Shown here: one piece after another, positions 1 through 64,000 of the stretch | Layout: the number at the start of each line of letters is the position of its first letter | How positions within the stretch are numbered: the first letter of the stretch is position 1 | Assembly: GCF_016786325.1 (NCBI RefSeq) | Contig: NZ_JADWYU010000084.1 | Coordinates: forward strand, 18,279-82,278 | Direction: 5' to 3' | DNA: 64,000 nt | Source of the DNA: Frankia nepalensis | GTDB lineage: Bacteria; Actinomycetota; Actinomycetes; Frankiales; Frankiaceae | Position numbers and translations under genes: made by a program | The notes under the pieces: model-generated | Seen by the model: the letters and a program-made list of their open reading frames with translations, nothing else | Told to the model about the DNA's origin: nothing | Database searches by the model: none

Positions 1-95
1 GTTCCGCGGTGCGCTGTGGATCTCGGTGTTCCGCGGTGCGCTGTGGATCTCGGTGTTCCGCGGTGCGCTGTGGATCTCGGTGTTCCGCGGTGCGC
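1..95. repeat. 27-bp tandem repeat, about 3.5 copies
   Basis: Four successive units start at 1, 28, 55 and 82. The first three are identical and the last stops after 14 bases. The unit begins GTTCCGCGGTGCGCTGTGG. The array ends 10 bp past the ureC stop codon and runs off the window's left edge, so its real copy number is unknown. There are no spacers, so it is a minisatellite-type array and not a CRISPR. Confidence 0.9.
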
Positions 96-105
96 CCGCC
101 CCGAG

Positions 106-1833
106 CTAGAAGAGGAAGTAGCGCTGGGCCATGGGGAGCTCGCGGACTGGGTCGGGGTCGATGGCGTCGCCGTCGATGGTGACGGTGAAGGTGTCGGGGT
201 CGACGCGGATGTCCGGGGTGGCGGTGTTACCGGGCAGGTCGGCCTTGCCGCGGGAGCGGACGTCGGCCACGGCCGCCATCGGCGTCGCGAGCTGGAGCCT
301 GTCGGCGAGGCCGTCCTCGAGCGCGGCCGGCGCGACGAAGGCCAGCGACGAGGCGGCCGCGGGGCCGCGGGCCGCGCCGAACATCGGGCGGGGCAGCACC
401 GGCTGCGGGGTCGGGATGGACGCGTTGGCGTCGCCCATCGCCGCCCAGGCGATGAAGCCGCCCTTGATGACGAGCGACGGGCGTACCCCGAAGAACGCGG
501 GCTCGTAGAGGACCAGGTCGGCGAGTTTGCCGACCTCCACCGAGCCGACCTCGCCGTCCAGGCCGTGCGCCACCGCCGGACAGATCGTGTACTTCGCGAC
601 GTAGCGCTGGGCGCGTACGTTGTCGGCCCGGCTGTCGCCGGGCAGCGTCCCGCGTCGCTTCTTCATCACATGGGCGGTCTGCCACGTCCGGATCACCACC
701 TCGCCGATCCGGCCCATTGCCTGCGAGTCCGAGCCGATCATCGAGATCGCGCCCATGTCGTGCAGGAAATCCTCGGCCGCGATCGTCGATGGCCGGATGC
801 GGCTCTCGGCGAATGCCAGGTCCTCGGGGACCGTCGGGTTCAGGTGGTGACAGACCATCAGCATGTCGAGGTGCTCGTCGAGCGTGTTGACGGTGTGCGG
901 ACGGGTCGGGTTCGTCGAGGAGGGCAGCACGTTGCCGGCCGCGGCGACGGTGATGATGTCCGGCGCGTGCCCGCCGCCCGCGCCCTCGGTGTGGTACGCG
1001 TGGATCGCCCGGCCGGCGATCGCCGCCAGCGTGCTCTCGACGTATCCGGCCTCGTTGAGGGTGTCCGAGTGCAGCGCGACCTGCACACCGGCCGCGTCCG
1101 CCACGCGCAGAGAGGCATCGATCACGGCCGGGGTGGTGCCCCAGTCCTCGTGCAGCTTGAATCCGGCGGCACCGGCGCGCAACTGCTCCCAGAGCGACTC
1201 CTCGCTCATGGTGTTGCCCTTGCCGAGCAGGACGACGTTGACCGGCCAGTCGTCCATCGCGGACAGCATCCGGGCCAGGTTCCAGCCGCCGGGCGTCACC
1301 GTCGTCGCCTTGGTGCCCTCGGCCGGGCCGGTGCCGCCGCCGATCAGCGTGGTGATCCCCGCGCCGAGCGCTTCGGGGACCTGCTGTGGGCAGATCAGGT
1401 GCACGTGGGAGTCGATCGCGCCGGCAGTCATGATCTTGCCGTTGCCGGCGATGATCTCGGTACCGGGACCGATGACCAGGTCCGGGTGCACCCCGTCCAT
1501 TGTGTCCGGGTTGCCAGCCTTGCCGAGCGCGACGATTCGGCCGTCGCGGACGCCGACATCGGCCTTCACCACGCCCCAGTGGTCGAGCACGATCACGCCG
1601 GTGATGACCAGGTCCGGCGCGCCCTGCGCCCGGGTCGCCCGCGCCTGGCCCATGGACTCGCGGATGACCTTGCCGCCGCCGAACACCGCCTCGTCGCCGG
1701 TGCCGGCGCCGCCGGGCCCGCGGCTGAGGTCCTCGGTGACCTCGATGACCAGGTCGGTGTCCGCGAGCCGGACCCGGTCGCCGACCGTCGGTCCGTACAG
1801 CGCGGCATAGCGCGAACGGTCCAGCGTGGCCAT
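106..1833 (-). CDS. ureC: Urease subunit alpha (catalytic)
   Basis: Catalytic subunit of cytoplasmic nickel urease, which splits urea into ammonia and carbamate/CO2. It is full length at 575 residues. In register with the Klebsiella enzyme (offset 9), the nickel ligands are H143 and H145 (DSHVHL), the carbamylated lysine K226 (GFKLHEDWG), H255, H281 and D369; the flap histidine is H329 in MVCHHL. All are intact. The ATG at 1833 is preceded 4 nt upstream by GAGAGGAC. It is the last of three structural genes in order ureA-ureB-ureC; the accessory genes (ureF/G/D) would lie beyond the left edge. It is the terminal enzyme of the purine pathway encoded to the right. Confidence 0.98.
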
Positions 1834-1837
1834 GTCT

Positions 1838-1874
1838 GTCCTCTCAGCTGGGAGTCCGTCCTCTCAGCCGGGAG
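1838..1874 (-). repeat. Duplicated ureC ribosome-binding segment
   Basis: A 17-bp segment is repeated at 1838-1854 and 1858-1874 with one mismatch. On the minus strand both copies contain GAGAGGAC, the Shine-Dalgarno-like sequence of ureC; only the copy at 1838 is correctly spaced from the start codon. The remaining part of the 147-bp ureB-ureC gap shows nothing else recognisable. Confidence 0.75.
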
Positions 1875-1980
1875 GACTCGGGAGACGGGGCTCGGGTGGC
1901 AGGGTCCGTGAGGCGGGGGCGCGGGAGCCGGCGGCTGGCCGTGGGCCTCGCCGCCGGCCAGCGGCGGGCGTCCCGCGGCG

Positions 1981-2322
1981 TCAGGACGCCGTCGGGGTGG
2001 CGTCGCGCTCGTCGAGCCTGCCGGCCCACTCCAGGCGCAGGCCGGGAACGTCGCGGGCGCCGGCCAGCGGCACCAAAGGAACCTCGCGCTCGATCCCCGG
2101 CTCGAAGCGGATCGCCGTACCCGCGGGCACCGCGAGCCGGTGGCCCCAGGCCGCGGCGCGGTCGAACTCGAGCGCCGGATTCGCGGCGGCGAAGTGGTAG
2201 TGCGACCCCACCTGGACCGGCCGGTCGCCCGTGTTGCGCACCAGCAGCGTGAGCGTCGGGCGCCCCGGATTGATCTCGATCGGGTCGTCGTCGTGCAGAA
2301 CCTCACCCGGAATGATCGGCAT
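1981..2322 (-). CDS. ureB: Urease subunit beta
   Basis: Structural beta subunit of urease, 113 residues, a normal length. The family opening MIPGE is recognisable as [20 protein letters not shown], followed by the conserved [19 protein letters not shown] segment and the R-F-E-PG region near residue 80. The ATG at 2322 has AGGAG 8 nt upstream on the minus strand. It lies between ureA (351-bp gap, unusually long) and ureC (147-bp gap), and is assembled with both into the (UreABC)3 enzyme. Assignment is by sequence motifs and context. Confidence 0.97.
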
Positions 2323-2673
2323 CCACTCGCTCCTGTGTCATCCGAGATCCAGATACGTGCATGCTGTCGCACCCACACGGCGCACAGGCGCACCTCCGCA
2401 CAGCCCCATCCACGAGCGAAGCGAGGTGGCCTCTCCCGGATGGGTCAGCCTTGATTCGTACCGTTCCAGCGGTACGCAATCGAGCTGGCCCGGAGGCGCG
2501 CCTCCGCGGAGGCCCGTCCCCGAGCGAAGCGAAGGGGCCGGGCCGCAGCGGAGGTCGCCGGAGGGCACGTTCGCGGAGGAGGACGGCGCGCGGAGGTCCC
2601 GTCGGAGCGAAGCGAGGACGGGGCCGGAGCTCGCCGCCCGGACGGAGCGAACCAAGAAACACAGAGCGCACCC
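2323..2673. repeat. Repeat-rich spacer between ureB and ureA
   Basis: This 351-bp non-coding spacer carries three copies of GAGCGAAGCGA at 2414, 2522 and 2605, and a shortened copy (GAGCGAAC) at 2645. The first two copies sit inside a longer degenerate unit of about 43 bp that also contains a (G)CGC(A/G)CCTCCGC block. Open frames across it are arginine/proline-rich and lack family resemblance, so I see no gene. In most urease operons these two genes are adjacent or nearly so. Confidence 0.7.
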
Positions 2674-2976
2674 TCACGGGATCGGGTGGTGGACCGTGAC
2701 GAGCTTGGTGCCGTCGGGGAAGGTCGCCTCGACCTGTACCTCGGCCAGCATCTCCGGGATGCCCTCCAGGACGTCCTCCCTGGTCAGCACGGTGCGGCCG
2801 GCCGCCATCAGCTCGGCCACGGTGCGGCCGTCGCGCGCCCCCTCGAGGAGGAAGGAGGTCAGGAGCGCGACCGCTTCCGGGTAGTTGAGCCGCAGGCCGC
2901 GGGCCCGCCGCTCCCTCGCGAGGTTCGCCGCGACATGGATCAGCAGCCGTTCCTGTTCATGCGGGCTCAGCAGCAC
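2674..2976 (-). CDS. ureA: Urease subunit gamma
   Basis: Gamma subunit of urease, 100 residues with the GTG start at 2976, which gives the family's usual N-terminus [19 protein letters not shown]. The conserved [21 protein letters not shown] and the C-terminal [20 protein letters not shown] are present. An ATG further upstream (3006) or at 3060 would add 10 or 28 residues unlike the family, so the GTG is preferred. It is the first gene of ureABC; the promoter should lie in 2977-3306, shared with the divergent transporter operon. Confidence 0.95.
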
Positions 2977-3306
2977 GGCGCCAAACCTAGGGCCAGCAGA
3001 TGACATCGGCGTAACACCGCCGCTGGGTGAGTCCTCGCTATGCGGGCCGCAAACCGGCATCCACCCGGAGAGCCGTCACGCTCCGTCGTCGATCGGGTCG
3101 CCTGCTTGCCGTCGGTATCCGCCGTCGCCAGGTCATCCGTGCTCCGAGGCGCAGCCGCGTTGGTCACAGTCGGCTGGAGTTACCTGCTGTTCACAAAGGG
3201 GCGATGGGTGCGATACGACCGCTTTCTAACGTCCGGGGCACCGCCCGGGCGGGCCGGATGGGCCGGCCGGTGGGGACTGCACCCGGGGTAATGCGATGGG
3301 GGTTCG

Positions 3307-4413
3307 GTGACAACTGGTTTCAACCGGCGGGGGTTCCTGAAGAGGGGCGCCGGCGTGACGGCGGGGGCGGCCGCGCTCGCGATCGGCGGCAGCGGCCTGC
3401 TCGTCGCGTGTGGTGACGACGACGAGGGGTCGTCGTCCGGCGACGGCGCGAGCTCGTTCGGCGAGCTGACCTACCGGCTTTCCTGGATCAAGAACGTCGA
3501 GTTCGCGGGCGCCTACATCGCGGACCAGAAGGGCTTCTACAAGGAAGCCGGCTTCGACAAGGTCTCGCTGATCGCCGGCGGCCCGAGCGCGACGCCGCAG
3601 GACACCGACGTGGCGACCGGCAAGGCGTTCGTCGGCATCTCGTCGCCGGACATCACCGGTTCCGCGATCCTCAACGAGGACTTCCCGCTCAAGATCGTCG
3701 GCGCTCAGTACCAGAAGAACCCGTTCGCGATCCTCTCGATGGCGGACAACCCGATCAAGACCGCGCAGGACATGGTCGGCAAGAAGATCGGCGTCCAGGC
3801 GACCAACGAGTCGGTGTGGTCCGCCTTCCTCAAGGCGAACAACCTCGACCCGGCGTCGATCGAGAAGGTGCCGGTCGAGTTCGACCCGCTGCCGCTGACC
3901 ACCGGCCAGGCCGACGGCTGGTTCTCCTTCATCACCAACGAGCCGAACGCGCTGCGGATCGCCGGTTTCGACGTCGTGACCTTCCTGCTGGCCGACTTCA
4001 ACTACCCGCTGGTGTCCGAGGTGCTGGTCGTCACCGACGAGACCCTGGCGAACGAGCGGGAGAAGCTCAAGGCCTTCCTCGTCGCCGAGATCAAGGGCTG
4101 GACGGAGAGCCTCAAGGACCCGGTCCTCGGCGCGAAGTACGCCGTCGAGATCTACGGCAAGGACCTCGGCACGCTCGAGGTCGAGGAGCAGACGCTGGAG
4201 AGCAAGGACCAGAACAAGCTGATCCTCACCGAGGACACGAAGAAGAACGGCCTGTTCACCATCACCCCCGCGCTGATCGAGGAGAACATCGCCACCCTCA
4301 AGCTCGCCGGGCTCGAGCTCAAGGCCGAGGACCTGTTCGACCTCTCGGTCCTCACCGAGGTCTATGAGGAGCACCCGGAGCTCATCACCGCCCTGGCCGA
4401 CCTGACCGCCTGA
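3307..4413 (+). CDS. ABC transporter substrate-binding lipoprotein, NMT1/SsuA-like
   Basis: Extracytoplasmic binding protein of an NMT1/THI5-like (SsuA/TauA/ThiY) importer, 368 residues. The N-terminus has a twin-arginine motif (R7-R8 in RRGFLKR) followed by a hydrophobic stretch and a lipobox LVAC with the lipidated Cys at about 35, so it is probably Tat-exported and membrane-anchored. The NMT1 fold begins with LTYRLSWIKNVEFAGAY near residue 52. The start is GTG at 3307. It heads an operon of binding protein, ATPase and two permeases. The substrate is unknown; sitting between urease and purine genes, a purine, pyrimidine or ureide is a reasonable inference only. Confidence 0.9.
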   Translation: MTTGFNRRGFLKRGAGVTAGAAALAIGGSGLLVACGDDDEGSSSGDGASSFGELTYRLSWIKNVEFAGAYIADQKGFYKEAGFDKVSLIAGGPSATPQDTDVATGKAFVGISSPDITGSAILNEDFPLKIVGAQYQKNPFAILSMADNPIKTAQDMVGKKIGVQATNESVWSAFLKANNLDPASIEKVPVEFDPLPLTTGQADGWFSFITNEPNALRIAGFDVVTFLLADFNYPLVSEVLVVTDETLANEREKLKAFLVAEIKGWTESLKDPVLGAKYAVEIYGKDLGTLEVEEQTLESKDQNKLILTEDTKKNGLFTITPALIEENIATLKLAGLELKAEDLFDLSVLTEVYEEHPELITALADLTA

Positions 4414-4566
4414 GCAACCTGAGCAACCTGAGCTGATCGACGACACCAGCACGATCCCCGGCGCGGGCCAAGGGCACCGTTCCGCCGCGCCGGGGCCCGT
4501 CCGGGCCTTCGGACAGTTCCAGGGACAGTTCGAAGCCGAGCTTCGCGAGGAGAAGTCGGAACCGAC

Positions 4567-5457
4567 ATGAGTGCCTCCGCCACGCCCGTCCCCGAGCCCG
4601 CCATCGACGCCGCCGAGGGCGCGCCCGAGGGCCTGGCGTCCGACGGGCAGCGGCCCGTCGCCGCGCCGGCCCCCGGGTCCGGCGTGAGCGTGGCCGGTCT
4701 GCGCAAGGAGTTCCGCCTCGGCCGCAAGTCCGTCATCGCCCTGGACGACGTCAACCTGTCCACCGAGGAGGGCTCCTTCCTCACGCTCATCGGGCCGTCC
4801 GGCTGCGGGAAGTCGACGGTGTTGCGGATCCTGGCCGACCTGGAGGCGCCGTCGGCGGGCGAGGTGCTGGTACACGGCGAGCCGCCGTCGACGGCGCGGC
4901 GCAACCACCACCTCGGCATCGCCTTCCAGGACGCCGCGCTCCTGCCGTGGCGGTCGGTGGAGGCGAACATCCGGCTCCCACTCGAGGTTGCGGGCACCAA
5001 GGCCGACAAGAAGGTGATCGCCGACCTGATCACGCTGGTCGGCCTCACCGGCTTCGAGAAGGCGCGCCCGGCCCAGCTGTCCGGCGGCATGCGCCAGCGG
5101 GTCGCGATCGCCCGGGCGCTGGTCGTCGAGCCGAAGGTGTTGCTGCTCGACGAGCCGTTCGGGGCGCTGGATGACATGACCCGCCAGCGCCTGAACTTCG
5201 AGCTGCTGCGGATCTGGGCCGAACGCAAGACGACGACCCTGCTGGTCACCCACTCGATCCCGGAGGCGGTCATCCTCTCCGACAAGGTCGCGGTGATGAG
5301 CCCGCGGCCGGGACGGATCGCCGCGATCGTCGATATCGACCTTCCCAGGCCGCGCACCCCCGAGATGCTGCGGACCCCGCGGTTCCACGAGCTGCACGAC
5401 GAGTTGTCCGGCCTGCTGTTCGGCGGCGCGGCCGACCCGGACGAGCAGGCCGCGTGA
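4567..5457 (+). CDS. ABC transporter ATP-binding protein (SsuB/TauB type)
   Basis: ATPase subunit of the NMT1-type importer, 296 residues. Walker A is GPSGCGKST (76-84), Q-loop Q121, signature LSGGM (171-175), Walker B VLLLDEP with catalytic E196, and switch histidine H229 in LVTHS; all are canonical. The first 40 residues are a Pro/Ala-rich extension. It follows the binding protein after 153 bp, a gap that contains a short GAGCAACCT repeat, and precedes the first permease by 67 bp. Confidence 0.93.
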
Positions 5458-5524
5458 CGGCCGAGGCCGCTGAGATGACGATGATCCGCATGACGGCCGG
5501 AACGGACCTGGGGCGGGGGGCCCG

Positions 5525-6358
5525 ATGACGACGCTGCAGGACGTCGCGACCAGCACCGCCGGTGGCGCCGCGGGCGCCCGTCGCGGCCGGCTCGGCGGCG
5601 CCCCGCCCTGGCTCGGCGGCCTGGTTGGCACCGTCGCGGTGATCGCGCTGTGGTGGATCCTCGCGCTCACCTGGCTGAGGGACGGCGGCGCGGTGCCGAC
5701 GCCCGACGACGTGCTCGTCAAGCTGGTGACCGACTTCGACCGGTACATCCCGTCGATCAAGTCCACCCTGTGGATCGCGATCAAGGGCTTCCTGATAGGC
5801 AACGGCCTGGCGATCGGGCTCGCGATCCTGACCTTCGGCATCCCGGTGGTCGACAGGATCGTCCTGCAGATCGGGGTCGCGTCCTACTGTCTGCCGATCA
5901 TCGCGATCGGGCCGATCCTGACCACGGTGTTCGACGGCTCCACGCCCCAGGTGGCGCTCGCGGGGATCTCGGTCTTCTTCACCACCTTGATCGGCACGCT
6001 GGTCGGCCTGCGCGGCGCGGACCAGGCGGCCCTGGACGTGATCCGGGCCAGTGGCGGCGGCCGGATCCGCCAACTGCGCTATGTCCGGCTGCGCGCCGCG
6101 CTGCCCAGCACCTTCGCCGCGCTGCAGATCGCCGCGCCGGCCGCCGTGCTCGGCGCGATCATCGGCGAGTACCTGGGCGCGGACCGGGGGCTCGGGGTCG
6201 CGATGGTCGCCGCGCAGCAGAACCTGAACGTCGCCGGCACCTGGGCGCTCGCCTTCATCTCCTCGGCGGCGGCCGGCATCGGCTACGGCCTGATCGCGCT
6301 GATCGGCCGGCTGCTCACCCCGTGGGCGCCGCGTACCAACGTCGGAGGTGGCTCGTGA
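5525..6358 (+). CDS. ABC transporter permease (SsuC/TauC type), first
   Basis: Inner-membrane permease of the BPD_transp_1 family, 277 residues, with about six hydrophobic segments. The first is VAVIALWWILALTWL near 40, and the EAA-type cytoplasmic loop is around DVIRASGGGRIRQLRYVRLR (about 160-180). Its stop overlaps the GTG of the second permease (GTGA). Two non-identical permeases in one operon suggest a heterodimeric channel served by the single ATPase. Confidence 0.92.
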   Translation: MTTLQDVATSTAGGAAGARRGRLGGAPPWLGGLVGTVAVIALWWILALTWLRDGGAVPTPDDVLVKLVTDFDRYIPSIKSTLWIAIKGFLIGNGLAIGLAILTFGIPVVDRIVLQIGVASYCLPIIAIGPILTTVFDGSTPQVALAGISVFFTTLIGTLVGLRGADQAALDVIRASGGGRIRQLRYVRLRAALPSTFAALQIAAPAAVLGAIIGEYLGADRGLGVAMVAAQQNLNVAGTWALAFISSAAAGIGYGLIALIGRLLTPWAPRTNVGGGS

Positions 6359-7257
6359 CCGCGGTGGCTCCGCCGGCGGCTCCGAAGAAGGCGGCGGCGA
6401 GCGTCTCGCCGCCGGCAGACGCCGCGCGGCGGCGCGGCGGCCGGGGCTCCGGGCTGCTCGCGACGGCGCTGGTCCGGCTCGGGCGGACCTTCGGGTCCGT
6501 GATCGCGTCGGTCGCCGTCATCCTTGGCCTGTGGTACGCGTTCCTCGAGGTCTTCGACCTGAACAAGCTGGTCGCCAAGCGGCCGGAGGCGGTCTACCGC
6601 TATCTGTTCACCGCGCCGAAAGCGCCGGAGAACCGGCGGGAGATCTTCGAGCAGCTGATGCACACCCTGGGCGACGCGGCGGCCGGCTACGTCGCCGGCA
6701 CGGCGGCCGCGATGGTCGTGGCGGTCCTGTTCGTGCTCTATCGACCGGTTGAGCAGTCGTTCATGCCGATCGCGATGATCCTGCGTTCGGTGCCGCTGGT
6801 CGCGATGACGCCGATTATCACGCTGGTCTTCGGCCGGGACCTGCTCGGTGTCACGGTTATCGCCGGCATCGTCGTGTTCTTTCCATCTCTGGTTAACCTG
6901 GTCTTCGGCCTGCGTTCGACGCCCCAGGCCGCGTCCGACCTGGTCCTCGCCTATGGCGGCAGCCCCCTGACCGTGCTCCGCAAGGTGGCGCTGCCCAGCG
7001 CCCTGCCCGCGTTGTTCGTCTCGGCTCGCATCGCCGTGCCCGGCGCCATCATCGGCGCGCTGCTCGCCGAATGGCTCGCCACCGGCAAGGGCCTCGGCTA
7101 CTACATGCAGCACGCCCAGCAGACGTTCAACTACAGCGGCGTCTGGACATCCGTCGTCGTCATCACCGCGGTCAGCGTCGTGATCTACGCGGTGGTCGGT
7201 GTGATCGAGACGATTGTCCTCGCCCGCTACGGCCCGGCGCCCGCGCGGGGCAAGTGA
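6355..7257 (+). CDS. ABC transporter permease (SsuC/TauC type), second
   Basis: Second permease, 300 residues from a GTG at 6355 that overlaps the upstream stop and has GGAGG 6 nt before it. A cytoplasmic Ala/Pro-rich N-terminus (about 40 residues) precedes a first membrane segment SVIASVAVILGLWYAF. The EAA-like loop is DLVLAYGGSPLTVLRKVALP. An open frame continues upstream of 6355, but that part is an out-of-frame shadow of the first permease. It is the last gene of the transporter operon; a strong hairpin follows 17 bp after the stop. Confidence 0.92.
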   Translation: MTAVAPPAAPKKAAASVSPPADAARRRGGRGSGLLATALVRLGRTFGSVIASVAVILGLWYAFLEVFDLNKLVAKRPEAVYRYLFTAPKAPENRREIFEQLMHTLGDAAAGYVAGTAAAMVVAVLFVLYRPVEQSFMPIAMILRSVPLVAMTPIITLVFGRDLLGVTVIAGIVVFFPSLVNLVFGLRSTPQAASDLVLAYGGSPLTVLRKVALPSALPALFVSARIAVPGAIIGALLAEWLATGKGLGYYMQHAQQTFNYSGVWTSVVVITAVSVVIYAVVGVIETIVLARYGPAPARGK

Positions 7258-7274
7258 CCAGATCCCGCGGACTC

Positions 7275-7311
7275 GAAAGCACAGGTCGAGCACGGTTTGA
7301 CCTGTGCTTTC
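7275..7311 (+). terminator. Hairpin terminator after the transporter operon
   Basis: A perfect 13-bp inverted repeat (arms 7275-7287 and 7299-7311, GAAAGCACAGGTC and its complement) encloses an 11-nt loop. It lies directly behind the second permease gene. There is no long T-run, as is usual for actinobacterial terminators. Confidence 0.85.
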
Positions 7312-7458
7312 ACTTTCCGCGAGACATCTCCACGACCAGGCCGACGCGGTAGCGACCAATGCTTCACAGCAATCGGTGACTGTGCAGTACGTGCCTGCGA
7401 CAATGAGGGCGGCGGCGGCCGTTAGGGGCATGCCGGTAACGGAGACCGGAGGGCCCAC

Positions 7459-9105
7459 GTGAGTGCGACGACCCCGTATCTCGGGAGAGCGCTGGGTGCC
7501 CTGCCTGGAGCGAGTCCGCCGGACGTCGCGGTGGGGGCGGGACGGGCCGTCGCGGCTCGTCAGGAGGCCGGGGCACCCGCCGGCGGCGGCTACGGCCTCG
7601 GGCCCAGCGCGGCCGAGCTGGCGAGGCTGCGCCGGGTCGCGATCGGCGAGGAGGAAGCCGACCTGCTGGTCCACAGCGGGACGGTGGTCGTCGTGCAGAC
7701 CGGGGACCTGGTGCGCCGCGACGTCGCGATCGTCGGCCGGTTCATCGCCGCGGTGACCAGGCCCGGAGCGCTCGCCGGCCGGCGCTCGCTCGACGCGTCC
7801 GGCCGTTATCTGCTGCCCGCGTACGTCGACGCCCACCTGCGCCCGGAACGCACGCTGCTGCTGCCCGGCGAGGCGGCGCGGCTGCTGGTACCGCGCGGCA
7901 CCCTGACCGTGCTGGCCGACACGACCGCGCTGGTCACCCGCTGCGGGCCGCGCGGCGCCGCGCTCGCGACCACGACGGCCACCCCCCTGCGGGTGCTGCC
8001 CCGCCGCCCGGGGGCGGCCGGGCCGGCCCCGGCCGACCTGCTGCCCAGCGAGCGGCCCGGCGGGCAGCGAACGCTCGCCGACCTCGTCGGCTACGGCCAG
8101 CTGGCCTGCGCCGTGCGGCGCGCGGTGGTGGCCGGAATGCCGCCGGCCGAGGCGATCCGGCGCGCGACGCTCGCGCCGGCCCGCCGGCATGGGCTCGACC
8201 ACGTGCTCGGCGCGATCACACCCGCCCACCTGGCCGATCTGCTCATCGTCACCGAGATCGGCGGGATCGAGCCGCCGGACCTGGTGGTGGCGGGCGGCCG
8301 GATCGCCGCCGGGCAGGGCCGGCCGCTGTTCGACGACCCCGACCGGGCACCCCGTTGGGCGCTCGACACCGTCCGGCTCCCGGCGAGCCTGCACGTCGGC
8401 TCGTTCGCGCTCGACCGCTGGCCGGGACATCCGGCGCCGCTGCCGGCCGCCGTCGAGGTCGCGGCGCGGTTCACCACCCCGGTGGTCCCGTCGCGCTCGG
8501 TCGGCCTGAGCGGGCTGCCGTCCGCGCTGCTCATGGCCCCGGGGCTTCCCGCCGCGGTGCCCGGCGTGCCGGCGCAGCCGGGGGCGGCGCCCCGGAGCCC
8601 CGCCCGGATCAGCGACCCCGACCCGGGCGGCCCCGGCGAGGCCACGCCGCGGCTCGTGCGCGTCGAGCCGACGGTGCGCGACGGCGTGGTCGTGGCCGAT
8701 CCCGCGCGCGACCTGCTCAAGGTGGCCGTCATCGACCGTTCTCCCGGCCCCGAGCCGGTGCGGGTCGGCCTGGTGCGCGGCCTCGGGCTCACCAGCGGCG
8801 CGATCGGCGTGACCGCGACCGCGCCGTCCGGGGACCTGGTGCTGGTCGGCACCAACGACGCCGACCTGCTCACCGCGGCCCGGGCGCTGGAAGGCATGGG
8901 CGGCGGGTTCGTGGTCGTCGACCGGGGCTGGGTGCAGGCGGCGTGCCCGCTGCCGGTGGCCGGCCTGGTCAGTGACGCGCCCTGGGAGGCGGTCGACGGC
9001 CAGCTGGCCGCGGCCGACGCCGCGGCCGCGGCGATCGGCTGCCGCCTCACCAACCCGCTGCAGACCATGGCCGAGCTGGGCGGTTCCCTGTACACCGAGC
9101 CGTGA
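7459..9105 (+). CDS. Adenine-deaminase-like protein lacking catalytic residues
   Basis: A 548-residue homologue of bacterial adenine deaminase (Ade). The N-terminal barrel strand (ADLLVHSGTVVVVQTGDLV, about 67-85), the PAEAIRRATLAPARRHGLD segment and the C-terminal domain ending PLPVAGLVSD are clear. The metal-binding DAHVHIES of active enzymes is DAHLRPER (124-131). The HDSHN segment of the C-terminal domain is replaced by APSGD (about 455-459). The central part carrying the other metal ligands is greatly shortened. It therefore looks like an intact but catalytically dead paralogue rather than a pseudogene: the frame is open and the start (GTG) has GGAGGG 5 nt upstream. It may be regulatory or bind a purine; function is unknown. 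Confidence 0.75.
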   Translation: MSATTPYLGRALGALPGASPPDVAVGAGRAVAARQEAGAPAGGGYGLGPSAAELARLRRVAIGEEEADLLVHSGTVVVVQTGDLVRRDVAIVGRFIAAVTRPGALAGRRSLDASGRYLLPAYVDAHLRPERTLLLPGEAARLLVPRGTLTVLADTTALVTRCGPRGAALATTTATPLRVLPRRPGAAGPAPADLLPSERPGGQRTLADLVGYGQLACAVRRAVVAGMPPAEAIRRATLAPARRHGLDHVLGAITPAHLADLLIVTEIGGIEPPDLVVAGGRIAAGQGRPLFDDPDRAPRWALDTVRLPASLHVGSFALDRWPGHPAPLPAAVEVAARFTTPVVPSRSVGLSGLPSALLMAPGLPAAVPGVPAQPGAAPRSPARISDPDPGGPGEATPRLVRVEPTVRDGVVVADPARDLLKVAVIDRSPGPEPVRVGLVRGLGLTSGAIGVTATAPSGDLVLVGTNDADLLTAARALEGMGGGFVVVDRGWVQAACPLPVAGLVSDAPWEAVDGQLAAADAAAAAIGCRLTNPLQTMAELGGSLYTEP

Positions 9106-9178
9106 CCCTGTGCGCCGAGCGGTGAAGGGCATCCGGCCCTGAACGACTTTCCGCGCCGAACGGGTCTCGGCGGCGGAC

Positions 9179-9235
9179 GGCGCCGGTAGTCGGACGGCGC
9201 CGGCAGTCAGGCGGCGCCGGCAGTCAGGCGGCGCC
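9179..9235. repeat. 17-bp tandem repeat, 3.4 copies
   Basis: Units start at 9179, 9196 and 9213, with a partial unit at 9230. The consensus begins GGCGCCGGCAGTCAGGC. It lies in the 160-bp gap between two convergent genes. The GGCGCC core is self-complementary, so transcripts through it could fold. Confidence 0.85.
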
Positions 9236-9265
9236 TCCTGGAAACCCGGGCCCGGCCGGTGGCCG

Positions 9266-10663
9266 CTAGCCGGCCTCGGCCGCGGGCCCCGCCGCGTCGT
9301 CGCCGGGGCTCTCCGGATCGACGTCGCGCCTCGACGGCTGGGGACGCCCGGCGGCCGCGGCCCGGTCGCCAGCGCCGGCCCCGTCACCAGCGCCGGCCAC
9401 GTCACCGCGGCCGGCCCTGTCACGGTCGCCGGCCCTGTCACTGGCGACGGCGCTGTCACCGGCGACGGAGTCCCGTTCCCGGCTGGCACGAAGCTTCGCC
9501 TCGGCGGCGACGGCGGCCGCCGACTCGCGCAGGGCCTGCTCCGTGTAGTCGCTGAGCATCCAGGAGCGCCGCGGGGTGGACGCGTCCTGGATCTCGACCA
9601 GGCCGGCGCGGACCATCCGGAACAGCGCCCGGCGCGCCTCCGTCTTGGAGACGGCGAGCATCTGGGCGACGTCCTCGGTCCGCAGCCGCGGCTGGCGGCG
9701 CATCCGGGTGATGATCTGCAGCTCGGGCAGCGACAGCGGCCGGCCGATCAGCTCGTGGCTGAGCACGAAGCGGGCGAAGCCCAGGTCCGGGCGCCCGCCG
9801 GGGAGCACCACGACGACGGCGTGGTCGCCGCTGCGGCCGTGGTCCGGCGGAGCATGCCCGTGGCGCAGCTGCTCGCGCCAGATGTGGCTGACGCCCCGGC
9901 CGGTGCGCTCGACGAGACCGGCCCGGCGGAACGCGTCGGCGAGCAGCGGGTTGCGCGGGCTCGGCGGGGCCGTCAGCAGCGACTCGACGGTGATCCCGGC
10001 CGGCAGCCCGGACGGATTGGAGACGACGATCTGGTCCGTCGTCCACTGCACGTGCACCGCGCCGGGGGCGGTGTAGTCACGGTGGATGAGGGCGTTGGCC
10101 AGCGCCTCGCGAAACGCGCTCTCCGAGTACACCGGCACCCGCATGCGGACCAGGTCGAAGCGGACCTCCCGCATCGGGTTCAGCGCCCGGAAACGGGCCA
10201 GGAACTCCTCGACGAGCCGCAGCAGCGGCCACCGCAGGAACATGTTGGTCCCGGTCGCCAGCCTGTCCACCCGGTCGAAGACCTGGATCGCGGCCTCATG
10301 GGTGGGCACGTGCCGGCGCAGCGCCTGCGGCCGCCCGAACAACAGCAGCCCGGCGAGCAGGACCTCCACGCGTTCCGGGCCGGACGCGCCGACACCGTCC
10401 GCGTCGGCGGCGCCCGCGGCGGGCACGACGCGCACGACGCCCAGCTCGGTCGCGAGCGCGAGGTCGCCCAGGCTGGCGAGCCGCTGGTCGGCCTTCTCCC
10501 TGGCCGCGCCGACGAGCCGGCGCAGCCGGTCGAACTCGACCGGGTCGAGATCATCCCAGGTCGCGCCGGGCACCACCCGGCCGGTGACGTCCACCGTGCC
10601 GGTCACCGGCACGCTCCCGGCGGCCAAACCAGACGTGTCCCCAGCGCTTCGCACAACCAACAT
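9266..10663 (-). CDS. GHKL ATPase-like / winged-helix regulator (COG2865-like)
   Basis: 465 residues. The middle (about 160-260) carries the GHKL-ATPase-like (HATPase_c_4) core seen in RecG-like regulators of COG2865: FREALANALIHRDY, QIVVSNPSGLPAG and RNPLLADAFRRAGLVERTGRG. A winged-helix segment follows (about 320-375, LRTEDVAQMLAVSKTEARRA). The N-terminal AlbA_2/Schlafen domain that usually opens this family is absent. The last 65 residues are a low-complexity Ala/Gly/Asp/Arg tail encoded by imperfect repeats. It probably acts as a nucleotide-responsive transcription factor for the surrounding purine genes (inference from position). Confidence 0.7.
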   Translation of the reverse strand: MLVVRSAGDTSGLAAGSVPVTGTVDVTGRVVPGATWDDLDPVEFDRLRRLVGAAREKADQRLASLGDLALATELGVVRVVPAAGAADADGVGASGPERVEVLLAGLLLFGRPQALRRHVPTHEAAIQVFDRVDRLATGTNMFLRWPLLRLVEEFLARFRALNPMREVRFDLVRMRVPVYSESAFREALANALIHRDYTAPGAVHVQWTTDQIVVSNPSGLPAGITVESLLTAPPSPRNPLLADAFRRAGLVERTGRGVSHIWREQLRHGHAPPDHGRSGDHAVVVVLPGGRPDLGFARFVLSHELIGRPLSLPELQIITRMRRQPRLRTEDVAQMLAVSKTEARRALFRMVRAGLVEIQDASTPRRSWMLSDYTEQALRESAAAVAAEAKLRASRERDSVAGDSAVASDRAGDRDRAGRGDVAGAGDGAGAGDRAAAAGRPQPSRRDVDPESPGDDAAGPAAEAG

Positions 10664-10714
10664 CGTAGGGACGAGAGGGTTCGCGCGCGGCCACTCCCGG
10701 TTGTCAGATTGCGG

Positions 10715-11824
10715 CTATCCCGCCACCGGGCGACGACCGGCCACGGACGAACCACCGGAAACGACTTCAACCGGGGTGAAGCCGGGGTGGCGGGGATAGC
10801 GGCCGGCGCGGGTGACGAACGCGGCGAGCACCCGGCGCAGCGCCACCCCGGCGGCGTCCGCCCGGATGCTGACCTCCTCGGCCAGCTCCCCGTCGCCGCT
10901 GATCAGCGGCAGGCCGTCGATGGTGAACCGCTCCTGCAGGGCGAGGTCCTCGTCGAGGACGGCCTGCTCGAAGCGGGCCGCCGCGGCGAGGCGCGCGGGG
11001 TCGGCGCCGAGGTCGTCGCGCAGCAGCCGGGTGTAGACGCGCGTCGCGCCGTCGTCCTCGGGCTGCAGACAGAAGTGGATCGTGTTGGTGATGCAGGCGT
11101 CCGGGTACTCCATCCGCAGCCGCAGCATGAACGGCGGCCGGAACACGTACGTCGACACCCGTCGCTGGACGAGTGGGCGCAGCCCGGCGGCGACCCCGGG
11201 GTCCTCCGGGTTCGCGACCTCCTGCTCCATCGTGACGCGGAACCCGTCACCGTCGGCCTCGACCCGGTAGGGCGGTACGACCATGTCCTCGCCGGCGCCG
11301 ATGGTCGCGGAGTGCACGAACGGGAAGTGCGCGGTGTCGAGGAAGTTGTCGGCGAGCAGTCCCGCGGCGGCGGTGGTGCGCGCCGGGTCCAGCCACACCG
11401 AGTCGAAGGTGTCGTCCGTCTCCTCCGGCAGATCCATGATTTCGGAGAACGGCTCGTCCGGCGCGAGCCAGATCAGCCCGTGGCGTTCGGTGACCCCCCA
11501 GGCCCGCCTGGCCCGGGCGCGGCGTGGTGCCGGGACCCCCGGCCCCAGCGCCGGCACCGCCACGCAGTTGCCGTCGCTGGCGAACCGCCAGCCGTGGTAC
11601 GGGCAGACGAGCGTCGCGCCCTCGACCTTGCCGGCCGACAGCGGCGCGAGCCGGTGCGGGCAGCGATCCTCGAAGGCGGTGAGCACGCCGTCCGGGCGGG
11701 CGAGCACCCAGGGCTCGCCGAGGAGGCGCACCCCGAGCGGCCCGTCGCCGAGCTCGGTGGACAGCGCCACCGGATGCCAGCCGTGCCGCAGCGCTGGATC
11801 CGTGTTCGTCATACGGCGCGACAC
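10715..11824 (-). CDS. Rieske non-haem iron oxygenase, alpha subunit type
   Basis: An oxygenase of about 369 residues. Counting from the GTG at 11824, the Rieske [2Fe-2S] ligands are C55/H57 and C74/H77 (RCPHR, CPYHGW), and the mononuclear iron site is D163-x2-H166-x4-H171 (NFLDTAHFPFVH). The GTG at 11824 has AGGAGG 9 nt upstream; an ATG at 11845 or 11812 is possible but fits that site less well. The family includes vanillate demethylases and methylxanthine N-demethylases. Transcribed away from xanthine dehydrogenase inside a purine island, it may oxidise or demethylate a purine; no reductase gene is adjacent. The substrate is inference. Confidence 0.88.
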   Translation of the reverse strand: MSRRMTNTDPALRHGWHPVALSTELGDGPLGVRLLGEPWVLARPDGVLTAFEDRCPHRLAPLSAGKVEGATLVCPYHGWRFASDGNCVAVPALGPGVPAPRRARARRAWGVTERHGLIWLAPDEPFSEIMDLPEETDDTFDSVWLDPARTTAAAGLLADNFLDTAHFPFVHSATIGAGEDMVVPPYRVEADGDGFRVTMEQEVANPEDPGVAAGLRPLVQRRVSTYVFRPPFMLRLRMEYPDACITNTIHFCLQPEDDGATRVYTRLLRDDLGADPARLAAAARFEQAVLDEDLALQERFTIDGLPLISGDGELAEEVSIRADAAGVALRRVLAAFVTRAGRYPRHPGFTPVEVVSGGSSVAGRRPVAG

Positions 11825-11894
11825 GCCTGCCCGCCTCCTACTCATCCGGTTCAGGTGCCATCCGGTTCGGCCGTCCGGCTCGCGCGATGTTCCC

Positions 11895-11970
11895 GGGCCT
11901 GGTGCTCGCGGGCCATGGTGCTCGCGGGCCTGGGTGTCCTGGGCCTGGGTGCCCTGGGCCTGGATGTTCC
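11895..11970. repeat. 15-16 bp minisatellite in a divergent promoter gap
   Basis: Five degenerate units start at 11895, 11910, 11926, 11941 and 11956, each opening GGGCC(T/A)GG. The array lies in the 633-bp gap (11825-12457) between the Rieske gene and the xanthine dehydrogenase operon. Otherwise I see no gene or clear promoter in the gap; open frames in it are arginine/proline-rich composition artefacts. Confidence 0.75.
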
Positions 11971-12457
11971 CGGGCTTCGGACGGGCTCGTGCCGCCCGCC
12001 GTCCGGGCCCCGTGGCCGCGCCATCGCGGCTACGGTCCGTAGACCCGGTTCGTCAGTCGCCCCGCACATCATCCACCGTTCCACGCCGGGACCGTCCGGT
12101 TTCGGGAATCCGTGACGTAACCCGCTGTGAGTAGCCGCCGCGGCCGGGCCGCGCGGGTCCCAGGGCTGGCCGGGCGGCGCGTCCCGGCGCCGTCCCCAGT
12201 GAGGTACGCGGCGGACAACACGCTCGTAACCTGCGGGTCCTATGGTCGACGGGCGGTCGCGCGGCTGGTCGCGCGACCCGCGCCGTTTCACCGGCCGTGC
12301 CTGGCACGGCCGCGACGGCCAGGTCCGTCGGGCCCGGCGGCGCGCCGCGCCGTGGGCGTGGCCGACCGCTCCCGGCGGCGCGTCCCGACGCCTCCGGCGG
12401 CGTGGCCCGAGGCCATCGGCGGTATTGACGGTGAGTGACAGGCGGGAGGCAGGCCAG

Positions 12458-13381
12458 GTGACAGGCACCACTGCCGCGCTGCATCGGCCGGGCACGGTCG
12501 GCGAGGCGACGCGGGTGCTCGCCGAGCTGGGCGACGCGGACCTGCTCGCGGGCGGCACGGACCTCGTCCCGGCGTTGCGCGCGGGTACCCGCCGGCCGCG
12601 GGCGATCGTCGCGTTGCGCCGCGTCCTCGAGCTGCGTACCCGCGGCGTCGGGGCGGACGGAATCGTCGTCGGCGCCGGGGTGACCTACGCCGAGCTCGCG
12701 GGCTGGGCGCCCGCCCCCGGCCTCGCGGCGACCGCCCGGGCGGTCGGCTCGGCGCAGATCCGCAACGCCGGCACGGTCGGCGGCGCGCTCGGCTCGGCGA
12801 ACCCGCGCGGTGACCTGCTCACCTTCCTCACCGCCGCGGACGCCCAGGTGCTGACCTGCTCGGCCCGCCGCGGTCCGCGTACCGTGCCGCTGCCCGACTT
12901 CCTGCTGGCGGGCCGTCGCCGGGGCGAGCTGGTGACCGCGGTGCGCATCCCGCCGACTCACGGCCCCCAGGTCTTCCTGAAGATCGGCGGCCGGCAGGCG
13001 GCGTACCCGGCGCTGGTGTCGTGCGCGCTGGTCGTCGACCGGGCCGACGGCCGGGTCGGCTGCGCGTTCGGCGGCGTCGCCGCCACCCCGCCGCGCGCGC
13101 GGGCCGCCGAACAGTTCGCCCTGGCCGAGATCGACTGGTCGGCCGTCCCCACCGGTGCCCGGGCGCAGGCCCTCGCGCGCAGGTTCGGTGAGCTGGTCAC
13201 CGAGGCGGCCCGCTCCGCCGCGGCGCAGCTGCCGGAAGGGCCGCGCGACCCGGCCGACTACCGCTGGCACGCCGTCGGGGTGCTGGCCGCCCGGGCGCTC
13301 GCCCGGTGCCTGGCGGCGCCGGCCGGGGCCGAGGGACCCGCGGCCGAGGGCCGCGGCGGCGGGACCGTGGCGGGCTCGTGA
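12458..13381 (+). CDS. Xanthine dehydrogenase, FAD-binding subunit
   Basis: Middle (FAD) subunit of a three-part molybdenum hydroxylase, 307 residues. The FAD pyrophosphate-binding motif is ADLLAGGTDLVPALRAG (near residue 30) and the second FAD motif is IRNAGTVGGALGSANPRGD. The C-terminal CO-dehydrogenase flavoprotein domain follows. The GTG at 12458 has GGGAGG 8 nt upstream; longer frames are possible but run into arginine-rich sequence. First of the genes FAD - 2Fe2S - Mo subunit - allantoinase, closely spaced or overlapping. It passes electrons from the Fe-S centres to the acceptor in hypoxanthine/xanthine oxidation to urate. Confidence 0.9.
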   Translation: MTGTTAALHRPGTVGEATRVLAELGDADLLAGGTDLVPALRAGTRRPRAIVALRRVLELRTRGVGADGIVVGAGVTYAELAGWAPAPGLAATARAVGSAQIRNAGTVGGALGSANPRGDLLTFLTAADAQVLTCSARRGPRTVPLPDFLLAGRRRGELVTAVRIPPTHGPQVFLKIGGRQAAYPALVSCALVVDRADGRVGCAFGGVAATPPRARAAEQFALAEIDWSAVPTGARAQALARRFGELVTEAARSAAAQLPEGPRDPADYRWHAVGVLAARALARCLAAPAGAEGPAAEGRGGGTVAGS

Positions 13382-13403
13382 GGCTCGTGAGGGAGGGGAG
13401 CTG

Positions 13404-14096
13404 GTGACGGTCGCGGGAACGGGCCAGGACGGGACGGCCGGAACGGTTGGGACGGCCGGGACGGTCGGGACGGCTGGGACGGGGAGGGCCTCGGGTCCGG
13501 TCGTCCGGCGGGTGCTCGCCGGCGGCGCTGGTCCCGGTGCGGGTGACGACGGGTACCCGGGCGCCGACGCGGGCCCGCTGGCCGGCGTGTACCGCCTTCT
13601 CGTGGACGGCACCCTGCGCACGGTCGACGGAGCCTGGCTGGGCGAGTCGCTGCTGACCGTGCTGCGCGAGCGCCTCGGGGTCACCAGCGTGAAGGACGGC
13701 TGCGAGCAGGGCCGCTGCGGGTCCTGCTCGGTGCTGCTCGACGGGAAGCTGGTCACCGCCTGCACCGTGCTCGCCGCCGACGCCGCCGACTCCCGGGTGA
13801 CGACGCTCGCGGGCCTGCCGGACGACGGCCTCGCGCCCGCCGTCCAGGCGGCCTTCCTGCGCCACGGGGCCGTGCAGTGCGGCTTCTGCTCGCCCGGCTT
13901 CGTCGTCGCCGTCACCGACCTGCTGGGCCGGCGGCCGGACGCGGACGAGCACGAGGTCCGCGAGGCGCTCGCGGGCAACATCTGCCGCTGCACCGGCTAT
14001 GGCCGGATCGTCGCGGCCGTCCGGGCCGTCCAGGAGGACCTGGCGGGGCAGGCCGGGCGGCCCGGCGAGGCGGCTCCCGGGGAGGAGGCGTCATGA
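13404..14096 (+). CDS. Xanthine dehydrogenase, [2Fe-2S] subunit
   Basis: Iron-sulfur subunit, 230 residues from the GTG at 13404 (GGGAGGGGAG upstream). The plant-ferredoxin-type cluster ligands are C100, C105, C108 and C120; the second cluster uses C159, C162, C194 and C196 (CGFC ... CRC). All are present. Homologues are usually about 160 residues. The extra N-terminus (about 60 residues) is Gly/Thr/Ala/Val-rich and is partly encoded by a 9-bp tandem repeat at 13431-13484. Its last bases overlap the ATG of the molybdenum subunit. Confidence 0.92.
   Translation: MTVAGTGQDGTAGTVGTAGTVGTAGTGRASGPVVRRVLAGGAGPGAGDDGYPGADAGPLAGVYRLLVDGTLRTVDGAWLGESLLTVLRERLGVTSVKDGCEQGRCGSCSVLLDGKLVTACTVLAADAADSRVTTLAGLPDDGLAPAVQAAFLRHGAVQCGFCSPGFVVAVTDLLGRRPDADEHEVREALAGNICRCTGYGRIVAAVRAVQEDLAGQAGRPGEAAPGEEAS
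13431..13484 (+). repeat. 9-bp in-frame repeat, 6 copies
   Basis: Six units of consensus GGGACGGCC lie in frame within the Fe-S subunit gene and encode a GTA/GTV series at residues 10-27. The unit length is a multiple of three, so copy-number change would keep the frame. Confidence 0.85.
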
Positions 14097-16549
14097 CGGC
14101 CGCGCTGCCCGAGCCGGGGCGCGCCGGGATCGGCGCGTCCAGCCTGCGCCCCGACGGCCCGGCCAAGGTGACCGGCACCTTCCCGTACGCGGGCGACCTG
14201 GCGCTGCCCGGGATGCTGCACGCCCGCACGCTGCGCAGCCCCCATCCGCGCGCCCGGATCGTCGGGATCGACACCTCGGCCGCGCTCCGGGTCCCCGGGG
14301 TGGCCGCCGTCGTCACCGCCGCCGACGTCCCGGGGGTCGCGACGTACGGGCTGATCGGGCTCGACCAGCCGGTCTTCGCGGCCACCGAGGCCCGCTATGC
14401 CGGCGAGCCGGTGGCCGCCGTCGCCGCCGTCGACGCCCGCGCCGCCCGGCGGGCGCTCGCGGCGATCCAGGTCGACTACGAGCCGCTGCCCCCGGTCACC
14501 GACCCCGAGGCGGCGATGGCGCCAGGAGCCGCGCCGCTGCACCCGGACAGCCCCGGCTACGGCCCGGGCGGTGACCACGCCGGCTCCGGCCACCCCAACA
14601 TCTACCGGCAGATCGACATCCGCCACGGCGACGACCCGGACCTGGTCGGCGACGTCGTCGTCGAGGACACCTACGTCTTCGGCATGCAGGACCAGGCGTT
14701 CCTCGCGCCGGAGGCCGCGCTGATCACCCCCGCGGCCGACGGCGGCATCGACATGGTGACCGCCACCCAGTGGCTGCACTCCGACCGGGAGCAGATCGCC
14801 GCGTGTCTCGGGCTGCCGGAGGAGCTGACGCGGCTCACCCTGGGCGGCGTCGGCGGCGCGTTCGGCGGGCGCGAGGACGTCACCCTGCAGATCCACGGCG
14901 CGCTGCTGGCGCTGGCCACCGGCGCGCCGGTGCGGATCGCCTACGACCGGGTCGAGAGCTTCCTCGGCCACCCGCACCGCCACCCGGCGCGGATGTGGTT
15001 CCGGCACTCGGCGACCAGGGACGGCGAGCTGGTGGCGGTGCAGGCCAGGGTCATCCTGGACGGTGGGGCGTACGCGTCGAGCTCGGTGGCCGTGATCGGC
15101 AACGCGGTCACCCACGCCGCCGGGCCCTACCGGGTGCGGGCCGCCCACCTCTACGGCGCCTCCGTGCGGACGAACAACCCGCCCTGTGGCGCGATGCGCG
15201 GCTTCGGGGTGCCGCAGGTGACCTTCGGGCACGAGGCGCAGATGGACCGGCTCGCCGACGCGCTCGGGATGGACCCGGTCGAGCTGCGGGCCCGCAACGC
15301 GCTGAAAGCCGGCGACGTCCTGCCGATGGGCGTGCCGATCCCCGGCCCGATGCCGGCCCGCGAGCTGGTCGAGCTGGTCGCCGCCCGCCCGCTGCCGCCG
15401 CCGCTCGACCCGGCGAGCCCCGGCGTCGCCAGCGGCCTCGCGCTGCCCGGCGGCCGGCCGGCCGGCGCCGACCCCGCCCGGGTGCGCCGGGGGGTCGGCT
15501 ACGCGCTCGGCATCAAGAACCTGCTGTTCTCCGAGGGCGCCGACGACTCCTCGGCCGCGCGGGCGCGCCTGGAGCTCGGGCCCGACGGCGTCCCGCGGGC
15601 CTGGCTGCACACCGCGTGCGCCGAGGTCGGGCAGGGGTTCGTCACGATCGCCGGGCAGATCGCGCGCACCGAGCTCGCCGTCGAACAGATCGTGCTCGCC
15701 CCGGCGGACACCGCCGTCGGCAGTGCCGGCTCCACCAGCGCCTCCCGCCAGACCTGGATGAGCGGCGGCGCGGTGCGCGGCGCGTGCGCCGCGGTCGCCG
15801 ACCGGCTGCTCGCCCGGGTGGCGCGCGCGCTGGGCCTGCCGCCGTCGGTCGTCGAGGCGCCCCGCCGGGTGCTCAGCCTGCGGGACGGGGAGATCATCGG
15901 GCCCGAGGTCGGCGCGCGGATCCCGCTCGCCGAGGCGCTGGCCGACGGGCCGGTGGAGGCGGAGTACACCCACCACCACCGGCGCACCGAGCGGCTCGAC
16001 GAGCGTGGCCAGGGGGACGCGCACGTCGCCTACGCCGCCGCGGCGCACCGCGCGGTCGTCGACGTCGACCTCGACCTGGGGCTGGTCCGGGTGGTGTCGC
16101 TGGCGCTCGCGCAGGACTGCGGGACCGTGCTCAACCCGCTGTCGCTGACCGGCCAGGTCGAGGGCGGCACCGCGCAGGGCCTGGGCCTCGCGGTGATGGA
16201 GGAGCTGGTGACCGTCGACGGTGTCGTCGTCAACCCGACCTTCCACGACTACCTGCTGCCGACCATCGCCGACGTGCCCGATCTGGACTTCGTCGCCGTC
16301 ACCTACCCGCAGCTGGACGCGCCGTACGGGGTCAAGGGGGTCGGCGAGGCGCCGACCGGCACCGCGACGCCGGCGATCGTGGCGGCGATCCGCGCCGCGG
16401 TCGGCCGCGACCTGCGCCGCGTCCCGGTCCGCCCGGCGGATCTGGTGATGCCCGGCCCGACCGCCTCCGCGGGCGCCGCGAGCCCTGGCGGGGCCGAGAC
16501 GATCGGAGAGGCCGAGACGATCGGAGGGGAGGACGGCCATGCCGGCTGA
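14093..16549 (+). CDS. Xanthine dehydrogenase, molybdopterin-binding subunit
   Basis: Catalytic molybdenum subunit, 818 residues. It starts at the ATG at 14093, which overlaps the stop of the Fe-S gene (ATGA). It shows the substrate-access domain near the N-terminus, the molybdopterin motifs GGVGGAFGGRED (about residue 256) and GAMRGFGVPQ (about 365), and GQVEGGTAQGLG. The conserved catalytic glutamate of the family is E752 in GVKGVGEAPTG. The C-terminus has a small repeat (AETIGEAETIGG) beyond the family's usual end. Xanthine is the likely substrate because allantoinase, allantoicase and HIU hydrolase genes are linked. Confidence 0.93.
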   Translation: MTAALPEPGRAGIGASSLRPDGPAKVTGTFPYAGDLALPGMLHARTLRSPHPRARIVGIDTSAALRVPGVAAVVTAADVPGVATYGLIGLDQPVFAATEARYAGEPVAAVAAVDARAARRALAAIQVDYEPLPPVTDPEAAMAPGAAPLHPDSPGYGPGGDHAGSGHPNIYRQIDIRHGDDPDLVGDVVVEDTYVFGMQDQAFLAPEAALITPAADGGIDMVTATQWLHSDREQIAACLGLPEELTRLTLGGVGGAFGGREDVTLQIHGALLALATGAPVRIAYDRVESFLGHPHRHPARMWFRHSATRDGELVAVQARVILDGGAYASSSVAVIGNAVTHAAGPYRVRAAHLYGASVRTNNPPCGAMRGFGVPQVTFGHEAQMDRLADALGMDPVELRARNALKAGDVLPMGVPIPGPMPARELVELVAARPLPPPLDPASPGVASGLALPGGRPAGADPARVRRGVGYALGIKNLLFSEGADDSSAARARLELGPDGVPRAWLHTACAEVGQGFVTIAGQIARTELAVEQIVLAPADTAVGSAGSTSASRQTWMSGGAVRGACAAVADRLLARVARALGLPPSVVEAPRRVLSLRDGEIIGPEVGARIPLAEALADGPVEAEYTHHHRRTERLDERGQGDAHVAYAAAAHRAVVDVDLDLGLVRVVSLALAQDCGTVLNPLSLTGQVEGGTAQGLGLAVMEELVTVDGVVVNPTFHDYLLPTIADVPDLDFVAVTYPQLDAPYGVKGVGEAPTGTATPAIVAAIRAAVGRDLRRVPVRPADLVMPGPTASAGAASPGGAETIGEAETIGGEDGHAG

Positions 16550-17933
16550 GCGGTCCGCGGCGGCACCGAAGCGGCCGAAGGCGTGGGAGCCGCCGGAGCG
16601 GGTCGAGGTCGTCCGTTCCCGCCGGGTGGTCACCCCGGGCGGGGTGATCGCCGCCGCCGTGCACGTGGCGGGTGGGCGGATCGCCGCGATCACCGCTCCG
16701 GACGAGGTCGGCCCGGACGCGGCCGTCACCGACCTGGGCGACCTCGCGCTGCTGCCCGGCGCCGTCGACGCGCACGTGCACGTCAACGAGCCGGGCCGCA
16801 CCCACTGGGAGGGTTTCGCCACCGCCACCAGGGCCGCGGCCGCCGGCGGCGTGACGACGATCATCGACATGCCGCTGAACTCGATCCCGCCGACCACGTC
16901 GGTCGCGGCGCTCGAGGCCAAGCGGGCCGTGGCCGCCGGGCAGATCTCGGTGGACGTCGGCTTCTGGGGCGGCATCATCGGCGCCGACGCGACGAGCGTC
17001 CGTGACCTCGCCGAGCTGCACGACGCCGGCGTGTTCGGGTTCAAGGCGTTCCTCGCGCCGTCCGGCGTCGAGGAGTTCCCGCACGTGTCGATGGAGGCGC
17101 TCGCCGCGGCCGCGCGACACACCGCGCGCCTGGGCGCGCTCACCGTCGTCCACGCCGAGTCACCGTCCGTCCTGGACGCCGCGCCGGCCGCCGCCGGGCG
17201 CGCGTTCGCGAGCTGGCTGCGGTCCCGGCCGCCGGCGGCCGAGACCGAGGCGGTCGCCGCGCTCGCGGCGCTCGCCGGCGCCACCGGTGCCCGGCTGCAC
17301 GTGCTGCACCTGGCGGCGGCCGAGGCGCTCGACGACGTGCTCGCCGCCCGTGACGCGGGGCTGCCACTGACCGTCGAGACCTGCCCGCACTACCTCAGCT
17401 TCACCGCCGAGGAGGTCCCGGACGGCGCGACCGAGTTCAAGTGCGCGCCGCCGATCCGGGAGCGCGCCAACCTGGAACGCCTGTGGGACGGCCTCGTCGA
17501 GGGGCTGTTCGTCGGGGTCGTCTCCGATCACTCGCCCGCGAGCCCCGACGTCAAGTCGGTCGACACCGGCGACTTCGGCACCGCCTGGGGTGGCATCGCC
17601 TCCGTCCAGCTCGGCCCGCGCGCGGTGTGGACCGGAGCGCGCGCGCGTTCGGCCGGCCTCGCCGACCTTGCCCGCTGGGTGGCGACCGGGCCAGCCGACC
17701 ATGCCGGGCTCGCCCACAAGGGCCGGATCGCGGTGGGCGCCGACGCGGATCTCGTGGTGTTCGACCCGGAAAGTTCATCTGTGGTGGACGCCGCAGCCCT
17801 GGCCCACCGCCACCCGCTGACCCCCTACGCTGGACGGACGCTGGACGGCGTGGTCCACGCGACGTACCTGCGCGGCCGACGGATCGACGGTGACCGCCCG
17901 CCACGCGGTCAGCTCCTGAGCCGAAGCGGGTAG
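16539..17933 (+). CDS. allB: Allantoinase
   Basis: Cyclic amidohydrolase that opens allantoin to allantoate, 464 residues. Metal ligands are H79 and H81 (DAHVHVNEPG), the carboxylated lysine K169 (GFKAFL), histidines in VVHAES and VLHLA, and the aspartate in VSDHSP. The NEPGRTHWEGF signature is allantoinase-type rather than dihydroorotase-type. The ATG lies inside the end of the molybdenum-subunit gene (11-bp overlap), so translation is probably coupled. The first 20 residues are a variable basic extension. Confidence 0.95.
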   Translation: MPAERSAAAPKRPKAWEPPERVEVVRSRRVVTPGGVIAAAVHVAGGRIAAITAPDEVGPDAAVTDLGDLALLPGAVDAHVHVNEPGRTHWEGFATATRAAAAGGVTTIIDMPLNSIPPTTSVAALEAKRAVAAGQISVDVGFWGGIIGADATSVRDLAELHDAGVFGFKAFLAPSGVEEFPHVSMEALAAAARHTARLGALTVVHAESPSVLDAAPAAAGRAFASWLRSRPPAAETEAVAALAALAGATGARLHVLHLAAAEALDDVLAARDAGLPLTVETCPHYLSFTAEEVPDGATEFKCAPPIRERANLERLWDGLVEGLFVGVVSDHSPASPDVKSVDTGDFGTAWGGIASVQLGPRAVWTGARARSAGLADLARWVATGPADHAGLAHKGRIAVGADADLVVFDPESSSVVDAAALAHRHPLTPYAGRTLDGVVHATYLRGRRIDGDRPPRGQLLSRSG

Positions 17934-18150
17934 TCCTGTTCCGTGAAGGCCCCGCCGATCCGCGCCAGCAGTCCGGGCGGGGGGTTCCTCGGGGTGGCCA
18001 TCCGGCGGCCGCGAGGACTGCGTGGAGCGGGCCCGGACTCCTTGGCACCAAGCATCGCTCGACCGAGGGGGATGAACCCGGCAGTGTCCGGACCTGACGG
18101 TCCGCCCACTGACCGCCAGGTTCCCGATCTACTGGGAGGAAGTGCCTCGG

Positions 18151-19701
18151 ATGGCTGACGCCCCCGACCTGACCAACCTCGTCGACCTTGCCGGCGCTCG
18201 GCTCGGTGGCACGGTGGTGGCCGTCAACGACGAGTTCTTCGCGTTCGCTGAGCGGATGCTGCTGCCCGAGCCGCCGGTCGTGCGCCCGGGGGTGTTCACC
18301 GAGCGCGGCCAGTGGACCGACGGCTGGGAGACCCGGCGCCGCCGGGTGCTGCCGGGCGCCGACTGGGCGGTGATCCGCCTGGGCGTGCCCGGCATCGTGC
18401 ACGCGGTGACCGTCGACACGAGCCACTTCACCGGCAACTCGCCCGAGGCGGTCGAGATCCAGGGCGCCACCGTCGGCGGCTACCCGTCGCCGGAGGAGCT
18501 GCTCGACGAGTCGGTGCAGTGGGTGACGCTGGTGCCGCGCACCCCGGTGAACGCCGACTCGGTCAACGTGCTGCCCGTCGAGGCGGCCGGCCGGCTGCGG
18601 ATCACCCACCTGCGCCTCACGATCTACCCGGACGGCGGCGTGGCTCGGCTGCGCGCCCACGGCGAGGTCGTGCCCGACCCGCGGCTGCTGGACCGGGTCA
18701 CCTCCGACCTGGCCGCCACCTACCTCGGCGGGGTGGTCGTCGCCGCCAGCGACATGCACTACGGCGACCGGCACAACCTGAACGCCTCCGGTGAGGCCCG
18801 GGTGATGGGGGAGGGCTGGGAGACCCGCCGCCGGCGCACCCCCGGCTACGACTGGGCGGTCGTGCGCCTGGCCACCACCGGGCGGATCGTGCGCGCCGAG
18901 GTCGACACCCGCCACTTCCGCGGCAACGCGCCGCGGGCCGTCGCGCTCTGGGCGGCGAACGCGCCCGAGCTGGCCTCGTCCGCCGACATCTCGGCGATCA
19001 CCGAATGGCGCCCCATGCTGCCGCCGACGCGGACCCAGCCGAACACCCGGCACCTGTTCGACCTGGAGGTCCCGGTCGAGGCGACGCACGTGCGGGTCGA
19101 CGCGATCCCGGACGGCGGGCTCGCGCGGCTGCGCCTGCTCGGCTCGCCGACCGACCAGGGCCGCGAGGCGCTGGCGATGAGCTGGCTGGACGCGCTCTCG
19201 CCGGGCGCGGCCAAGGAGGAGCTGCTCGCCTGCTGCGGCTCGGAGGACTGGGCGGACGCCGTCGTCGCCCGCCGGCCGTTCGGCACCCTCGAGGAGCTGC
19301 TCGCCGTCGCCGAGCAGGAGTGGTGGCGGCTGCCGGAGCCGGCCTGGCTGGAGGCGTTCACCGCGCACCCGCGGATCGGCGAGCGCCCGGCCGTGTCGTC
19401 GGCGCCCCCCACGTCGGCGCGCGCCACCGTCGTCGGCCTGGACGCGCCGCGCCGCGAGCAGGCCGCGATGGAGTCGGCCGCCGCCGAGATCCGCGCGGCC
19501 ATGGCCGAAGGCAACGCGGCCTACGAGGAGCGCTTCGGCTACATCTTCCTGATCCGGGCCGCGGGGCGGACCGCCGAGGAGATGCTGGCTCTGCTGCGCG
19601 AGCGCCTCGAGAACGATCCGGGCCGCGAGTTGCGGGTCGCCGCCGGCCAGCAGGCGGAGATCACCGCGATGCGGCTGCACCGCCTGGTCACGGGTTCCTG
19701 A
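18151..19701 (+). CDS. Fused allantoicase / OHCU decarboxylase
   Basis: 516 residues with two enzymes in one chain. Residues about 10-165 and 190-335 are two allantoicase repeats, each with a W-E-T-RRRR segment (DGWETRRRRVLPGADWAVIRL; GEGWETRRRRTPGYDWAVVRL) and a DT(S/R)HF(T/R)GN motif. Residues about 345-515 are an OHCU decarboxylase domain with catalytic H406 in AHPRIGE and the ending QQAEITAMRLHRL. The two activities are non-consecutive: OHCU decarboxylase makes S-allantoin, the neighbouring allantoinase opens it, and allantoicase then releases urea and ureidoglycolate. ATG 18151 fits GGGAGG 11 nt upstream; GTG 18142 is too close to it. Confidence 0.93.
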   Translation: MADAPDLTNLVDLAGARLGGTVVAVNDEFFAFAERMLLPEPPVVRPGVFTERGQWTDGWETRRRRVLPGADWAVIRLGVPGIVHAVTVDTSHFTGNSPEAVEIQGATVGGYPSPEELLDESVQWVTLVPRTPVNADSVNVLPVEAAGRLRITHLRLTIYPDGGVARLRAHGEVVPDPRLLDRVTSDLAATYLGGVVVAASDMHYGDRHNLNASGEARVMGEGWETRRRRTPGYDWAVVRLATTGRIVRAEVDTRHFRGNAPRAVALWAANAPELASSADISAITEWRPMLPPTRTQPNTRHLFDLEVPVEATHVRVDAIPDGGLARLRLLGSPTDQGREALAMSWLDALSPGAAKEELLACCGSEDWADAVVARRPFGTLEELLAVAEQEWWRLPEPAWLEAFTAHPRIGERPAVSSAPPTSARATVVGLDAPRREQAAMESAAAEIRAAMAEGNAAYEERFGYIFLIRAAGRTAEEMLALLRERLENDPGRELRVAAGQQAEITAMRLHRLVTGS

Positions 19702-19705
19702 CGGA

Positions 19706-19737
19706 GCGCCAGCCCCCAGAGGTCTGGGGGCTGGCGC
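19706..19737 (+). terminator. Hairpin behind the allantoicase gene
   Basis: A perfect 15-bp inverted repeat (19706-19720 and 19723-19737) with a 2-nt centre starts 4 bp after the stop codon. It is very GC-rich, with no T-run. It could serve the convergent regulator gene as well, but that ends 450 bp away. Confidence 0.8.
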
Positions 19738-20184
19738 CCAAAGCCGACGCGGCGCCCAGGACGCGGCCGTGCCGGCTCGTCACCTGTTCCCGCCAGGGAC
19801 CACCATTCCGAGCGGGCAGCGCTGTCCCGTGTCGAGGGCGGAGTGACACCCCTCAAAGAGGGCGTTACATGGGATTTTCCACTGTTGGTGAGCTCATCGG
19901 GGGGCCTAGCATCGTCATCGGTGCTGCCCGGACGGTCGTCGGGGGGTCGTTCCTCCGGGTGCCCACCCTTCACGACTCGATCCGTCAAAATTACGGGAGG
20001 TGACGGCTCGAGACGCGGAGGATCCTGGCCGCCGCCTCTGGCGCGGCACGGGGCCGGTTACGCGGCGGTCCGGCACGGGGCCGCCGCGTAGCCGAGTCGC
20101 GACCGCCGCCCATCGCCGTCGACGGCCGTCTTTGGCTGCCGTGACCGCTGGCTGCCGTGACCTTCGACTGCCGTGACCGCGCGA
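19738..20184. other. Intergenic, no gene seen
   Basis: This 447-bp gap lies between two convergent genes. Around 20100-20180 a GCCGTGACC-like phrase recurs three times (at about 20138, 20153 and 20171). Reading frames in both directions are short or arginine-rich and resemble nothing known. Confidence 0.5.
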
Positions 20185-23100
20185 TCAGCGACCGAGGGGC
20201 CGGCCAGGCCCGCCGAGGCTGTCGGCCGGCGGTGGCGCCGGCCGCGACCCTTCTGCCTCCTCCTGGCGCGGAGGCAGAAGGGGCAGCGGATGGACGGGGA
20301 AGGCGCCGGGGTCCCGTAGGCCCAGATAGATGCCAGCGAGCTCCGCGCGGGAGGTGACGCCGTGCATCCGGTACAACTCCCGGGCGACGTTCTCGGCGTG
20401 GCCCTTCGACATGTAGAGCTCCTTGGCGATCGACTCGAAGTCGTCGCCGCGCAGGATCCTGGCCAGCAGCGCCAGTTCGCGTTCCGTCGGGCCCTGCCGG
20501 CGCCCCGTCGCCTCGCGCCCGGGCCCACCCGCGCCGGAGCCCGCCCCCTGGCCCGTCGGCGCCTCGGCCGCGCCGTCGGTGGCCCGGCCGCCGCCCCTGG
20601 ACGGCGCCTGGCGTCGCAGGGACTCGCGCAGGTCGCGGCAGCGTCGCGCGTAGGTGGTCGCGCCGAGCGACTCGAAGATCTCCAACGCCGCGGTCAGGGC
20701 CTCGTGCGCCCGCGGTGTTCGTCGCCTGCGGCGGTGGACGTCGGCGACGCGCACCCGGGCGAGCGCCGCCGGCAGCCGCATGCCCAGCTGGTCGGCCCGG
20801 GCGATGGCCTCGTCCAGCGCGACGACCGCCTCGTCGAGGCGGCCGCGGGCGGTCAGCAGCGTGCCGCGTGCCCGCAGCGCCTGAGCGGTGCCGTCCGGCG
20901 AGGCGCGCTCGCGCGCCTGGGTCTCGAACAGGTCGAGCGCGTGCTCGGCCTCGTCGAGCCGGCGCAGCTTCACCAGCGCCTCGACGTGCAGGTCCCGCCA
21001 GTCGAACAGCCCGGGGGCGAGCGCGCCCGCCGGGTTGCTCAGCGCCGACACCGGAGTGCACGCCTCGACGACTCCCGCGGGGTCGTCGAGCGCGGCCGCG
21101 AGATGGGCGGCGGCGGTGGCGTAGTAGGCGCGCATCGCCGCCAGGTCCTGGGGGAGGTACTCGGCGGCCCTGGCCAGCAGCGGGCGCGCCGTCGCCGCGT
21201 CACCGCGCGCCGCCGGCGCGAGCGCGGCGATCGGGTAGACGAACGGCATCACCCACTCGTGCCCGGCTGCCTCGGCCATCGCCACGACCTCGCGGCCGGC
21301 GCCGGCCGACTCGTCCCACTGGCCCGCGCGGAAGGCGGCCTCCGCGTAGTGGGCGGCGGAGAGGAACCGCCCGTGCAGGAAGTCGACGCTGGCCCAGGAC
21401 GACGGGTCCAGCCGGTCGAGGGCGCCGGCGAGGTCTCCTCCCCACAGCAGCACCACGCCACGGGCGATCCGCATCATGACGCCCAGCTGCGGAATCTGCT
21501 CCAGCTGCCGCTCACCGGCGGCCAGCTCGCCGAGCACCCGCTCGAGGTCGCCGGTCGCGGCCATGAGCGCCGAGGCCTGCATGCCGAGGCCCGAAGCCTG
21601 GATCGCCGACGGCGCGCCCGCCTGCTCGAACGCGCGCCGGCCCCACTGGGCCGCCTCGTCGTAGTAGCCGGCGGGGATGAGCGCCTGGGCGAGCCACACC
21701 GCGCACTGGGCGGCGGTCTCGGCGTCGTCGGCGGCGCGGGCCGCCTCCCAGGCGCCCATGAACCCGAACACGGCCTCCGGCGCCTTGTTGGCCAGCAGGT
21801 CCAGGTGCGCCTGGACGTAGAGACGCCGCGGTGAGGGCGGGTCGTCCCCGCCGGCCGGGCCGGTGGCCCGCGCCGGCTCACCGGTGTGGTCCGCGCCGTC
21901 GGCCAGGGCGGCCTCCGCGTCGGCGCGTTCGCCCGCCTGCATGAACGACATCGCCGCGTCCAGGCGAAGCACGCCGGCCGCGGCCGGGTCCGCGGCGAGC
22001 CGGGAGGCGAGCAGGCGATGATCGCCGGCCCTGGCGAACAGGCCGGCGGCGGACTCGGCCGCCGCGCACGCCGAGAGTTCCGCGGCGAGCCCGTCGTCGT
22101 GGCCGAGCGCCGCCGCGGCCCGGTGTTCCAGCGCGGCCGTCCGGTCGGAGCTCGCCGCGGCGATGGTGAGGTGCAGCGCGGTCCGCTCGGTGACGTCGAG
22201 ACGGTGGTAGATGGCGGCGCGGACCAGCGCGTGCGGAGGCGTCACCCGTGGTGGCCGGCCGACCGTGCCGACCAGGCCGTGCCGCAACGCCTCGTCGAGC
22301 GCCCCCGCCGGGTCCGCGAGTCCCGCGAGCGTCGCGACCTGGGCCAGCGGGGCGGCCCGGCCGAGCACGGCGACCGCGGCGGCGAGCCGGCGGCCGTCCG
22401 GTGGGCAGGCGCGCAGGTCGCGGGCCACCAGCGCCGCCAGCGGCTCGGGGGCCGGGGGCGTGCCGACCCGAACCTGGCTGACGGGGTCCCGGTAGCCGTC
22501 CCAGCCGGCTCCGCGGTCGCCGTCAGGGGCGGCGCGCGGGCCGGGGACGATCAGCCTGGTCAACCACAGCGGGTTGCCGTCGGTGGCGTCGACGAGGGCC
22601 CACAGCCGCCGGGGCGGGGGCGGGTCCACGCCGGCCGTGGCGAACAGCTCGGCGAGCTCCGCCACGCCGAACCCCGCCATGTTGATCGTGGCGCCGCTGG
22701 CGGTGGCCAGGCGGCGCACGCCGTCGATCCACGGCGACTCGTGCGGCCGGCCGGCGAGCAGCAGGAGCAGCGGGAGCCTCGGGGCGTGCAGCATCAGGTA
22801 CTTCAGAGCGCGCAGTGAGGGCGAGTCGCACCAGTGCACGTCGTCGACGCGCACCACGACCGGTCCGCGCGCGCAGGCCTGGGTCACGGCGCCCACGAGC
22901 GCGTCCCCGGCCTGCCTGACCTGGTCGAGGTCCAGCAACGGCTGGCTGTCCAGGCGTCCCCGGCCCGACGGGTGCCGCCGGGGCGAGCCGTCCGCGAGCG
23001 CGTCGATCAGCCGGTTCGCCAGGTCCAGGTCGTGCGTCCGCGCGCTCTGGGAGGCCTCGACGCGCACGATTCCCGCCGGTCGGCGACCGCCAGGAGGCGG

Positions 23101-23454
23101 GCGGCGACGACCGCCGACTGCCGGGGTGTCACCCTCCGGGGCGCCGCGGGTGTCGCCGTGGACCGCCGGCCCACGCGGCGCCGGTTCGCCCGGTGCCCGC
23201 TCGTCCGGTGCCCGCTCGCCGGGCGCCGCGTCGACAGGTGCCTCGTCGTCCGCCACCACGGCACCGCCGGCCGGCGCGGCACCGGCCGGCGCGGCACCGG
23301 CCGCCAGGTCGCCGAGGAACCGGTCGAGCAACGTCGTCTTGCCGATGCCGGCCGGGCCTTCGAGGAACACGCAGCGCAGACCGGACGACACCACCGCCGC
23401 GTACTGCCCATGAAGCTGGTTGAGCTCGGATTCACGACCGACAAAAAGCGCCAT
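20185..23454 (-). CDS. Large ATP-binding LuxR-family (LAL) regulator
   Basis: A LAL-type transcription factor of about 1089 residues. It starts MALFVGRESELNQLHGQY, the usual opening of the family's AAA domain, then Walker A GPAGIGKTTL near residue 40. A Pro/Ala/Glu-rich insert (roughly 55-120), partly encoded by 15-bp repeats around 23271-23307, separates it from the remaining ATPase domain. A long helical repeat (TPR-like) region follows. The C-terminal LuxR-type helix-turn-helix (PTERELALLARILRGDDF ... YMSKGHAENVARELYRMHG) lies about 60-110 residues from the end. It is divergent from HIU hydrolase and is a good candidate activator of the purine genes (inference). Confidence 0.85.
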   Translation of the reverse strand: MALFVGRESELNQLHGQYAAVVSSGLRCVFLEGPAGIGKTTLLDRFLGDLAAGAAPAGAAPAGGAVVADDEAPVDAAPGERAPDERAPGEPAPRGPAVHGDTRGAPEGDTPAVGGRRRPPPGGRRPAGIVRVEASQSARTHDLDLANRLIDALADGSPRRHPSGRGRLDSQPLLDLDQVRQAGDALVGAVTQACARGPVVVRVDDVHWCDSPSLRALKYLMLHAPRLPLLLLLAGRPHESPWIDGVRRLATASGATINMAGFGVAELAELFATAGVDPPPPRRLWALVDATDGNPLWLTRLIVPGPRAAPDGDRGAGWDGYRDPVSQVRVGTPPAPEPLAALVARDLRACPPDGRRLAAAVAVLGRAAPLAQVATLAGLADPAGALDEALRHGLVGTVGRPPRVTPPHALVRAAIYHRLDVTERTALHLTIAAASSDRTAALEHRAAAALGHDDGLAAELSACAAAESAAGLFARAGDHRLLASRLAADPAAAGVLRLDAAMSFMQAGERADAEAALADGADHTGEPARATGPAGGDDPPSPRRLYVQAHLDLLANKAPEAVFGFMGAWEAARAADDAETAAQCAVWLAQALIPAGYYDEAAQWGRRAFEQAGAPSAIQASGLGMQASALMAATGDLERVLGELAAGERQLEQIPQLGVMMRIARGVVLLWGGDLAGALDRLDPSSWASVDFLHGRFLSAAHYAEAAFRAGQWDESAGAGREVVAMAEAAGHEWVMPFVYPIAALAPAARGDAATARPLLARAAEYLPQDLAAMRAYYATAAAHLAAALDDPAGVVEACTPVSALSNPAGALAPGLFDWRDLHVEALVKLRRLDEAEHALDLFETQARERASPDGTAQALRARGTLLTARGRLDEAVVALDEAIARADQLGMRLPAALARVRVADVHRRRRRTPRAHEALTAALEIFESLGATTYARRCRDLRESLRRQAPSRGGGRATDGAAEAPTGQGAGSGAGGPGREATGRRQGPTERELALLARILRGDDFESIAKELYMSKGHAENVARELYRMHGVTSRAELAGIYLGLRDPGAFPVHPLPLLPPRQEEAEGSRPAPPPADSLGGPGRPLGR

Positions 23455-23574
23455 TCCGCCTGTCTCGACCCGCTTTCGACTAGTCCGTTGACTTTGTGCC
23501 GACTCGCCCCCCGGTGCGCGCCCCTGACCAGGCTGGGACCCGCTTTGCGGCGCATAGTAGTCGCACGACGGCGA

Positions 23575-23586
23575 GACGGTACCGTC
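23575..23586. promoter_or_regulatory. 12-bp perfect palindrome between divergent genes
   Basis: GACGGTACCGTC is a perfect palindrome in the 375-bp gap between the LAL regulator gene and HIU hydrolase. Its position suits an operator for one or both genes. A second, looser inverted repeat (8-bp arms at 23740-23747 and 23782-23789, CTGGCACC/GGTGCCAG) lies nearer HIU hydrolase. The binding protein is unknown. Confidence 0.45.
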
Positions 23587-23829
23587 GGTCGCCCGGAGGT
23601 GGCGCCCGCGCGCGGAACCTGGCGGCGCGGGCGGGAAGCGGCGCGAGCCCGTCACGCGCGACGTCTCGACCCGCTGGTCAGGTACGGTCTCCAGCGGCGC
23701 CTAGTGGGGTCTCGTCCCGTTCAGCGCATTCCTTCATGCCTGGCACCGGTCGTCATTCCTGTTCCTGTCCGGTACCACTCAGGTGCCAGCCGGCCCTCCC
23801 CGTTCCCGTCCGCGAGTCGTGAGGCCCAG

Positions 23830-24156
23830 ATGTCACTGTCCACGCATGTCCTTGACACCGGGGCCGGCCGCCCCGCGGCCGGGGTCGCCGTCCGGCTGGA
23901 GAAGATCATCCTCGGCTTCGACGGCCAGCCCATGGGCTGGCGGCTGATCACCGAGGCCGTGACGGACGAGGACGGCCGGATCGCGTCACTGCCGGCGGAC
24001 GCCGCCGGTCGATGGCGGCTGGTGTTCGACACCGCGCAGCGTTCGGCGTTCTTCCCCGAGGTGACCATCACCTTCCAGATCGAGGACCCGGCCGCCCATC
24101 ACCACGTACCCCTGCTGCTCGCGCCCTTCGGCATCTCCTCCTACCGGGGCAGCTGA
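23830..24156 (+). CDS. 5-Hydroxyisourate hydrolase (transthyretin-like)
   Basis: Hydrolyses 5-hydroxyisourate to OHCU, the step after urate oxidation. It has 108 residues, normal for the family. The N-terminal signature LSTHVLDTGAGRPA has the active-site His6, and the chain ends in YRGS, the tetrapeptide that distinguishes HIU hydrolases from transthyretin. The start ATG 23830 gives exactly this family's N-terminus. Its product feeds the OHCU decarboxylase domain encoded at 18.2-19.7 kb. Confidence 0.95.
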   Translation: MSLSTHVLDTGAGRPAAGVAVRLEKIILGFDGQPMGWRLITEAVTDEDGRIASLPADAAGRWRLVFDTAQRSAFFPEVTITFQIEDPAAHHHVPLLLAPFGISSYRGS

Positions 24157-24185
24157 CCACGCGCCCACGCCCGCCGCCAGGACCG

Positions 24186-24302
24186 GTCGGACGCGGAGCG
24201 CCCGACAAGCGCGCCTGTGCTACCGCTTTCGTCCCCGGATTGCCCCGATTCGGCTGGATGCACCGGGCCCGTATCAGGTTCGTCGGGCGCGGAGCGTCCG
24301 AC
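24186..24302. repeat. Pair of 21-bp hairpin elements in inverted relation
   Basis: Two near-identical 21-bp elements lie at 24186-24206 and 24282-24302. Each is itself an inverted repeat, GTCGG(A/G)CGC-GGA-GCG(C/T)CCGAC, with one non-Watson-Crick pair. The second copy folds as RNA on the plus strand (G-U pair) and the first on the minus strand. They fill the gap between HIU hydrolase and the next gene. Confidence 0.7.
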
Positions 24303-24317
24303 AGGACGTGGGCGAGC

Positions 24318-24334
24318 GGTGCGCTAAGCGCACC
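24318..24334. promoter_or_regulatory. 17-bp palindrome, candidate operator
   Basis: GGTGCGCTAAGCGCACC is a perfect palindrome around one central base. It lies 28 bp before the GTG at 24362. That position favours 24362 over 24308 as the start of the downstream gene and suggests an operator overlapping its promoter. Confidence 0.55.
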
Positions 24335-24361
24335 TTCGAGCCCACGTCCACACTGGAGGGC

Positions 24362-25645
24362 GTGCCCACCCTGTCGGAACACCTGCTCGGCCGGCTGACG
24401 GCGCCGCTCGGCCCGGTCGACGCGACGCTCGCGGCCCGCCATCCCGGCGATCCGGGCACCCGCCAACCGGTGCACACCTGCTACGTCTCGGCCGAGCGGC
24501 TGCATCTCGACGTCGTGCTCGAGTGGGGGGAGACCGCCCGCGAGGCGCTCGCGGCACACGCGCCCTCGCCGGCCGAGCTCGCCGAGGCCACCGGCCTCGA
24601 CACGCCGACCGCCCCCTGGGCGGCGGGCACCGCGGGCAGGCAGCCGGGCGGGGCGGACCCGGCGCTGGCCGAGCGGGTGTACGCCCACGTGCTGCGCGTG
24701 CTGTCGATGGAACCCATCCAGGACCTGCGGGTCGACCTGGAGGACGGCTACGGCATCCGCCCGGACGAGGTGGAGGACGAGCACGCCGTCGTCGCCGCCG
24801 AGGCGCTGCGGGCGGCCGCCGCGGCCGGGGCGCTGCCGGCCAGCTACGGGCTGCGGCCCAAGTCACTCGACCCGGCCGTGCGCGACCGCGGCCTGCGCAG
24901 CCTCGACCTGTTCCTCACCGCGCTCGCCGGCGACGACGGCGGCCCGCCAGGACTGGTGATCACCCTGCCGAAGGTGAGCGCGCCCGAGCAGGTCGGCGTG
25001 TTCCTGGCGGTCCTCGACGAGCTGGTGCCCCGGATCGACCTGCGCCCGCCGGCCGTCGAGCTGCAGATCGAGACCCCGGCGGCGGTGCTCGCCCTGCCCG
25101 CGCTGGTGGAGGCCGGGCGCGGCCGGGTCACCGGGCTGCACGTCGGCACCTACGACTACTCGGCCGCGCTCGGGATCGCCGCCGAACACCAGGCCAGCGA
25201 CCACCCGGCGGTCGAACATGCCACCACGCTCATGCAGCTGGTCACCGCCGGGACCGGGATCCGGGTCTCCGACGGCTCGTCCAACCTGCTGCCGGTCGGG
25301 GCGACCGAGGCGGTGTGGGCCGGCTGGCACCGGCACGCCGGACTCGTCACCCGGGCCTGGCGGCGCGGCCTCTACCAGGGCTGGGACCTGCACCCCGCCC
25401 AGCTGGTGAGCCGGCACGCGGCGGTGGCCGCGAACCTGCTCGCGGGCCTGCCGGCCGCGCTCACGCGGCTGTCCGCCTACGCGGAGGCCCGCTTCGCCGG
25501 CGCCGTGGCCGACGAGCCGGCCACCGCCCGGGCACTGGCCGGCCATGTCCTACGGGCGCTGGACGCGGGCCTGCTGGACGACACGGGCCTGGCCGCCGCC
25601 GACCTCGACCGCGCGGTCGTCGCGAAGCTCGGCGGCCGCGGCTGA
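24362..25645 (+). CDS. HpcH/HpaI-aldolase-like protein (DUF6986-like)
   Basis: About 427 residues. The opening ...LAARHPGDPGTRQPVHTCYV, the acidic LRVDLEDGYG segment and the later LQIETPAAVLALPALVEAGRGRVTGLHVGTYDY resemble the aldolase-type TIM barrels of the HpcH/HpaI/CitE superfamily. The family I place it in (DUF6986) occurs near urate-degradation genes in actinobacteria. The conserved E-x-E-D and E-T-P residues would bind a metal and a keto-acid. A role in handling glyoxylate or ureidoglycolate from allantoate breakdown is plausible but unproven. A start at 24308 would add 18 residues. Confidence 0.75.
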   Translation: MPTLSEHLLGRLTAPLGPVDATLAARHPGDPGTRQPVHTCYVSAERLHLDVVLEWGETAREALAAHAPSPAELAEATGLDTPTAPWAAGTAGRQPGGADPALAERVYAHVLRVLSMEPIQDLRVDLEDGYGIRPDEVEDEHAVVAAEALRAAAAAGALPASYGLRPKSLDPAVRDRGLRSLDLFLTALAGDDGGPPGLVITLPKVSAPEQVGVFLAVLDELVPRIDLRPPAVELQIETPAAVLALPALVEAGRGRVTGLHVGTYDYSAALGIAAEHQASDHPAVEHATTLMQLVTAGTGIRVSDGSSNLLPVGATEAVWAGWHRHAGLVTRAWRRGLYQGWDLHPAQLVSRHAAVAANLLAGLPAALTRLSAYAEARFAGAVADEPATARALAGHVLRALDAGLLDDTGLAAADLDRAVVAKLGGRG

Positions 25646-25731
25646 ACTCGCCAAGACCGGCGGCCGCCGCCGAACGCCCGGCGGGAACGCCGCTGAAGCG
25701 GTCGGGCAGTCGGGCCTCCGCCTCACACGGG

Positions 25732-25761
25732 GATGGCCGCCCTCCTCGGAGGGCGGCCATC
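25732..25761. terminator. Hairpin between convergent genes
   Basis: A perfect 14-bp inverted repeat (25732-25745 and 25748-25761) sits between the aldolase-like gene and the convergent small membrane-protein gene. It can act as a terminator in both directions. Confidence 0.8.
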
Positions 25762-25791
25762 GTGGACACGCTTCTGGGCTCGGCTCCATGG

Positions 25792-26127
25792 TTATGGGAG
25801 CGGCGCTGTGGTGACCGAGTCGCCGCTGACCGCGACGATGATGGCCGCCGGGGCCGAGGCGTCGTCACCGCCGGAGGTCCTGGCGAGGCCGACCAGCACG
25901 GTGATGAGTACGAAGGCGACGAGCACGAGGGTCTTCACCGCCGCGTACATCGGCTTGAGAAAGGTCTGCGCGATCCCCCAGAGGCTGCGGATGTGTCGGG
26001 TGAGTCCGCTAATCAGGACGCTCAACCCGACGACGACGATCAGGGCCAGAAGGAACAGGCCGCCCTGGCCGTCCGACTCCGCCACCTGGGCATTTACTGC
26101 ATGTTGAGCAAGGTCTAGTCTAGTCAT
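25792..26127 (-). CDS. Small two-helix membrane protein, unknown
   Basis: 111 residues with two hydrophobic segments, GGLFLLALIVVVGLSVLISG (about 22-41) and AVKTLVLVAFVLITVLVGLA (about 63-82), joined by a basic linker, and a Thr/Ala-rich tail. I recognise no family. The start ATG at 26127 has only a weak ribosome site. The hydrophobic pattern and codon use support a real gene, but it could be lineage-specific. Confidence 0.55.
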   Translation of the reverse strand: MTRLDLAQHAVNAQVAESDGQGGLFLLALIVVVGLSVLISGLTRHIRSLWGIAQTFLKPMYAAVKTLVLVAFVLITVLVGLARTSGGDDASAPAAIIVAVSGDSVTTAPLP

Positions 26128-26615
26128 TTGGTAGGTTCCGCTCCCCGCTCGGACTTGCGCTACCGCGTAGGTGTGCGGCCGCCGTAGTTGGCGCTACGGC
26201 GGCACTCTGGCACCGCTGCGTCGAGGTGCCGCAAGGGGCGACGGGCTGGAGCCCGCCTAGGTTGACAGGACGCCCCCGGTACTTCGTGTGGTCGAGGCCG
26301 GGGGTGTTCTGTTGTGCGCCTTGGCTGGTTCCTGTGGTCTCGGGCCTGCCGCCTCCATCTCTTCTCTCTGAACTTCAGAGAGCTACACTGTATTTCTGAA
26401 CTCCACCGGTAGAGACTGGGTGCTCTACCAAGTCCCACTGTATGACCAAGATGCCGACAAGACTAGAGAAATAGCCGAATCCGGAGCCCGCGGTGCGCCA
26501 CAAGCCTCTCGACTGCCCGGGTCGCGGTTCCGCGAGATCTCCTGATACGCTTTCCGTCCATCGACACGCTTGAGGTTCGCTGAATTTCACCGTCGACACT
26601 GGACCGGGTGGAGGG
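26128..26615. promoter_or_regulatory. Low-GC leader region rich in inverted repeats
   Basis: This 488-bp gap is clearly poorer in GC than its surroundings from about 26340 on. It holds a 10-bp hairpin (26178-26187/26194-26203), a perfect 19-bp palindrome (26364-26382) and a 7-bp inverted repeat GGTAGAG/CTCTACC (26408-26429). It also has two CACTGTAT direct repeats near 26386 and 26436. No convincing reading frame is present. It probably contains the promoter and control sites of the XRE-type gene at 26616. Confidence 0.5.
26364..26382. promoter_or_regulatory. 19-bp palindrome, candidate operator
   Basis: CTCTCTGAA-C-TTCAGAGAG is a perfect palindrome with 9-bp arms and one central base. A further half-site (TCTGAAC) lies at about 26395. 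It sits 234 bp before the XRE-type regulator gene, which suggests autoregulation. Confidence 0.5.
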
Positions 26616-27665
26616 ATGATGTCGGAGGCAAACCGGACGTTGGCTCAGCGCCTCCGACGGCAGCGAGAGGCGGTCGAGGGCCGGCTCACGCAGCCTCAGG
26701 TCGCCAGGGCTCTCGGCGTGTCGGTGGCGACGGTCTCATCCGACGAGAACATCGCGCGGGGTATCCCGCTCACGAGGCTTGGGAAATACGCGACGTTCTA
26801 CGCCGCCCCTCGCGCCGACGAGGACGCGAGGGCACGGTTAGCCGCGGAGGACGAGCTCACCGACGAGGAGCGCGCGGCTCGGGATGACCTGCTGGACGAA
26901 CTGAAAGCGTTGCGGGGCGCCGCGGCGCCGGTGCCCGACCCGCCGGCGTCCATGCTCCCCAACGCGGCGCCTCGCCGCACCTGGCGTTTCGACGACGAGG
27001 CACCCGTCCGGGTGGTGTGCGGGCAGATCCCGGTGGAGGCTCGCTCGCCGCTCGCGTCACCGGACAATCTCAACCACACCGAGATGTTCTCGTTCGCGGA
27101 CGCTGACGCCCTCGTCGAGTTGTTCGGGCACATCAGGGCGGAGAACCCCGCCCTGGACGTCCGGTTCCGCACCTCCGCGGGCATGGGGTCGGACGACGTG
27201 TCCGGCCACCTCGTCCTTCTGGGCGGCCTCGGTTGGAACCAGGCCACGGTGTGGTACACGCGGCAGGCCGACGTGCCGGTCACCCAGATCTCCGATCCCG
27301 ATTTCCCTGACGGGGAGATCTTCGAGGTCACGCGGGACGGAGGGCGCCGCAAATATGTGCCAAGAATGGCCGACAACCCGGACCTCGGCCTCGTCGAGGA
27401 TCTCGGGCTGCTGGTACGGATAGCCAATCCGTTCAACCGTTCCCGGACACTGACCATCTGTAACGGTGTGTACTCGAGAGGCGTGTTGGGGGCGGTCCGC
27501 TGTCTCACCGACGCGAACCTCAGGGAACGGAACGAACAATACATATTCGACAGGTTCGGCGAAGCTGGAGAGTTCGGCATCCTGATGCGCGTGCGAGTGC
27601 TCAGGGGAAAGACGATAACGCCTGACCTGCATGACCCGGACATTCGTCTCTTCGAATGGCCCTGA
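26616..27665 (+). CDS. XRE-type HTH protein with an uncharacterised C-terminal domain
   Basis: 349 residues. Residues about 8-62 form a lambda-repressor-like helix-turn-helix (LTQPQVARALGVSVATVSSDENI). An acidic, charged helical linker follows (about 66-105). The C-terminal 215 residues look like one globular domain with GHLVLLGGLGWN, LGLLVRIANPFN and RTLTICNGVYSRGVLGAVR; I cannot name this domain. The glycine-rich LLGGLGWN and the ICNG motif could form a nucleotide or ligand pocket. GGAGGG precedes two in-frame ATG codons (26616, 26619). The downstream glycosyltransferase-like gene starts 14 bp after its stop, so the pair is likely co-transcribed. Confidence 0.65.
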   Translation: MMSEANRTLAQRLRRQREAVEGRLTQPQVARALGVSVATVSSDENIARGIPLTRLGKYATFYAAPRADEDARARLAAEDELTDEERAARDDLLDELKALRGAAAPVPDPPASMLPNAAPRRTWRFDDEAPVRVVCGQIPVEARSPLASPDNLNHTEMFSFADADALVELFGHIRAENPALDVRFRTSAGMGSDDVSGHLVLLGGLGWNQATVWYTRQADVPVTQISDPDFPDGEIFEVTRDGGRRKYVPRMADNPDLGLVEDLGLLVRIANPFNRSRTLTICNGVYSRGVLGAVRCLTDANLRERNEQYIFDRFGEAGEFGILMRVRVLRGKTITPDLHDPDIRLFEWP

Positions 27666-27678
27666 AAGGACCCGATCG

Positions 27679-28860
27679 GTGACAAGGACCGGTCCGACGG
27701 TTGAGCACGGCTCCGGCGAGTCGTCTGGCGAGGAGGGCGCCGCGCAGCCTCCAGCTGTCTCCCACCGGACGTCGCACCGCGCGCTGCTGCGCCGGTGCGA
27801 CGCGGGCGCCGCCGGCCAGCTCGCCGCCATCGTGGTTCCCGCCTCCCGCCCGGCTCATAACCTGACCAGCGCGATGGAACTGGCCGTCTCGGTGGGCGCC
27901 GAGCTGGTCGCGCTGTGCAGTGGGGGAACGGAGGCCACCCAGGTCGTCGAGCAGGCGCGTACCATGCCCGGGCTGCGCGCCGCGGTGGTGGACCTCGCCG
28001 ACGGATACAAGAACGACAAGCTCGACGAGTTCGAGACGGCCCATGTGCTCGGCGCGGCTCCCGCCTACCTTGGCGACCTCAGTCTCAAGCGGAATCTCGG
28101 ACTGCTGCTCGGCGCCGCGGCGGGGTGGCGCTCGCTGCTCTTCCTGGACGACGACATCCGGGATGTCGAACCGATGCTCGTCCGCGAGGCCGCGGCGGGA
28201 CTGCGTCATTTCGATGCCGTCGGCATGATCGCGCGTGATTTCCCGGACAACTCGGTCGTCTGTCACGCCAACCGACTCGCCGGCGGGCGGCAGGACGTCT
28301 TCGTCAGCGGGTCCGCTCTTCTGGTCGACTCCTCAAGGGATGTCAGCTTCTTCCCCCGCATCTACAACGAGGACTGGTTCTTCCTCTTCGACATCGTCCA
28401 GCGTGGCGCGCTTGGCGCCACCGGTTACGTCCGACAGCTGGAATTCGATCCGTACGCGAACCCGCGGCGCGCGGCCGATGAGGAGTTCGGCGACGTGCTT
28501 GCTGAGGGCCATATGGCACTGATGCACGCCGGAAGCGTCGACGAAGCGAAGAGCCCGGATTTCTGGGCGAAGTTCTTGGAGGAACGCGGGCGGTTCGTCA
28601 AGGATATCCGGCGGCGGCTGGAAGCGAACTCGGGTCTGAACCACGCCCAGGCCGCCGCCGCCCGGTGCGCGCTGCGTACCGCCGACCTGACCCGGTCCGA
28701 GATCCGCCCCGAGTACCTGGCCGACTATGTTCAGCACTGGCGGGCAGACCTTGCCCGTTGGCGCCGGCTCCGGTCCAGGCTGGTCGCCGGTTCCTCGCTT
28801 GCCGACGGACTGAGGGCGCTGGAACTCATGGACCGGACGAAGCTGCTCGGCGGCCGGTGA
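27679..28860 (+). CDS. Glycosyltransferase-like protein (GT-A type)
   Basis: About 393 residues. After a 45-residue polar N-terminus comes a nucleotide-sugar-transferase-like core: AAIVVPASRPAHNLTSAMEL, then NLGLLLGAAAGWRSLLFLDDDIRD with the metal-binding D157-D159, and NEDWFFLFDIVQ further on. This resembles family-2 GT-A folds. The helical C-terminus (about 285-390) is unlike known transferases. The GTG at 27679 has AAGGA 8 nt upstream; an ATG at 27631 overlaps the upstream gene and fits less well. Acceptor and donor are unknown. Confidence 0.65.
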   Translation: MTRTGPTVEHGSGESSGEEGAAQPPAVSHRTSHRALLRRCDAGAAGQLAAIVVPASRPAHNLTSAMELAVSVGAELVALCSGGTEATQVVEQARTMPGLRAAVVDLADGYKNDKLDEFETAHVLGAAPAYLGDLSLKRNLGLLLGAAAGWRSLLFLDDDIRDVEPMLVREAAAGLRHFDAVGMIARDFPDNSVVCHANRLAGGRQDVFVSGSALLVDSSRDVSFFPRIYNEDWFFLFDIVQRGALGATGYVRQLEFDPYANPRRAADEEFGDVLAEGHMALMHAGSVDEAKSPDFWAKFLEERGRFVKDIRRRLEANSGLNHAQAAAARCALRTADLTRSEIRPEYLADYVQHWRADLARWRRLRSRLVAGSSLADGLRALELMDRTKLLGGR

Positions 28861-28916
28861 CCGGGACACGCGGCAAGGGCTGCTTGCCCGCCAGACAAAA
28901 TCGGGTCGAAGGTCGG

Positions 28917-29426
28917 TCAGTCGGGTGGATCGCCGAGATGTCTGATCATTCGGACCTCTTGGCGGCTGGAATCGGTGGGAAAGGGCTGGGCTAGTCCGGT
29001 CCGCTGGAATCCGAGGCGTTCGTACAATGCGATGGCCGGCACGTTGTTGTCGGCCACCCATAGCGACAGGGAGGTGGCCGCGTCATCCGCGGCCCACGCC
29101 GCGACAGTCTCGACCAGGCTGTGGGCGACCCCGCGACGGCGCCAGGGAGGCGCGACCCAGAGACTCAGCAGGTGGCGGTCGTCGGGGGAGTCGCCGAACT
29201 CGGCCGAGCCGGCGACGAGGCCCACCTGATGCTGGTCCTCCCAGGCGACGAACCAGGAGCAGCTTTCCATCCGGGTGTGCCAGTCGGACTCGGCGAAGCC
29301 GCTCTCCCGCGTGGCGGTCGAGGCGAAGGCTGCGGGAGCATCGGTCAGCGCCTGTAGGCGTAGCTCACGCAGTACGGCCCACTCCCCCTTGTCGAGAGTG
29401 CGGATCTCGATGCTGTGGGTCACCAT
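28917..29426 (-). CDS. GNAT-family N-acetyltransferase
   Basis: 169 residues with the complete GNAT core. The acetyl-CoA-binding motif A is LLSLWVAPPWRRRGVAHSLVETV (about 87-109, the R-R-x-G-V/A loop), followed by motif B NNVPAIALYERLGFQRTG (about 127-144). It is convergent with the glycosyltransferase-like gene. The substrate cannot be told from sequence. Confidence 0.88.
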   Translation of the reverse strand: MVTHSIEIRTLDKGEWAVLRELRLQALTDAPAAFASTATRESGFAESDWHTRMESCSWFVAWEDQHQVGLVAGSAEFGDSPDDRHLLSLWVAPPWRRRGVAHSLVETVAAWAADDAATSLSLWVADNNVPAIALYERLGFQRTGLAQPFPTDSSRQEVRMIRHLGDPPD

Positions 29427-30039
29427 TCAACGGTGACAGAGTCCGCCGCCTGGTTCATCTGTTACCGAGGTCGGTGAACTGTGACCAGCGGTTGTATTAC
29501 GGCCGCGCACCGCCGCTCACTCGTCCCCGTCGGAGGCTCGCCCATCGGGTGCACAATCGAGACGACATCACTGGACATCGCTGGCCGTCGCGGGCGGCTC
29601 TGCATCCGGTGGTGCCCACGGCGTGGTTGGTCGTTCCGTACCTATCCGCCCTGGAGCCTCGTGGAGCGCGGCCGCCGACGAGACGCCCGGTCCGTCGTCG
29701 TCTCCCGGGCCGTCGGGCGTGGCACGTAGGTGGCGGCCCGTGGCTGGGTTCTGGGCTGGGCCTGCCCGGCGGAACCCGGGCCGGACGCGCACGGGGAAGT
29801 GCGGCCGTCGGGCGAGGTCCGCTGCCGTCCCGCGCGCAATCGCCACCAGAACAGCCAGAACGGCAGGCGGCGCCGAGACGGTGGCGGCGACCGGCGCGTG
29901 CCCGCTCAGGTGGGCGCCTTCGGGGGTGTGGACCTGCCGGGTTCCGTCTGGTGGAGGGCGGGGTTGACGGGGGTGGGGCGAAGAACTCCATCATGTCGAT
30001 GGAAATTGGGTGGATGTCGATCGACGCTGTGGAGGCTCC
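29427..30039. other. Long intergenic stretch, no gene seen
   Basis: This 613-bp stretch lies between two divergent genes. Frames through it are arginine/proline-rich artefacts, and the long minus-strand frame only shadows the carbonic anhydrase gene. A short ATGTCGAT direct repeat lies at about 29994 and 30014, just upstream of that gene. No hairpin of note. Confidence 0.5.
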
Positions 30040-30528
30040 GTGTCCGTCACGGATGAGTACCTGGCAAACAACACCGTCTACGCGCAGAGCTTCGCGGGTC
30101 CGCTGCCGCTGCCGCCGGCCCGGCAGGTCGCCGTCGTCGCCTGCATGGACGCGCGGCTCAACGTCTACGGGATCCTCGGGCTCGCCGAGGGCGAGGCGCA
30201 TGTGATCCGCAACGCCGGTGGGGTGGTCACCGACGACGCGATCCGGTCGCTGGCGATCAGCCAGCGCCTGCTCGGCACCAGGGAGATCATCCTGATTCAC
30301 CACACCGAGTGCGGGATGGTGACCTTCACCGACGACGCCTTCAAGCGCGCGATCCAGGACGAGACCGGTATCAAGCCCGCCTGGGCCGCGGAGGCGTTCC
30401 CGGACCTCGACGAGGATGTGCGCCAGTCGATCGCCCGGATCAAGGCCAGCCCGTTCATCCCCCACCGGGACGCCGTCCGGGGCTTCGTCTTCGACGTCGC
30501 CACCGGCCTGCTCAAGGAGATCGTCTGA
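30040..30528 (+). CDS. Beta-class carbonic anhydrase
   Basis: 162 residues. The zinc ligands are C35 (VVACMDARL), H88 and C91 (IHHTECGM), with the Asp-Arg pair D37/R39 typical of beta enzymes. This is the short beta-carbonic anhydrase type common in actinobacteria. It interconverts CO2 and bicarbonate. The GTG at 30040 has GGAGG 4 nt upstream. Its stop lies only 10 bp from that of the convergent adenosine deaminase gene. Confidence 0.9.
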   Translation: MSVTDEYLANNTVYAQSFAGPLPLPPARQVAVVACMDARLNVYGILGLAEGEAHVIRNAGGVVTDDAIRSLAISQRLLGTREIILIHHTECGMVTFTDDAFKRAIQDETGIKPAWAAEAFPDLDEDVRQSIARIKASPFIPHRDAVRGFVFDVATGLLKEIV

Positions 30529-30538
30529 CCCTCGGTGG

Positions 30539-31627
30539 TCAGGACGGCGCGAGACGGGCGGCCAGGGCCGCGGCCTCGGCGGTGACGCGGGTGCGCAGGG
30601 CGCGCTTGGCGTCGGGGTCGAGCCAGGTGGCCTCGACGCCGTCGAGGGCGATGGTGACCATGTCGTCGAAGGTGTAGCCGAAGGCCTCGGCGACCGAGGT
30701 GTACTCGTAGCCGAGGTCGAGGTCGGTCATCGCCGGGTCGTCGGTGTTCACGGTCGCGAGCAGGCCGGCGGCACGCATCGCCGGGTAGGGGTGGTCGGCG
30801 AGCGCCGGGAACGCGTTGGCGATCCGGATGTTGGAGTTGGGGCAGACGGTGAGCGGGATCCGCTCGGCCGCGAACCGGCGGACCAGCTCCGGGTCGTCGA
30901 CCAGCGAGAGCCCGTGGTCGACGCGTTCGGCGCCCAGCACGTCGACCACCGCGGCGATCGCCGACGGCGGCGAGTTCTCGCCCTGGTGGCCGGTCAGGCG
31001 GAACCCGGCCGCCGCGGCGGCCCGGTACGCCTCCGTGAACGACACCGGGTCGACGCCGAGCTCGGTCGAGTCCATCCCGACGCCGAGCACCCGCTCGATG
31101 CCGGGCGCGCCCGCGCGGCGCAGCTCGCCGAGTTCCGTCACCATGTCCAGCCCGGCCGCCGGGCCGAACGCGCGGTCGATGTCGGCGATGAGCATCGCCT
31201 TCGACCCGGTCTGGGCCTCCGCCGCCGCGATCCCCTCGGCCAGCCCGGCGACGACGTCGCCCAGCCGCTGGCCACCGGCCAGGTGACGGGCGGGGGTGAA
31301 GAACATCTCCGCGTAGACCCGCCCGTGGGCGGCGGCGTCGAGCACGCTCTCGTACCCGAGCCGCGCCCAGTCGTCCCGGCCCGCCAGCGTCGACTGGACC
31401 AGCCAGAAGATCGACAGGAACTCGTCGAGCGAGCCGTACGAGTACAGCTCGTCGAGGTTCTCGGTCGGCAGGGCGAGCCCGCCCCGGTGGGCCAGCTCGA
31501 TCACCGTTCCCGGCCGCATCGTGCCCTCGACGTGGCAGTGCAGCTCCACCTTCGGCAGCAGGTCCAGCGCGGTGGCCAGGTCGAGCGGCTCCATGCCCGT
31601 CGTGCCCGTTGTCGTGCCCTGCCCCAT
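30539..31627 (-). CDS. add: Adenosine deaminase
   Basis: 362 residues, the usual length for Add. It has the N-terminal zinc motif KVELHCHVEG (HxH at about 30-32), the catalytic GHQGE, the histidine of ERVDHGLSL, and the zinc aspartate in TVNTDDPA. It deaminates adenosine (or possibly adenine/other N6-purines) to inosine in the cytosol, feeding hypoxanthine to xanthine dehydrogenase. ATG 31627 has GGAGG 7 nt upstream. It is likely co-transcribed after the upstream amidohydrolase gene (45-bp gap). Confidence 0.9.
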   Translation of the reverse strand: MGQGTTTGTTGMEPLDLATALDLLPKVELHCHVEGTMRPGTVIELAHRGGLALPTENLDELYSYGSLDEFLSIFWLVQSTLAGRDDWARLGYESVLDAAAHGRVYAEMFFTPARHLAGGQRLGDVVAGLAEGIAAAEAQTGSKAMLIADIDRAFGPAAGLDMVTELGELRRAGAPGIERVLGVGMDSTELGVDPVSFTEAYRAAAAAGFRLTGHQGENSPPSAIAAVVDVLGAERVDHGLSLVDDPELVRRFAAERIPLTVCPNSNIRIANAFPALADHPYPAMRAAGLLATVNTDDPAMTDLDLGYEYTSVAEAFGYTFDDMVTIALDGVEATWLDPDAKRALRTRVTAEAAALAARLAPS

Positions 31628-31672
31628 CCCAGCGCCTCCGCGGCTAGAAAGATCTCAGACCCGAATCCCCGA

Positions 31673-33124
31673 TCAGACCCGTGTCGCGGCGGCCGGGACG
31701 GGTCCCGCGTCCTCGACGGCGGCCTGGATGCCCGTCGCGATCGTCCGGTGCCGGGCCAGCATCTCGTCCAGCGCGGGGTGCGTCGGCACCCCGTCCTCGA
31801 CGACGAGGCGCCCGGCGACGACAGTGTGCCGCGCGGCGACCGGTCCGCAGCGCAGCCACGCCTCGACGGGGTCCGACAGGGCGCCCGCGAACGCGACCCC
31901 GGTCAGCGGCCAGACGACCAGGTCGCCGACCGCGCCGACGGACAGCTCGCCGATCTCGCCGACCCGCCCCAGGCAGCCCGCGCCGCCCCTCGTCGCGATC
32001 TCGAGCGCGTCCCGCGCCGACATCGCCGCCGAGCCGTGCCGCAGCCGGCCCAGCAGCATCGCCGTGCGAGCCTCCAGCCACAGCGACGCCGCGTCCGCCG
32101 AGCTCGACCCGTCGCAGCCAAGGCCCACCGGTGCCCCGGCGGCGCGCAGCTCGGCGACTGGCGCGAGGCCGCCGCCGAGGATCATGTTGCTGCTCGGGCA
32201 GTGCGCCACCCCGGTGCCCCAGGCGCCCAGCCGGGCGACCTCCTCGGGGTTCGGGCAGATGCAGTGCGCGACCCAGGACCGGTCGCCGCCCCAGCCGACC
32301 TCGGCGAAGTGGTCGATGGGCCGACGGCCGTAGACCGCGAGGCAGTACTCGTCCTCCTCCGGGTCCTCCGCGAGGTGGGTGTGCAGCCGGACGTCGAGCT
32401 GCTCGGCCAGCTCGGCCGTCGCCTTCATCAGCTCGGGGCTGACCGAGAACGGCGAGCACGGCGCCAGCGCGACCCGCACCATCGCGCCGTGGCCCGGGTC
32501 GTGGTGCGCGGCGACGAGCCGGGCCGACTCGGCGAGGATCTCGTCCGGGTCCTGGACCACCGAGTCCGGCGGCAGCCCGCCGTCCTTCTTCGACAGCGAC
32601 ATCGAGCCGCGCGTCGGGTGAAAGCGCATGCCCAGCGCGCGGGCGGCGGCGATCTCCGCGGAGATCAGGTCGCCGCCGCCCTTCGGGTGCACGTAGAGGT
32701 GGTCCGTGGTGGTCGTGCAGCCGCCGAGGGCGAGTTCGGTGAGGCCGACATAGGCGGAGACGTGCACCGCTTCCTCGTCCAGGCGTGACCACAGCGGGTA
32801 GAGCGTGGTCAGCCACTGGAAGAGTGTGCCGTGCAGCGACGGCGCGAAGGCCCGGGTGAGGTTCTGGTAGATGTGATGGTGGGTGTTGACCAGCCCCGGG
32901 GTGACCAGGCAGCCGTCGGCACGCAGCACGCGCCTGGCCGCCGGCGGCTCGTCACCGGCGGCGCCGACGCCGGTCACCAGTCCGTCGGTGATCGCCACCC
33001 AGCCGCCGGGCAGCTCACGGCGTTCGGCGTCGACGGTCGCGACCAGCTCGGCTCCGGCCACCAGCAGGTCGGCCGGCTGGCCATCCAGGGTGGCGGGAGA
33101 GGGAGAGTCCGGGTGCGTGGTCAT
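31673..33124 (-). CDS. 8-Oxoguanine/guanine deaminase-type amidohydrolase
   Basis: 483 residues from the ATG at 33124; 33178 would overlap the divergent gene. Amidohydrolase/ATZ-TRZ features are the HHH motif LVNTHHHIYQNLTRAFAP (about 78-95), RLHTHLAED, WVAHCICPN and the zinc Asp in LGCDGSSS. The NTHHH-x5-TRA opening with HxxL..W matches 8-oxoguanine deaminase/hydroxyatrazine-hydrolase relatives. Next to adenosine deaminase, the substrate is most likely an oxidised or normal guanine; the exact base is not decided by sequence alone. Confidence 0.82.
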   Translation of the reverse strand: MTTHPDSPSPATLDGQPADLLVAGAELVATVDAERRELPGGWVAITDGLVTGVGAAGDEPPAARRVLRADGCLVTPGLVNTHHHIYQNLTRAFAPSLHGTLFQWLTTLYPLWSRLDEEAVHVSAYVGLTELALGGCTTTTDHLYVHPKGGGDLISAEIAAARALGMRFHPTRGSMSLSKKDGGLPPDSVVQDPDEILAESARLVAAHHDPGHGAMVRVALAPCSPFSVSPELMKATAELAEQLDVRLHTHLAEDPEEDEYCLAVYGRRPIDHFAEVGWGGDRSWVAHCICPNPEEVARLGAWGTGVAHCPSSNMILGGGLAPVAELRAAGAPVGLGCDGSSSADAASLWLEARTAMLLGRLRHGSAAMSARDALEIATRGGAGCLGRVGEIGELSVGAVGDLVVWPLTGVAFAGALSDPVEAWLRCGPVAARHTVVAGRLVVEDGVPTHPALDEMLARHRTIATGIQAAVEDAGPVPAAATRV

Positions 33125-33159
33125 GGGGGCCGATTCTGCTGGCCTGGGATTACGCGCGC

Positions 33160-34029
33160 ATGACGCGGCCGATCCCACAAGTCCCGCCGGCGTCCGCGCT
33201 GCCGACGGCGCTGACCGTCGTGCCCGTCGACGACCCGGCCGACCCGCGGGTGACCGACTACCTCGCGCTCACCGACGTCGCGCTCCGGCGCCGCAGGGAG
33301 CCAGCCGAGGGCCTGTTCATCGCCGAAGGAGAGCGGGTGATCTACCGCGCGCTGCGGGCCGGTTACCAGCCGCGCTCGGTGCTGGTCTCACCCAACCGGT
33401 TGGACGCGGTGCCGACGGAGATCGGCTCGGATGTACCCGTTTACCTGGCCGGCCCGGAGATCATGGCCCAGATCACAGGATTCGAGGTGCACCGGGGCGC
33501 GCTCGCCGCTATGGCGCGCCACCCGGACCGCGACCCGGCCGAACTGCTCTCCTGGGCGCTGCGGGTCCTCGTCCTCGAGGACCTCGTCTCGCACACCAAC
33601 CTGGGCGCGATCTTCCGCTCGGCCGCCGGCCTCGGCATGGACGCCATCCTGCTCAGCCCGCGCTGCGCCGACCCGCTGTACCGGCGGTCGGTCCGTGTCT
33701 CGATGGGCGAGGTCTTCGCGGTCCCCTACGCCCGGCTGGATCCCTGGCCCGCGAGCCTCGCCGCGCTGACGGACCGCGGCTTCGAGGCGCTCGCGCTGAC
33801 CCCCGCCGCCGACGCGACCGACCTGGCGGCCCTGCGCCCCGCCCCGGACGCGCGGATCGCCGTCCTGCTCGGCACCGAGGGTGAGGGCCTGTCGGTCGCC
33901 GCCCAGGCCGCCGCCACCCGTCGCGTCCGTATCCCCATGGCCGCCGGCGTCGACTCCCTCAACGTGGCGGCCACCGCCGCCATCGCCTGCTACGCCCTCG
34001 GCCGCCCACCTTCCCCACCGATTGGCTAG
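33160..34029 (+). CDS. SpoU/TrmH-family RNA 2'-O-methyltransferase
   Basis: 289 residues with the three SpoU motifs of the knotted methyltransferase fold: NLGAIFRSAAGLGMDAILLS (about 147-166), VLLGTEGEGLS and IPMAAGVDSLNVAATAAI. The N-terminal L30e-like domain holds GLFIAEGERVIYRAL. It transfers a methyl from S-adenosylmethionine to a ribose 2'-OH in rRNA or tRNA. It is divergent from the amidohydrolase gene, with 35 bp between starts. Confidence 0.9.
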   Translation: MTRPIPQVPPASALPTALTVVPVDDPADPRVTDYLALTDVALRRRREPAEGLFIAEGERVIYRALRAGYQPRSVLVSPNRLDAVPTEIGSDVPVYLAGPEIMAQITGFEVHRGALAAMARHPDRDPAELLSWALRVLVLEDLVSHTNLGAIFRSAAGLGMDAILLSPRCADPLYRRSVRVSMGEVFAVPYARLDPWPASLAALTDRGFEALALTPAADATDLAALRPAPDARIAVLLGTEGEGLSVAAQAAATRRVRIPMAAGVDSLNVAATAAIACYALGRPPSPPIG

Positions 34030-34061
34030 TAAGGGCTGGACGCACAGCGGCACGTTCGACC

Positions 34062-34090
34062 CCCCGCCGCTCGGTAGCCCATCGGCGGGG
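34062..34090. terminator. Hairpin between convergent genes
   Basis: Eight-base arms CCCCGCCG (34062-34069) and CGGCGGGG (34083-34090) enclose a 13-nt loop. It lies between the methyltransferase gene and the convergent ureohydrolase gene. Confidence 0.6.
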
Positions 34091-34129
34091 ACCCCGCGGC
34101 AGGGTTGAGGCAGAAGAACCGCTTGGGGG

Positions 34130-35182
34130 TCAGGGCGGGGAGCCAGGGAGGTCGGGAGCGCCTCCGGCGGCGGCGCGGCGGCGGTGGGCGAGCGCGGCGA
34201 AGACCTCCATGGCGACCCGGTGGGCGCTGTTGACCGTGGTGTCGGCGTGGTCGTAGGGCGGGGAGACCTCGACGATGTCCGCCGCCACCAGCGGGGTGTC
34301 GAGCGCGATCTGGCGGACGGCGCGCAGCAGGTCGGCCGGGTTCATGCCGCCGGGCTCCGGGGTGCCGGTACCCGGCGCGAAGCCCGGGTCGAGCACGTCG
34401 ATGTCGACGGACAGGTACAGCGCCTTGCAGCCGTCGACCGCCTGCGCGATCGCGTCGGCGATGACCGCCCGCGAGCCGCGCTCCCAGATCTCGTGCATCA
34501 GGTGCCAGCGCAGCCCATTCTCCTGCATCCAGGCGAAGACGTCTGCCGGCGGCCAGTAGCCGCGTAGCCCGACCTGGACGAAGTTGCTGCCGCGGACCGC
34601 GCCCGACTCGATCAGCCGGCGCATCGGGGTGCCGTGCGAGGCCAGGTTGCCGTCGATGATGTCGGCGGTGTCGGCGTGCGCGTCGAAGTGCAGCAGGCCC
34701 ACCTCGCCCCAGCCGACCGCTTCGGCCACCGCCGTCGCCGCCGGCCACGTGATCGAATGGTCGCCACCGAGGATGAGCGGAAAGATCCCGTTACGCGCGA
34801 CCTCGTGAACCTTGGCCCGGATGTTCGCGTGCGAGGCTTCGGTCAACCCGTGCGGGCAGTGCGCGTCGCCCGCGTCGACGACGTCGAGCCACTCGAAGAT
34901 CTCGATGCCGAGGTCGAGGTGGAAGGTGCCCGGGTCGTAGGCCTGCGCGCGCAGCGCGCGCGGGCCGAACCGGGCACCGGGCCGGTTGGTCGTCGAGATG
35001 TCGAACGGGGCGCCGACGACGGCCACGTCGGGGCGCCGCTCGAGCAGCTCGGCCTCGGTCTCCAGCCACGGCCGGCCGCAGAACGTCGCGAGCCCGGCGA
35101 AGCCCTGCCCGTCCGGCTTGCCGCCCGCGGCCTCGCGTGCCGCGTACGGCGGGACCGGGCGGCCCGGCGTCCCGTCCGCCAC
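34130..35182 (-). CDS. Agmatinase/guanidinobutyrase-type ureohydrolase
   Basis: 350 residues of the arginase/agmatinase family. Binuclear manganese motifs are GGDHSITWP, LLHFDAHADTADI and SVDIDVLDPGFAPGTGTPEPGG; the substrate-side DISTTNRPGARFGPRALR is agmatinase-like. It would release urea from a guanidino compound, linking it to urease. The GTG at 35182 has GAGGAGA 8 nt upstream. A longer frame from 35437 would overlap the divergent DUF2752 gene by 170 bp and consists of EPDGD repeats, so it is rejected. Confidence 0.88.
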   Translation of the reverse strand: MADGTPGRPVPPYAAREAAGGKPDGQGFAGLATFCGRPWLETEAELLERRPDVAVVGAPFDISTTNRPGARFGPRALRAQAYDPGTFHLDLGIEIFEWLDVVDAGDAHCPHGLTEASHANIRAKVHEVARNGIFPLILGGDHSITWPAATAVAEAVGWGEVGLLHFDAHADTADIIDGNLASHGTPMRRLIESGAVRGSNFVQVGLRGYWPPADVFAWMQENGLRWHLMHEIWERGSRAVIADAIAQAVDGCKALYLSVDIDVLDPGFAPGTGTPEPGGMNPADLLRAVRQIALDTPLVAADIVEVSPPYDHADTTVNSAHRVAMEVFAALAHRRRAAAGGAPDLPGSPP

Positions 35183-35264
35183 GTCCGGTGTCTCCTCGCC
35201 CTCGGTCCAGGCACTCCGTGCCAGAAGCCCTCGTTCTGGGAAGCCTCGTTCTACGCTGCCCAGT

Positions 35265-35924
35265 ATGAGTCGTCCGGCCGAATCCGGCCTTCCGGCGGCA
35301 CCCAGCGCCGTCGCGGCGCCGGAAACCGCGAGGCCACCTGGTTTCGCGGCGCCGTCGGGCTCCGTGTCACCGTCGGGCTCCGTGTCACCGTCGGGCTCCA
35401 CCTCGCCGTCGGGCTCCACGCGACCGTCGGTCTCCATGCCGCGGTCGGGGTCGGGGACGGCGCCCGCCGACGCCCACCTGGCGGGTGGGCCGCCGGCCGG
35501 CGCGGCGACGCGGCGCTGGTCGCGCCGCGCCAGGCTCGGCGGGTATCTGGGCGTCGCCGCGGCCGCCGTGGCGGGCTCGACGATGGTCTACCTGGTCGAC
35601 CCGGCCGAGCCGGGCCATTACCCGACGTGTCCGTTCAAGTGGGCGACCGGTGGCCTGGACTGTCCCGGCTGCGGCTCGATGCGCGGCCTGCACCAGGCGC
35701 TGCACGGCCACCTCGGCGCCGCGGCGGACTACAACCTCTTCTTCGTGATCGCCGCGCCGCTGCTCCTGCTTGGCTGGTTCGTCGCCGTGGGCCGGCTGCT
35801 CGGCCTGCCGATCCGGACGCCACGCATGCCGGTCGCGATCTACCGGGCGCTGCCGGTACTCGTCGTCGCCTACTGGATCGTGCGCAACACCCCAGGTCCT
35901 GTGGGCGACTGGCTGCACTCGTAG
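35265..35924 (+). CDS. DUF2752 membrane protein
   Basis: 219 residues. The DUF2752 signature C-P-x-C-G is in CPFKWATGGLDCPGCGSMRG (about 127-146), followed by hydrophobic segments FFVIAAPLLLLGWFVAVG and YRALPVLVVAYWIV; another precedes it (YLGVAAAAVAGSTMVYLV). The N-terminal 60-70 residues are Ser/Pro/Gly-rich and include a six-residue repeat encoded by the 18-bp array at 35352-35441. No biochemical role is known for the family. Confidence 0.8.
   Translation: MSRPAESGLPAAPSAVAAPETARPPGFAAPSGSVSPSGSVSPSGSTSPSGSTRPSVSMPRSGSGTAPADAHLAGGPPAGAATRRWSRRARLGGYLGVAAAAVAGSTMVYLVDPAEPGHYPTCPFKWATGGLDCPGCGSMRGLHQALHGHLGAAADYNLFFVIAAPLLLLGWFVAVGRLLGLPIRTPRMPVAIYRALPVLVVAYWIVRNTPGPVGDWLHS
35352..35441 (+). 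repeat. 18-bp in-frame tandem repeat, 5 copies
   Basis: Units start at 35352, 35370, 35388, 35406 and 35424. The first two are identical, and the consensus opens CCGTCGGGCTCC. In the DUF2752 frame they encode a PSGS-type hexapeptide repeat. On the other strand they create the EPDGD frame that falsely extends the ureohydrolase gene. Confidence 0.9.
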
Positions 35925-35957
35925 CCTCGCGCCGGCGGACCTGCCCCGCACGGCGGG

Positions 35958-36656
35958 CTACCGGAGATGGCGGTCGAAGAAGTCCAGGATGCGCGCGTAC
36001 GCGTCGTTCGTGGCTGCCTCGTCGTGGCCGACTCCGAGGACCTTTCCGACGGCCGAATACACCGGATGCTTGTTCATGAAGGAGTGGCCTACCTTCGGGT
36101 ATTCCTTGACGTCGTGTGGCACGCCCGCCTCGGTGAGAGCGGCGTCGAGCCTGGCGGCGGCGCCGCGCAGGGAGACGTCCCGGGCGCCAAAGCTGGCGAC
36201 GATCGGGCAGGCGCCCGCGAACACCGCGGCGAGATCGCCCTTGGGCATCATGCCGTAGTTCGGCGCCGCGGCGTCGAAGCCGCGGGTGGCGGCCACCAGC
36301 GCGAACCCACCGCCCATGCAGAAGCCGACGACGCCCACCCGGCCGGCGCAGTCGTCCCGGCCGGCGAGGTAGCGCCGGACCGCCTCGAGATCGTCGTACG
36401 CCGGCCCTCGCCCGGACATCGCGGCCCGGATCGTCGCGGTCACGCACCGCGGGCCGCGGGCGCTGAACAGGTTGGGCGCGAGGGCGACATAACCGGCCGC
36501 GGCCAGCCGGTCGACGTGGCGGCGGGTGTCGGCCGTCAGCCCGAAGGCGTCGTGCAGCACGACGACGCCCGGCCACGGCCCGGATCCGGCCGGCGGTGTG
36601 GCGAGGTAGCCGTCCAGCTCGGCGGCGGTCGCCGCGCCGGGAACCTTGACGTCCAC
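35958..36656 (-). CDS. Dienelactone hydrolase family protein
   Basis: 232-residue alpha/beta hydrolase. The nucleophile elbow GFCMGG holds a cysteine as in dienelactone hydrolase. The triad aspartate is in FGARD and the histidine in VGHSFMN. It starts at the GTG at 36656 (VDVKVPG...), preceded 8 nt upstream by AGGAGG; an ATG far upstream (36791) would add 45 unrelated residues. The substrate is unknown. It ends 33 bp from the convergent DUF2752 gene. Confidence 0.87.
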   Translation of the reverse strand: MDVKVPGAATAAELDGYLATPPAGSGPWPGVVVLHDAFGLTADTRRHVDRLAAAGYVALAPNLFSARGPRCVTATIRAAMSGRGPAYDDLEAVRRYLAGRDDCAGRVGVVGFCMGGGFALVAATRGFDAAAPNYGMMPKGDLAAVFAGACPIVASFGARDVSLRGAAARLDAALTEAGVPHDVKEYPKVGHSFMNKHPVYSAVGKVLGVGHDEAATNDAYARILDFFDRHLR

Positions 36657-36946
36657 GATGGCGGCCTCCTCGCGGGGCGCTGCGGGGCGCTTGCTCCAGC
36701 CAGCGGGCGCCATCCGGCGCCAGCAGACGATGATGCCGTACCCATGGCCGGCGCCGCGACGGTTCGCCCCGGTCCGGAGCCTGCCAGCCAAGCATCACCC
36801 GGTGGCGGCATCGGGATCAGCGCGGTTGATCGGCGTCCCTGCTTGCTGAGGGAAGCGGCGGCCGGTGGCTTAGGTGGCTTCGCTACAGTTCGTGCGGGCA
36901 ACGGTAACCCCAGGCCGTATGCGGCCTCAGGACGCAGGGGGTGAGG

Positions 36947-37804
36947 ATGGCGCAGGGCGCGTGCCGGCGAGCGGGTGAGGTCAGGCTGGTCGGGCTGACG
37001 CATCATCATCCCGGCGCCGAGGCGGCCGCCGTCGCGGACGTCGACCTCACCGTCGCCTCCGGGGGATCGCTCGCGCTTGTCGGCCCTGAGGGCGCGGGCA
37101 AGACGACGGTGCTGCGGCTCGTCGCCGGGCTCGACCGGCCGGTCGAGGGCCGGGTGCTGCTCGACGGCGTCGACGTCGCGGGACTGCCGGCGCCGCGCCG
37201 GCCGGTCGCCGCCGTCTTCGGTCGCTACAGCCTCTTCCCGTTCCTCGACGTCGCGGCGAACGTCGCCCTCGGCCTGCGGGGGAGCGGCTCGCTGGCCGGC
37301 GCGCCGGACCCGCGTGGCCGGGCGCTCGCCACGCTCGCCGGCAGGGCGGGCACGGCCCGCCGGGTACGCGAGGCGTTGGAACTGGTCCGGATGGGCGACT
37401 ACGCCCGGCGCCGCCCACCGCAGCTCGCCCCGGCGCACCAGCAGCGGGTGGCGATCGCCCGGGCGCTCGTGCTGCGCCCGCGGGTGCTCGTGCTCGACGA
37501 GCCGCTCGGCGCGCTCGACGACGACGACCTGCGCGTACGGCTCGCCGCCGACCTGTGCGCGCTGCACCGCCAGCTCGGGATCACCATGATCTACGCGACC
37601 CGGTCGGCCGGTGAGGCGAGCGCGGTCGCCGAACGGGTCGCCGTCCTCGCGAACGGGAGACTCCTGCTCGAGGCGCAGCCGGCCGAGGACGCGGTCGCCC
37701 GCGCCCGGGCGGACGACGACCCCGCTGGTGACCTGCCGGCGGGTGACGTCGACGCGATGCTGGCCGCGGCCGACGACCCGGGCGCGGGCGCCCCCGCCGC
37801 CTGA
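36947..37804 (+). CDS. Orphan ABC ATPase with degenerate motifs
   Basis: 285 residues, PotA/CysA-like. Walker A GPEGAGKTT (46-54) and Walker B VLVLDEP with D184/E185 are intact. The Q-loop glutamine is replaced by G92 (VFGRYSLFP), the LSGGQ signature reads LAPAH (160-164), and the switch histidine is R219 (YATRSAGEA). The C-terminus ends in an acidic Ala/Asp tail. There is no permease or binding-protein gene beside it. It may bind ATP without productive turnover. ATG 36947 follows AGGGGG; GTG 36941 is the alternative. Confidence 0.8.
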   Translation: MAQGACRRAGEVRLVGLTHHHPGAEAAAVADVDLTVASGGSLALVGPEGAGKTTVLRLVAGLDRPVEGRVLLDGVDVAGLPAPRRPVAAVFGRYSLFPFLDVAANVALGLRGSGSLAGAPDPRGRALATLAGRAGTARRVREALELVRMGDYARRRPPQLAPAHQQRVAIARALVLRPRVLVLDEPLGALDDDDLRVRLAADLCALHRQLGITMIYATRSAGEASAVAERVAVLANGRLLLEAQPAEDAVARARADDDPAGDLPAGDVDAMLAAADDPGAGAPAA

Positions 37805-38114
37805 AGGACCGCCGCGGCGGGTCGAGCGCGGGCCCGGCCGCGCCGTGGCCCGCCGGCGACGCCCGCCCGGCCGCGACCGGCTTTCTTCCACGCTTTCGGC
37901 TCGTTCTCCCGGCGCCGTCCGTGCTCGGCCACCGGAGCCGACCGCCGGCGCTCCCGCCCCGGGGCCGCCCACTCCTGATTACCTCGGCCGCTGCCGGGAA
38001 CGGGCGAGGCAAGTACCCGAGGCGAGAACGAGTACCGAACGCACAGGTACCCGAACGACGTGGCGGACGGGAGGCACCGCGGGGGCCCCGACCCAGACCC
38101 ACCGGGAGGCAGAG
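37805..38114. other. Intergenic with three GTACC(C)GA(A/G) motifs
   Basis: This 310-bp gap is without a gene. Near its end, GTACCCGAG (38013), GTACCGAAC (38032) and GTACCCGAAC (38047) recur at 15-19 bp spacing just upstream of the DUF5709 gene. They could be operator or promoter elements; the function is unknown. Confidence 0.4.
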
Positions 38115-38636
38115 ATGACCAAGCCCGCCGAGTACCGGCCTGACGGTGTCGACATGTTCAACGTGCTCGACGACGTTCCGCTGACCGTCGAGGAGAGCCT
38201 GGACAGCGACGACCTGGGAACCACCGACGCGGGCCTGGACCCTCTCGACGACAGCTGGGACGCCCCCGACTCGCCGAGCGCGGAGACCCGGCAGCGCCCG
38301 ACCGCCAACGAGCGCCTCGCGGGTGCGTCGCTGGACGAGGCGCTGGCCCAGGAGGTCCCGGACGTCGATCCCTACCTGGAGGCGGAGCGCCTCGAGACCG
38401 GCCTGGTGCTCGACGACGACGTCGAGGGCGTCGACACGCCGTTCGCGGAGTCGAACCCGGGCCCACGGCTGGCGGGCCTGGTCGCCGACGACGCGGCCGG
38501 GCTCGGGGAGCCGTTGACGGCCCGCCCGGTGAACGCCCGGACTCTCCGCCGAACCGGCGAGGCGGGCCTGGCAGGTCAGGGTGACGGCGAGGCCTGGCCG
38601 CTCGCGCCGGAGGAGGATGCGTTGCATCTCGACTGA
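38115..38636 (+). CDS. DUF5709 family protein
   Basis: 173 residues, acidic and probably largely unstructured. The recognisable core is RPTANERLAGASLDEALAQEVPD (about 60-82), with further DVDPYLEAE, DDDVEG and RLAGLVADDAAG blocks. It is an actinobacterial family of unknown role. ATG 38115 has GGGAGG 5 nt upstream. An open frame upstream of it is a shadow. Confidence 0.82.
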   Translation: MTKPAEYRPDGVDMFNVLDDVPLTVEESLDSDDLGTTDAGLDPLDDSWDAPDSPSAETRQRPTANERLAGASLDEALAQEVPDVDPYLEAERLETGLVLDDDVEGVDTPFAESNPGPRLAGLVADDAAGLGEPLTARPVNARTLRRTGEAGLAGQGDGEAWPLAPEEDALHLD

Positions 38637-38700
38637 GGGGCGGCGTCCAAGGGGGTGTACCCGGCAAAGCGGGGCATGGGATTCCCGGTCGTGGCCGCCC

Positions 38701-38718
38701 CGCTACCTGGCGGTAGCG
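38701..38718 (+). terminator. Small hairpin after the DUF5709 gene
   Basis: CGCTACC and GGTAGCG form a perfect 7-bp stem with a TGGC loop, 64 bp after the stop codon. This is a possible weak terminator. Confidence 0.4.
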
Positions 38719-38854
38719 AGTGGTTACATCGAGTGATCGATGGCCCGTGCGCGTGTGGAAGGGTATAGGCGGCGCGCGCCAGGGTGTTCACGCCGCGCGG
38801 GCAGTTCCACCCCGCTCGTCGGTGAGGCGCCGATAACGTATAGCGTCCCGCTTC

Positions 38855-39646
38855 GTGGCTACTGTTGCGGACCGGATTCTTGGCCATCTGGCCGGGGTGC
38901 CGGCCGGTTTGGACGACGGCAGGCTCGCGGAGGCGATCGGCGCCAGCCGCAGCTCTGTCAATAACGCGTGTCGCAAGCTCGCCGAGCAGGGGCGGCTGGT
39001 ACGGGCCGTCGGAGCCGACGGCAAGATCTTGAACATGGTCGGGAGTGGGTCCGCGCCCGCCGAAGGCGGGTCGGTGGCCGCGGCTGAGCCGGCCACGCCC
39101 GAGCCCGAGCTGCCGGTGGCGTCCGTGGCGGAGCCGGCCGACGAGCCGGCCGTCGTCCCGGAGATCCCGGCCGCGCGCTCGGGCCCGGACGACGTGCCCG
39201 GCATCCCCGCGGCCCGCCTGCCCGGCGATGACGAGATCGCCGCCGCGGCGGAGCCGGTGGCCGAGCCTGAGCCGGTCGTGGCGGAGGCCGAGCCTGAGCC
39301 GGTGGAGCCGGTGGAGCCGGAGGCCGAGCCTGAGCCGGTCGTGGCCGAGGCCGAGCCTGAGCCAGTGGCCGAGGCCGAGCCGGTCGCGGCGGAGCCCGAG
39401 CCAGAGGCCGAGGCCGTCGTCGAGCCGGAGCCCGCCGGCGCCGTCGCGGACGGCGAGGTGACCGACGCTGAGGTGACCGACGCTGAGGTGGCCGAGGGAG
39501 AGCTCGTGGAGCCGGCGCCGGCCGCGGCCGAGGCGGCCGACGACAGCGACATCGTGGACGCCGAGACGTCCGCCGAGCCCGACCCGTCGGCGTCGCCGTC
39601 CGGTCCCCGCCGGCCATGGTGGCGGCGCCTGTTGCCGTTGCGTTAG
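38855..39646 (+). CDS. Winged-helix protein with E/P/A repeat tail and WWRR terminus
   Basis: 263 residues in three parts. Residues 1-60 look like a winged helix (DDGRLAEAIGASRSSVNNACRKLAEQGRLV). Residues about 70-240 are an acidic Pro/Glu/Ala/Val region with repeated AEPEPV-type units. The last 12 residues are basic and tryptophan-rich (PRRPWWRRLLPLR), suggestive of membrane or nucleic-acid contact. Start GTG 38855. I know no characterised homologue. The complementary strand has a Ser/Gly/Ala-rich frame that is a shadow of the repeats. Confidence 0.7.
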   Translation: MATVADRILGHLAGVPAGLDDGRLAEAIGASRSSVNNACRKLAEQGRLVRAVGADGKILNMVGSGSAPAEGGSVAAAEPATPEPELPVASVAEPADEPAVVPEIPAARSGPDDVPGIPAARLPGDDEIAAAAEPVAEPEPVVAEAEPEPVEPVEPEAEPEPVVAEAEPEPVAEAEPVAAEPEPEAEAVVEPEPAGAVADGEVTDAEVTDAEVAEGELVEPAPAAAEAADDSDIVDAETSAEPDPSASPSGPRRPWWRRLLPLR

Positions 39647-39933
39647 CTCCCGGCGCGATCCGCCGGTGATCCGCGCCGCCGGGATCCGCGCCGGATCGGA
39701 AAAGCCAGTCCGGATCTCGCTTTCGGCGGCCCGGAGGTCCTGGGAGGTCGTTCGGCAATGCCCCGGAGCGGTTCGCGGTGGGTATCGCCGGCCCGACAGC
39801 CGCGCGGCCGGGGAGCCACTACGGTTACCAATCTGGTTGCCGAAGGTGTTAGGTGTGTCCCGTCGGGCGGCTACCGGCGGGGAATCGGCCCGGCATAGCG
39901 TGGCAGCGTCACGGAACTCAATCAGGGGAGAGC
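39647..39933. other. Promoter gap before the binding-protein gene
   Basis: 287 bp without a gene. GATCCGC occurs three times between about 39657 and 39698. Around 39829-39851 an interrupted repeat (GGTTACC ... GGTTGCC) lies roughly 90-105 bp before the ATG at 39934. The promoter of the binding-protein gene is probably here. Confidence 0.4.
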
Positions 39934-41289
39934 ATGTCCATCCGAGCCCGAGCGCTCGTCGCCGCTGTGGCGTTGACGTCGTTGGCGCTGACTGCCTGCG
40001 GCAGCAGGGTCAACTCTGACGACCAGCCCAGCAATCCGGACGGCGGCGGCACCACGCAGGCGTCCAACAACACGGCGTCCGACACGGGGGTGAGCCCCAC
40101 CGAGATCAAGGTCGGCCTGATCAGCGGCCAGACCAGCGGGCTCGGTCCGGACACGTTCTCGGCGTCGCTGTACGGCGCGCAGGCCTACTTCGACGCGCTC
40201 AACGACAAGGGTGGCGTGAACGGCCGCAAGGTCAAGCTCGTCCCGTGCGACGACAAGGGCACGGGCGACGGCAACGTCGAATGCGCGCACACGCTGGCCG
40301 ACGACGAGAAGGTGTTCGCGCTCGCCGGCACCACGGCTTTCGACTACGCCGGTGCGCAGTACCTCGACTCGCAGGGTGTCCCGGACATCGGCGGCCAGCC
40401 GGTCGGCGACGCCTACTACCAGTACCCGCACATGTTCTCGATCTACGGTGGCTTCGGCTACCCGCGGGACGGCAAGGCGCCGGGCTACGACGGCAAGCTC
40501 TACGCCCCGACCGGGAACTACCGCTGGTTCAAGGAGAAGCTCAACGCCAAGACGGCGGCCGTCGTCTTCCTGAACGTCCCGCAGTCGCAGCAGTACGCGT
40601 CCTCGATCGCGCTGGGCCTCCAGAAGGAGGGCTACACGGTCGTCTCCGAGCAGGTCGACCTCGCCCTGCGTAACTGGGACGCGGCCGTCATCGACATGAA
40701 GAACAAGGGCGTCGAGGTCGTCTTCGACGCGCTGACCGACGACTTCAACGGCCAGCTGTGCGAGGCCATCCAGTCGCGACAGATGCCGCTGAAGGCCAAG
40801 GTCACCACCACGCAGAGCCTCTCGGACTCCGCCGCCACGATCTACGCGAAGTCGCCGACCTGCCTGAACAACCTGTACGCGATCAGCACCGCCAAGAACT
40901 ACAACGACATCGACGACCCGCTGGTCAAGCAGTACCGCGACGACGTCGCGAAGTACACGCCGGACCGCGTGAACAAGCTCAACCAGTGGATGTTCGAGGG
41001 CTACATCTCGGCGAAGTGGCTCACGGACGCGATGTCGTCCTGTGGCGCGGACCTGACCCGTGAATGCGTCGAGAACTACATGACGACCGAGACCTATGAC
41101 GCCGAAGGGCTGCTGATCCCGCGGGACTTCAAGGTCGACAACCCGCCGCCGACCAGCGCCAAGGACTGCCTGAACGTCGTCCGCTGGACCTCGAGCGCTC
41201 CGACCGGCAAGGCTGGCTGGACCTCACAGACCGACGACATGACGACGAACTGCTTCCAGGTCCCGACCTTCAGCTTCGACGCCGGCTGA
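39934..41289 (+). CDS. Branched-chain amino-acid-type ABC substrate-binding lipoprotein
   Basis: 451 residues of the Peripla_BP_6 (LivJ-like) fold. A lipoprotein signal MSIRARALVAAVALTSLALTAC has the lipobox LTAC with Cys22. A Ser/Asn/Gly linker precedes the mature domain, which opens IKVGLISGQTSGLGPDTFSAS. The C-terminal lobe has several cysteines (DLTRECVENY, SAKDCLNVV, TTNCFQV) that may form disulfides outside the cell. It is convergent with the LivFGHM genes at 41.6-45.4 kb and very likely serves them; the substrate could be an amino acid, amide or urea. Confidence 0.88.
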   Translation: MSIRARALVAAVALTSLALTACGSRVNSDDQPSNPDGGGTTQASNNTASDTGVSPTEIKVGLISGQTSGLGPDTFSASLYGAQAYFDALNDKGGVNGRKVKLVPCDDKGTGDGNVECAHTLADDEKVFALAGTTAFDYAGAQYLDSQGVPDIGGQPVGDAYYQYPHMFSIYGGFGYPRDGKAPGYDGKLYAPTGNYRWFKEKLNAKTAAVVFLNVPQSQQYASSIALGLQKEGYTVVSEQVDLALRNWDAAVIDMKNKGVEVVFDALTDDFNGQLCEAIQSRQMPLKAKVTTTQSLSDSAATIYAKSPTCLNNLYAISTAKNYNDIDDPLVKQYRDDVAKYTPDRVNKLNQWMFEGYISAKWLTDAMSSCGADLTRECVENYMTTETYDAEGLLIPRDFKVDNPPPTSAKDCLNVVRWTSSAPTGKAGWTSQTDDMTTNCFQVPTFSFDAG

Positions 41290-41309
41290 CCTCCGGCCAA
41301 GACCAGAAG

Positions 41310-41348
41310 GGGCCCCGCCCCGGCGAGCTACTCGCCGGGGCGGGGCCC
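41310..41348. terminator. Strong bidirectional hairpin terminator
   Basis: A perfect 18-bp inverted repeat (arms 41310-41327 and 41331-41348) with a CTA loop starts 20 bp after the binding-protein stop. It can also end transcription from the opposite livF side. The rest of the 272-bp gap has no gene. Confidence 0.9.
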
Positions 41349-41561
41349 TCGGTCGTTCCGGGACGCGACGGTGTCAGCTGGGGCAGTCGACGGCGCGAGC
41401 CGGGCGGCTGTCCCGTGGGCTCGGGGCGTGAGTGAGCCAGGAAGGCCATGCGGCGTGCGGAGGCCACGTGAGGCTGGGCAGGCCGCCCGCCCCAAGGCGC
41501 CGGACGGACTGGAAGAAACGACGGAGCGGCCCGGCCAGACCGGCCCCGCCCCTCCGGTCGC

Positions 41562-42368
41562 TCAGGCGTGCGCGAGCTCGGCCGGGTCGCCGACGAACGA
41601 GCGCTCGCCGCGGTGCAGGACATAGACGAGGTCGGCCATGCCGAGCGCCGCCTCGGTGTACTGGTCGGCCAGGATGACCGTCGTTCCGCCCGCGGCGATG
41701 GTCGCGAGCCACTCGAACAGCTCGGCGGCCACCTTCGGCGACAGTCCCAGGGAGAGTTCGTCGACCATCAGCACGCTGGGCCGGGCGAGCAGCGCGCGGG
41801 CGAGCGCGAGCATCCGCCGCTCGCCGCCCGACATCGAGCCGGCCCGCTGGGGGAGCCGGTCACGCAGCTTCGGGAACGCGTCCAGCGCGGGGGTGATGTC
41901 CGGGTAGCCGGCCGCCTCGGCGACCACCATCAGGTTGTCCCGGACCGACAGGCTCGCGAACACCGCCCGCTCGTCCGGCACGAGCAGCAGGCCGCGCCGC
42001 GACCGGTCGAGCGCGGACATCTTCGTGATGACCTCGCCTCGCCAGGTGAGCGTGCCCTGGCGCAGCGGCACCAGGCCGGCGAGTACCCGCAGCGTGGTGC
42101 TCTTGCCCGCGCCGTTGACGCCGAGCATGGCCACGACCTTGCCGGACGGGATGACGAGGTCCAGGCCGTGCAGCACCTCGACGTTTCCGTAGCCGGCCCG
42201 GCCACCGGTCAGCCGCAGCTCGATGCCGTCCGACGCCGGCGTGCCGCCCCTGCGGGTGGCCGCCGCGGCGGCGGCCAGGGCGCTGGCCGAGGAGCCAGCC
42301 GCGATCTCGGCTGAGGGGCCGGCTCCGGCTCCGGCATTCGACGGAGCCCTGTCCTTCGAGGGGAACAT
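41562..42368 (-). CDS. Branched-chain ABC transporter ATPase, LivF-like
   Basis: 268 residues from the ATG at 42368; a GTG at 42374 overlapping the livG stop (GTGA) is the alternative. Walker A is GVNGAGKST, the signature MSGGE in SMSGGERRMLALARALL, and Walker B VLMVDELSLGLSP, the LivF-type sequence. The N-terminal 45 residues are an Ala/Ser-rich extension not seen in typical LivF (about 235 residues). It is the last gene of the operon. Confidence 0.9.
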   Translation of the reverse strand: MFPSKDRAPSNAGAGAGPSAEIAAGSSASALAAAAAATRRGGTPASDGIELRLTGGRAGYGNVEVLHGLDLVIPSGKVVAMLGVNGAGKSTTLRVLAGLVPLRQGTLTWRGEVITKMSALDRSRRGLLLVPDERAVFASLSVRDNLMVVAEAAGYPDITPALDAFPKLRDRLPQRAGSMSGGERRMLALARALLARPSVLMVDELSLGLSPKVAAELFEWLATIAAGGTTVILADQYTEAALGMADLVYVLHRGERSFVGDPAELAHA

Positions 42369-42370
42369 GC

Positions 42371-43138
42371 TCACGCCGCCACCGATCCCTGGGCGAGGTA
42401 GACGGACTGGACGGTCGGGTTCGCGCGGACCGTGGCCGGGTCGCCGTGAGCGACCACTTTGCCGCCGACCATGGCGTACACCTGGTCGCACACGGTGAAG
42501 ACCAGGTCGACGTCGTGGTCGACGAGGACGATCGCCACGCCGGCGTCGGCGATCCGGCGCAGCAGGGCGGAGAACCGCTCGGTCTCGACCGCGTCCAGGC
42601 CGCTCGCGGGCTCGTCGAGCAGCAGCACGTCCGGATGGGCGCACAGCGCCCTGGCGCACTCGGCCAGCCGCAGCGCGCCCGTCGGCAGCGAGCCCGCGAC
42701 GAAGTCGGCGAGGTCGCTCAGGCCGAGCGAGGCGAGCATGTCGTCGACGACCTGCTCGTGCGAGGGGTTCTTGCGCACGCCGAGGCCGAACAGGCCGCCG
42801 CCGTAGTCCCGGCGCCGGTTCTCCACGCCGACCAGCAGGTTGTCCCGCACGGTCATGCTGGTGAACAGCGACGGCACCTGGAACGTCTGCACCAGCCCGA
42901 GCCGGGAGCGCTTGTCCGGCCGCAGCTTGCTGATGTCCCGGTCGCCCAGCAGCACCGCGCCCTCGTCGGGCTGCTCGACGCCGGTGAGCAGCTTGAACAG
43001 CGTCGACTTGCCGGCGCCGTTCGGCCCGATCAGCCCGGTGATCATCCCGGGTGGGGCGGACATGTCGACGTGGTCGACGGCCGTGAGCCCGCCGTAGCGG
43101 CGGACGAGGCCGACGGCGCGCAGCTCGGCGCGGCTCAC
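42371..43138 (-). CDS. Branched-chain ABC transporter ATPase, LivG-like
   Basis: 255 residues from the GTG at 43138, which overlaps the permease stop (GTGA) and has GGAAGGGGG upstream. Walker A is GPNGAGKST, Walker B VLLLDEPASGLD and the switch histidine is in IVLVDHDVDLV. The signature is LPTGALRLAECARAL, a relaxed form of LSGGQ. It pairs with LivF as the ATPase heterodimer. Confidence 0.9.
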   Translation of the reverse strand: MSRAELRAVGLVRRYGGLTAVDHVDMSAPPGMITGLIGPNGAGKSTLFKLLTGVEQPDEGAVLLGDRDISKLRPDKRSRLGLVQTFQVPSLFTSMTVRDNLLVGVENRRRDYGGGLFGLGVRKNPSHEQVVDDMLASLGLSDLADFVAGSLPTGALRLAECARALCAHPDVLLLDEPASGLDAVETERFSALLRRIADAGVAIVLVDHDVDLVFTVCDQVYAMVGGKVVAHGDPATVRANPTVQSVYLAQGSVAA

Positions 43139-45351
43139 GGCCGGCCCCCTTCCGGATGGTTGAGCGTGCCGGTCCCGGCCGTCACGGGGCTCGCGCCGTT
43201 CGGCCCGGGCAGGCTCGCGGCCACGGGCAGCGCGGCGGCGGGCGCGCCGCCGCCGAGGCGCCCGAGCAGCGACCGGCCGAACGGGGTGAGCGTGAGTCCG
43301 CGGGCCGCGGCGACCCGGTCGACGGCGGTCAGGTCGACGGTCACGCCGCCGCCTGGCGCGACGGCGGCCGGGGAGCGGCCAGTCGTCGGCTGGGCCGCCG
43401 GCGTCAGGACGCCGGCCTGGGACGGGATCCGTGGCCGCGGCGCGGTGCCTTCTGGCTCGACGAACTCGTCGGCGAGCCGCAGCGCGACGAACCGGACCAG
43501 CCCACGGACCGCGGAGGCGAGCCCGCCGGGCAGCCAGCCGAGTGAGAGGGCGAGAATGCCGACCGCCAGTGTCGACGAGCCCTCCGGGAAGAACACGTTG
43601 ATGGACACGATGAACGCGGCGGCGATGATCGCGCCGACGGCGCTGTCCGCGCCGAACACGACGACGGCGGTGAACCACAGCAGGCTCTGCATCGGCTCGA
43701 ACTGGGTCGAGCTGAACGACCCGGTGCTGTGCGAAAGCAGCGCGCCACCGAGGCCGGCGACCACCGAGGACACCGTGAACGCCAGCAGCTTGAGGTTGCG
43801 CACGTCCACGCCGACCGCGGCCGCGCCCTCGGTGTGGTCGCGGACGGCGACCAGGGCCCGGCCGAGCCGCCCGCGGTGCAGGTTGTACACCGCGAGCAGG
43901 CCGAGGCCGAGACCGACCATCTCTACGATGTAGAAGGCCTTGTCGTTCAGCATCCAGCCGCCCAGGTACAGCGGCTCGGCGTACACGCCGACGGACAGGT
44001 CGGGCTGGTTGAAGACGAACACGGTGACGGTGGCGCCGACGGCGAACGTCGTGAGCGCCAGCGCGAGCCCGCGGCGGCGGATCGCCGGGTAGCCGGTGAT
44101 GAGGCCGATCGGCGCGACGAGCAGCGCGCCGATAAGGATCGCGAGCAGGCCCGGCATTTCGGGCAGGCCGGGGAACTCGCCGGCCTCGAGCTTGAGCGAG
44201 AACAGCGCGCCGAGGCCGGCGTAGCCGGCGACGCCGAGCGAGACCTGGCCGCTGTAGCCGGTGACGATCACCAGCGACAGGAAGATCAGCGCGAGCGCGG
44301 GCACCAGGAAGGCCTTGCGCAGGTCGGCCGCCCCGAAGAAGAGCGGGGCCATCAACATGACGATGCCGGCGAAGATGATGATCAGGTTCTTGTGCCGCTC
44401 GCCCAGCGTGCCGCGCTCTGGCGCCTCCCGGCTGGAGAGCCGGCCGGCCGAGCCCGCGTCGCCACCGAGCTCCCGCAGCTTGGGGCTCAACAGCAGCAGC
44501 ACCAGCAGGACGACCACGAACAGGCTCGAGGTCAGCGTGCGGTAGGTGTCGGCGAACACGCCGGTCACGCTGAACTGCGTCAGCTCGCTCTGCGCGATGC
44601 CGATCGCGAGACCGGTGAGCACCGCGACCGGCAGGCTGGACAGCCGGGCCGCGACGATCACGGCGAACGTCGTCAGCACGACCAGCGACAGCCCATAGGG
44701 GCTCAGCCCGAACCGGGGGGCGAGCAGCACGCCGGTGAAACCAGCGAGCGTCGTGCCGAACGCCCAGCCGACGGCGGCCACCCGGTCGGCGGGGATCGAG
44801 GACATCTCGGCGAGCTCGCGGTCATCGACGACCGCGCGCACCTGCCGGCCGAACCGGGTGCGGTTCTGCACCACCCCGAGGAACACGCAGGCGACCAGGA
44901 TCAGCGCGAGCGTGCTCAGCGTGTCGACCTCGATGGACCAGGAACCCGAGCCCACCCGCTCGTCCGGGAAGATGGACGGAGTGTCGTTGCGGGTGCCCAG
45001 GCCCCAGATGCCGGCGCACATGCCCAGCGAGAGCACCAGCACGCCGAGGCTGGCGACCAGTGTCTCGGCGGCGGACGCGCGCCGGCGCGCGAGCGGGCGG
45101 AAGACCAGCCGCTCTAGCAGGAGGCCGAGCCCGGGGGCGAGGAACGCCATGGCGATCACGGCCGACAGCCAGACGGGGAAGCCCCACTCGACCGTCATTT
45201 CCCGATAGACATAGGCGACCAGGGTCGCGATACCGCCGTGCGCGAGGTTCAGGACGCCGTTCGTGCGGTAGGTGACCAGCAGGCCGATGCCGGAAAGCGC
45301 CGCGACCGCGCCGATGGCGAGGCCGGCGATCGCGAGCTCGACGCTGACCAC
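43135..45351 (-). CDS. Fused LivH-LivM branched-chain permease
   Basis: 738 residues with both permease halves in one chain. Residues about 1-295 are LivH (MVSVELAIAGLAIGAVAALS, TNGVLNLAHGGIATL). Residues about 320-635 are LivM (YSGQVSLGVAGYAGLGA, RRRGLALALTTFAVGA, VRDHTEGAAAVGVDVRNLKL). About 100 residues of Pro/Ala/Gly-rich cytoplasmic tail follow the last membrane segment. The two parts are separate genes in the classical liv operon. The GTG start lies 4 bp after the stop of the upstream membrane-protein gene, so expression is coupled. Confidence 0.92.
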   Translation of the reverse strand: MVSVELAIAGLAIGAVAALSGIGLLVTYRTNGVLNLAHGGIATLVAYVYREMTVEWGFPVWLSAVIAMAFLAPGLGLLLERLVFRPLARRRASAAETLVASLGVLVLSLGMCAGIWGLGTRNDTPSIFPDERVGSGSWSIEVDTLSTLALILVACVFLGVVQNRTRFGRQVRAVVDDRELAEMSSIPADRVAAVGWAFGTTLAGFTGVLLAPRFGLSPYGLSLVVLTTFAVIVAARLSSLPVAVLTGLAIGIAQSELTQFSVTGVFADTYRTLTSSLFVVVLLVLLLLSPKLRELGGDAGSAGRLSSREAPERGTLGERHKNLIIIFAGIVMLMAPLFFGAADLRKAFLVPALALIFLSLVIVTGYSGQVSLGVAGYAGLGALFSLKLEAGEFPGLPEMPGLLAILIGALLVAPIGLITGYPAIRRRGLALALTTFAVGATVTVFVFNQPDLSVGVYAEPLYLGGWMLNDKAFYIVEMVGLGLGLLAVYNLHRGRLGRALVAVRDHTEGAAAVGVDVRNLKLLAFTVSSVVAGLGGALLSHSTGSFSSTQFEPMQSLLWFTAVVVFGADSAVGAIIAAAFIVSINVFFPEGSSTLAVGILALSLGWLPGGLASAVRGLVRFVALRLADEFVEPEGTAPRPRIPSQAGVLTPAAQPTTGRSPAAVAPGGGVTVDLTAVDRVAAARGLTLTPFGRSLLGRLGGGAPAAALPVAASLPGPNGASPVTAGTGTLNHPEGGRP

Positions 45352-45355
45352 CGGA

Positions 45356-45928
45356 CTAGGCGACCGGGACCGGCGCGCAGACCGAGCACGGCGACAGGCC
45401 GCGCCCGCTCACCTGCGACGCCTCGACCCGCTGCGCGGCCTTGCCGGCCAGCAGGTCGCAGCCAGGCCGGTGGAAGGTGCGCCCGCCGGGCACCGCGTAG
45501 ACCGAGCCGTCGTCGACGACCGGCTCCGCGGGCTCCTGGGCGGCGGGCTTCGCCAGCGAGGGCGCGGCCGGGGCCGGGACGGCGGGTGCCCCCTGGGTGG
45601 CCGCCACGACCAGCGCGTGCAGGTCGTCGACCTGCTCGGCCAGCCGCGCCTGCGCGGCCGTGACCTGGCCGGCCCGCGACGACTCGATCCGGTCGGCGAT
45701 GAGCAAGGCGCTGCCGATGAGCACCGCCGCGAGCCCGCCGAACCCACCCGATACCAGGTAGGGCAACTGGAGCCCGGCCTCGGTCTCGGCCGACACCCCC
45801 AGGTAGCAGCTCAGCAGCAGGACGACGCCAGCCGCGATCACCACCCAGCCCCGCAGCGCCCGGACGACGTCCACCACGAGCCGCGAGGTGGAACGCGACC
45901 CGGTCGCGCCAGCGCTCTGTTCGTCCAC
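45356..45928 (-). CDS. Membrane protein with C-terminal cysteine-pair (Ada-like) motif
   Basis: 190 residues with two membrane segments (VVIAAGVVLLLSCYLGVS; YLVSGGFGGLAAVLIGSALLIA), a helical segment with AEQVDDLHALVV, then a Pro/Ala linker. The ending FHRPGCDLLAGK ... GRGLSPCSVCAP resembles the Cys-x-x-Cys plus upstream Cys/His arrangement of Ada-type metal-binding modules. It is the first gene of the liv operon, 4 bp before the permease gene. It may be an accessory or sensor subunit; no characterised counterpart is known to me. Confidence 0.7.
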   Translation of the reverse strand: MDEQSAGATGSRSTSRLVVDVVRALRGWVVIAAGVVLLLSCYLGVSAETEAGLQLPYLVSGGFGGLAAVLIGSALLIADRIESSRAGQVTAAQARLAEQVDDLHALVVAATQGAPAVPAPAAPSLAKPAAQEPAEPVVDDGSVYAVPGGRTFHRPGCDLLAGKAAQRVEASQVSGRGLSPCSVCAPVPVA

Positions 45929-46143
45929 TGTGTTCCCCCAGGAACCTGTTCATCCGGAAGCCGGGCGGGCGCACCCCGTCCGTTTCCGCCAAGGCGATCT
46001 CCGACACGCGTGAACACGCGAAGAGATCGCCAGCCGTTAGACGCCAGATTAGTGTGCGGAGCTGGCGATGTGTGCCCTTGGGGGGCCGGGAGACATATCG
46101 CGGTGACGACTGCCGGCTCAACCGCCGGCTCGAGCGGGGCGGC

Positions 46144-46701
46144 TCAGCTCGGGTCGCGCGGCCTGGGTGGGGTGAAACCGCCCGGTGTTGCAGTGGTGGC
46201 CGTCGTCATCGTGACCGTCGCGGTGGAGCGCCGCGGCTTGGCGCCCGCGGCCGGATCCTCCTCGGGGGCCGTCGTCAGCAGGCCCGGCGGGGTGGGCGTC
46301 GTGGCTCGCGCGCGGGGGCCGCCGGCGCGGGCGGCGGTGTCGGTGTCCCGCGCGTGGGTTTCCAGCGTGTGCGTGTCCCGTGCGTGGGCGGCGGTGTGCT
46401 GGGTGTCCGTGTGCGGGGCACCAATGTGCTGGGCGCCGGTGTGCGGGGCGGCGGCGGGGAAGGGCTCGCAGTGGTCGGCCCAGACGCGGCGGCGCGTGCC
46501 CCGGCGGCGGTCCTCGATCTCGAGCGGCCCGGGCAGGCTGGTCAGGGCCACCTGCAGGTGGGCCCACTCGTGGGCGGTCTCCCAGGCGGCGAAGGAGCCC
46601 AGGTGCGTGCCCTCGTGGTCGTAGACGTGGAGCGGACGGCCCGGGCCACCCGCGAAGTCCTGATCTTTGGATTCCGCGCGCTGCCAGGGGCAGTCAGCCA
46701 T
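46144..46701 (-). CDS. Hypothetical protein with His/Thr-rich tail
   Basis: 185 residues. A compact N-terminal part (RPLHVYDHEGTHLGSFAAWE ... GPLEIEDRRRGTRRRVWADH, about 22-78) looks folded. The rest is low complexity, with an H-T/D-T repeat zone (about 85-120, matching an imperfect DNA repeat near 46330-46450) and a Thr/Ala/Pro end. It has no recognised family. The histidine density could bind metal, but that is speculation. Confidence 0.5.
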   Translation of the reverse strand: MADCPWQRAESKDQDFAGGPGRPLHVYDHEGTHLGSFAAWETAHEWAHLQVALTSLPGPLEIEDRRRGTRRRVWADHCEPFPAAAPHTGAQHIGAPHTDTQHTAAHARDTHTLETHARDTDTAARAGGPRARATTPTPPGLLTTAPEEDPAAGAKPRRSTATVTMTTATTATPGGFTPPRPRDPS

Positions 46702-46781
46702 CTGGGACCCGCTTCCGTCGGCGCTACCCGGACATCGTCCAGACTCACGGTCGCGGCCCGTGACGGTCCAAGGCCCTCACG

Positions 46782-47825
46782 TCATAGGGGTGCGGTATTT
46801 GTCACATCCGTCCGGCTCGGCGGCCCCCCGTTCGCCGCCGCCTCGACCGTCGGCTGGTGCGACCAGCGCCAGGCGTCGGTGATGATCCGGTCGAGCGCCG
46901 ACCGGCGAGGCTCCCAGCCCAGCTCGGCGCGGATGCGGTGGCTGTCGACGACGAGCGCCCGTGGCTCGGCCACCGGCGGCCCGCTGACGCGGCGCACCGG
47001 GCGACCGGTCACCCGCTCCACGGCGGCGAGCACGTCGTTGACGCTCACCCCCGTCCCGCTGCCGACGTTGTAGACCCGCCGGTCGCCTGGCCGCGTGGCC
47101 TCCAGCGCCAGCGCGTAGGCCGCCGCGACGTCGTCGACGTGCACGTACTCGCGCAGCGACGCGCCGTCGCCGTTGATCCGGAAGGCGTCGGCCTCGCCGG
47201 CCGCGACCCGCAGCGCCGCCGGGATGATCCTGGTCGCGTCGCGGTCCACGTGCCCGGGCGCGGCCCCGGCGACGTTGAACGAGCGCAGCACGACCGCGCC
47301 GATCCGCCCGGTCGCCGCCTGGTGGGCGATGACCTGCTCGGCGGCGAGCTTCGACGCCCCGTACGGGTGGCGCGGGTCGGGCGGCCGGGACTCCGGGATC
47401 GGGCCCGCGTCCGGGTCGCCGTAGACCGCCGCGGTGGAGCCGAGGACCACGGTTGGCGCCCGGCCGCTGGCGTCGAATCCCCGGTCGAGCGCGGCGAGCA
47501 GGTTGATGGTGCCGGTGACGTTGGTCTCGAAGTAGCGCAGCGGCTCGTCGCGGGACTGGCGGACCCTGGTCAGCGCGGCGAGGTGGCAGACGGCGTCGAA
47601 GCCCCGGTCGACGCGGGCCGCGGCCAGCGAGCGCGGGTCGAGCAGGTCCGCGGTCACGACCTCGACGTCACCGGCCAGCGCGTGCCCGCCTCGCACGGGG
47701 CCGTGCCCGCGCACCAGCGCGGTGACCCGGTGGCCGCGCGCCGCCAGCAGGTCGGCGAGCACGCCGCCGATGAACCCGCCCGCTCCGGTGACCAGGACCC
47801 GCGAGCCGCCCCCGTGGGGTCGCAC
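46782..47825 (-). CDS. NAD-dependent sugar-nucleotide epimerase/dehydratase (GalE-like)
   Basis: 347 residues of the extended short-chain dehydrogenase family. NAD binding is GAGGFIG (about 14-20), catalytic Y/K are in HPYGASKLAAEQ, and REYVHVDDVAAAYALALE is typical of UDP-sugar epimerases. The GTG at 47825 directly abuts the stop of the upstream HTH/Nudix-like gene (TGAGTG), so translation is coupled. The substrate is unknown. Confidence 0.88.
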   Translation of the reverse strand: MRPHGGGSRVLVTGAGGFIGGVLADLLAARGHRVTALVRGHGPVRGGHALAGDVEVVTADLLDPRSLAAARVDRGFDAVCHLAALTRVRQSRDEPLRYFETNVTGTINLLAALDRGFDASGRAPTVVLGSTAAVYGDPDAGPIPESRPPDPRHPYGASKLAAEQVIAHQAATGRIGAVVLRSFNVAGAAPGHVDRDATRIIPAALRVAAGEADAFRINGDGASLREYVHVDDVAAAYALALEATRPGDRRVYNVGSGTGVSVNDVLAAVERVTGRPVRRVSGPPVAEPRALVVDSHRIRAELGWEPRRSALDRIITDAWRWSHQPTVEAAANGGPPSRTDVTNTAPL

Positions 47826-49319
47826 TCAGGACGCCGCTCGCAGCCGCAGCCCCGGCAGCAGCAGCTCGCGGTGGCGCCAGGCGAGCTCCAGGCAGGCGGC
47901 GGCGGCGGGCGCCAGTGGCTCGCTGTCGACCAGCCGGCGCAGGGTGGCGTAGGTGAACGGGATGCCGTCGGCGACGGGATGGTTCGGGCCGGCGGAGACC
48001 ACGGAGCCCTCCGCGTTGCTGTGGACCATCTCCGCGAACATGGCGTCGAAGGCGTCGGCCTCGATGACGACGACGGTGAGGATCTCGCTGAACAGCGTGA
48101 GCGCGTCCAGCCCCACCCCGAAGCAGGAGATCTGTATCCGGCCGTCGTTGCGGGCCTGCTCGAAGGCGCGGAACGGCTCGTCGGCCTCGTAGTCGATCGG
48201 GTTGGAAGAGTTGCCGTCGTGCTCGGTGTTGCCGAGCAGCTCCTCGGACAGCTCGCGCATGATGTTGCGCCACAGGTCGAAATCGGCGCGGTGGTGGAAC
48301 GGCGTGATCCCGGACGGCTGGAAGACCCCCGCGGGGATCACGTGGTAGACGCCGCCGGCGGTGGCCACCGAGCCCGCGCTGCGCCGGTGCAGCAGGAAGC
48401 TGGCCGAGTCGCGGTCCGCCCGGATGGTCAGCGTGTTGATCGACGGCAGCACGGGCCGGGCGGCGAGGTCGAACGGGTCGCCGATGCGGCGGCGGAACGG
48501 GAGGGCCGGCCAGGACAGCCCGCCCGCCATCATCGCCGTGGCGGTCTCGTGCGCCACGGTCTCGCAGACGTCGACGGCGTCGAAATAGGTGGTGTGGCCG
48601 AAGGTGAGCACCGGGCGCCCGGCGTCGCCGCCCACGCCCCGGTCGTCTCGCGTGACGTCCAGCAGCCGGAAGCTCAGCCGGTTCTCGAACAGGGTTGGCC
48701 GGTCCAGGTCGCGCATCGCGCGGGTGTAGCGCTGGTAGCGCACGAACGGGCCGCCGTCGGCGATCAGCGGGCGCGCGCCGTCGGTCTCCGGCTCGCCGCC
48801 CGTGATGGTCGGCTCCGCGAGCTCGTCGGACCAGCGCAGCCCGATCTCGGAGATGTCCAGCGGGCGCTGCCAGGTCCAGTCCGACCGGGTCAGCAGGCCC
48901 GAGCCGAGCAGGCGGTAGGTGTCCGGGTAGAGCCCCGCCGCGGCCTTCGCGAGCTTGATCCGGTTGCGGTTGAGGGTGTCCCTGGTGACCCGCCACGCGC
49001 GCTGGCTGGCGGTCGCCTGCTCGGCGAGGGTGTCCCGGCCGATCTCGCGCCGCCGGTCGGCCAGCGCGCCCGGCGCGAGGCCGACATCCTCCGGGGCGAG
49101 GTCGAGGTGGCGGGCGATGTGACGCAGCGTCGAGATGTCATGGATCGCACGTCGGCCACTTTCGACCTTGGACACGTAGGACTGGTCGAAACCCAGCTGG
49201 TCGGCGAGCTGCTGCTGGGTGAGGCCATGTGCCTGTCTATAGGCCCGGAGCAGCTGGCCGACCCCGACGGGCGCGGGGGTCGGCCTTGGAGGCGTCCAAA
49301 GCCAGGACTGACCGGTCAC
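47826..49319 (-). CDS. XRE-type HTH protein with a Nudix-like C-terminal region
   Basis: 497 residues. Residues about 18-80 are a clear helix-turn-helix (LLRAYRQAHGLTQQQLADQL ... DQSYVSKVESGRRAI). After a basic helical stretch, residues about 140-430 form a large domain. It contains YHVIPAGVFQPSG and, some residues later, WRNIMRELSEELLG, which together read like an interrupted Nudix box (G...REhxEExG). Whether it hydrolyses or merely senses a nucleotide is unknown. It is the first gene of a tight two-gene unit with the epimerase. Confidence 0.75.
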   Translation of the reverse strand: MTGQSWLWTPPRPTPAPVGVGQLLRAYRQAHGLTQQQLADQLGFDQSYVSKVESGRRAIHDISTLRHIARHLDLAPEDVGLAPGALADRRREIGRDTLAEQATASQRAWRVTRDTLNRNRIKLAKAAAGLYPDTYRLLGSGLLTRSDWTWQRPLDISEIGLRWSDELAEPTITGGEPETDGARPLIADGGPFVRYQRYTRAMRDLDRPTLFENRLSFRLLDVTRDDRGVGGDAGRPVLTFGHTTYFDAVDVCETVAHETATAMMAGGLSWPALPFRRRIGDPFDLAARPVLPSINTLTIRADRDSASFLLHRRSAGSVATAGGVYHVIPAGVFQPSGITPFHHRADFDLWRNIMRELSEELLGNTEHDGNSSNPIDYEADEPFRAFEQARNDGRIQISCFGVGLDALTLFSEILTVVVIEADAFDAMFAEMVHSNAEGSVVSAGPNHPVADGIPFTYATLRRLVDSEPLAPAAAACLELAWRHRELLLPGLRLRAAS

Positions 49320-49523
49320 CCGGCTTCCTCTCGGGTCGAAGCGGCATTACAGGACGTAAGCCTAGCTAGTGGGGCATTTGGCACCCTTCACCGGAGCAAA
49401 GCCTCTCCGGCCGGCGCCGAAGGCGGAAAACGCCCAGCGGTTCCATCTGTCGGCCGTCCGACAGTTGGTCGATCGATGTCTTTCCGTCGCACAAAACGGC
49501 CATGTTGTTGTTATTTCGTTGTC

Positions 49524-49718
49524 TTATCCGTTCGAGACGCCGTCCGCGAGGTCGAGGAAGGCGATGATCACGATTGCCACCGCGATCCACCGCAGCAGGC
49601 CCATCCGGCCCCAGATCTCCCGCACCAGGCCTCTGCCTGCCCGGCCGCCGAGTACCAGAAGGGCGAACAGCGCTCCGCCGACGACCAGCAGGAAAACCCC
49701 CGCATAGTTACCTTGCAC
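49524..49718 (-). CDS. Small membrane protein, unknown
   Basis: 64 residues with two hydrophobic segments (YAGVFLLVVGGALFALLVLG; LLRWIAVAIVIIAFLDLA) separated by a basic loop. It starts with GTG at 49718 and has no convincing ribosome site. The membrane topology is clear, but the gene could be spurious. Confidence 0.5.
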   Translation of the reverse strand: MQGNYAGVFLLVVGGALFALLVLGGRAGRGLVREIWGRMGLLRWIAVAIVIIAFLDLADGVSNG

Positions 49719-50289
49719 ACAGTCACGATCGCACGCCGACTGCCCCCCATCCGCGCCGCCCGGAGCCGGGGCTCCGCTCGGCTCCGGGGGGCGGTGAACG
49801 GACGGGGCTCGAATGGTCTGACCCGTTCATCAGCCCACGTCCGGTGCGCTCGCGCACGTCCTAGCCTGCCCGATCCCGGTTGGCTTTCGACATAGCCGGG
49901 ACTCGTTGGGCGTGATCTGCCTGTGTGCTCCACCGGCGGCAACCGGCGCCAACGCGGCCGGCTTACCTGTGCCCGTTGGCATTCCAGGACACCCCGGCAT
50001 CCGCGCTGGCCCGGCCTGGCGCGTCCGGGCCCCACACCAACGGGCCGGCCAGAGCCGGGCTGTCGGGGCCGTACCCAGCGACGTTCGCCGGCCGCTGGCC
50101 ACCCGTCCGTGAGCGGCGGCCCCGAAGTGTCCGCCAGAACGCGAGCCAGGGACCGCGCTACCGCGGACACTTCACCGGCACCGGCACCGGCACCGGCACC
50201 GGCACCGGCCCGCGGCGCGGGACCGAGGACCTGGGGTCGGGCCGTGCCTGTGGTTGTGGTTGTGGTCCGGTTTTGGCGGAGGTGGGACG
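49719..50289. other. Long intergenic stretch with simple repeats
   Basis: 571 bp between a small minus-strand gene and the end of the pncB gene. It holds six perfect CACCGG units (50173-50208) and, from about 50248, a TGTGGT repeat. Frames here are proline/arginine-rich and unconvincing. It contains no recognisable RNA gene. Confidence 0.55.
50173..50208. repeat. Hexanucleotide repeat (CACCGG)6
   Basis: Six perfect tandem copies of CACCGG lie in non-coding DNA about 80 bp beyond the stop codon of the pncB gene. Confidence 0.95.
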
Positions 50290-51639
50290 TTATGGGTGGG
50301 TCAGGGCTGTGATGACCGGGATGCAGGGGTGACCGAAGGTGACGTCGCGGGCGTGCGCGGGCAGGTCTGCGAGGGCGGCCCGATGGTGGTCCCTGGCCCG
50401 GCGCAGGCCCTCCGGGCCGGCCAGCGTGGCGTCGGCCAGGATGCCGCCGCGGACCAGCGGCGCCATCAGCGGCCGGTCGCGGCTGGTGCCCGCCGGCCGG
50501 CCCGGCGCGGGCGCCGGGCCGTCGAGCTCGACGGGCACGGGTCCGTCGGTCGACCCCGCGGGCAGCACCAGGTCGGCGACGGCGATCCCGTCGGCGTCGT
50601 GCCGGCGCAGCACGTCCTTGCGCCCGCCGCGGGTGGCCTTGCCGACCGAGGACTTCGCGACCGGCCGGCCGTCGACCTCGACGAGCTTGTACACGAAGCC
50701 GGCGGTGGGCGCGCCGGACCCGGTGACCAGGCTGGTGCCGACGCCGTAGCCGGCGGCGGGGACGCGGGCGAGCCGGGCGATGCTGTGCTCGTCGAGGTCG
50801 CCGGTGACGACGACGCGGGTTCCCGTGGCGCCCAGCGCGTCCAGCTGCGCGCGGGCCGCGCGCACGCCGGCGGCGAGGTCGCCGCTGTCGATCCGGACGG
50901 CGCCGAGGCCGGGGCCGGCGGCGGCGACCGCCGTGGAGATGCCCTCCCGGGTGTCGTAGGTGTCGACCAGCAGCGTCGTGTCGACGCCGAGGGCGGCGAC
51001 CTGGGCGGCGAACGCGTCGTGTTCGGTCGGGTGCGCGAGCGTGAAGGCGTGCGCCGCGGTGCCGGTGGTCGGCACTCCCCAGCGCCTGGCCGCCTCCAGA
51101 TTGGACGTGGCGTCGAAGCCGACCAGGTAGGCCGCCCGGGCGGCGGCGACCGCGGCCTCCTCGTGCGTGCGCCGGGAGCCCATCTCGATCACCGGCCGGC
51201 CGGCGGCGGCCTGCACCATCCGGGCACCGGCCGCGGCGATCGCGCTGTCGTGGTTGAGCACCGACAGCGTCAGCGTCTCCAGCAGCACGCACTCGGCGAA
51301 CGTGCCCTCGACCGCCAGCACCGGCGCGCCGGGCAGGAAGGGCTCGCCCTCGGCGAAGCCGCGGATGTCGCCGCGGAAGCGGTAGCCGGCCAGCCAGCCG
51401 GCGGTGGCGGCGTCGATGACGCCGGTGCCGGTGAGCAGCGCCAGCTCGTCCGGCCCGAACCGGAAGTCGGCGAGCGCCGCCAACAGCCGGCCGGTGCCGG
51501 CGACCACGCCGTAGCGGCGACCGGGCGGCAGCGACCGGGCGAACACCTCGAAGGTGACGCGCCGATGCGCCGCGCCGGACCGCAGAGCCGCGCGGAGCAT
51601 GGTCAGCTCATAGTGGTCAGTGAGAAGCGCCGTGGACAT
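50290..51639 (-). CDS. pncB: Nicotinate phosphoribosyltransferase
   Basis: 449 residues. It converts nicotinate, PRPP and ATP to nicotinate mononucleotide in NAD salvage. It begins STALLTDHYELTMLRAAL, the standard opening, and contains the active-site SRRTHEEAA (about residue 146), FDATSNLEAARRWGVPTTGTAAHAF and RIDSGDL. ATG 51639 gives the family start; the frame continues upstream but resembles nothing. It is divergent from an NrtR-like regulator gene, which is the expected controller. Confidence 0.95.
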   Translation of the reverse strand: MSTALLTDHYELTMLRAALRSGAAHRRVTFEVFARSLPPGRRYGVVAGTGRLLAALADFRFGPDELALLTGTGVIDAATAGWLAGYRFRGDIRGFAEGEPFLPGAPVLAVEGTFAECVLLETLTLSVLNHDSAIAAAGARMVQAAAGRPVIEMGSRRTHEEAAVAAARAAYLVGFDATSNLEAARRWGVPTTGTAAHAFTLAHPTEHDAFAAQVAALGVDTTLLVDTYDTREGISTAVAAAGPGLGAVRIDSGDLAAGVRAARAQLDALGATGTRVVVTGDLDEHSIARLARVPAAGYGVGTSLVTGSGAPTAGFVYKLVEVDGRPVAKSSVGKATRGGRKDVLRRHDADGIAVADLVLPAGSTDGPVPVELDGPAPAPGRPAGTSRDRPLMAPLVRGGILADATLAGPEGLRRARDHHRAALADLPAHARDVTFGHPCIPVITALTHP

Positions 51640-51693
51640 CCGGACCAGCCTAGGGACGCGCGCGACCCGGCGCGCGGCAAAAGTCCGAAATGG

Positions 51694-51707
51694 TGGCAAC
51701 CGTGCCA
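51694..51707. promoter_or_regulatory. Inverted repeat, candidate NrtR operator
   Basis: TGGCA-ACCG-TGCCA lies in the 169-bp gap between the divergent pncB and nrtR-like genes, 55 bp from the pncB start. The position is right for an operator controlling pncB; the motif itself is weak and unverified. Confidence 0.4.
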
Positions 51708-51808
51708 ACGCGCCGTTCGGCGTGTCCGGCGCGGCGCGCCCCGGCACGCACCCAACAGCCGCGTAACCCGCGCCGTCCGGGGCGGGCCGGGTGCGAGAAG
51801 CTAGATCT

Positions 51809-52567
51809 GTGAGCCGAGCGTCGACCCGCGGTGAAGGCAGCGTCGCCGGGGCGCGGCGCGGCCCAGCGGGCGCGCCGGGCGTCCCGAGCATCAGCGTGAG
51901 CGTGGACGTCGTGCTGCTCACGCTGCGGGCTGGGCGGCTGTGCGTGCTGGTCATCCAGCGAAACGAGGCCCCGTTCGAGGACTACTGGGCGCTGCCCGGC
52001 GGCTTCGTCGGCGCCGACGAGGACCTGGACTCCTCGGCGCGCCGCCAGCTCACCGAGGAGACCGGCGTGACGACCGCCGGCCACCTGGAGCAGCTCTACA
52101 CCTACGGCGACCCGGGCCGCGACCCGCGCACCCGCGTGGTCAGCGTCGCCTACCTGGCGCTGCTGCCGAACCTGCCCCAGCCCGGCCCCGGGCAACGCGG
52201 CCAGCAGGCGCGCTGGTGGCCGGTCGAGGACCTGGGCCCCCCGGACGGGCCGACGCTGGCGTTCGACCACCCGCGCATCGTCGCGGACGGCGTCGAGCGG
52301 GCCCGCTCGAAGCTGGAGTACACGCCGATGGCGGCCGCGTTCTGCGAGGAGCCGTTCACCCTCGCCGATCTGCGCCGGGTCTACGAAGCTGCCTGGGGCG
52401 TCGGCCTCGACCCGCCGAACTTCCGCCGTAAGGTGCTGTCCACGCCGGACTTCGTCGTCCCGGTCGGCGCCGTCAGCTCGCCGCGCGGCGGCGGGCGCCC
52501 CGCCCAGCTCTACCGCCGGGGCACCGCCACCGCTCTGCACCCCCCGCTCCTGCGCCGCTCGGTATAG
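51809..52567 (+). CDS. NrtR-like regulator (Nudix domain plus winged helix)
   Basis: 252 residues. Residues about 30-150 are a Nudix domain with the box GGFVGADEDLDSSARRQLTEETGV. Compared with the catalytic consensus (G-x5-E-x7-RE-x-x-EE), the first RE glutamate is Q (RRQLTEE). A C-terminal winged helix (FTLADLRRVYEAAWG ... PNFRRKVLST) is diagnostic of NrtR, the ADP-ribose-sensing repressor of NAD synthesis. Together with the divergent pncB gene this is strong support. GTG 51809 and GTG 51791 are both possible starts. Confidence 0.88.
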   Translation: MSRASTRGEGSVAGARRGPAGAPGVPSISVSVDVVLLTLRAGRLCVLVIQRNEAPFEDYWALPGGFVGADEDLDSSARRQLTEETGVTTAGHLEQLYTYGDPGRDPRTRVVSVAYLALLPNLPQPGPGQRGQQARWWPVEDLGPPDGPTLAFDHPRIVADGVERARSKLEYTPMAAAFCEEPFTLADLRRVYEAAWGVGLDPPNFRRKVLSTPDFVVPVGAVSSPRGGGRPAQLYRRGTATALHPPLLRRSV

Positions 52568-52879
52568 GCGTCGGCACCGGCGCGTTCCCGCGCGCCGGTC
52601 AGCCGGCGGGGTGACGGGCAGGGGCGGATCGACGGGACCGCGAAGCCGCCCGTCCGGGCGGGAACCGGCCGAGGGCGGAATGACCCGGCGCGGTTCGTCC
52701 CGGCGGGCCGCGCCGCGGGCCGGCGGCGGTGGGCGCGCCCGGCTCCCGCCGGGCCCCTGGGGGCGGGGATGGCCGCTGGGACAGGAAGCGTGGCCGGGCC
52801 AGGCCCCGTCGTGGCCGACTTCCGAGTGTGGCCGGTGCCCGACGGGAAGAGGTCCGTGGAATGCGTAACAATAGGCACC
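52568..52879. other. Intergenic, nothing recognised
   Basis: 312 bp between the nrtR-like gene and clpS. No hairpin or RNA gene was noted. The clpS promoter presumably lies in its right half. If clpS starts at the alternative GTG at 52856, GGAAGAGG lies 3 nt before it. Confidence 0.4.
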
Positions 52880-53170
52880 GTGACTGCCACCACCGTCTCA
52901 CCCGCCGACATCGAGGAGATCGATGAGGCGCTCAGCGACGACCGGCCCTGGGTCACGGTCGTCTGGAACGACCCGATCAACCTGATGTCGTACGTCGCGT
53001 ATGTCTTCCAGAAGCTGTTCGGCTATGACCGGGCAACGGCGCGCAAACTCATGCTCGACGTCCATCACAAGGGCCGGGCCTCCGTCAGCAGCGGCACCCG
53101 CGACGAGATGGAGCGCGACGCCGCGCGCCTGCACACCTACGGCCTCTGGGCGACCGTCCGCCAGGATTAG
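52880..53170 (+). CDS. clpS: ATP-dependent Clp protease adaptor ClpS
   Basis: 96 residues. The N-degron-binding motif is [17 protein letters not shown] (N30, D31, N34), followed by the helical [20 protein letters not shown]; both are diagnostic. It delivers N-end-rule substrates to ClpA/ClpC. The GTG at 52880 gives the usual length. It opens the conserved order clpS - DUF2017 - mec - cysO - cysM. Confidence 0.95.
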
Positions 53171-53172
53171 CC

Positions 53173-53823
53173 GTGCGCGGCGGGGGCGCGCCGACAGGGC
53201 CATACGAGCTGGGATGGATGTGCGACGCCGGTATGAGCGCACCGCGGGACGACGACGGGGACGTGGCGGACGAGTTGTACAGAGGGTTCGGTAACTGTTT
53301 CCGGCGGACCCGCAAGGGGGTCGAGCTGCGGCTGCCCCGCTGGGAGGGGACGCTGCTCACCGAGCTCGTGCGGCTGATGGACGGAATGCTCGAGCCGCCG
53401 CCGGTGGACGACCCGCTGGAAGCCCTGGTCGGCCTGCGCGACACCGCCCCGCCGCCGCCGGACGACCCGGCGCTGGCCCGGCTCCTGCCCGACCCGTACC
53501 CGGAGGACCCGTTGGCCTCCGGGGACTTCCGCCGCCGCCGCACCGACGACGCGCTGGCGCACAAGCGGGCGGCGGCCCACCGGGTGCTCGCGACCGTGCC
53601 CGCCCCCGGCGAGGTGCTGCTCCTCGACGACGAAGCGGCGCAGGACTGGCTGACCACGCTCAACGACCTGCGGCTGGTCCTTGGCACCAGGCTCGGCATC
53701 ACCGACGAGCGCTACTTCGACGAGCTCGGCGAGCTGACGCCCGACGACGAGCGTCTCCCGGTCATCCAGATGTACGAGCTGCTCACGGCCCTGGTGGACA
53801 ACCTCATCCGCGCTCTCTACTGA
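53173..53823 (+). CDS. DUF2017 protein
   Basis: 216 residues (GTG 53173, 2 bp after the clpS stop), or about 196 if the ATG at 53233 is used. The DUF2017 features are the opening FRRTRKGVELRLPRWEGTLL, the FRRRRTDD block near the middle and the ending DERLPVIQMYELLTALVDNLIRAL. Genes of this actinobacterial family regularly follow clpS; the function is unknown. Confidence 0.9.
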   Translation: MRGGGAPTGPYELGWMCDAGMSAPRDDDGDVADELYRGFGNCFRRTRKGVELRLPRWEGTLLTELVRLMDGMLEPPPVDDPLEALVGLRDTAPPPPDDPALARLLPDPYPEDPLASGDFRRRRTDDALAHKRAAAHRVLATVPAPGEVLLLDDEAAQDWLTTLNDLRLVLGTRLGITDERYFDELGELTPDDERLPVIQMYELLTALVDNLIRALY

Positions 53824-53876
53824 CGCCCTCCACCGACCGGCACCTCGAAGGCCGGGCATCTCATACGGTGGTCGGC

Positions 53877-54281
53877 GTGCTGCGCATCGACCCTGCCCTC
53901 CACCAGGCGATCATCGACCATGCCCGGCGTGACCACCCGGACGAGGCATGCGGCGTGGTCGCCGGTCCCGCCGGCTCGGACAACCCGGTCCGTTTCATCG
54001 CGATGGAGAACGCGGAGCGGTCGCCGACCTTCTACCGGTTCGACTCGATGGAGCAGCTGAAGGTCTGGCGGGAGATGGACGACCGGGACGAGGAGCCTGT
54101 CGTGATCTATCACTCGCATACCGCGACCGAGGCTTACCCGTCGAGGACCGACATCTCCTACGCCTCCGAGCCCGGTGCGCACTATGTGCTGGTCTCCACC
54201 CGTGAGCCCGACGTGACCGAGTTCCGCTCGTTCCGGATCATCGACGGCGCGGTCACCGAGGAGCCGGTCGAGATCGGCTGA
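53877..54281 (+). CDS. mec: JAMM/MPN metalloprotease, Mec-type
   Basis: 134 residues from the GTG at 53877, which gives the family opening LRIDPALHQAIIDHARRDHPDEACG; GTG 53868 is the alternative. The JAMM zinc motif is complete: E23, H79-S-H81 (IYHSHTATEAYPS) and D92. In mycobacteria the homologue cleaves cysteine from the CysO-cysteine adduct. Here cysO and cysM follow after a leader-peptide region. Confidence 0.93.
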   Translation: MLRIDPALHQAIIDHARRDHPDEACGVVAGPAGSDNPVRFIAMENAERSPTFYRFDSMEQLKVWREMDDRDEEPVVIYHSHTATEAYPSRTDISYASEPGAHYVLVSTREPDVTEFRSFRIIDGAVTEEPVEIG

Positions 54282-54492
54282 GGGTGCCGTCGCCTCCGGC
54301 CAGCGGCCGTCTTCGGCGCGGGGTCACAGCGGTTGTGCTCGGAGCCGGTGTCACATCTGTGCAACGATGGTTGCTATGACCGCCCCCCGCCACCCGACGC
54401 GGCCCGGGGTTCCTTCCGGATCGGCGACAGGGTCCCTGCCGGATCGGCGTAGCCGATCTGGGAGGTCGGCGATCTGGAAGGTCCGCGCCGCG

Positions 54493-54615
54493 ATGGCCGA
54501 GGGCATCCCGGAGCTGCGCCTGTTCGCGCGCCTGCACGTCGACCTGCTCCGGGTCGCCAGCGCCCGCTGTCACGACGCGCGCTGTCACGACACCCGCTGT
54601 CACGACATCCGCTGA
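54493..54615 (+). CDS. Cysteine-codon leader peptide (putative attenuator)
   Basis: A 40-residue peptide whose middle, LFARLHVDLLRVASARC, matches the actinobacterial ARLHVDLxRxASAxC leader-peptide pattern found upstream of sulfur/cysteine genes. After the first Cys it carries a 5-residue repeat, R-C-H-D-x three times (C26, C31, C36), all with the TGT codon, then Arg-stop. GGAAGG lies 11 nt before the ATG; an in-frame start at 54367 also exists. It sits between mec and cysO, 282 bp before cysO, so ribosome stalling at Cys codons could control cysO-cysM. Confidence 0.75.
   Translation: MAEGIPELRLFARLHVDLLRVASARCHDARCHDTRCHDIR
54565..54609 (+). repeat. 15-bp in-frame repeat, 3 copies, one Cys codon each
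   Basis: CGCTGTCACGAC plus a variable codon (GCG, ACC, ATC) is repeated three times at 54565, 54580 and 54595. It triplicates the cysteine codon at the end of the leader peptide. Confidence 0.95.
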
Positions 54616-54749
54616 TCTTCTTCGCTGCCCGCGCGCCGTCGGGAAGCGCTCGCGGCGTGGCCGGCGTTGTAGCCGATGCGGCCCCCGGAGGCGCGGCCAT
54701 GCTCATGGACGCGCGCGCGGACGCTGTGAAGCCTGAAACACTGGAGACT

Positions 54750-54789
54750 GCTCGCGGGGCCGGCCAGCCCGACCGGCCCGGCCGCGAGC
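54750..54789 (+). promoter_or_regulatory. Hairpin between leader peptide and cysO
   Basis: GCTCGCGG (54750-54757) pairs with CCGCGAGC (54782-54789). The stem continues as GGCCGG/CCGGCC after a 3-nt bulge. It lies 135 bp behind the leader peptide and 109 bp before cysO, a position suited to an attenuator or anti-attenuator stem. The rest of 54616-54897 holds no gene. Confidence 0.5.
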
Positions 54790-54897
54790 ATGGACTTGGT
54801 CGAGACGAACACGTTTCGCGCCCGGATGCGCCGGGCGCGCCGCCGTCGCCCGCCGGGCGAAGGGCGCGACACGAAACCGAGGGAGACGAGGAGCACC

Positions 54898-55170
54898 ATG
54901 GCAGTCCAGGTCCGCGTGCCGACCATCCTGCGCAACTACACCGGCGGTTCGAAGGTCGTGGAGGGCGCGGGTGAGACCCTGGGCGCGCTGTTCGAGGACC
55001 TCGACACCCGCCACGCCGGGCTGCGCGGCCGCCTCGTCGCCGACGAGGGGCTGCACCGTTTCGTGAACGTCTACATCAACGACGAGGACGTCCGCTTCCT
55101 CGGTGGCCTCGACGCCAAGCTCTCCGACGGCGACAACGTGACTATTCTCCCCGCCGTCGCCGGCGGCTGA
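54898..55170 (+). CDS. cysO: CysO-type sulfur-carrier protein (MoaD/ThiS fold)
   Basis: 90 residues ending in the Gly-Gly that is thiocarboxylated (ILPAVAGG). The ubiquitin-like fold is evident in VRVPTILRNYTGGSKVVEG and FVNVYINDEDVRFLGGLDAKLSDGDNVTIL. In mycobacteria the thiocarboxylate donates sulfide to CysM. ATG 54898 has GAGGAG 5 nt upstream. It lies 23 bp before cysM. Confidence 0.95.
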   Translation: MAVQVRVPTILRNYTGGSKVVEGAGETLGALFEDLDTRHAGLRGRLVADEGLHRFVNVYINDEDVRFLGGLDAKLSDGDNVTILPAVAGG

Positions 55171-55187
55171 TCGGAAGTCGGCGGTAG

Positions 55188-56167
<980 letters not shown>

Positions 56168-56390
56168 GGTGCCGCCGGGGCTCCCGGCGGTGCCGGGTCC
56201 GTCCCCGTCGAGCTGGTCGGCCGCGACACGCTGGTCGAGGAGCGGCGCGCCGGCCGATCCGGGCGTTCGCCACGTCCTCCGGTGGCCTTCAGAGCCGTCT
56301 TTCGGTGTTGGAAAGCGGCCAATAGCCGGAGTCGAACAACCGGGAAAGCCTGTTTCCATACACTGTGATCATGACTGGGGCGCTTCAAGG

Positions 56391-57359
56391 GTGACCGCGC
56401 GGGGTCGTGACGGAGATGATGCCGGTGGGACGGGGCGACCGCCGGCCGGCCCGGCGATCGCGGGGGCGCTGACGGCGTATGCCTGTGGTGACGCCTTCGG
56501 ACTTCCGTGGGAAGGATCAGCGCCGGGGGCGGCGGAGCCGGATCGCGCGATCGAGATCCCGGCTCGTGCGCGGTGGCCGCGCGGCGGCACGTCCGACGAC
56601 ACCGCCCTGACCCTGCTCGTGGCGGAGCATCTGATCGCGTGCGGCGGGGCGGGCGACCCGGCCGATCTGCTGCGGACGCTGGCCGGGCGAGCCGAGTCGA
56701 TCTTTGGACTTGGACCCAGCACGGTCGCGGCAATCCGGCACTTCCAGCGGTCCGGTCAATTGCCAGCGGAGGGCGGCCGGACCAACGGCGCGGCGATGCG
56801 GGCTCTGCCGGCCGGTTGGGCGACCCCCGCGGACGCCGCCGAGCTGCGCCGCCGGTGGGTCGTCACGCTGTCCTCGGCGACCCATCCCAGCCCTGACGCA
56901 CAGGCCGCCGCGTGCGTCGTCGCCGCATGCGCGTCCTGGGCGATCGAGGGCGTTGACGGGCGGGCCCTTCTGGCGGTGGCGCTGGCGGAGGCGTCGGCGC
57001 TGCGAAAAGCCGGAATGAACGCCTCGTTGGAGGAACTGATCCGGGCGATCGATCAGGGCGCGTGGACACCGCCCACCACGGGCGTCAGCCTTGATCCGCT
57101 GGAGACCGTCGGTGCCGTGCTGCATTGCGTCAGCGCCACGTCGACGCTGGAATCGGCGATGCTGACGGCCGTGGGCCTCGGCGGGGATACGGACACGGTC
57201 GCCGCCCTGGTCGGCGGCATTCTCGCCCGCGGGCGCACCTCCGACCAGATATGCGCCGAGCTGACCTGGAACAGGCATGTCCTGCTCCCACCACCGGACT
57301 CCGTGAGAACCCTCGCGGACGGCCTGGCCGAACTGCGAGCGCGTCCGCTCCCGACGTAA
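56391..57359 (+). CDS. ADP-ribosylglycohydrolase family protein
   Basis: About 322 residues. Magnesium-binding motifs of the ARH/DraG family are ACGDAFGLPWEG (near 31), GGTSDDTAL (65-73), and GLGGDTDTVAALVGG near 265; GRTNGAAMRALP also fits. It would remove ADP-ribose from proteins or a small molecule. The GTG at 56391 is the best available start; the frame upstream resembles nothing. It follows cysM after 249 bp and is not normally part of that cluster. Confidence 0.87.
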   Translation: MTARGRDGDDAGGTGRPPAGPAIAGALTAYACGDAFGLPWEGSAPGAAEPDRAIEIPARARWPRGGTSDDTALTLLVAEHLIACGGAGDPADLLRTLAGRAESIFGLGPSTVAAIRHFQRSGQLPAEGGRTNGAAMRALPAGWATPADAAELRRRWVVTLSSATHPSPDAQAAACVVAACASWAIEGVDGRALLAVALAEASALRKAGMNASLEELIRAIDQGAWTPPTTGVSLDPLETVGAVLHCVSATSTLESAMLTAVGLGGDTDTVAALVGGILARGRTSDQICAELTWNRHVLLPPPDSVRTLADGLAELRARPLPT

Positions 57360-57429
57360 AACCCTCCGCGCACAGCCATCGGACCGATCCCTAATGCCTT
57401 AGCCATGAGGTCCGGCCCACCCGTGTCCG

Positions 57430-57468
57430 GGCGCGGGATGTGAACCCAGGTCCTAGGGCGGCAGATCT
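57430..57468 (-). pseudogene. tRNA-Leu 3'-end remnant
   Basis: 16 bases (CCTAGGGCGGCAGATC, 57451-57466) are identical to the variable-arm and anticodon-stem part of the intact tRNA-Leu at 59808-59888. A flanking T-arm-like piece (GGGATGTGAACCC against GGGACTTGAACCC) matches in 11 of 13. The orientation is the same and the 3' ends point left. The acceptor and D-arm do not match, so it is a fragment. Confidence 0.6.
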
Positions 57469-57686
57469 AGGAAGGTCTCGTCCAAGATCAAGACGCGCTA
57501 CCAGCGTTTCCGCGCCTCCACATGCCCCGCAAACCCCGCGAAAAGTCGGTCTCGACTGCCAGCCTATTCCGCGAGATCTCGCGCCAAACGATCAGCTATG
57601 ACAGGACTTCAAGGTCAACGACGGAGGCTGGACCCTGACCTGGGTCAACAGGGCGGTGTCCGCGCGCACGGCCCGCGAGTACCACC
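57469..57686. other. Intergenic remnant sequence
   Basis: Continuation of the 327-bp gap after the ADP-ribosylglycohydrolase gene. Its composition is less GC-biased than the flanks. A short phrase near 57610-57660 reads like eroded coding sequence, but no frame holds. No RNA structure was assigned. Confidence 0.35.
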
Positions 57687-58691
57687 TCAAGGTCTGACGA
57701 CGTCCTCGCGCCGACCGGTGATGACCGCGACGATGGTCGAGCCCGCCGAGATCCGCCCATCCGCGACCATCGCGAACAAGCCGTACATCATTTTCGCGAC
57801 GTACACCCAGTCCAGGAGCAGGCCGTGTCGGCCGGCGAAGTCGTCGATGAAGGCGTCCAGTATCGGCGTGCGGCGGGCGAAGCCGCCGAAGTGGAACTCC
57901 TCGGCGATCCGCCAGTTGGCGGTTGTGTAGCCGAATGCGGCGCGCTGGAAAGCGGCGACTTCGTCAGCAAGGAAGCCGCCGCCCTTGAGCACGGAGACCC
58001 CGACCGCCTGTCGGTCCGGACCCAGCCCACCGGCGAGGCCCGCGAGGGTGCCGCCGGTGCCGACCGGGCAGACGACTACGTCGACGTCGGGGACCTGGCC
58101 GACGAGCTCGGTCGCCAGCTGGGCGCAGCCAGCGACCGCCAGTTCGTTGCTGCCGCCTTCGGGGAGCAGGTAGAACGGGCCGAACTCGGCGGCCAGTTCG
58201 GCGAGCAGGCCCGGGTCTCGCTTGGCCCGGTAGCGGGTCCGGTCGAGGTAGGTCAGTCGCATCCCGTGCTGCTCGGTCGCGTGGGCGAGAACCGGATTGA
58301 GCGGCAGGTGCTCCTCTCCTCGGATCACGCCGACCGTGCGGAAGCCGAAGTGCCAACCGGCTGCCGCGGTCGCCGCGATGTGATTCGAGTACGCCCCGCC
58401 GAAGGTCAACAGCGTCTCTGCGCCCTGCTCGGCGGCCACGGCCAGGTTGCCGGCCAACTTCCGCCACTTGTTGCCCGGGAAGTCGGGGTGGATCAGGTCG
58501 TCCCGCTTGAGCAGCAGCCGCACCGCGCCCAGCCGGTCGTCCAGCAGCTCGGCCACCGGCGACGGCAACTCAAGCTCTGGCTTGTGTCCCCCCGCCTGCG
58601 TGCCCACCTGCGAAGCGTGCCACCCGGCACCGCCAGCCATGACGGGCACCCCGGCGCCAATCATCCAAGCAAGTTCCACGGCCCGCCGCAT
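57687..58691 (-). CDS. D-cysteine desulfhydrase / ACC deaminase-like PLP enzyme
   Basis: 334 residues. The PLP lysine is in FPGNKWRKLAGNL (about residue 75). LTFGGAYSNHIAATAAAG and the phosphate loop CPVGTGGTLAGLAGG are typical of the ACC-deaminase/DcyD group. It probably breaks D-cysteine or a related amino acid into pyruvate, ammonia and sulfide; ACC deaminase activity is not excluded. ATG 58691 is taken; an ATG at 58640 is possible. It lies inside the block bounded by the tRNA-Leu fragment and tRNA-Leu. Confidence 0.85.
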   Translation of the reverse strand: MRRAVELAWMIGAGVPVMAGGAGWHASQVGTQAGGHKPELELPSPVAELLDDRLGAVRLLLKRDDLIHPDFPGNKWRKLAGNLAVAAEQGAETLLTFGGAYSNHIAATAAAGWHFGFRTVGVIRGEEHLPLNPVLAHATEQHGMRLTYLDRTRYRAKRDPGLLAELAAEFGPFYLLPEGGSNELAVAGCAQLATELVGQVPDVDVVVCPVGTGGTLAGLAGGLGPDRQAVGVSVLKGGGFLADEVAAFQRAAFGYTTANWRIAEEFHFGGFARRTPILDAFIDDFAGRHGLLLDWVYVAKMMYGLFAMVADGRISAGSTIVAVITGRREDVVRP

Positions 58692-58974
58692 GACTGAGCC
58701 TGAATGTCGTGCTACGGCGCAGCTCGGACCGGGCGGGCCGCCGGCGCCGCGTCGCTGTGGCCCGCGGCCGCATAGGCCGCATAGGCTGCCTGCCGAATTG
58801 CGCTCTTTAGAGGATCAAGGCGCGTGCTTCGCTCGCCTACGCGGCCGCCGAGCCGCTCGGTGGTTTGGCGGACTTGCGCATGCGGCCCTGGGCGGCCGTA
58901 AGCGCCACCGCCCGCGGTCAATGACGACAGCGTCCCCACCGAGCGAGCAACTCCACACTATTGGCCCGTCAGAT

Positions 58975-59421
58975 CTAAGGCTGCTGGCGGCTTAGGATGA
59001 CAAAGCCGCGGCCGTCCGTTGTGGCGTTGAACGTCGCGGTCGGCGCGAACCCCAGTCCCCGAAACACCCGCTGGGCACGGATGTTGAAGCTGGCTAGAGT
59101 CACCCGAAAGGCCGTGGGGCGGAAACATGCGGCACCGTACTCCAGGCCGATTGCGATTGCCTGTCTTCCAAGACCAAGGCCCGTCAGCTCGGGACGCAGG
59201 CCTCCACCCGTGTCCAGGGCACACTCGTCGTACTCGCCACCTGGAACACGGCCGTCAGCACCAAAAGTCCGATAGCCGATGAGCTTGCCCTCATCCACCA
59301 GGGCGACGTACCCGTTTTGGGGATCTGTGAAGAACGCGGGTTCTGTGCCAACAAGATCATAGCAGTCGTACGGCGGAGGATAACGCCACGTGACGATATT
59401 CGCCGCGTACTCCTCGGTCAT
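58975..59421 (-). CDS. GNAT-family N-acetyltransferase
   Basis: 148 residues from the ATG at 59421. It opens MTEEYAANIVTWRYPPPYDCYDL, a beginning shared by one subgroup of bacterial GNAT proteins. The acetyl-CoA site is LTGLGLGRQAIAIGLEYGA (about 93-111) and motif B is NIRAQRVFRGLGF. Frames further upstream are arginine-rich and unlikely. Substrate unknown. Confidence 0.83.
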   Translation of the reverse strand: MTEEYAANIVTWRYPPPYDCYDLVGTEPAFFTDPQNGYVALVDEGKLIGYRTFGADGRVPGGEYDECALDTGGGLRPELTGLGLGRQAIAIGLEYGAACFRPTAFRVTLASFNIRAQRVFRGLGFAPTATFNATTDGRGFVILSRQQP

Positions 59422-59807
59422 CCCGACGATCTCCACGACGACTATATGAGCAGCAAGGCGCTGACGAGTCAACGCCCTCTGACGCAACTGCTTGCCTGCC
59501 CCCCGGCGCCGCCGCCTGCTCTGTGGCAGCCAGCGAACAATGGCGTGCGACCACGGGCGTCCGTGAACGCCGTCGGCCACGTGACCTGGACCAGCGAACG
59601 CCCACAGACACGGGCGGACGAGCCAGCGAAGATCTCAATGTCTCGACCTTGGTGGCTTCGGCCGGTCGCGCGTGCCGCGGTCTCGTTCGCGGTCGTTCGG
59701 CAGGGGTCGGAGACGTCCCGTCGACCATCGAAGACGTATTCCACGTGGATCTTCAACGGCCGCGGCGGTGGATCGCTTCAGGCGCAAAACGCCTGGTAGG
59801 CAAGGTG

Positions 59808-59888
59808 TGCGGGAGGGGGGACTTGAACCCCCACGCCCTAGGGCGGCAGATCCTAAGTCTGCTGCGTCTGCCATTCCGCCACTCCCGC
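59808..59888 (-). tRNA. tRNA-Leu (anticodon UAG)
   Basis: The minus-strand sequence folds as a complete tRNA. The acceptor is GCGGGAG/CTCCCGC and the anticodon stem GCAGA/TCTGC encloses loop CTTAGGA (anticodon TAG). It has a short class-II variable arm around GCCCTAGGGC and a T-arm GGGGG-TTCAAGT-CCCCC. The discriminator is A, and no CCA is encoded. It reads CUA (and other CUN by wobble). Confidence 0.95.
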
Positions 59889-60914
59889 GTGCCTCCAGCC
59901 TATCGATCGAGGAGTGGGCCGTGGGCGCGGATGGTCAGTGGCGTGCGCCCTGCCGGCACGGGCCGGGGCGCCCGCCGGCATCCTGCTCGACGGTCGGTCT
60001 CGCTGGGGCGCAGTGGGGAGATCTCAGGGTTCGGCGCTCGGTCATCGCATTAAGATCATGACCGCTGTGGCGATCGGAAGCGATCGGCTGACATGGTTGG
60101 TCCGTGGCGGTGTCGGCCGATCATGGTCAGGTGGCCGTGGCGCCTCAGGTTGTGGCGTTTCTGGGTCCTTGGGCGTGCGGGACGTCCTGTGTCCAAGCGC
60201 CGATCCGTGCACACAACTGGCGATCTTTGGCGCGTCCGGACCCGGTCCACCCGGTTGATCTGTCAGATCTGTGCGTTGACCCCCTGAAGTCAGGGGGACA
60301 AAGCGGACAGAAGTCGCCGAATAGTGCACAGAATTGTCGATCGTGAAGGTAGCTCCGACTCGCCATGGTCCTTGATCGTCAGAAGCGTGCGCGGACCGGC
60401 GATCGAACTGGCCACGCCAAGATCCGTGAGAAGTACCCCGGTCGCGGCGGCGGCCGTCGAACTCCCCGGCGCTGGTTACGGCGCGTGGCTGGCGACGCGC
60501 CGCCGAAACGTTCGGTGGCTTCTCAGTAGTCCTGGCGCGGTGTGACACGCTGCTGGGTGCAACGTGGCTGGCAACCTTCGCGTCAGAGGCCACAAAGGTC
60601 CGGCTTGGCCGGGGTGAGGGTCGGCTGGTGGGCGAGGCGCGGGGACGACGTGCCGCCGCTTCGCGAGCGCTCGATGCGCGCTCGTCGAGCGGGCACGGAT
60701 CGTCGTTCCAGAGCCCGGCCGCCGGCTTGGCCCACGCGCCAGCCGTCAGTATCGGCCGGCCTTTGATGAGGGCTCGGTAGGACAGGTAGCACCCGCTCCG
60801 GCGACCGCCGGCGCGGTGAAGCGACGGGCGGCGGCCTGAGAGGCGGGAGTCGCGATGACACCATCACGTGGTGCTCTGGGCGGGCCTGCCGGTGGACCAG
60901 AGGGAGGGATCCCG
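59889..60914. other. Long intergenic stretch with one hairpin
   Basis: About 1 kb without a credible gene. A short hairpin CCCCCTGA-AG-TCAGGGGG lies at 60280-60297 beside TTGAC and GGACAA. The phrase GATCATG occurs near 60054 and again (as CGATCATGG) near 60119. Short frames in both directions are composition artefacts. The right end carries AGGGAGGG, the ribosome site of the next gene. Confidence 0.5.
60280..60297. terminator. Isolated 8-bp hairpin
   Basis: A perfect 8-bp inverted repeat with a 2-nt centre in the long gap. It has no adjacent gene end, so its role is uncertain. Confidence 0.4.
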
Positions 60915-61556
60915 GTGCGGCGAGCGGGCAGGTACGGTGCGCTTCTCGACGGCGACCTGATGAACCTCCTGTTTCCTGAAAGGGAGGTGGTCAGGGTCCT
61001 GCTCGATGGCCGGTTGGTCGATGCGGTGTTCCGCGTGGAAGCCGGCGAGCACGCGCGAAGGGCGCGGTTCGGGTTGAGAGCGCTGTGCTATCCGCATCTG
61101 CTGCGCCGGCTCGAGCGCCTTCCCTCGGGAGTCCTCGTCGGTGACCCCGTTCCGTGGGTCGAGACGTGTCCGCTGCCCGAGGGCGTGGTCGAACGGTCGG
61201 CGGCCGGGATCGGGCGCCTCCTGGAGCCGCCGGTTGTCCTGGACGCGGTGGTAGTGCCGGCGGTCGGTCCCGCGCAGACCCGGCATGTGTGGGTCGCCGA
61301 CCGGTTCGCGCCTCACGCGCGTCGTTGGGTGGTCAGCGGTGACCGTCGGGTGGACGCGGCGGTGCTCGTCGCCGCGGCGGTCCGCGGGGTAGGGCTGGTC
61401 ACCCGCTGGCCCGGCCCCGAGGTCGTCACCGCGGCGGATTCTCCGGCCGGGCGGCCGACGGCGGGCACGGCCTGGCTGCTGGCCGAGCAGACCTACGGGG
61501 CCTGGCTCGCCGCGGGCGCGCGCTCGCGGCGCCGTGAGCTGGTTCCGACCGGTTGA
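60915..61556 (+). CDS. Hypothetical protein, unknown family
   Basis: 213 residues starting at a GTG with AGGGAGGG 6 nt upstream, a convincing ribosome site. The sequence looks globular (GDLMNLLFPEREVVRVLLDG, RFGLRALCYPHLLRRLERLP, VLDAVVVPAVGPAQTRHVWV), with no signal peptide or membrane helix. I do not recognise it. The antisense frame is open too but is arginine-rich and less natural. It lies inside the accessory block between tRNA-Leu and murI. Confidence 0.6.
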   Translation: MRRAGRYGALLDGDLMNLLFPEREVVRVLLDGRLVDAVFRVEAGEHARRARFGLRALCYPHLLRRLERLPSGVLVGDPVPWVETCPLPEGVVERSAAGIGRLLEPPVVLDAVVVPAVGPAQTRHVWVADRFAPHARRWVVSGDRRVDAAVLVAAAVRGVGLVTRWPGPEVVTAADSPAGRPTAGTAWLLAEQTYGAWLAAGARSRRRELVPTG

Positions 61557-61633
61557 TCCGCCGCGATCCAATTTCGCTCTAACGGGCGGGTGGGCGACTT
61601 TGTGGGCGAAATCAGCCGAATAAGCCGGCCTAG

Positions 61634-61696
61634 CGGCTGCCTGGAGCACCTCGGCGGCGCGAAAGCGCTTTGACGCCGCCAAGGGGTAGGCAGCCG
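61634..61696 (+). other. Nested hairpin with GNRA-type tetraloop, possible structured RNA
   Basis: Outer arms CGGCTGCCT (61634-61642) and AGGCAGCCG (61688-61696) pair perfectly. Inside, GGCGGCG (61653-61659) pairs with CGCCGCC (61674-61680), or alternatively GCGC-GAAA-GCGC (61657-61668) forms a tetraloop hairpin. It lies 77 bp behind the hypothetical gene and could be its terminator or a separate structured RNA. Confidence 0.5.
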
Positions 61697-61807
61697 GGCT
61701 TTGTTGCTGGGGGTGACACCTATCGCGCACTCTGCCGCAGCCGAGCGCCGATCCGCCCGGCGAAGGCACCTGTGGCCGTCGCCGGGCGACGAATCGGGAC
61801 GAGGGAT

Positions 61808-61863
61808 GCGGCTGGGGTGTCACGGCCCGGGGACGGATGGATCGGCCCGGACACCTCAGCCGC
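61808..61863 (+). other. 14-bp stem-loop in the murI upstream region
   Basis: GCGGCTGGGGTGTC (61808-61821) pairs with GACACCTCAGCCGC (61850-61863), 13 Watson-Crick pairs and one G-U. The 28-nt loop contains a direct repeat CGGCCCGG (61823 and 61843). It lies 400 bp before murI. The G-U pair means the stem is best as plus-strand RNA. Confidence 0.5.
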
Positions 61864-62262
61864 GTCCTCAACCTACCTGCTCGATAGCTGATAGTCACTG
61901 ATCGATTACAGGCAGTTCCCAGGCTACACCCTGAGACCGGTCCTTGCCGGATGACACTCCGTATGGTCGCCATTTCGGCACGGAAGGGCTCATCGGCGGC
62001 GATGTCGCCCTCGAAGGGGAGCCGGGGTTCGCGGACCGTATGGTCGTGTGAGGGGGCGACAACGCCTGGGTACGCAGTTCGTTCGAGGAACTGTCGACTT
62101 CGGCGTCTTCCTTGCCGTGGCGTGCCCACTATCACGTTGGACGCATATCAGGCAAGATCCGGGCACTCGTGGACGATCTACCCGGATGTCCGCGGTTCGG
62201 CAATCGGCTGGTGACGACACCCACAGGGTGTGTCCAGCGGTTCCGGCTTAGTCTTTGCCTTC

Positions 62263-63207
62263 ATGAGCGACGCGCCGATAGGGGTGTTCGACAGTGGCGT
62301 AGGCGGTCTGACGGTGGCCAGGGCCATCCTCGACCAGCTGCCGCATGAGCCGCTCCTGTACTTCGGCGATACCGCGCACGCCCCGTACGGCCCGCGGCCG
62401 ATCGCCGAGATCCGCCGGCTCGCGCTCGCCGCCATGGACACGCTGGTCGCCGATGGCGTCAAGCTCCTCGTGATCGCGTGCAACACGGCCAGCGCGGCCT
62501 GCCTGCGCGATGCCCGGGAGCGTTACGACGTTCCGGTGGTCGAGGTCGTCCTCCCGGCCGCCCGCCGCGCGGTGGCCGCCAGCCGGAGCGGGCGGGTCGG
62601 CGTGATCGGGACGAGCGCGACGATCACCAGCCGCGCCTACGACGACGCGGTCGCCGCCGCGGGGGTGACCCTGACGAGCGTTGCCTGCCCCGCGTTCGTC
62701 GACTTCGTCGAACGCGGTACGACGGCGGGCCGGCAGCTGCTCGGCCTGACCGAGGCATACCTGGCGCCGCTACAGGAAGCGGGCGTCGACACCCTGATCC
62801 TCGGATGTACCCATTATCCGCTGCTGACTGGGGTTATCAGCCTCGTTATGGGGGAAGGGGTGACGCTGGTGAGTAGCGCTGAGGAAACCGCCAAGGACAC
62901 CTACCGAGTGTTGGCACGCGGTGGGTTGTTCCGTGACCCGGACCTGCCCGCACCCGCCCACCGGTTCCTCGCCACTGGCGATCCCCGCTCGTTCACCCGG
63001 GTCGGCCGCCGGTTCCTCGGCCCGGAGCTGGGAGCCGTGCTTCCCGGCCAGCCGGTCGGCGGCGGTACCCGTGACGCGGACACCAGTGGCGCGCAACAGC
63101 CTTTGCCCGTGAGCATGGCGGTGAACACCCGGGAAGCGGACGAGGGCGGCGAGATGGCGGCGGTCCTGGCGACAGCGACGGCGACGGCTGAGGCGGTGCG
63201 TCGGTGA
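62263..63207 (+). CDS. murI: Glutamate racemase
   Basis: 314 residues. It makes D-glutamate for peptidoglycan. The motifs are [18 protein letters not shown] (D10), IACNTAS with catalytic C73, and LGCTHYPLL with catalytic C182 and H184. The C-terminus extends about 40 residues past the usual end with an Ala/Thr-rich sequence. Start ATG 62263. Its stop overlaps the next gene by 4 bp, as in other actinobacteria. Confidence 0.96.
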
Positions 63208-63950
63208 AACTCACCATTCTGGGCTGCTCCGGGACCTATCCCGGACCAAGCTCCGCGTGCTCCTCCTATCTGGTCGAGTCCGGCGGGTTCCGGCTCGTCC
63301 TGGACGCCGGCAACGGCTCGATGGGCGAGCTGCAGCGGCACTGCGACCTGCGGGACGTCGACGCGGTGCTGCTCAGCCACCTGCATGGCGACCACTGTTT
63401 GGATCTCGTCGTGCAGAGCTATGCGCGCCGTTACCACCCCCAGGGCATGCCTCCCAAGCTGCCCGTCTATGGGCCGATCAACACCCGGGAACGGCTGTGT
63501 GGCGCCTTCGAGCGCTGGCCCGACGACTCGCTCGCCGACATCTACGACTTCCAGACGATCGGCCCGGGTCGTGTCCATATCGGGCCGTTCCTGATCGATC
63601 TGGCCCGGGTCGCCCACCCGGTCGAGGCCTATGGCGTGCGGATCAGCGCCGACGGCAAGGTGCTGACCTACTCCGGTGACACCGGCCCCTGCGAGAAGCT
63701 CGTCCGGCTCGCGAAGGACAGCGATCTCTTCCTCTGCGAGGCCGCCTTCCTCGACCACGAGGACAACCCGCCGGACCTGCACCTGACCGGCCGCGAAGCG
63801 GGTCAGCACGCCGAGGCCGCCGGCGTCGGCCAGCTCGTCGTCACCCACTTGGTTCCCTGGGGCGACGCGGCCCGCAGTCAGGAGGAAGCCGCCTCCACCT
63901 TCCGCGGCCAGCTCAGCCTCGCCACGCCCGGCGCCAGCTACGAGGTCTGA
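63204..63950 (+). CDS. MBL-fold metallo-hydrolase (Rv1339-like)
   Basis: 248 residues of the metallo-beta-lactamase fold. The zinc motif is [13 protein letters not shown] (HxHxDH, about 58-63), then the histidine of [11 protein letters not shown], the aspartate of TYSGDTGPC and the final VVTHLVP. The family member next to murI in mycobacteria (Rv1339) has been reported to act as a cyclic-nucleotide phosphodiesterase; that role is inferred here from position and similarity. The GTG at 63204 overlaps the murI stop. Confidence 0.9.
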
Positions 63951-64000
63951 CCACCCCGCGCACACAGGTCATTCGCGGGTCGGACCTCCCCGGCCCGGTC

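Follow-up and report, generated by a model that had tools for sequence, protein, structure and literature searches.

The window, a 64,000-nt stretch of the 10.7 Mb Frankia nepalensis genome (398 contigs), carries mec and, beyond a gap of roughly 600 bp, cysO followed by cysM, with clpS and an AosR-like DUF2017 gene also nearby (Table 1). The DUF2017 gene (53173-53823) stands directly before mec and matches AosR, an oxidative-stress regulator, below threshold (86.5 bits against a cut-off of 260). The gap holds a leader peptide gene that was first read from an ATG at 54493 to a TGA at 54613-54615, with the product MAEGIPELRLFARLHVDLLRVASARCHDARCHDTRCHDIR. An Rfam scan of 50-60 kb gives the leader no match up to an E-value of 10, and the sole match above the gathering score in this region is a tRNA at 59808-59888.

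Table 1. Features of the mec-cysO-cysM locus (positions in the window)
Feature	Position	Strand	Basis
mec, Prok-JAB metalloprotease	53868..54281	+	domain match Prok-JAB
conserved promoter-like motif GTCACATCTGTGCAACGATGG	54350..54375	+	directly precedes leader ATG 54376; core kept in 8/8 congeners
leader ORF, probable full extent, 79 aa	54376..54615	+	ATG kept in 8/8 congeners, open to stop
dispersed palindromic repeat of about 79 bp, inserted in frame in leader ORF	54405..54483	+	genome repeat matches
leader ORF, first-described extent, 40 aa	54493..54615	+	open reading frame
NF042934 motif ending in conserved terminal Cys	54517..54570	+	residues 9-26 of 40-aa peptide
three 15-bp tandem units, RCHDA RCHDT RCHDI	54565..54609	+	repeat analysis; 7/7 congeners have a single unit
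Cys codon TGT at D+9, fixed position of NF042934 family	54568..54570	+	150/150 TGT; DNA pattern 40 TGT vs 0 TGC
intercistronic block AAGCCTGAAACACTGGAG	54729..54746	+	7/8 congeners share CCTG[AG]AACACTGGAG; G007 has a degenerate form
GC-rich hairpin, no T run	54750..54789	+	folding; terminator scan
cysO, ThiS family	54898..55170	+	domain match; matches chain of solved pair 3dwg
cysM, cysteine synthase	55194..56141	+	PALP, cysKM matches; matches chain of solved pair 3dwg

The leader gene and its family

Against the NCBIfam model NF042934 ("putative leader peptide", cis_reg_atten), the leader scores 26.9 bits alone for a cut-off of 27 and passes the 27-bit cut-off when in-frame neighbouring residues are included, a borderline match. 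The leaders of this family and the window leader have in common the motif R-x-H-V-D-L-x-R-x-x-S-x-x-C in a short ORF before a sulfur gene, while the three spaced Cys units and the 79-bp repeat inside the ORF are the window's own. The motif Cys, nine residues after the Asp (D+9), lies near the C-terminus of the short ORF and is followed by 14 residues, as against 0-8 in 147 of 151 distinct leaders. The position upstream of the sulfur-metabolism genes cysO-cysM belongs to our reading of the family and stands outside the NF042934 model. The sequence-only reading was right to place a leader peptide before cysO: the ORF at 54493-54615, the match to a profile family and the sulfur context all agree with it.

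Ten NF042934 matches are found in this genome at E ≤ 0.01, and the nearest called long ORFs downstream of them include rhodanese, sulfite/nitrite reductase, solute-binding proteins and ABC permeases. Leaders L039-L048 of the same genome precede called ORFs for rhodanese, binding proteins, ABC permeases, a ROK-family protein and a Trans_reg_C protein, and possibly form a cysteine-stall regulon. As regards cysO itself, the leader is present in all 8 genomes of the genus, the window genome included; that of G005 escapes the pattern but is picked up by the profile. In the window's taxonomic family, 28 of 30 cysO loci are readable (L030 and L035 gave no start, and L037 has only 71 nt upstream), and the pattern finds the leader in 7/7 of the genus and such a leader in 0/21 loci of other genera, where L022 and L026 gave unrelated matches. 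A pattern search of 80 named cysO loci finds it in nine, namely two Frankia records and all seven Streptomyces loci; in the remaining loci, from other Frankia, Micromonospora, Actinomadura and Glycomyces, it picks up none of this type.

The start of the leader is probably the ATG at 54376 rather than that at 54493, because the former is kept in 8/8 congeners (window genome included) and 7/7 relatives have GTG at 54493; we infer translation from ATG 54376 on this ground. A conserved stretch around TGTGCAACGATG precedes it and begins abruptly, in the 8 congeners, after a gap of variable length behind mec. A search of the promoter-like motif for a sigma-70 consensus found none. AACGAT at 54363-54368 ends 7 nt upstream of ATG 54376 and does not fit the hexamer TANNNT; a leaderless start is proposed at this ATG. 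Across the family, a TANNNT hexamer lies 5-8 nt before 75/433 in-frame starts versus 4/366 out-of-frame ones (Fisher P 5e-17), and an in-frame start so preceded is reached in 74/150 leaders. SD-like stretches precede 51/433 in-frame and 19/366 out-of-frame starts and, since 42/150 leaders carry an in-frame start with such a stretch, leaderless starts are not universal in the family. In the window, GGAAGG, brought in by the 79-bp repeat, ends 11 nt upstream of ATG 54493, so that a second start there is possible.

The sequence-only reading had suggested that the leader, lying inside the unit, might set Mec apart from CysO/CysM. What can be added is the promoter-like motif between mec and the leader, present in all 8 congeners, which could have this effect. 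The cysO leader also looks like a copied cassette, because a similar promoter and leader precede a sulfite/nitrite reductase gene elsewhere in the same genome (L008, 1401-1590); this second leader has a similar N-terminus and is 87% identical to the cysO leader over 89 nt.

The 79-bp repeat has 53 matches in its own genome, 13-68 in six congeners and none in G007, and it is missing at the leader site in 7/7 relatives. Partial and adjacent copies also occur elsewhere in the genome. The repeat consensus, written by hand, is stop-free in all six frames, and the window copy has one stop, in an unused frame. The D codon lies 78 nt farther from ATG 54376 than in G004, and the reading frame is therefore kept. 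Over 84 nt the palindrome has a predicted fold of -55.7 kcal/mol, and it might be an obstacle to translation from ATG 54376. Such a large palindrome in the ORF would suit a degenerating leader, in which the 79-bp element and the 15-bp repeat are marks of decay and cysO-cysM is expressed from another promoter; at a guess, the intercistronic block could be that second promoter. Frame, motif and TGT are nevertheless intact despite the net insertion of 78 nt, and we consider decay improbable.

The triplicated unit

The three in-frame R-C-H-D-x repeats of 15 bp that the sequence-only reading had described, each adding a TGT Cys codon, are borne out, with unit borders at 54565-54579, 54580-54594 and 54595-54609. 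Their first 12 nt, CGCTGTCACGAC, are identical across the three units and the last codon alone varies (GCG, ACC, ATC); Tandem Repeats Finder reports a period of 15, 3.6 copies, 89% matches and a score of 80. The exact 12-mer occurs in the window at these three sites only. Allowing one mismatch raises the number of matches to 4, for 1.38 expected, a number that 5 of 100 shuffles also reach; the count of the 12-mer alone is weak, and the feature beyond chance is the tandem in-frame arrangement.

In all 7 congeneric genomes the cysO leader has one Cys codon and no repeat: the peptides end in SA-x-C, followed by four codons and the stop, and three units are found in the window genome only among the 8 genomes of the genus. 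The suggestion that the repeat tunes sensitivity by copy number is not supported for a conserved trait, this absence from 7/7 congeners being what the sequence-only reading itself had named as refuting it; these congeners are, however, other species and not strains. In the relatives, the Cys-codon site (CGCTGT, AGCTGT or GGCTGT) lies 15 nt from the stop site (CGCTGA or CACTGA). Replication slippage between similar sequences at this distance could create a unit, and because the two sites are similar and 15 nt apart, it would give exactly such an in-frame one. The exact CGCTG pair is present in 3/7 relatives (G001, G002 and G003), the other relatives sharing at most 4 bases.

Could the tripled Cys codons be an adaptive gain in sensitivity or dynamic range? 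Each unit does hold one in-frame Cys codon within an identical 12-nt core, and further Cys codons past D+9 occur in 41/163 leader loci, the window leader included. Against such a gain stand the absence from all seven congeners, the Cys spacing 9-14-19, unique to the window leader among the 163 loci, the sufficiency of slippage given the flanking similarity and the fact that only the first Cys holds the conserved distance from the motif. We therefore give adaptation little credence; this genome is the only one in which we see the triplication, and the effect of the two extra Cys codons is uncertain.

A fixed TGT codon at the presumed sensing position

The leaders read comprise 163 NF042934 loci: 53 of 56 rows from the 8 congeners, and 110 rows from a sample across the class (148 genomes, 97 with matches). 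The latter are 30 given loci and 80 fetched ones, mostly the best-scoring, with lower-scoring and unlisted rows outside the count. When the DNA between the second codon ahead of the Asp and the stop is compared, 151 of the 163 are distinct. The D+9 codon is TGT in 150/150 distinct leaders read with a Cys there, the one exception being L263, a match with the peptide end DLLRVSSAISLV and no Cys at D+9. These counts are not independent events, as related loci share ancestry, though the loci are diverse in family, downstream gene and peptide. The three further congener rows, the cysO leaders of G001, G003 and G006, also have TGT, as do the nine named cysO leaders (seven from Streptomyces and Frankia L145 and L148, which may duplicate genomes of two congeners). 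Other Cys codons of the same leader ORFs are 137 TGC and 29 TGT, with 52 TGC and 3 TGT at D+2. The called downstream ORFs have 283 TGC versus 14 TGT (95% TGC), an approximate background given automatic gene calls with wrong starts at some loci (e.g., L042 and L046).

Because the protein profile had picked the leader sample, a profile-free DNA pattern was run on 296 genomes of the class, which overlap largely with those of the profile search. With TGT it gives 40 matches in 38 genomes and with TGC none in the 296 genomes, in the subset of leaders sampled by fixing CGC as the next codon; the reversed control pattern is absent among the matches listed. The base after the D+9 TGT is C in 119 leaders, T in 22, A in 8 and G in 1 (n=150), whereas G follows 41% of 296 Cys codons in the downstream ORFs. 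The local accessibility of the UGU is 0.45, as against 0.40 at surrounding positions and 0.36 in a UGC version, a difference that is not striking. The use of TGT every time beside genes that favour TGC had been pointed out for the repeat; all three codons are indeed TGT, yet this is no peculiarity of the repeat, TGT being the rule of the family at D+9. The fixed UGU codon is the wider surprise, beyond the triplication. The literature searched, with passages of PMC1262725, PMC13236596, PMC8079986 and PMC8632094, gave nothing on a fixed UGU codon, most subscription papers being outside the reach of the search.

It may well be, as a tentative proposal, that the leader family senses cysteine via one particular codon rather than via Cys codons at large: D+9 is locked as UGU, the next base is almost never G, and the other Cys codons of the ORFs are mostly UGC. 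The stall would then arise because the single tRNA-Cys reads UGU by wobble, or from an A-site event at UGU-Y, and the window strain would have copied the locked codon twice more. The single tRNA-Cys has a GCA anticodon. A rival account is nascent-chain arrest of the TnaC type, in which HVDLxRxxS would sit in the exit tunnel while the ribosomal centre holds the Cys or the codon for it, codon supply being secondary. Amino acids of the motif are conserved while third positions are freer up to the Cys (GAC/GAT 79/21% for the Asp codon), and the Cys stands at the same distance in 150/151 distinct leaders, a result favoured by the search profile itself, which ends at that Cys. Simple codon-counting leaders are not known to need such a peptide motif. 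Arrest by the nascent chain, which we regard as somewhat unlikely, leaves the always-TGT Cys codon unexplained.

RNA structure and a model for cysO control

Of the hairpin noted between leader and cysO, the presence in the fold holds (-30.9 kcal/mol for the 75-nt hairpin region), without a T run or a conserved fold. As a conserved attenuator it is rejected: the outer stem looks alike by eye in G004-G006, and the predicted folds differ between genomes. A scan of 54250-55000 finds 0 intrinsic terminators, and this region thus lacks the T-run terminator before the first gene that a trp-type transcription attenuator has. A Rho site was also sought by C-over-G bias and set aside, the peak at the leader stop occurring in G001 and G002 only and not being conserved. 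The intercistronic block is conserved in the genus amid otherwise divergent sequence; in G001-G003 it resembles what we take to be the SigR/SigH promoter (GGAAC-N18-CGTT).

Neither sequestration of the SD nor an antiterminator or U-tract terminator emerges as conserved from folding across the genus, sequestration being judged by partition-function folding, which alone cannot exclude it. The predicted openness of the cysO SD is 0.45-0.66 when the mRNA is free and shifts by at most 0.08 when the mRNA is masked as far as a ribosome placed on the first Cys codon (8/8 congeners). Masking to the stop codon lowers it to 0.29 in G004, and the footprint alone changes it by -0.18 in G004 and +0.14 in G006; predicted pairing partners of the Cys region also differ between genomes. 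In nine Streptomyces-type cysO loci (part of 17 aligned ones, with L228 and 7 named loci outside), leader masking raises predicted SD openness in 7/9, by 0.01-0.27, and lowers it in 2/9. Translation attenuation is possible in these mRNAs according to the folding models. In five Streptomyces-type cysO mRNAs (L140, L144, L230, L267 and L300), the predicted folds pair the first leader codons with the SD of cysO.

A further rival is a translation attenuation like that reported for mycobacteria, in which the leader would pair with the cysO ribosome-binding site and the UGU would be kept as a partner of ACA. Besides the 7/9 loci opened by masking, some members, e.g., L134, have ACAACAGGAG-like sites facing UGU runs, and the cysO sites read GACAGGAG in 14 of the 17 aligned loci. 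For 100 distinct leaders with a called SD and a spacing of 25-420 nt, cognate duplexes with the ribosome-binding site are slightly better than mismatched ones (permutation P 0.039). Yet pairing of the UGU is no more frequent in cognate (0.670) than in mismatched (0.673) duplexes, the footprint alone opens the SD in only 2/9 Streptomyces-type loci, and the SD is not sequestered in the model of the window mRNA. Pairing of this kind is quite unlikely to explain the locus and, by elimination through weak tests, UGU decoding or an A-site or nascent-chain event is the better account of the fixed codon.

Canestrari et al. 2020 reportedly described polycysteine leaderless short ORFs of mycobacteria. 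Polycysteine leaders are included in the NF042934 family; the window leader shares with those taken to be mycobacterial (RAVDLCRVAGCCCCCCSC) the profile, the D+9 TGT and, possibly, a leaderless start. One of the polycysteine leaders, L117, precedes a rhodanese gene (best solved relatives 3aax and 3hwi). Unlike the mycobacterial polycysteine attenuator, the window leader has no consecutive Cys run, its three Cys codons being spaced by five. Folding gave no SD pairing in the 8 congeners, the window mRNA among them. Cysteine genes of M. smegmatis are described as being under translation attenuation in PMC13236596. In PMC1262725, the leader peptides of cys operons in Mycobacterium, P. acnes and Bifidobacterium have no obvious terminators; Cys codons near the stop and the lack of a conserved terminator are common to them and the window leader, while theirs are runs of Cys codons. 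The uORFC-8-2 motif before cysS in Rhodobacterales, as given in PMC8632094, is likewise a Cys-codon uORF with presumed stalling, and has two tandem Cys codons, UGC dominating, and an intrinsic terminator.

Altogether, the window leader is a real leader of a known kind and a natural variant of it. It appears likely that a ribosome-stalling cysteine leader of the NF042934 family controls cysO-cysM from its own promoter, with the first Cys codon as the sensor and the other two as lineage-specific extras. The promoter between mec and cysO would drive a probably leaderless leader mRNA, on which the ribosome would make the conserved R-L-H-V-D-L-x-R-x-x-S-x-x-C stretch and pause at the D+9 UGU whenever charged tRNA-Cys runs short, and this pause would raise downstream gene expression. 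The Cys codon at 54568 would be the conserved sensor; the second and third, presumably slippage products of this lineage, may be neutral or mildly change sensitivity. Sensing of cysteine by a stalled ribosome is proposed from family membership and by analogy with published mycobacterial work. This cysteine leader reading draws on the NF042934 match, the TGT-keeping leader before cysO in 8/8 congeners, the sulfur-gene contexts, the cysO leaders of Streptomyces (7/7), the excess of TANNNT hexamers before in-frame starts and the invariance of the codon, and it is weakened by the lack of a folding link between leader and cysO, the lack of a terminator and an AACGAT that is not TANNNT.

The rule of the family is unusual for attenuators, in that all 150 members read with Cys at the presumed sensing position use one and the same synonymous codon for it, beside genes that use the same codon about 5% of the time. 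The contrast between UGU and UGC bears on whether cysteine sensing reads the codon or the amino acid only, and the triplicated version in the window is a natural comparison of one versus three such codons.
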